Shown here one piece after another: positions 1-21,041 of a stretch of DNA of 21,041 nt. Each line of letters starts with the position of its first letter. Position 1 is the first letter of the stretch. This DNA comes from Actinomycetes bacterium (lineage in GTDB: Bacteria > Actinomycetota > Actinomycetes > Mycobacteriales > Mycobacteriaceae). The notes under the pieces are model-generated. The model did no database searches, was not told the DNA's origin, and saw only the letters and a list, made by a program, of their open reading frames with translations. A program made the position numbers and the translations under genes. The DNA lies in NCBI GenBank assembly GCA_022600695.1, contig JAHZJY010000175.1, forward strand, positions 1 to 21,041. The letters are read 5' to 3'.

Positions 1-1
1 C

Positions 2-385
2 GGCGAGTGGTCGCGCACCAACGACGTGTTCGTCAAGCAGGTCAGTGTCCGCGCGGTCTGGACCATAGCGTCGGAATGCAGCTACCCCACCGAGTGCACC
101 GGAACGGTGACCAGCAATCAGGGCTGGACGGCGCCGATCTATCAGACGGGTGGTGAATGGTATGTCAAACACGTTGTTCCGCAGTGGATTCCGTGCCTCG
201 ACGGATCCACGGCAGACGGATTTCAGGTGTTCCGGTTCAAGAGAATGACCCCGGGTGGCGACTACACCGACCCGAACTCGAACACCCTGGTCGGGGAGGA
301 CGCCACCACCGGTCCCAGCGGCGCCTGCGGCCGCAGCCTTCCGGCCTTCATCACCATGCCGTTCAAACTGGTCAAGGTGGGCTGA
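2..385 (+). CDS. C-terminal part of a mycobacterial hypothetical protein (5' end outside window)
   Basis: The reading frame is open from base 2 to a TGA at 383-385, and the text before the first possible start (GTG at 26) reads GEWSRTNDVF, which fits the protein that follows. The gene therefore begins upstream of the window. About 127 residues are visible. They contain repeated aromatic and cysteine positions (CSYPTECTGTVTS, GWTAPIY, WYVKHVVPQWIPC, SGACGRSLP) that look like a secreted, disulfide-bearing beta-rich domain. I recall similar mycobacterial exported proteins of unknown function but cannot name a family. It converges on the mce operon with only 6 bp between the two stop codons, so it is not part of that operon. 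Confidence 0.75.
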   Translation, partial: GEWSRTNDVFVKQVSVRAVWTIASECSYPTECTGTVTSNQGWTAPIYQTGGEWYVKHVVPQWIPCLDGSTADGFQVFRFKRMTPGGDYTDPNSNTLVGEDATTGPSGACGRSLPAFITMPFKLVKVG

Positions 386-391
386 CCGGAC

Positions 392-1966
392 TCAGCTGGT
401 CGGCAGCAGGTCCGTCCAGTCCTGTTCGCCGTCCTGCGTGACGATATCGGTCTGACGCGCCACCGTCCCGTCCGGTGTGGCGAACTGCCCGGTCTGCGGG
501 TCGTAGGTGGCGATCGCCACTGACGGACCCGCGGCCGGACCCTCAACGTCGGGGCGGAGGGCGCTCGGAGCCACCACGGGACCCCCGGTAACCGGCGCAT
601 CCGGCGCGGATGCCCCCTCGGCCGGCGGCGGGCCCGGTGGTGTCGGGCCGGGCGGTGGCAGCGGGGTTCCCTCCAGCGGCCCGTAGATGTGGTCCTCGAA
701 AGTGACGCGGTCATCCGGCGGGATGCCCTGGGCGATCAGGTTCGGGTCGAAAGGATACGGACCCAGCGCGTGCTGCCGCATGGCCAGCGGCTGGAAGTCT
801 TCATCGCTCTCACACAACTCAGCGGTCGGGGCCCGCTTTCCGGGCTGACCCATGCACGGGTAGTTGCGGGCGCCGCGGACGGCGATCGGCGAGTCCTGCG
901 GCAACTTGCAGTACAGGCCGTCCGGGGTGTCGACATCGGAGAGATCCGAGGGCGATCGCCACGACGACGGCGGCAGGAAACCCACCGTGCAGGCCGGCGG
1001 ATCGTTGATGGTCAAGGTGAAGTCGCCCTGGGTGAACCCGGTGGGATTGTTACGCGGCAGCCCCACCGCCTGCACCGAGGCGATATAGGGCGGCAGCAGC
1101 ACCAGCAACTGCTCCAGGGATGCGTTGTAGGTCACCGCGATCCGGCTGACCGTCGTGAGGTTGGCGAGTAGCACCGGCAGGGTCGGCTTGACCTGGCTCA
1201 GCAGTCGGGACACCTCATTGAGGGCGGCCGGCCCGTCGGAGAGGACCCCACGAAGCTGCGGATCACTGGCGCGCAGTTGACCGGTCAACCCGGCCAGGCT
1301 ACGGGCCCAGCTGCGCAGTGCGTCCGCGGACACCACCTGACCGTCCAGCAGGGGCCGGGCGTCGTCGACAAGGGTGCGGGCCCGGCCGGCAACCCGGTCG
1401 AAGTCCGCGATGACGGTCGACGAGGAGTCCAGCAGGGTCGCCAGGTCGTCGGCGGAACCGTTGAGGCCGTTGAACGATTCGTCCAGGAGTTTGCTCAGCC
1501 GGTCCTTCGGAATGCTCTGCAGCAGCGCGCTGACCTGGTCGAGCATTGGTCCGACCTGCTGCGGGACGGTCGTGTCGGTCACCGCGATCACCGAACCATC
1601 CCGCAGGTAGGGTCCCGAATCGGTTCGGGGCAGGAGGTCGACGTACTGCTCCCCGACCGCGGAGACACTGAGCACCCGGGCCTGGAGATCGGCCGGAATC
1701 CTCGGCGAGGTCGCCAGTGACAGGGTGGCCTCCGCCCCGCCGCGAACGGGTCGCACGTCGGTGACCTTTCCGATCTGCACGCCGCGGTAGGTCACATTGG
1801 AGAATTGGTACAGCCCGCCGGTTCTCGACAGTTCAACTGTGACCGTGATCCGTCCGATCCCGAGCAACGTCGGGACCTGCATGTAGACGCCGACCATCGC
1901 CGCGATACCGACGATCGAGGCGATGGTGAAGATCACCAACTGGGTTCGCACGAATCGGGTGAGCAT
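392..1966 (-). CDS. mceF: MceF, Mce-family (MlaD-fold) lipid-transport protein
   Basis: This 524-residue protein is the last gene of the operon, the usual place for MceF. An N-terminal membrane anchor (about residues 8-30) is followed by an MCE/MlaD domain (about 38-115) with the typical GVQIGKV turn and a VGEQYVDL strand. A long helical region follows (about 140-310), then a C-terminal tail rich in Pro and Ala (about 435-500). Mce proteins are thought to form a hydrophobic conduit that takes lipids from the outer envelope to the YrbE permease. The ATG at 1966-1964 overlaps the stop of mceE by one base (TGATG), which suggests coupled translation. The stop lies 6 bp from the convergent gene on the left, and I see no hairpin terminator there. 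Confidence 0.93.
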   Translation of the reverse strand: MLTRFVRTQLVIFTIASIVGIAAMVGVYMQVPTLLGIGRITVTVELSRTGGLYQFSNVTYRGVQIGKVTDVRPVRGGAEATLSLATSPRIPADLQARVLSVSAVGEQYVDLLPRTDSGPYLRDGSVIAVTDTTVPQQVGPMLDQVSALLQSIPKDRLSKLLDESFNGLNGSADDLATLLDSSSTVIADFDRVAGRARTLVDDARPLLDGQVVSADALRSWARSLAGLTGQLRASDPQLRGVLSDGPAALNEVSRLLSQVKPTLPVLLANLTTVSRIAVTYNASLEQLLVLLPPYIASVQAVGLPRNNPTGFTQGDFTLTINDPPACTVGFLPPSSWRSPSDLSDVDTPDGLYCKLPQDSPIAVRGARNYPCMGQPGKRAPTAELCESDEDFQPLAMRQHALGPYPFDPNLIAQGIPPDDRVTFEDHIYGPLEGTPLPPPGPTPPGPPPAEGASAPDAPVTGGPVVAPSALRPDVEGPAAGPSVAIATYDPQTGQFATPDGTVARQTDIVTQDGEQDWTDLLPTS

Positions 1967-3201
1967 CAGTTGCCCCCTTCGTCTTCGGGGGCTCCGTCTG
2001 CGGGTTCACGGTCCAGCGGGGCAAGCTGCAACTCCGGCGAGACCGGATCAGGAGGGCCGGAGGTGTCCGCGGCTGCCGCCGGTGGCGGGCTGAACGGCGC
2101 GTTGAGCGGGTCGTAGGTGTAGGTCGCGTACCAGGGATCACCGGGTGCCGGAACGAGTTTCGCGCCCTCCTGACCCCAGCGGGTGCCGAGGAAGAGGGTC
2201 TTCTTCAGCCGCGGAACGGTGAAGTCGAAGATGATGTACTGATTGAGGTAGTCGCCCCGGATCGCGCGGTCGATGGTCGCCTGCCCGTACGGGAACGCGG
2301 TGAAGTAGGCCAGCGCCGCATCCAGTTGCGGGCCGACGTCGGCCAGCGACCGCAGTGTGGGTTCCAGGTTGCGCAGATTGCGCACCAGGTCGGCCTGGGT
2401 GTCGGTGACCAGATCCCCGGCCAGGGTGCTGAAACTGCCGAGCTTGTCCAACGCGGCGGTCAGCCGGGGCCGTTCGGCCACCAGAACATCGAGCGCCGGG
2501 GGAATCCGGTCCAGCGCCTCGGTGAGCACATCGCGCTGGCCGGCGAAGGTCCCGGCCAGCCGGTTCAGCGCGACCACCGTCGCATTGATGTTGTCCCGCT
2601 GGTCGGCCAGCACCCCGACGAAGTCATTCAGCCGGGTCAGCAGATCCCGGATCTGCGGTTCCCGACCGCCCAGCGCGGAGTTGAGTTCAGCGACGATATC
2701 GCCGATCTGGCCGACCCCTCCCCCGTTGATGACCACCGACAACGCCGAGAGGGTCTGCTCGGTGGACGGGTAGGTGGACGACTTGTTCAGGCCGAGGGTC
2801 GACCCCGGGGCGAGCCGGCCGGTCGGCGCCTGACCCAGCGGTGGATTCAGCGCCAGATGCATCGAACCCAGCAGGCTGGTCTGTCCCACCGTCGCGACAG
2901 CGTTTGCCGGAATGGTGATCTCCGGCTTGACCGAGATCTCGACGTCGGCATGCCAGTCCCGCACCGACATGTTGTTCACGCTGCCGACCACCACATCGCC
3001 GACCAGCACCGGTGAATTCGGTTCCAGCGTGCTGACGTTGGCGATTTCGATGTGATAAGTGGCAGCGTCCGGACCCCGCCCGACCGCACCCGGCAGCGGT
3101 AGCGAGTTCAGTCCGCCGAAGCCGCAGCCGCTCAGCGCGACGACCAGCGCGAGGCAACCGGCCGCCCGAACCAGCCGGCGGTAACCGAGGACACAGATCA
3201 T
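1966..3201 (-). CDS. mceE: MceE (LprK-type) Mce-family lipoprotein
   Basis: The gene encodes 411 residues when started at the ATG at 3201. The frame stays open further upstream, to 3450, but this start is favoured because it forms an ATGA overlap with the end of mceD and directly begins a lipoprotein signal. That signal has basic RR residues, a hydrophobic stretch, and the lipobox LSGC with the acylated cysteine at residue 26. The MCE domain follows (about 50-130, with VLVGDVVVGSV), then a coiled or helical region and a Pro-rich tail (PPPAAAADTSGPPDP). MceE is the one lipid-anchored subunit in each Mce set, matching LprK of the M. tuberculosis mce1 operon. It should sit on the outer face of the inner membrane with the other Mce subunits. 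Confidence 0.93.
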   Translation of the reverse strand: MICVLGYRRLVRAAGCLALVVALSGCGFGGLNSLPLPGAVGRGPDAATYHIEIANVSTLEPNSPVLVGDVVVGSVNNMSVRDWHADVEISVKPEITIPANAVATVGQTSLLGSMHLALNPPLGQAPTGRLAPGSTLGLNKSSTYPSTEQTLSALSVVINGGGVGQIGDIVAELNSALGGREPQIRDLLTRLNDFVGVLADQRDNINATVVALNRLAGTFAGQRDVLTEALDRIPPALDVLVAERPRLTAALDKLGSFSTLAGDLVTDTQADLVRNLRNLEPTLRSLADVGPQLDAALAYFTAFPYGQATIDRAIRGDYLNQYIIFDFTVPRLKKTLFLGTRWGQEGAKLVPAPGDPWYATYTYDPLNAPFSPPPAAAADTSGPPDPVSPELQLAPLDREPADGAPEDEGGN

Positions 3202-4712
3202 GACGGCGGCTCCCCCACTCCGGCCGGCAGCGGCACCGGCGGCGGCATCGGCGGCGGGGGAACCGGCGCCGCCTCGGCCGGCAGCAGCATGTCCTGCACA
3301 TTGGACGGGGTGCTCGGCGCGGGAACCGATGCCTGGCCGTGCGCGACACCCGCCGGAACGGGCGCACCCGGGAAGAGCGCGGGCTGCGGGTCGGCGGGCA
3401 GACCGTCGGGCGTATAGGCGCCCTGCCGGAGGTCCGGCGGCCCACCCCATCCGGCCGGCGGCGGCACGTCACCGTCGAGGCCGGTATAGGCCGAGATGGA
3501 GGGGGGCAGTTCCACGGGTGCGGTGCCGCCTTCGGCACCGGGAGCCAACTTCGGCTCGGAATACACGAGGTTCCACGGACTGGGCGACTTGCCGAGGTAG
3601 GCGTTGAACGGCAGCGGCAGATAGTTGAAGTTGATCAGGCGCAGTGCCGGCCCGAGATATTGCGAGCACAGCCTGCTGGTCTCGCTGGCCGTCGCGTTCT
3701 CAATGGCACCGATCGCCGCGCAGACCACCTGAAGGGGGTTGGAGAAGTTCGCCAGCGCGAAGCCGCCGAGCGCGCTTTGGATGTCCGGGTTGTAGATGTT
3801 GTAGCTGTTCCCGATCGCGTTGGGTGCCACATGCAGCAGATTCTTCAGAGCGGACTGATTGTCACTGAGGTTGCGGACGACATCGCTCAGACGGCCGATC
3901 TGCTCGGCAGTCTGGTTGCGGCTGCCCGCGACGAACCGCTGGACGTCCACCACCGCGCTGGAGAGATTGGTCAGGGCCGCATCGAGATCCGATCGGCTGC
4001 CGTCGAGCACACCGGCCACGGTGGCGAGCCGGTCCTGGAACTGGACGATCTGGGTGTTGCTGTCCCGCAGTGCGGTGACGAAGGTCTGTAGGTTCTCGAT
4101 GACATCGACGATATTGCCGCTGCCGTCGGCCAGGATGCGGCTGAGCCCGGACAGTTGCGCGATGGTGTCACGCAGTTTCTCGCCGTTGCCGTCCATGGCT
4201 CCCGCGGCGCTGTCGATGAACCGGCCCACCGACGAGGTGGACTGGTCGAGGGTGGGGCCGAGATCGGTTGCCAGCCTGGTCAACTGTTCCTTGACCTGGT
4301 CCCACTCGACGGGCACGGCGGTGCGGTCGGTGTCGATCACCGCACCGTCGCGCATCCTGGGACCGTCAGGCCGCCCATCCGCGCCGTAGGCGGGGGCGAG
4401 TTGGACATAGCGCGCGCCGACCAGGTTTTGGGCCACCATGACGGCCCGGGCATCGGCCGGGATGGGCACCGTGCGGTCAACGGCCAGGGTCATCTTCGCT
4501 TTGGTGCCGCGCGGTTCGATCTCCTTGATCGTGCCCACCTTCACCCCGGCGACCCTGACCTCATCACCGGGGTAGATCGCGGTGGCACTGGTGAAGTAGG
4601 CGGTGATCGTCGTCGGCTTCAGTGCGACGTTGCGCACCAACAGACCCGCTCCCCCGGCGATCAGCAGGGCCAGCAACGCGGCGATCGCCACGGTGGACCG
4701 GGTACGCGTCAT
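3198..4712 (-). CDS. mceD: MceD, Mce-family lipid-transport protein
   Basis: The protein has 504 residues from the ATG at 4712. The frame is open to 4757, but this start gives an ATGA overlap with the mceC stop and begins directly with a membrane anchor (MTRTRSTVAIAALLALLIAG). The MCE domain lies at about 33-115 and includes DEVRVAGVKVGTI and LVGARYVQL. A long helical section follows, then the MceD-like segment ANFSNPLQVVCAAIGAIENA with paired cysteines. The tail is very rich in Pro and Ala (PPPPMPPPVPLPAG). These C-terminal features, together with position, separate it from the other Mce paralogues. It is expected to be one of six different subunits building the lipid tunnel. Confidence 0.92.
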   Translation of the reverse strand: MTRTRSTVAIAALLALLIAGGAGLLVRNVALKPTTITAYFTSATAIYPGDEVRVAGVKVGTIKEIEPRGTKAKMTLAVDRTVPIPADARAVMVAQNLVGARYVQLAPAYGADGRPDGPRMRDGAVIDTDRTAVPVEWDQVKEQLTRLATDLGPTLDQSTSSVGRFIDSAAGAMDGNGEKLRDTIAQLSGLSRILADGSGNIVDVIENLQTFVTALRDSNTQIVQFQDRLATVAGVLDGSRSDLDAALTNLSSAVVDVQRFVAGSRNQTAEQIGRLSDVVRNLSDNQSALKNLLHVAPNAIGNSYNIYNPDIQSALGGFALANFSNPLQVVCAAIGAIENATASETSRLCSQYLGPALRLINFNYLPLPFNAYLGKSPSPWNLVYSEPKLAPGAEGGTAPVELPPSISAYTGLDGDVPPPAGWGGPPDLRQGAYTPDGLPADPQPALFPGAPVPAGVAHGQASVPAPSTPSNVQDMLLPAEAAPVPPPPMPPPVPLPAGVGEPPS

Positions 4713-5848
4713 GGCTGCCCCACCGTCTGAGGGGGGATGCCGAACGGCCCCCACCACTGATTGGGTTGCGGAATACCGTTGTAGGGCAACGGGAACTCCG
4801 CGCGTGGTCCGGCGTTGTCCGGCGGTTGTCCGGCGTCCACCCCGCGCCGGAAGCCCAGTGCGTAGTCGAAGAACGGCTGCAGTGTCTGCGCCGGTGACAG
4901 GTTGGCAACGAAGGCGTTGTAGTAGAAACCGTTGTTCACCGCCTCGGCCTGGGTCAGCTGGAATTTGGCCAGGCCGGCCATCGCCTTGCCGACATTGTCG
5001 TTATTGCGTTGCAGCATCTCGGTGACCGCGTTCAGCTTCTCCAGCGCCGGCGCCAGATCCTGCTCATTGTCGGCGACCAAGCCGCTGAGTTGCTGGGACA
5101 GCGCGGAGGTGTTGGCCAGCAGATTGACAATCGCGTAGCGGCGTTCCTCGAGCACCCCCAGCAACTCGTTGGCATTGAGTATCAGCGCGTTGACCTGCTG
5201 GCTGCGCTCGGCGAGGATGCCGGTCACCTCCGAGGCGCTCGCGAGTAGATCGGCCAGCGAACCGTTGCGCTCGTTGAGCGCCCTGGAGATCCGGCTGATT
5301 CCGTCGAAGGTCGGCCCGAGGTGCGGCGCCAGCCGGTCGATGGTCGTCGACAGGGTGTCCAGCGACTGGTTGAGTGCGGCGGTGTCGGTGTCGGTGGTGT
5401 TGGCGGTGAACTCACCGAGCGCATCGGTCAGCGAGTAGGGCGAACCGGTGCGCGACACTGGGATGACATCGGCGGGGCTGAGTCGCCCCTCGCCGGCCGA
5501 CTCCAGCGTCAGCAGCCGCTGACCGAGCAACGTCCCGGTCCGGATGTGCGCGGTGGTGGCCGAGCCGAGCCGAACCTTGCCGTTGACCGCGAAAGTCACC
5601 AGCGCCTTGCCCATGTCCGGGCCCCGACCCAGCGCCACCTCGGACACGGTGCCCACCTTGACGCCGGAGACCTTGACCTCGTTACCGGGGACCAGGCCGC
5701 CGGCCTCGATGAACAATGCTTGATGGTGGACCGAGGTCGCCAGCGTCAGCAGTCGCTGCGGCTGGAGACCGACGGTGATGATGAGCGCGATCAGCGTCAG
5801 CCCGATGAACCCGGAGCGAACCAGATGGGGGCCATGGTATTTCAGCAT
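4709..5848 (-). CDS. mceC: MceC, Mce-family lipid-transport protein
   Basis: The protein has 379 residues when started at the ATG at 5848 (MLKYHGPHLVRSGFIG). The frame is open to 5956, but the extra 36 residues overlap the end of mceB and do not look like Mce sequence. A membrane anchor (about 10-30) precedes the MCE domain (about 38-115, EVKVSGVKVGTV and LLGQRLLTLES). The helical domain ends in a segment typical of MceC, FYYNAFVANLSPAQTLQPFFDY. Unlike most junctions here, 16 bp separate it from the mceB stop, and that gap carries a purine-rich GAGAAG element that can act as its own ribosome site. The C-terminus is short and lacks the long proline tail of MceD and MceF. Confidence 0.92.
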   Translation of the reverse strand: MLKYHGPHLVRSGFIGLTLIALIITVGLQPQRLLTLATSVHHQALFIEAGGLVPGNEVKVSGVKVGTVSEVALGRGPDMGKALVTFAVNGKVRLGSATTAHIRTGTLLGQRLLTLESAGEGRLSPADVIPVSRTGSPYSLTDALGEFTANTTDTDTAALNQSLDTLSTTIDRLAPHLGPTFDGISRISRALNERNGSLADLLASASEVTGILAERSQQVNALILNANELLGVLEERRYAIVNLLANTSALSQQLSGLVADNEQDLAPALEKLNAVTEMLQRNNDNVGKAMAGLAKFQLTQAEAVNNGFYYNAFVANLSPAQTLQPFFDYALGFRRGVDAGQPPDNAGPRAEFPLPYNGIPQPNQWWGPFGIPPQTVGQP

Positions 5849-5864
5849 GCGGGCCTGCTTCTCA

Positions 5865-6890
5865 TCACGGTTCCGCGCACCTTCCGGTGTGCTGCATGAT
5901 CCACGGGAAGTAGGCGGTCCGGCCCTGCAGGTCGCTGACCCGGAACGACATTCCACACAGGTACTGGTTGATCCAGCTGCCGTAGGAGCCGAGCCGGACC
6001 AGCTTGCGGTAGTTCTTCGGTGCCTTCTGCAAGGCGAGGTCCAAGGTCTCCTTGTCCTGATCCAGAATGGGCGCCAGCCTGGCCAACTCGTCGACGGTCC
6101 CGGCCAGCGGCGCCCGCGCCTCGGTCAGCAGATCCGTCAGCACCGCGGTGCCGTCATCGAGGGCGGTGATCGCGGTGCCGATCGGATCCCGGTCCGCCGA
6201 CAGGCCGGTGATGAGAGTCTCCAGACGGTCCACCGCGACGGAGAACTTGTCTCCGTCTGTGCTGATGGTCGCCAGCACCGCGTTCAGGTTGTCGATCAAC
6301 TGCTGGACGGTTCGGCTGTTGTCGGCGAGCGCGCCGGAGAACGCCGACGTCTTCGCGAACAGCGACTCGACGTTGCTCTCCTGGCCCTGCAGGATCTGGA
6401 TCAGCGAATTGGTCAGGGCGTTGACGGCCTGCGGGTTGAGTCCCTGCACCACGGGTTTGAGCCCACCGAGCAGCAGATCGAGGTCCAGGGCCGGCTCGGT
6501 GCGATCCGCGGGTATCACCGACCCGGCAGGCTGGATGGTGGTCGACCCCGGGCCGTCGAGCAGTTCCAGGTAGCGGTCCCCGACCAGGTTGAGGTAGCGC
6601 ACCGCCGCCGTGGTGCCGGCCGTCAGCACGATATCGCGGTCGGCTCCGAACCTGACGTGCACGGTGTTGTCGGGCTGCAGATCGACGCTGCTGACCGATC
6701 CGATCCGTACGCCGGCCACCCGGACCGAGTCCCCGCTCTTCAGGCTCGATACGTCGTCGAAAACGGCAGTGTAGGAGTTCTCCGGGCCGCCCCGATATTG
6801 GCCGAAGATCGCGAACAGGGCGGCGGTCAGCATCAGCATCACCGCCATGAAGATGCCGATTTTGAGACCGGTCGTACGCAGGTTGATCAT
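5865..6890 (-). CDS. mceB: MceB, Mce-family lipid-transport protein
   Basis: The protein has 341 residues from the ATG at 6890, which overlaps the mceA stop as ATGA. A longer open frame upstream (to 7223) runs across mceA and is not used. A membrane anchor (about 8-28) is followed by the MCE domain (about 38-115) with DSVRVAGVRIGSV and NLVGDRYLELL. A helical domain completes the protein, and the C-terminus includes a CGMSFRV...TGRCAEP cysteine pair typical of MceB. It is the shortest Mce subunit here, as is usual for MceB, and has no proline-rich tail. It should assemble with the other five Mce proteins on the YrbE permease pair. Confidence 0.93.
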   Translation of the reverse strand: MINLRTTGLKIGIFMAVMLMLTAALFAIFGQYRGGPENSYTAVFDDVSSLKSGDSVRVAGVRIGSVSSVDLQPDNTVHVRFGADRDIVLTAGTTAAVRYLNLVGDRYLELLDGPGSTTIQPAGSVIPADRTEPALDLDLLLGGLKPVVQGLNPQAVNALTNSLIQILQGQESNVESLFAKTSAFSGALADNSRTVQQLIDNLNAVLATISTDGDKFSVAVDRLETLITGLSADRDPIGTAITALDDGTAVLTDLLTEARAPLAGTVDELARLAPILDQDKETLDLALQKAPKNYRKLVRLGSYGSWINQYLCGMSFRVSDLQGRTAYFPWIMQHTGRCAEP

Positions 6891-8092
6891 CCGCCGGGCT
6901 GACCGATCTGTGCGGTATTGCGCGGCGGACCGTCCAGCGGGCCGAACAACGCCTGCTTGAGGCCATCGGAGTTCAGCAGAATGCCCTGGTTGCCGTACTG
7001 GGCCTGGTTCGCGCCGATATCGGTGACCACGTACGGCGGGCGCTGCTCGTAACCGACGTTGGGCAGGTCGGTGCACTGCGGCCCGCCCTTGGCGGCGACT
7101 TTCGGCAGGTTGCCCGGATACCGGTAGCGCTCGCGGCCGAGGAAGAACCCCTGCAGTAGCACGGCGCCCGGCACCGGAATTCCCGGGCCGTTCGCCAGCG
7201 GGAGCAGTCCACCCAGTCCGCATGTCAGTGCCTGGTTGTACTCGTTGGTCAGATCGGTGGTGGGCACCAGCAGGTGGATGACATCGGCGAGCGGCTGCCG
7301 GTTCTCGGTGAGCACCTCGGTTCCGATATCGGCCAGCCCGATGGCGCTGAGCAGCAGGGCATCGAGACTGTCCTGGGTATCGACGACGGTCTCACTGATC
7401 CGGGTGGTATTGGCGACGGTGTCCAGTAGATCCGGCGAGGCGTCGGCGAACGCGTCGAATACCGTCGGCGATATTTCGAGGGCGTGGTTGAGGTTTTCCA
7501 GCGCGGGGTTGAGCGTGGCCAGGGCGCTGTCCAGGTCGACCAGAGTCTGCCCGAACGCCTCCCCGCGGCCGTCTAGCGACTTCGACAGCGCACCCAGGGT
7601 CTGGTTGAGCTTCGCCGGCTCGACCGCCGACAGCACCGACACCAATTTCTGGAAGACCGTGTTCAGTTCGACGGTGACTCTGTCGCCGCCCCGGATCACC
7701 GTCCCGGCCTGGAGCGCGGCCGGGGACGGCCGGCTCGGTGCCACCAACTCGACGAACTTGGCGCCGAACACCGTCGAGGAGGTGATCTCCGCCCCGACGT
7801 TGGCCGGAATGACCTTCACCGCGTCCGGCTGGATGGCCAGGTGCAGGGCCGCCCCGCCATCGGGCAACGGCTCGATCGAATCCACCTTGCCCACCTGCGC
7901 GCCGTGGATCTTGACCTTCGCGTTCGGATACATCACCAGCCCGGCGCGGTCGGCGATGACGGTCACCGGGACGCTTCTGGTGAAGCTGTCCTGGAACAGT
8001 CCCACGGCCAGCACCACCACGATGGCCAGCGCAAGCACGGTGAGCACACCCGCCAGTGGGCGGATGTCGGTGGTTCTGCGTCTGGTGGCCAT
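6887..8092 (-). CDS. mceA: MceA, Mce-family lipid-transport protein
   Basis: This 401-residue protein is the first Mce subunit after the two permease genes. A membrane anchor (about 13-32) precedes the MCE domain (about 40-120), which includes RAGLVMYPNAKVKIHGAQVG and STVFGAKFVEL, both hallmarks of MceA. The C-terminal part has the MceA pattern of a cysteine-containing segment (TCGLGGLLPL), RYRYPGNLPKV, a second cysteine (GGPQCTDLP) and a terminal region ending in IGQPGG. Only 5 bp separate its ATG from the yrbEB stop codon. MceA of M. tuberculosis mce1 is the original 'mammalian cell entry' protein, but the family role is lipid import. I cannot assign this operon firmly to a numbered mce type (mce1 to mce9). 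Confidence 0.94.
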   Translation of the reverse strand: MATRRRTTDIRPLAGVLTVLALAIVVVLAVGLFQDSFTRSVPVTVIADRAGLVMYPNAKVKIHGAQVGKVDSIEPLPDGGAALHLAIQPDAVKVIPANVGAEITSSTVFGAKFVELVAPSRPSPAALQAGTVIRGGDRVTVELNTVFQKLVSVLSAVEPAKLNQTLGALSKSLDGRGEAFGQTLVDLDSALATLNPALENLNHALEISPTVFDAFADASPDLLDTVANTTRISETVVDTQDSLDALLLSAIGLADIGTEVLTENRQPLADVIHLLVPTTDLTNEYNQALTCGLGGLLPLANGPGIPVPGAVLLQGFFLGRERYRYPGNLPKVAAKGGPQCTDLPNVGYEQRPPYVVTDIGANQAQYGNQGILLNSDGLKQALFGPLDGPPRNTAQIGQPGG

Positions 8093-8097
8093 CGCGC

Positions 8098-8955
8098 TTA
8101 TCCGGACAGGTTGAAGTTGCCGTCGGAACCGTAGATCGCCAGTGACACCAGCAGGGTCACCGACACCACCACGATCAGCGAGGTCCGCACCGCATTGCCG
8201 ACAGCGACACCGACCCCGGAGGGACCGCCGGAGGCGAAGTACCCGAAATAGGTGTGGACCAGCAGGATGGTGATCGCCATCAGCACCGCCTGCGCGAACG
8301 ACCAGAGCAGGTCTATCGGGTTCAGGAAGGTGTCGAAGTAATGGTTGTAGAGCCCGGCCGACTGGCCGAACAGCGCCACCGTGACGAACTGGCTGGCCAG
8401 GAACGACAGGATGACGGCAATCGAGTACAGCGGCGCAATGGCGACCATTCCGGCCAGTAGCCGGGTCGAGACCAGATACTCCACCGGCCGGATCCCCATC
8501 GACTCCAGGGCGTCGATCTCCTCGTTGATCCGCATCGCGCCCAGTTGAGCGGTCACCCCGGCGCCGAAGGTGGCGGCGAGACCGATGCCGGCCACCACCG
8601 GCGCGGAAATCCGGACGTTGATGAACGCCGCCAGGAACCCGGTCAGCGCTTCCACTCCGATATTGCCCAGCGAGGAGTAGCCCTGTACGGCGAGCGTGCC
8701 GCCCGCGGCCAGGGTGAGAAACCCGACGATGGCCACCGTGCCGCCGATCATGGCCAGGGTGCCGGCGCCCATGCTGATCTCGGCGATCAGCCGAATGACC
8801 TCTGTCCGGTAGCGGACCGCGGCATGGGGCATCCCCGCGATGCCCTTGGCGTAGAACACGGTGTGGTCACCGAGCCGGCCGAAAAAACCGATCGGACGAC
8901 GTAACTCCCGGAAGAGTCTCGGGTAGTTGGCCCGCAGAACGGTCATAGTGCCCAT
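8098..8955 (-). CDS. yrbEB: YrbEB, MlaE-family permease of the Mce transporter
   Basis: This 285-residue integral membrane protein is the second permease of the operon. The MlaE-family signature is at about 145-165 (EEIDALESMGIRPVEYLVSTR), within a run of about five hydrophobic segments (for example IGGTVAIVGFLTLAAGG and LVVVVSVTLLVSLAIYG near the C-terminus). YrbE proteins form the transmembrane core that links the Mce tunnel to an MceG-type ATPase, which is normally encoded elsewhere and is not seen here. The start could be the ATG at 8955, 4 bp after the yrbEA stop, or an in-frame ATG at 8946; neither has a strong ribosome site, so the choice is open. Confidence 0.94.
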   Translation of the reverse strand: MGTMTVLRANYPRLFRELRRPIGFFGRLGDHTVFYAKGIAGMPHAAVRYRTEVIRLIAEISMGAGTLAMIGGTVAIVGFLTLAAGGTLAVQGYSSLGNIGVEALTGFLAAFINVRISAPVVAGIGLAATFGAGVTAQLGAMRINEEIDALESMGIRPVEYLVSTRLLAGMVAIAPLYSIAVILSFLASQFVTVALFGQSAGLYNHYFDTFLNPIDLLWSFAQAVLMAITILLVHTYFGYFASGGPSGVGVAVGNAVRTSLIVVVSVTLLVSLAIYGSDGNFNLSG

Positions 8956-8959
8956 CGGC

Positions 8960-9769
8960 TCAGCCCGTCGTCAGCTGGATACCGATGGCGGTAACCACCA
9001 CGTTGACCACGAACAGCGCCATGAACGCGTAGACCACCGTTTCGTTGACCGCGTTGCCCACCGCCTTGGCCCCGCCCCCGCTGATCATCAGCCCCCGATA
9101 GCAGGCCACCAGTCCGGCGATCAGGCCGAACAGTGCCGCTTTCACACAGGAGATGATGACTTCGGGCACCCCGGTCAGCAGCGTGATACCGGCCGCGAAC
9201 GCACCCGGGTTGACGTTCTGCACGAACACCGAGAACACGTAACCGCCCACGATGCCGATGATGACGACCAGCGAGTTGAGCAGCAGTGCCACCAGGGCCG
9301 AGGCGAGCATCCGCGGGGTCACCAGGCGCTGCACCGGGTTGATGCCGAGCACCTCCATCGCCGCGATCTCCTCACGGATGGTCCGCGATCCCAGATCCGC
9401 GCACATCGCCGTCGCCCCCGCCCCGGCCACGATCAGCACCGTCACCAAGGGGCCTACCTGTGTCACCGCGCCGAAGGCCGCACCCGCCCCCGACAGGTCG
9501 GCGGCGCCGAGTTCGCGCAGCAGGATGTTCAGGGTGAAACTCACCAGCACGGTGAACGGGATCGCGACCAGCACGGTGGGTGCCAGTGATACCCGCGCTA
9601 CGAACCAGGACTGTTCGAGGAACTCCCGCCACTGGAACGGACGCTGGAACAGAAAGCGGACCGCGTCGGCCGACATCGCGAACAGTCCGCCGATGGCTTC
9701 CATCGGGCTGGAGACGCCCTTGCCCAGCGCAATACCCGGCGACCAGCGATCCGCGGACTTGTTCGCCAT
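8960..9769 (-). CDS. yrbEA: YrbEA, MlaE-family permease of the Mce transporter
   Basis: This 269-residue integral membrane protein is the first gene of the mce operon. It carries the MlaE signature EEIAAMEVLGINPVQRLVTPR at about 133-153 and several hydrophobic segments, including LVTVLIVAGAGATAM and LVALLLNSLVVIIGIVGG. It pairs with YrbEB to form the inner-membrane permease. The ATG at 9769 lies 22 bp from a KstR-type operator (9792-9805), so the operon is probably controlled by repression at this site. A purine tract (AGGGA, minus strand) lies about 15 nt upstream of the ATG, longer than ideal for a ribosome site. The next gene on the right is divergent. Confidence 0.94.
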   Translation of the reverse strand: MANKSADRWSPGIALGKGVSSPMEAIGGLFAMSADAVRFLFQRPFQWREFLEQSWFVARVSLAPTVLVAIPFTVLVSFTLNILLRELGAADLSGAGAAFGAVTQVGPLVTVLIVAGAGATAMCADLGSRTIREEIAAMEVLGINPVQRLVTPRMLASALVALLLNSLVVIIGIVGGYVFSVFVQNVNPGAFAAGITLLTGVPEVIISCVKAALFGLIAGLVACYRGLMISGGGAKAVGNAVNETVVYAFMALFVVNVVVTAIGIQLTTG

Positions 9770-9791
9770 GGGTACCGGTACTTGTCCCTAC

Positions 9792-9805
9792 TGAAACGTG
9801 TTCCA
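9792..9805. promoter_or_regulatory. KstR-type operator in the mce/SDR divergent promoter
   Basis: The sequence TGAAACGTGTTCCA matches all eight fixed positions of the published KstR consensus TnnAACnnGTTnnA. KstR is the TetR-family repressor of the mycobacterial cholesterol and lipid-degradation regulon, including the mce4 locus. The site lies 22 bp from the yrbEA start codon and about 85 bp upstream of the dehydrogenase start, where a repressor could control both genes. Binding itself is inferred, not shown. Confidence 0.65.
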
Positions 9806-9817
9806 ATGTCGTCTCGC

Positions 9818-9823
9818 AACCTA
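9818..9823 (-). promoter_or_regulatory. Possible -10 element for the mce operon
   Basis: On the minus strand this reads TAGGTT, which fits the mycobacterial SigA TANNNT pattern. A start about 7 nt downstream would place the KstR-like site just after the transcription start, a common repressor position. I see no convincing -35 at normal spacing, so this is tentative. Confidence 0.25.
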
Positions 9824-9852
9824 TGCGATAAACGGCTGCGTTGTGATCAATT

Positions 9853-9867
9853 CGACACCCGGTGTCG
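9853..9867. promoter_or_regulatory. 15-bp palindrome upstream of the dehydrogenase gene
   Basis: CGACACC and GGTGTCG are perfect 7-bp inverted arms around a single C. The element lies 22 bp before the dehydrogenase ATG and just ahead of its ribosome site (AGGAG, 9877-9881). It could be a second operator, for a TetR- or FadR-like regulator. A one-base centre makes a stable RNA hairpin less likely. The protein that might bind it is not in this window. Confidence 0.4.
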
Positions 9868-9889
9868 CGGGCAGACAGGAGCTACCGGC

Positions 9890-10693
9890 ATGACCGTTCA
9901 GCGCTACAGCGATCGCCGGGTCCTGATAACCGGTGCCGGCTCCGGAATCGGGCAGGCGTGCGTGCTCCGCATCCTCGGCGAGGGTGGGTTGGTGACGGCG
10001 GCCGATATCAGCCGTTCCGGGCTCGACGACACCGTCGCCAAGGCAGGTGCGGATTGCGGTCGGCTGCACACCGTGGTGATGGACGTCGGCGATGAGGAGT
10101 CGGTGATCGCCGGGGTGGCTCGGACAGTCGACCTTCTCGACGGCCTGGACACCCTGGTGAACGTTGCGGGGATTCTGCGCTCCGCGCACCTGCTGGACAC
10201 CACGCTGGCCGACTTCGAGCAGGTGCTCCGGGTAAACCTGGTGGGCACGTTCCTGGTCGTCCGGGAGGCTCTCCCGGCGCTGCGCCGCGGTAACGCCCCC
10301 GCGGTGGTGAACTTCAGTTCCACCTCGGCGACGTTCGCCCACCCGTACATGTCGGCCTACGCGGCCTCCAAGGGCGGGATCATGGCGATGACGCACGCGC
10401 TGGCCGCGGAGTTCGCCAAGGAGGGCATCCGGTTCAATTCGGTGCAGCCCGGCTCCATCTCGTCGGGGATGACCGACGGGACCGGGGCGTCGCGGCAGAG
10501 TGTCGGCCCCGGCCTGCCCCGTGATGCGGACTTCACCCTCTTCGACCGGGTCGCGCCCGGGTTGCCGCTGCCGGGCGGCGCCATCTTCGCCGACCCCACC
10601 GCAGTGGCCGCGGTGGTGGCGATGCTCGGCAGCTCGGAGGCCTTTTTCGTCACCGGCACCGAGGTTCGCATCGACGGCGGCGCCCACATGTAG
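9890..10693 (+). CDS. Classical short-chain dehydrogenase/reductase (SDR)
   Basis: The 267-residue protein is an NAD(P)(H)-dependent oxidoreductase with a full set of classical SDR motifs. These are TGAGSGIG (14-21), the NVAG motif (91-94), Asn116, Ser143/144 and the catalytic Y157-x3-K161. An aspartate at residue 39, at the end of the second beta strand, suggests NAD(H) rather than NADP(H). The ATG at 9890 is chosen because AGGAG sits 8 nt upstream; the frame is open to 9782, but that extension runs through the control region. The gene is divergent from the mce operon and shares its upstream region, including the KstR-like site. In M. tuberculosis mce4 an SDR (hsd4A) also adjoins yrbEA, though in the same direction. 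Its substrate, possibly a hydroxy-steroid or hydroxyacyl compound, is inferred. Confidence 0.9.
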   Translation: MTVQRYSDRRVLITGAGSGIGQACVLRILGEGGLVTAADISRSGLDDTVAKAGADCGRLHTVVMDVGDEESVIAGVARTVDLLDGLDTLVNVAGILRSAHLLDTTLADFEQVLRVNLVGTFLVVREALPALRRGNAPAVVNFSSTSATFAHPYMSAYAASKGGIMAMTHALAAEFAKEGIRFNSVQPGSISSGMTDGTGASRQSVGPGLPRDADFTLFDRVAPGLPLPGGAIFADPTAVAAVVAMLGSSEAFFVTGTEVRIDGGAHM

Positions 10694-10697
10694 CAAA

Positions 10698-10723
10698 CCT
10701 CCCGCGCCGGCCAAGGCCGGAGG
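10698..10723 (+). terminator. Possible hairpin after the dehydrogenase gene
   Basis: Shortly after the TAG at 10691-10693 the sequence CCGGCCAAGGCCGG can form a GC-only stem with a CAAG loop, flanked by CCTCC and GGAGG that could extend pairing imperfectly. There is no T-run, so it would be a weak or non-canonical terminator, of a kind often proposed in GC-rich actinobacteria. Confidence 0.25.
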
Positions 10724-10767
10724 GGCCCGCGGCTGTCCGGCGCGCAGTCCGCTGTCCACTGTGTTTC

Positions 10768-10823
10768 CGGATGTCGTGTGGCGGATGTCGTGTAGCGGAT
10801 GTTGTCTTGCGGATGTTGTCGAG
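10768..10823 (+). repeat. Four tandem 14-bp repeats upstream of the pot operon
   Basis: Four consecutive 14-bp units all begin CGGATGT: 10768-10781, 10782-10795, 10796-10809 and 10810-10823. Units 1 and 2 share CGGATGTCGTGT and differ at one position (GG versus AG ending). Units 3 and 4 share CGGATGTTGTC. The array ends 62 bp before the apparent potA start, inside a 192-bp non-coding spacer. It could be a set of protein-binding sites or a small variable repeat. Confidence 0.85.
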
Positions 10824-10829
10824 ATGGGC

Positions 10830-10848
10830 GAAGGTTTACCGAACCTTC
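10830..10848. promoter_or_regulatory. 19-bp inverted repeat (7-5-7) upstream of potA
   Basis: GAAGGTT and AACCTTC are perfect inverted arms separated by TACCG. The element begins 6 bp after the tandem repeat array and ends 25 bp before the potA ribosome site. Its size and placement fit an operator for a dimeric regulator, or a short leader hairpin. No regulator gene is adjacent. Confidence 0.4.
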
Positions 10849-10873
10849 ATCGCCAGGGACCACCCGGACACCG

Positions 10874-10879
10874 AGGAGG
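10874..10879 (+). promoter_or_regulatory. Strong ribosome site that points to a CTG start for potA
   Basis: AGGAGG is a full Shine-Dalgarno match. In the potA frame no ATG, GTG or TTG lies within a suitable distance; the codon 6 nt downstream is CTG at 10886. The site therefore supports a rare CTG start. Confidence 0.6.
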
Positions 10880-10885
10880 ACGGTC

Positions 10886-12064
10886 CTGAACGAGATCGGC
10901 GCCGCCATCACCCGGCAGACTCCCGCGTCGAGCCGCCGGCATCGCAACGACTCCCCGGTGATCGAAATAGACCACGTCACCAAGCGCTTCGCGGACTACG
11001 TGGCCGTCGACGACGCGGACTTCTCCGTCGGCGCGGGCGAGTTCTTCTCGATGCTCGGCCCGTCGGGCTGCGGCAAGACCACTACCTTGCGGATGATCGC
11101 CGGGTTCGACACCCCGACCGAAGGCGCCATCCGGCTCGAAGGTGCGGACGTGTCGCGGACCGCACCCAACAAGCGCAACGTCAACACCGTCTTTCAGCAC
11201 TACGCCCTGTTCCCGCATATGACGGTGTGGGACAACATCGCCTACGGTCCCCGAAGCCGCAAGAAGGGCAAGGCGCAGGTCAAGAAGGACGTCGACGAGA
11301 TGATCGATACCGTTCGGCTGACCGACCTGGCGCTACGCAAACCCGCCCAGCTCTCCGGTGGCCAGCAGCAGCGGGTGGCGTTGGCCCGGGCGCTGGTCAA
11401 CTATCCCAGCGCACTGCTGCTCGACGAGCCGCTCGGTGCGCTCGATCTCAAGCTGCGCCACGTCATGCAGTTCGAACTCAAACGGATCCAGCGCGAACTG
11501 GGTATCACCTTCGTCTACGTCACTCATGACCAGGAGGAGGCGCTGACGATGAGCGACCGGATCGCGGTGATGAACGCCGGCAACGTCGAGCAGATCGGTA
11601 CGCCCACCGAGATCTATGATCGCCCCGCGACGGTATTCGTCGCCGGGTTCATCGGTCAGGCCAACCTGTGGCACGGCCGCCGGACCGGCCGGGCCAACCG
11701 CGACTACATCGAGATCGACGTTCTCGGCACCACGTTGACGGCACGTCCCGGCGATACCGGCATCGCGACCGGCAGCGAGGCCACCCTGGTGGTGCGTCCC
11801 GAACGGGTGCGCGTGTCGATGGAGCGGCCGGGCGGGGAGTCGGCGACGGTGCGCGCCACGGTCGTCGACATCACCTTCCAGGGGCCGGTGCTGCGGCTGT
11901 CGCTGGCCGCGGCCGACGGCTCCCCGGTGATCGCCCATATCGGACCGGAGCAGGACCTGCCGATGCTGCGGCCGGGTGACGACGTCCACTTCGGGTGGGC
12001 GCCGGACGCCGCCCTCGTGCTGTCGGCCGCTGATGCCCCGACCGATGATCCGCCTCTGGTCTGA
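10886..12064 (+). CDS. potA: Polyamine-type ABC transporter ATP-binding protein (PotA family)
   Basis: The protein has 392 residues if it starts at CTG (10886), as the AGGAGG 6 nt upstream suggests. ATPase motifs, numbered from that start, are Walker A GPSGCGKT (58-65), Q-loop Q104, signature LSGGQQQR (156-163), Walker B LLLDEP with D180/E181, and H-loop His214 in YVTHDQEEA. The C-terminal part, after about residue 270, is a TOBE-like regulatory domain ([15 protein letters not shown]), as in PotA. It should energise import by the two permeases encoded downstream. Other starts are an ATG at 10799, inside the repeats, and a GTG at 10958 with no ribosome site. The length and domain order match the polyamine/opine/phosphonate ABC family. 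Confidence 0.92.
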
Positions 12065-12065
12065 T

Positions 12066-12086
12066 CCCGTCCCCCGTCCCCCGTCC
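12066..12086 (+). repeat. Three tandem CCCGTCC heptamers between potA and potD
   Basis: Three perfect copies of CCCGTCC run head to tail just after the potA stop. The 62-bp gap to potD also holds a purine-rich ribosome site, GAGGAAAGG (12111-12119), 7 nt before its ATG. The heptamers may simply be slippage-prone low-complexity DNA. Confidence 0.7.
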
Positions 12087-12126
12087 CCAGACCGGAATCC
12101 CCGGAACCGAGAGGAAAGGCAACACC

Positions 12127-13305
12127 ATGGCAGAAATCGACCCGCGGGTGCCGGCCCGGCGCAACTCCCGCCGGCGGTTCATCGGTGGCGGCGCCGCCGC
12201 GGCCGCAGCCCTGATCCTGGGCCCGTCGTTTGTGGCCGCATGCGGTTCGGGCAACAAGTCCTCGCCCGGCGCCTCGGAGGCGCCGTCCGAAGACGGCGGC
12301 CCGGCGGCGGGCACCCTGCGGATCTCCAACTGGCCGCTCTATATGGCGGACGGCTTCATCGCCGGCTTCCAGACCGCCACCGGTCTGGTCGTCGACTACA
12401 AAGAGGACTTCAACGACAACGAGGAGTGGTTCGCCAAGAACAAGGAACCGCTCTCGCGACGCCAGGACATCGGCGCCGATCTGGTGGTACCCACCCAGTT
12501 CATGGCCGCCCGACTGGCCGGACTCGGCTGGCTCAACCCGATCAGCGCCAGCCGCTGGACCAATAAGAAGAATCTGCGCACCGACCTGATGGACAACAAG
12601 TCCGATCCGGGTCGCGAATTCAGTGCGCCGTACTTGTCCGGGATGGTGGGTCTGGCCTATAACCGGGCCGCGACCGGGCGGGATGTCACAACGATCGACG
12701 ATCTGTGGGATCCGGAGTTCAAGGGCAAGGTGAGCCTGTTCAGCGACGCGCAGGACGGACTGGGCATGTTGATGATGTCCCAGGGGCATTCCCCGGAGGA
12801 TCCGACGACCGAGACCGTGCAGAAAGCCGTGGACATGGTCATGGAGCAGAAGGAGAGGGGCCAGATCCGGCGCTTCACCGGCAATGACTACGCCGACGAT
12901 CTGGCCGCCGGCAACACCGTGATCGCCCAGGCGTACTCCGGCGATGTGGTCCAGCTTCAGCAGGACAACCCGGATCTGAAATTCGTGGTGCCGGAGTCCG
13001 GCAGCACCACCTTCCTGGACACCATGGTGATTCCGTACACCACACAGAATCAGAAGGCCGCCGAGGAGTGGATCAACTACGTCTATGACCGTGCCAACTA
13101 CGCGAAGCTGGTGGCGTTCACCCAGTTCGTCCCGGTGCTCAGTGATATGACGGCCGACCTGGACAAGATCGACCCGAAGCTGGGCTCCAACCCGCTGATC
13201 AACCCGTCGAAGGAGACGCTGGCCAAACTGAAGGCCTGGGCACCGCTGACCGATGAGCAGACCCAGGAGTTCAACAGGGCCTACGCCACCATCACCGGCG
13301 GCTGA
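12127..13305 (+). CDS. potD: Polyamine-type substrate-binding lipoprotein (PotD/PotF family), Tat-exported
   Basis: This 392-residue protein is the extracellular binding component of the transporter. Its N-terminus has a twin-arginine motif (SRRRFIG, residues 14-20), an Ala-rich hydrophobic stretch and a lipobox ending at Cys39 (FVAAC). It should thus be exported folded by Tat and then lipid-anchored. The mature part begins with a typical PotD-like strand, LRISNWPLYM, and includes the family segments IDDLWDPEFKGKVSLF and AQAYSGDV. Aromatic and acidic residues of this family bind spermidine or putrescine. I infer a polyamine or similar amine from family and gene context; the exact ligand cannot be read from the sequence. 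A clear ribosome site (GAGGAAAGG) lies 7 nt before the ATG. Confidence 0.9.
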   Translation: MAEIDPRVPARRNSRRRFIGGGAAAAAALILGPSFVAACGSGNKSSPGASEAPSEDGGPAAGTLRISNWPLYMADGFIAGFQTATGLVVDYKEDFNDNEEWFAKNKEPLSRRQDIGADLVVPTQFMAARLAGLGWLNPISASRWTNKKNLRTDLMDNKSDPGREFSAPYLSGMVGLAYNRAATGRDVTTIDDLWDPEFKGKVSLFSDAQDGLGMLMMSQGHSPEDPTTETVQKAVDMVMEQKERGQIRRFTGNDYADDLAAGNTVIAQAYSGDVVQLQQDNPDLKFVVPESGSTTFLDTMVIPYTTQNQKAAEEWINYVYDRANYAKLVAFTQFVPVLSDMTADLDKIDPKLGSNPLINPSKETLAKLKAWAPLTDEQTQEFNRAYATITGG

Positions 13306-13309
13306 GTCG

Positions 13310-13324
13310 ATGGCTGTTCCCTGA
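13310..13324 (+). other. Four-codon mini-ORF overlapping the potB start
   Basis: ATG GCT GTT CCC TGA encodes M-A-V-P, and its TGA overlaps the potB ATG as TGATG. potB has no evident ribosome site of its own, so ribosomes ending here could restart at potB. This may be chance; there is no strong ribosome site before the mini-ORF either. Confidence 0.2.
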
Positions 13325-14199
13325 TGGCCGGCACGGCGGGCAGCACCCGGCAGCGCAGCAGGATCGCTCCCTACCTGATGATCCTGCCCGCGCTGGCCTA
13401 CCTCGGTGTGTTCTATGTGGTGCCGTTCGTCTCGTTGCTGCGCACCTCGCTGTCGACGACGGGCGGCTCGGTCTACCTGCCCACACTGACCTTCGCCTGG
13501 GACTTCGGCAACTACGGGCAGGCGCTGACCGATTACCGGGACCAGATTCTGCGGTCGTTCGGATACGCCCTGACCGCCACCGTGCTGTGTGCGCTGCTGG
13601 CATTCCCGCTGGCCTACGTGATCGCCTTCAAGGCCGGACGTTTCAAGAATCTGCTGCTGGGCCTGGTGATCCTGCCGTTCTTCGTCACGTTCCTGATCCG
13701 CACCCTGGCCTGGAAGACCATCCTGGCCGACGACGGCGTGGTCGTCAGCGCGTTGGGTTCGGTCGGGCTGCTGCCCAGCGAGGGCAGGCTGTTGTCGACC
13801 AGTTGGGCGGTGATCGGTGGGCTGACCTACAACTGGATCATCTTCATGATCCTGCCGCTGTACGTCGCCCTGGAGAAGATCGACCCCCGGCTGCTCGAGG
13901 CCTCCCGGGACCTCTTCGGCACCAATCGCAGGACATTCGGCAAGGTGATCCTGCCGCTGTCCATGCCCGGTGTGCTGGCCGGCAGTCTGCTGGTGTTCAT
14001 CCCGGCGGTCGGTGATTTCATCAACGCCGATTATCTGGGCGGCACCCAGACGACGATGATCGGCAACGTCATCCAGAAACAGTTCCTGGTCATCAAGGAC
14101 TATCCGGTAGCGGCCGCGATGAGCTTCGTGCTGATGGCCTTCATCCTGGTGGGCGTTCTGCTCTACACCAGGGCGGTAGGTACCGAGGACATCGTCTGA
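13324..14199 (+). CDS. potB: Polyamine-type ABC transporter permease (PotB family)
   Basis: The 291-residue membrane protein is the first permease of the importer. It has about six hydrophobic segments, beginning at about 15-38 (APYLMILPALAYLGVFYVV), with others around 80-100, 108-128, 163-183, 215-232 and 262-281. The EAA-type loop that contacts the ATPase is at about 192-221 (LEASRDLFGTNRRTFGKVILP...MPG). The ATG at 13324 is the only normal start after the in-frame potD stop, 18 bp upstream. No clear ribosome site precedes it. Its stop overlaps the potC start as TGATG, so the two permeases should be made in equal amounts. Confidence 0.92.
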   Translation: MAGTAGSTRQRSRIAPYLMILPALAYLGVFYVVPFVSLLRTSLSTTGGSVYLPTLTFAWDFGNYGQALTDYRDQILRSFGYALTATVLCALLAFPLAYVIAFKAGRFKNLLLGLVILPFFVTFLIRTLAWKTILADDGVVVSALGSVGLLPSEGRLLSTSWAVIGGLTYNWIIFMILPLYVALEKIDPRLLEASRDLFGTNRRTFGKVILPLSMPGVLAGSLLVFIPAVGDFINADYLGGTQTTMIGNVIQKQFLVIKDYPVAAAMSFVLMAFILVGVLLYTRAVGTEDIV

Positions 14200-15071
14200 T
14201 GGCTCCCACCGACCACGTCCGGCAGGCCGGTACGAGCACGCCATCGGTCACCGGTCCCACCTCCCCCGGCCGTACGTTCCGGTGCGGCCTCAAATTCGGC
14301 GATCTGACCCTGCGGATAGTGGCCGGGCTGGTGCTGTTGTATCTGTTCGTTCCGATCCTGGTGATCATCGTGTTCTCGTTCAACGAGCCCAAGGGCAAGT
14401 TCAACTACACCTGGCAGGGGTTCACCTGGGAGAACTGGCTCAACCCGTTCAAGTACCCGGCACTGGCCAAGGCCCTGCAGATGAGTCTCAACGTGGCCGC
14501 GGTGTCGACTGCGATAGCCCTGGTGCTCGGCACCTTGGTGGCGATAGCCCTGGTACGGCAACGATTCCGGGGCAGCAAGGCGGTGGACACCTTCCTGGTG
14601 CTGCCGCTGACCTCCCCCGAGGTGGTCATGGGCGCCTCGCTGCTGACCCTGTTCCTGAGCATGGGGTGGCCGACCGGCTATGTGACCATCCTGATCGCCC
14701 ACGTCGCATTCGAAATCAGTTTCATCGCGATGACGGTGCGGGCCCGGATCAGGGGCTTCGACTGGACCCTGGAGGACGCCGCACTGGATCTGGGCGCCGG
14801 TCCCACCCGGACATTCTTCACGGTGACGCTGCCACTGGTCGTGCCCGGTATCGTCGCGGCCGCCATGCTGTCCTTCGCCCTTTCGCTGGACGATTTCATC
14901 ATCACCTACTTCGTCAGCGGCTCGACGGTCACTTACCCGCTGTACGTCAACGCGGCCACCAAGGCCGCGGTACCCCCGCAGATCAACGTGCTGGCGACCG
15001 CTATCCTGCTGATCAGCCTCATCCTGCTGATCGTCGGGACGCTCTACCGGCGCACGAGGGTTCCCCGCTAG
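14199..15071 (+). CDS. potC: Polyamine-type ABC transporter permease (PotC family)
   Basis: The 290-residue protein is the second permease and the last gene of the operon. It has a longer hydrophilic N-terminus (about 1-35) rich in Thr, Ser and Pro, then about six membrane segments starting at 38-60 (LRIVAGLVLLYLFVPILVIIV). The ATPase-contact EAA loop is at about 192-221 (EDAALDLGAGPTRTFFTVTLP...VPG). The segment FALSLDDFIITYFVSG is strongly typical of PotC and PotI proteins. The ATG overlaps the potB stop (TGATG). Only 7 bp separate its stop from the convergent pncA stop, and I see no terminator between them. Confidence 0.93.
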   Translation: MAPTDHVRQAGTSTPSVTGPTSPGRTFRCGLKFGDLTLRIVAGLVLLYLFVPILVIIVFSFNEPKGKFNYTWQGFTWENWLNPFKYPALAKALQMSLNVAAVSTAIALVLGTLVAIALVRQRFRGSKAVDTFLVLPLTSPEVVMGASLLTLFLSMGWPTGYVTILIAHVAFEISFIAMTVRARIRGFDWTLEDAALDLGAGPTRTFFTVTLPLVVPGIVAAAMLSFALSLDDFIITYFVSGSTVTYPLYVNAATKAAVPPQINVLATAILLISLILLIVGTLYRRTRVPR

Positions 15072-15078
15072 ACCGGCC

Positions 15079-15636
15079 TCAGCGCCCGCGCACCAGTTCG
15101 ACCCCGGCGCATCGCATCCCCGCCAGGGCCGCCTCGGTCGACTCCGGGGCCACCCCCGCTGTCAGGTCCACCAGAACCCGGGTCCCGAAACCGGCCCGGA
15201 CGGCGTCCTCGGCGCTGGCGCGCACGCAATAATCGGTGGCGAGCCCGACGATGTCGACTTCGTCGACGCCCCGTTCCCGCAGCCAGTCCGCCAGATCGAC
15301 CCCGTTCGAAATGCCCTCGAAACCGCTGTAGGCGGCTGCGTAGGCGCCTTTGAGGAAAACCGCCTCGATTGCGGAGGTGTCGAGCTCCGGATGAAACTCC
15401 GCGCCGGCGCTGTTGGCCACGCAGTGCGGCGGCCAGGATGAGACGAAATCCGGCTTCGCGGCGAAGTGACCGCCGGGGTCGACGTGATTGTCCTTGGCCG
15501 CGACCACATGGTCATAGCCGTGGTCGCCGGTCAGCAGTTTGTTGATCTGGCCGACCACCGCGGTCGCGCCGGTTACCGCCAGCGACCCGCCCTCACAGAA
15601 GTCGTTCTGCACATCGACGATGAGCAACGCCCGCAT
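15079..15636 (-). CDS. pncA: Nicotinamidase/pyrazinamidase PncA
   Basis: This 185-residue enzyme converts nicotinamide to nicotinic acid and ammonia in NAD salvage, and the same activity turns the drug pyrazinamide into pyrazinoic acid. The catalytic triad is present as D8 (LIVDVQNDF), K96 (VFLKGAY) and C137 (ATDYCVR). The metal-binding residues D49, H51, H57 and H71 are all in place. The length and the segments NDFCEGGSLAVTG, SSWPPHC and LDTSAIEAVF are very close to M. tuberculosis PncA, which has 186 residues. It lies 24 bp downstream of a metallo-beta-lactamase-fold gene on the same strand, so the two may be cotranscribed. A GGAG element lies only 2 nt before the ATG, closer than usual. 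Confidence 0.96.
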   Translation of the reverse strand: MRALLIVDVQNDFCEGGSLAVTGATAVVGQINKLLTGDHGYDHVVAAKDNHVDPGGHFAAKPDFVSSWPPHCVANSAGAEFHPELDTSAIEAVFLKGAYAAAYSGFEGISNGVDLADWLRERGVDEVDIVGLATDYCVRASAEDAVRAGFGTRVLVDLTAGVAPESTEAALAGMRCAGVELVRGR

Positions 15637-15660
15637 GTCTCCACGGTAACCGGCCGGACG

Positions 15661-16422
15661 CTACGCGGTGGGTAGGTCAGCGCCGGGGTCACCGGCCCGC
15701 TGCACCAGCCACCCTTGCTGGGCCCGCACGAACGCCGCGTCCACGGTCGCCCCGTGCCCGGGAACATAGATGGCGTGCTCGCCGCCCGCGTCCAGCACCC
15801 GGTCCAGGGTCGGCGGCCAGGCCTGTCGGTCCGAGCCGTCATCAATCGCCGGGTCCCCGGATTCCTCCACGAGGTCACCGCAGAACACCACCGTACGATC
15901 CGCCGGCCCCTTCGGTGGAACCACCACGATCAGGTCGTGGTCGGTGTGACCGCGGCCGGGGTGCTCGACCGCGACGATCCGGTCGCCGAGGTCGATGTCG
16001 GCCCGCCAGACCGGCCGGCTGGGTGGGCGGGCAGCTCGGCGGGCGCGGGCCACCTCAACGGGGTCGGCCCGGTAACGCAGCGCCTCATCGCAAAGAGCTT
16101 CGAGCCCGGCGGTCAGCGCCAGCGCAACCGGCGGCGCGGCGTAGACGCGGGCGTCGGGAAACCCGGCCGAACCCAGGATGTGGTCGAAATGATGGTGGGT
16201 CATGACCAGGTGCGTGACCGTACCGCCGGTCAGGTCGCGGACATCGCCGGCGACGGCCGCGGCTTCCTCTACCGTCGTGCCGGCGTCGACCAGCAACGAA
16301 CCGGTCCGGCCGTGGACGAGTCCGATCGTGACATCGAGAAAGGACAGCCGGCAGCGGTGTACGCCACCGGACAGTTCCTCCCAGTCGTAGTTCACCACGC
16401 CGACGATATAGTCTGGACACAT
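15661..16422 (-). CDS. Metallo-beta-lactamase-fold hydrolase
   Basis: The 253-residue protein has the zinc-site pattern of the fold: H76-x-H78-x-D80-H81 (THHHFDH), His159 (GRGHTDHD), Asp183 (FCGDLV) and His223 (VPGHG). It is therefore likely an active metal-dependent hydrolase, of the group that includes thioesterases, lactonases and glyoxalase II-like enzymes; the substrate is unknown. The ATG at 16422 is chosen because the longer frame (to 16944) runs back through the divergent glycosyltransferase gene and does not look like this fold. The start codon lies inside an 18-bp palindrome (16412-16429), which suggests control by a DNA-binding protein or mutual control with the divergent gene. pncA follows 24 bp downstream. 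Confidence 0.88.
   Translation of the reverse strand: MCPDYIVGVVNYDWEELSGGVHRCRLSFLDVTIGLVHGRTGSLLVDAGTTVEEAAAVAGDVRDLTGGTVTHLVMTHHHFDHILGSAGFPDARVYAAPPVALALTAGLEALCDEALRYRADPVEVARARRAARPPSRPVWRADIDLGDRIVAVEHPGRGHTDHDLIVVVPPKGPADRTVVFCGDLVEESGDPAIDDGSDRQAWPPTLDRVLDAGGEHAIYVPGHGATVDAAFVRAQQGWLVQRAGDPGADLPTA
16407..16412 (+). promoter_or_regulatory. Possible -10 element for the glycosyltransferase operon
   Basis: TATAGT fits the mycobacterial TANNNT -10 pattern and stands out in this GC-rich DNA. A start about 7 nt downstream would fall inside the adjacent palindrome and leave a leader of about 34 nt before the ATG at 16453. No clear -35 is visible. Confidence 0.35.
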
Positions 16423-16429
16423 GTCCAGA
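16412..16429. promoter_or_regulatory. 18-bp palindrome over the hydrolase start codon
   Basis: TCTGGACA and TGTCCAGA are perfect 8-bp inverted arms around CA. The element includes the ATG of the hydrolase gene (16422-16420) and follows the TATAGT of the divergent operon. This size and symmetry are typical of TetR- or MarR-type operators. It could repress both directions. Confidence 0.5.
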
Positions 16430-16452
16430 ACGGATGCCGGTCGACCGTGAGC

Positions 16453-17721
16453 ATGCGCATCGCGCTGTTGTCCTACCGCAGTAAGACCCATTGCGGCGGC
16501 CAGGGTGTCTACGTCCGTCACCTCAGTCGGGGACTGGTCGAACTCGGCCACCGCGTCGAGGTGTTCTCCGGACCGCCCTACCCCGATCAGCTGGATCCGC
16601 GGGTCCGGCTGACCGAAGTGCCCAGCCTGGACCTGTACCGCGATGCCGACCCGTTCCGGACCCCCCGCCCCGGCGAGATCAAGGACCGCATCGACCTGCT
16701 CGAACTGGCCACCATGTGGACTGCCGGATTTCCCGAGCCGCGCACGTTCAGCCTGCGGGTGGCCCGGCTGTTGACTCGGCGGAACGGCGAATTCGATGTG
16801 GTCCACGACAACCAGTGCCTGGGTACCGGGTTGCTGGACATCGCCGGGTCCCTGCCCGTGGTGGCCACCGTGCACCACCCGATCACCCGGGACCGCACGG
16901 TGGATCTCGCCGCATCGAAGTGGTGGCGCAAACCCCTGGTACACCGGTGGTACGGCTTCCTCGGCATGCAGAAACGCGTGGCTCGTAGGATCCCCGACCT
17001 GCTGACGGTGTCGTCATCCTCGGCCGAGCACATCGCCGAGGACTTCGAGGTGCACCCCGACCAGTTGCACACCGTTCCGCTGGGGGTGGACACCGAGCTG
17101 TTCGCACCGTCGGAGACCCCCCGCGTCGCCGGCCGTATTGTCGCGATCGCGTCGGCCGACCGCCCGCTCAAGGGCATCGCCAACCTGTTGCACGCGATCG
17201 CCCGGCTGCGCGCCCACCACGATGTGGAACTGCAACTGGTGGCAAAGCTGGAGCCCAACGGGCCCACCGAGAAGCTGATCTCCGAGTTGGGGATCTCCGA
17301 TATCGTGCGAGTGTCGGCGGACCTGCCCGACACCCGCGTGGCGGCACTACTTGCCTCTGCCGAAATCGCCTGCATCCCATCGCTGTACGAAGGGTTCTCG
17401 CTACCTGCCGTGGAGGCAATGGCCAGTGGGACGCCGATTGTCGCGAGCCGCGCCGGTGCGCTGCCGGAGGTGCTCAGCGCTGATGGAATGTGCGCGGATC
17501 TGGTCGGCCCGGGAGACGTCGGTGCGCTGACCGCGGCGCTGGGCCGGCTGCTGGACTCTCCGGAGCGGCGCCGGCGGCTGGGCGCCGCCGGACGGCGGCG
17601 GGCGCTCGAAATCTTCAGCTGGGAGTCGGTGGCCGCGCAGACCGTTCGGGTCTATGAGCAGGCGATCGCCCGCCGGTCCGGGCTTCGGCGGACGGTCGGG
17701 GCGGTCGACGAGCCGTGCTGA
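16453..17721 (+). CDS. GT4-type glycosyltransferase
   Basis: The 422-residue protein has the GT-B layout. The N-terminal domain begins MRIALLSYRSKTHCGGQGVY, with a glycine-rich acceptor loop (GGQGVYVRHL). The C-terminal nucleotide-sugar domain holds ADRPLKGIANLL and the retaining-enzyme EX7E motif, E313 to E321 (EGFSLPAVE), followed by ASGTPIVASRAGALPE. It should transfer a sugar from an activated donor with retention of configuration; donor and acceptor are unknown. ATG at 16453 and GTG at 16447 are both possible starts, and neither has a good ribosome site. The stop overlaps the methyltransferase gene by 7 nt, which makes a single operon likely. Confidence 0.9.
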   Translation: MRIALLSYRSKTHCGGQGVYVRHLSRGLVELGHRVEVFSGPPYPDQLDPRVRLTEVPSLDLYRDADPFRTPRPGEIKDRIDLLELATMWTAGFPEPRTFSLRVARLLTRRNGEFDVVHDNQCLGTGLLDIAGSLPVVATVHHPITRDRTVDLAASKWWRKPLVHRWYGFLGMQKRVARRIPDLLTVSSSSAEHIAEDFEVHPDQLHTVPLGVDTELFAPSETPRVAGRIVAIASADRPLKGIANLLHAIARLRAHHDVELQLVAKLEPNGPTEKLISELGISDIVRVSADLPDTRVAALLASAEIACIPSLYEGFSLPAVEAMASGTPIVASRAGALPEVLSADGMCADLVGPGDVGALTAALGRLLDSPERRRRLGAAGRRRALEIFSWESVAAQTVRVYEQAIARRSGLRRTVGAVDEPC

Positions 17722-18426
17722 CGGTGGATTACCAGCGGCTCGGGATCGGGCCGGGGGTCTCGGTGATCGATGTCGGCTGCGGGGCCGGCCGGCACAGTTT
17801 CGAAGCCTACCGCCGCGGTGCGGACGTCATCGCCTTCGACCAGAACGCCGCGGAGTTGGCGACCGTCGACACCATGCTGCAGGCCATGGGTCAGGCCGGG
17901 GAGGCCCCCGCCTCAGCCAAGGCGCAGGTGGTGGTGGGTGATGCGCGCGCCCTGCCCTACCCGGACGGTGCCTTCGATTGCGTGATCGCCTCGGAGGTCC
18001 TCGAACACATCCCTGAGGACGAGGCCGTGATCGCCGAGCTGGTAAGGGTTCTCAAACCCGGCGGCGCACTGGCGGTCACGGTGCCACGCTGGCTTCCCGA
18101 GCGCATCTGCTGGTTGTTGTCCGACGACTACCACGCCAACGAGGGTGGCCACATCCGGATCTACCGGGCCGGGGAGCTGCGGACGAAAGTGGAGGCCCGC
18201 GGGGTGCGGTTCACCCACTCCCAGCACGAACACGCTTTGCACTCTCCGTATTGGTGGCTGAAATGTGCTGTGGGAGTTGATAGAACGAATAATCCGTTGG
18301 TGAAGTCCTATCACCGGCTGCTGGTCTGGGACATGATGTCGCGGCCGGTCCTGACGCGGGCGGCCGAAGCCGCGCTGAACCCGCTGGTAGGAAAAAGCGT
18401 GGCTCTGTACTTCCGAAAGCCGGGGC

Positions 18427-18443
<17 letters not shown>
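17715..18443 (+). CDS. SAM-dependent class I methyltransferase (Methyltransf_11-like)
   Basis: The 242-residue protein starts with GTG at 17715, inside the end of the glycosyltransferase gene. SAM-binding motif I is VIDVGCGAGRHS (17-28), the acidic ribose-binding residue is in FDQN (41-44), motif II is around GDARALPYPDGAFDCV (75-90), and VLKPGG (112-117) is the usual post-motif loop. These show a small-molecule or lipid methyltransferase. The C-terminal part (about 150-242) is rich in aromatic and basic residues and probably forms the substrate side. Since it is coupled to a GT4 enzyme, a glycosylated acceptor is a reasonable guess for the substrate. It overlaps the next gene by 17 nt. Confidence 0.88.
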
Positions 18444-20885
<2,442 letters not shown>

Positions 20886-20896
<11 letters not shown>

Positions 20897-21041
20897 GCTT
20901 ACCCCGGTTCCACTCCAGCCAGCCCACGCCGTCGCGGCCGTCGTCGGTGTGCACGACGGCCCACGCCCGCGGAAAGAAGCTGACCCGGCCGTCGGGTGCG
21001 ACCAGTCGGACCGGTGCATGACCGCGGATGTCGATCGTCGC
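20886..21041 (-). CDS. C-terminal end of a DUF7064-like mycobacterial protein (5' end outside window)
   Basis: The minus-strand frame is open from the window edge to a TGA at 20888-20886, giving 51 visible residues. These include RGHAPVRLVAPDG, VSFFPRAWAVV and a terminal GVGWLEWNRG. The ending GWLEWN-R is, from memory, typical of actinobacterial DUF7064/DUF7065 proteins often found near steroid or lipid genes, with a beta-barrel fold that may bind lipids. Most of the protein is outside the window, so this is tentative. Its 3' end overlaps the RDD gene by 11 nt, tail to tail. Confidence 0.65.

What the first reader, a model, noticed from the sequence alone, without database searches (positions are those of the whole stretch)
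9792..9805. Perfect KstR-consensus operator between the mce operon and a divergent dehydrogenase
TGAAACGTGTTCCA fits TnnAACnnGTTnnA at all eight fixed bases, in a 120-bp divergent intergenic region. Eight fixed bases are expected about once in 65,000 positions in random DNA, and less often in GC-rich DNA, so placement here is unlikely to be chance. It suggests that this Mce system and perhaps the SDR belong to the sterol/lipid regulon and that the cargo is a steroid or related lipid.
Basis: partly seen in the sequence, partly recalled or inferred. Interest (0 to 1): 0.75.

Follow-up and report, generated by a model that had tools for sequence, protein, structure and literature searches.

The report
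Cholesterol-repressor switch on another lipid importer
A mycobacterial lipid importer carries the DNA switch of the cholesterol repressor, in a group of species that mostly lost the usual cholesterol importer yet kept genes for breaking cholesterol down, so it may be the substitute importer.

Summary
The motif is real and very probably a KstR operator. TGAAACGTGTTCCA (9792-9805) is the window's only exact match and scores 27.4 bits with a matrix from 47 published KstR sites, at or above 31 of their 47 leave-one-out scores. The genome (an 86% complete Mycobacterium MAG) encodes KstR and has equally strong sites beside sterol-catabolism genes. The site is not universal: 23 of 110 SDR-upstream regions in the genus sample have it, the rest score 11.3 bits or less; all 23 fall in one supported clade.

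New point: the operon is not mce4, and in this clade mce4 is mostly gone. In this genome and in M. litorale F4 otsA abuts hsd4A where mce4 should lie. A YrbE4A orthologue is missing from 21 of 24 operator genomes and present in 75 of 84 SDR genomes without the operator, while ring-degradation gene hsaA is found in 30 of 33. Best reading: another mce operon came under KstR and probably replaces Mce4. Binding, repression and cargo are untested; the co-occurrence is essentially one phylogenetic event, and 7 mce4-less MAGs of the clade lack the operator.

The parts
9792..9805 (.). KstR operator (palindromic TGAAACGTGTTCCA)
9818..9823 (-). putative -10 element (TAGGTT on the minus strand), 12 bp upstream of the operator for yrbEA; inferred from a conserved TAnnnT
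   Evidence: alignments; the consensus promoter scan found nothing here
8960..9769 (-). yrbEA, MlaE-type permease
   Evidence: TIGR00056 below its cut-off; PF02405 above its cut-off
8098..8946 (-). yrbEB, MlaE-type permease
   Evidence: (TIGR00056 below its cut-off)
6887..8092 (-). mceA
   Evidence: (TIGR00996 above its cut-off)
5865..6890 (-). mceB (by position and BLAST)
4709..5848 (-). mceC (by position and BLAST)
3198..4712 (-). mceD (by position and BLAST)
1966..3201 (-). mceE (by position and BLAST)
392..1966 (-). mceF
   Evidence: TIGR00996 above its cut-off
9890..10693 (+). divergent short-chain dehydrogenase/reductase; substrate unknown

Best explanation
The site is a KstR operator in the leader of an Mce operon (yrbEAB-mceABCDEF) that is not mce4. 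KstR bound there blocks transcription of the operon just downstream of its promoter; when a sterol catabolite releases KstR (the effector is recalled, not tested) the operon is switched on together with the sterol catabolic regulon. In this Mycobacterium clade the usual KstR-controlled sterol importer mce4 is missing from most members while the catabolic genes stayed, and this operon took over as the sterol-inducible importer. Shown by sequence: the site, the kstR gene, the regulon, conservation in the clade, the empty mce4 locus in two genomes. Inferred: binding, repression, sterol cargo, replacement.
For: Matrix score 27.4 bits, sixth best of the 17 strong sites found in this genome's fetched contigs. 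KstR present and closely matching M. tuberculosis KstR over 199 residues. Strong sites beside kshA, kstD, hsaA, echA19, fadA5 and fadE34/kstR. In 1.45 Mb of 80 homologous loci the matrix finds above 15 bits only the 8 leader sites and one intragenic 15.4. 23 of 110 SDR-upstream regions have 19.1-27.4 bits, the next is 11.3. Operator is the longest run of near-invariant columns in the 23 leaders. otsA abuts hsd4A, with no mce4 between, in this genome and in M. litorale F4. YrbE4A orthologue absent in 21 of 24 operator genomes, present in 75 of 84 SDR genomes without it. hsaA in 30 of 33 genomes. Where mce4 remains it has its own KstR site before yrbE4A.
Against: No binding, expression or transport data. 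87 of 110 SDR-upstream regions lack the site, and 8 of 16 named SDR-type loci lack it. Seven same-clade MAGs lack both mce4 and the operator yet hsaA is found in 6 of the 7 and kstR in 4 of the 7. Three operator genomes (G094, G137, G005) keep mce4. M. litorale F4 has a second copy of the operon without operator. States change few times on the tree, so the association is about one event and the independent-pairs test cannot reach significance. No consensus promoter was found. KstR regulon genes are not all for sterols.
Confidence: 0.6

Rival explanations
1. KstR controls the operon, but its cargo is not a sterol: it imports another lipid (fatty acid, terpenoid or other steroid) used alongside sterols, and sterols enter by another route.
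For: PMC1995591 and PMC3388012 (passages) see KstR motifs near lipid genes beyond cholesterol. Homologous operons without the SDR lie beside aldehyde dehydrogenase-like and CoA-transferase-like genes (by eye). Some mce4-less clade members lack the operator and keep hsaA. MceA-F are only 35-40% identical to those of mce4.
Against: YrbEA is closest to YrbE4A of the groups compared (67-71%). In the clade the mce4 loss and the operator occur together in 21 of 24 operator genomes. In this genome no other mce operon found has a KstR site.
Confidence: 0.22
2. The operator serves mainly the divergent SDR, a sterol enzyme, and the mce operon is only a bystander.
For: The SDR lies beside yrbEA in 56 of the 110 SDR loci read. 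SDRs occur in the KstR regulon of this genome.
Against: The operator is 22 bp from yrbEA and 84 bp from the SDR; in other members it lies up to about 345 bp from the SDR start. In G005 it stays before yrbEA after other genes separated the SDR.
Confidence: 0.06
3. Another TetR-family regulator, not KstR, uses this palindrome.
For: A TetR-like gene (by eye) stands next to the SDR in M. litorale F4 and strain CH28.
Against: No such gene is among those called beside the SDR in the window. The site fits the KstR matrix including flanks. KstR searches at E 1e-60 gave one match per genome in 27 of 30.
Confidence: 0.05
4. A chance match without function.
For: The 8-base consensus alone is common by chance: 9 control matches in this genome, 43 in M. 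litorale F4. 87 of 110 SDR-upstream regions lack it.
Against: 27.4 bits is expected 0.002 times per genome of this size under independent bases, and the site is kept in a clade while its flanks vary.
Confidence: 0.03

Closest known systems
KstR regulon and its TnnAACnnGTTnnA operator (PMC1995591; abstract, passages and section 10 seen)
   Same: Same palindrome, same score range, intergenic and close to the first gene; kstR and regulon genes in the same genome.
   Different: The regulated mce operon there is mce4; here it is another mce group. Binding not tested here.
mce4 operon, sterol importer (PMC6678751 and PMC10049677, passages)
   Same: Same yrbEAB-mceABCDEF order, KstR site just before yrbEA, an SDR gene next door.
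   Different: YrbEA 67-71% and MceA-F 35-40% identical; other locus; SDR divergent and only 28% identical to hsd4A over 190 residues.
Tsukamurella paurometabola, cholesterol pathway without mce4 (PMC4810484, passage)
   Same: Cholesterol pathway without mce4 in a mycolic-acid bacterium.
   Different: Named there as the only such complete genome; here a Mycobacterium clade, with another mce operon under a KstR-type site.

Membership tests
KstR operator | Palindrome TnnAACnnGTTnnA | tested here: met
KstR operator | Matrix score in the range of published sites | tested here: met
KstR operator | Intergenic, just upstream of a gene | tested here: met
KstR operator | kstR encoded in the same genome | tested here: met
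KstR operator | Conserved in orthologous loci | tested here: inconclusive
   23 of 110 SDR-upstream regions, all in one clade
KstR operator | Bound by KstR; flanking gene derepressed in a kstR deletion | not testable with these tools
   none
Actinobacterial Mce operon | Two YrbE permeases and six Mce proteins in order | tested here: met
   (mceB to mceE by position and BLAST only)
mce4 operon | Orthology to YrbE4A (85-100% in the orthologues found) | tested here: not met
   67-71% identity; no YrbE4A match at E 1e-112 in this genome
mce4 operon | Place between otsA and hsd4A | tested here: not met
mce4 operon | KstR site before yrbEA | tested here: met
mce4 operon | Sterol uptake | not testable with these tools
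   none
mce1 operon | YrbEA closest to YrbE1A | tested here: not met
   327 bits, against 391 for the YrbEA of contig C112

The most novel reading that the evidence does not exclude
In one Mycobacterium clade a distant Mce paralogue has replaced Mce4 as the sterol importer: a KstR operator arose in its leader, mce4 was cut out between otsA and hsd4A, and the sterol regulon stayed. Cargo can then pass between Mce groups whose Mce proteins are only 35-40% identical, and the genomes with both operons (G094, G137, G005) preserve an intermediate or a later regain.
Probability: 0.5. Interest if true: 0.75.

Novelty: new variant of a known kind. Interest (0 to 1): 0.6.

Why it matters
Mce4 is treated as the sterol importer of mycolic-acid bacteria (PMC6678751, PMC4810484, passages), and cargoes of most other Mce groups are, as far as I recall, unknown. 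A natural replacement would give a cargo for one of them, show which Mce features do not fix sterol specificity, and explain how a group of mycobacteria could use cholesterol without mce4. It also warns against predicting mce4 from Mce superfamily hits.

Tried and rejected
Rejected: a hairpin or terminator at the site (the leader folds no better than shuffles, z -0.53; no terminator-like site). Rejected: the operon is mce4 or mce1 under another name. Rejected for this locus: mce4 missing only because the MAG is incomplete (otsA and hsd4A are on one contig, and they also abut in a 6.1-Mb single-record genome); an mce4 copy elsewhere in the missing part of this genome is not excluded.

Led nowhere: assigning the operon to a named mce group (the names shown, for a minority of the 120 listed proteins, are general ones such as MCE family protein; no named mce5-mce8 reference was compared). 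The SDR substrate (best curated family PRK06138 below its cut-off; best solved relative a hydroxyacyl-CoA dehydrogenase). Direction of change (the tree is not rooted; independent pairs uninformative). PMC6429209 lists Mycobacterium rhodesiae (strain not given in the passages I saw) with None in two columns whose headings I did not see; it scores presence mainly by protein superfamily, so an Mce paralogue could count.

Rows dropped: G146 (SDR cut short) was not read for the operator; G025 has a contig end 298 bp upstream of its SDR, so its operator state is unknown. Both are left out of the 2x2 count. In the tree G005 was still scored as without operator; its site was found later. For SDR genomes without an adjacent yrbEA, a separate yrbEA leader was looked at only in G005, G009 and G053.

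Full report
What was checked. The window is a contig (C212) of a 2.82-Mb, 401-contig, 86% complete genome. The nearest named loci are from Mycobacterium and Mycolicibacterium records, many of them MAGs by title.

Is it a KstR site? I built an 18-bp matrix from the 47 sites of Table 3 in PMC1995591 (section 10). The window's site scores 27.4 bits, at or above 31 of 47 leave-one-out scores. In 283 kb of this genome the scores fall into two groups: 17 at 20 bits or more, then 16.6 and below. Those 283 kb were fetched because they carry an exact consensus match or an mce operon, so they are not a random sample. Genes beside the other strong sites include kshA and a ChsH2-like gene, echA19 with an acyl-CoA synthetase gene, a steroid thiolase (fadA5) facing a P450 gene, a Rv3520c-type gene, hsaA, kstD with a HpaH/DmpE-type hydratase gene, and polA. 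Some strong sites have neighbours without a telling family (for example L018, L038). kstR is in L032 5303-5908, minus strand, facing an acyl-CoA dehydrogenase gene that I call fadE34 by position. It aligns to M. tuberculosis KstR over 199 residues; I count 23 differences in the printed alignment.

Is it conserved? Of the 80 best homologous yrbEA loci kept, 16 have the SDR orthologue divergent. Eight of those 16 have an exact site within 300 bp of yrbEA; the other 8 and the remaining 64 have none. In all 1.45 Mb of these loci the matrix finds above 15 bits only those 8 and one intragenic 15.4. In the genus sample 110 of 297 genomes have the SDR at E 1e-90. I read upstream of 110 SDR copies from 109 of them: 23 have 19.1-27.4 bits, one has 11.3 (G128, perhaps a decayed site), the rest 7.4 or less. 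On an SDR tree all 23 lie in one clade of 33 rows (SH-aLRT 99); operator state needs at least 7 changes on the tree. In the 23 aligned leaders the operator is the longest run of near-invariant columns before the start codon, some 12-13 bp downstream of a conserved TAnnnT. No consensus promoter was found there, so the promoter is inferred.

Which Mce system? The order is yrbEAB-mceABCDEF. YrbEA is 67-71% identical to YrbE4A and 60% to that of contig C112, which is mce1-like by its score to YrbE1A in PDB 8fed. MceA-F are 35-40% identical to two mce4 sets and 32-45% to four operon sets overall; the C223 operon is more distant. So it is a distinct group, nearest to mce4 in YrbEA among those compared. 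Six MlaE genes, three operons, were found in this genome; the two other operons have no exact consensus match and no matrix score above 14 on their contigs.

Where is mce4? In 8 of the 9 hsd4A loci fetched a yrbEA gene follows hsd4A; the ninth (G211) ends at a contig end. In four mce4 loci KstR sites of 20.6-29.1 bits lie between hsd4A and yrbE4A. In this genome otsA and hsd4A are 46 bp apart on one contig, and in M. litorale F4 10 bp apart (G010 and the M. litorale record share the contig length 6103712). The names otsA, fdxD, hsd4A and fadE26 come from order and length as I recall them in M. tuberculosis, not from a profile scan. A YrbE4A search found orthologues (best match 85-100% identical) in 50 of 80 and 69 of 77 genomes. 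Among SDR genomes with known state: operator present, mce4 absent 21, present 3; operator absent, mce4 absent 9, present 75; Fisher p 1.7e-12. G005 counts as operator-bearing because its site was found before a yrbEA, with transposase-like genes (by eye) between it and the SDR. Seven of the 9 are small-genome MAGs of the same clade; the others, G053 and G009, are 87% and 70% complete. This p value ignores descent: the independent-pairs test could not reach significance.

Is the sterol pathway kept? hsaA was found in 30 of 33 genomes; the misses (G268, G288, G053) are 64-87% complete. kstR was found in 27 of 30; the misses are 83-84% complete. In a sample of 47 SDR-less genomes 7 lack mce4: four of them, at least 99% complete, also lack hsaA, while G033, G149 and G279 (93%, 93% with 7% contamination, 64%) have it. 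G033 has a 93%-identical YrbEA with no operator in the roughly 360 bp available and may belong to the small-genome group. These, and the seven MAGs, show that sterol ring degradation without mce4 does not always go with the operator.

How it most likely works. KstR, without inducer, sits between the promoter and the yrbEA start and blocks initiation or early elongation. PMC1995591 reports KstR binding to 29-bp probes with the motif and derepression of flanking genes in a kstR deletion (passages). Induction then gives importer and catabolic enzymes together. Since mce4 is missing from most of the clade, and in this genome no other mce operon found has the switch, this operon is probably the sterol importer. 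The step from control to cargo is inference.

Known or new. [quoted passage not shown] PMC7593942 (passages) lists a KstR-controlled mce operon in Nocardioides simplex, discussed there with Mce4. In searches (listings) and the passages read I saw no report of a KstR site at a second mce operon or of mce4 loss in Mycobacterium; the library lacks most subscription papers. I rate it a new variant of a known kind.

Noticed in passing
L282 6301-8942 (contig C171) and L283 6783-9129 (M. litorale F4): The canonical mce4 place is empty: otsA stands next to hsd4A and fdxD.
   Followed up: yes
L285 and L154 (M. litorale F4, about 4.27 Mb): A second, closely similar copy of the SDR|mce operon without the operator.
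   Followed up: partly
L311 (G005): Transposase-like genes (by eye) lie upstream of yrbEA, the SDR is some 3 kb away, and the operator stays with yrbEA.
   Followed up: partly
L297, L298, L299 (G137, G094, G005): Canonical mce4 with its own KstR site, nested on the SDR tree inside the mostly mce4-less clade: a regain or several losses.
   Followed up: partly
L059, L074, L080, L081, L090: Homologous mce operons without the SDR, downstream of aldehyde dehydrogenase-like and CoA-transferase-like genes (by eye), without KstR site.
   Followed up: partly
L128 (contig C223) 4177-13250: A third, very divergent mce operon (YrbEA 42% to the window's), beside an RDD-like gene (by eye).
   Followed up: no
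L036 943: A 25.7-bit KstR-type site before polA, as at Rv1628c/Rv1629 in PMC1995591 Table 3 (Rv1629 = polA is recalled).
   Followed up: no
window 18427-19503 +: A 358-aa reading frame with no Pfam match at E 0.001, between methyltransferase genes.
   Followed up: no
window 10958-15071 +: A polyamine-type ABC transporter (PotA- and PotD-like, two permease-like genes) downstream of the SDR.
   Followed up: no
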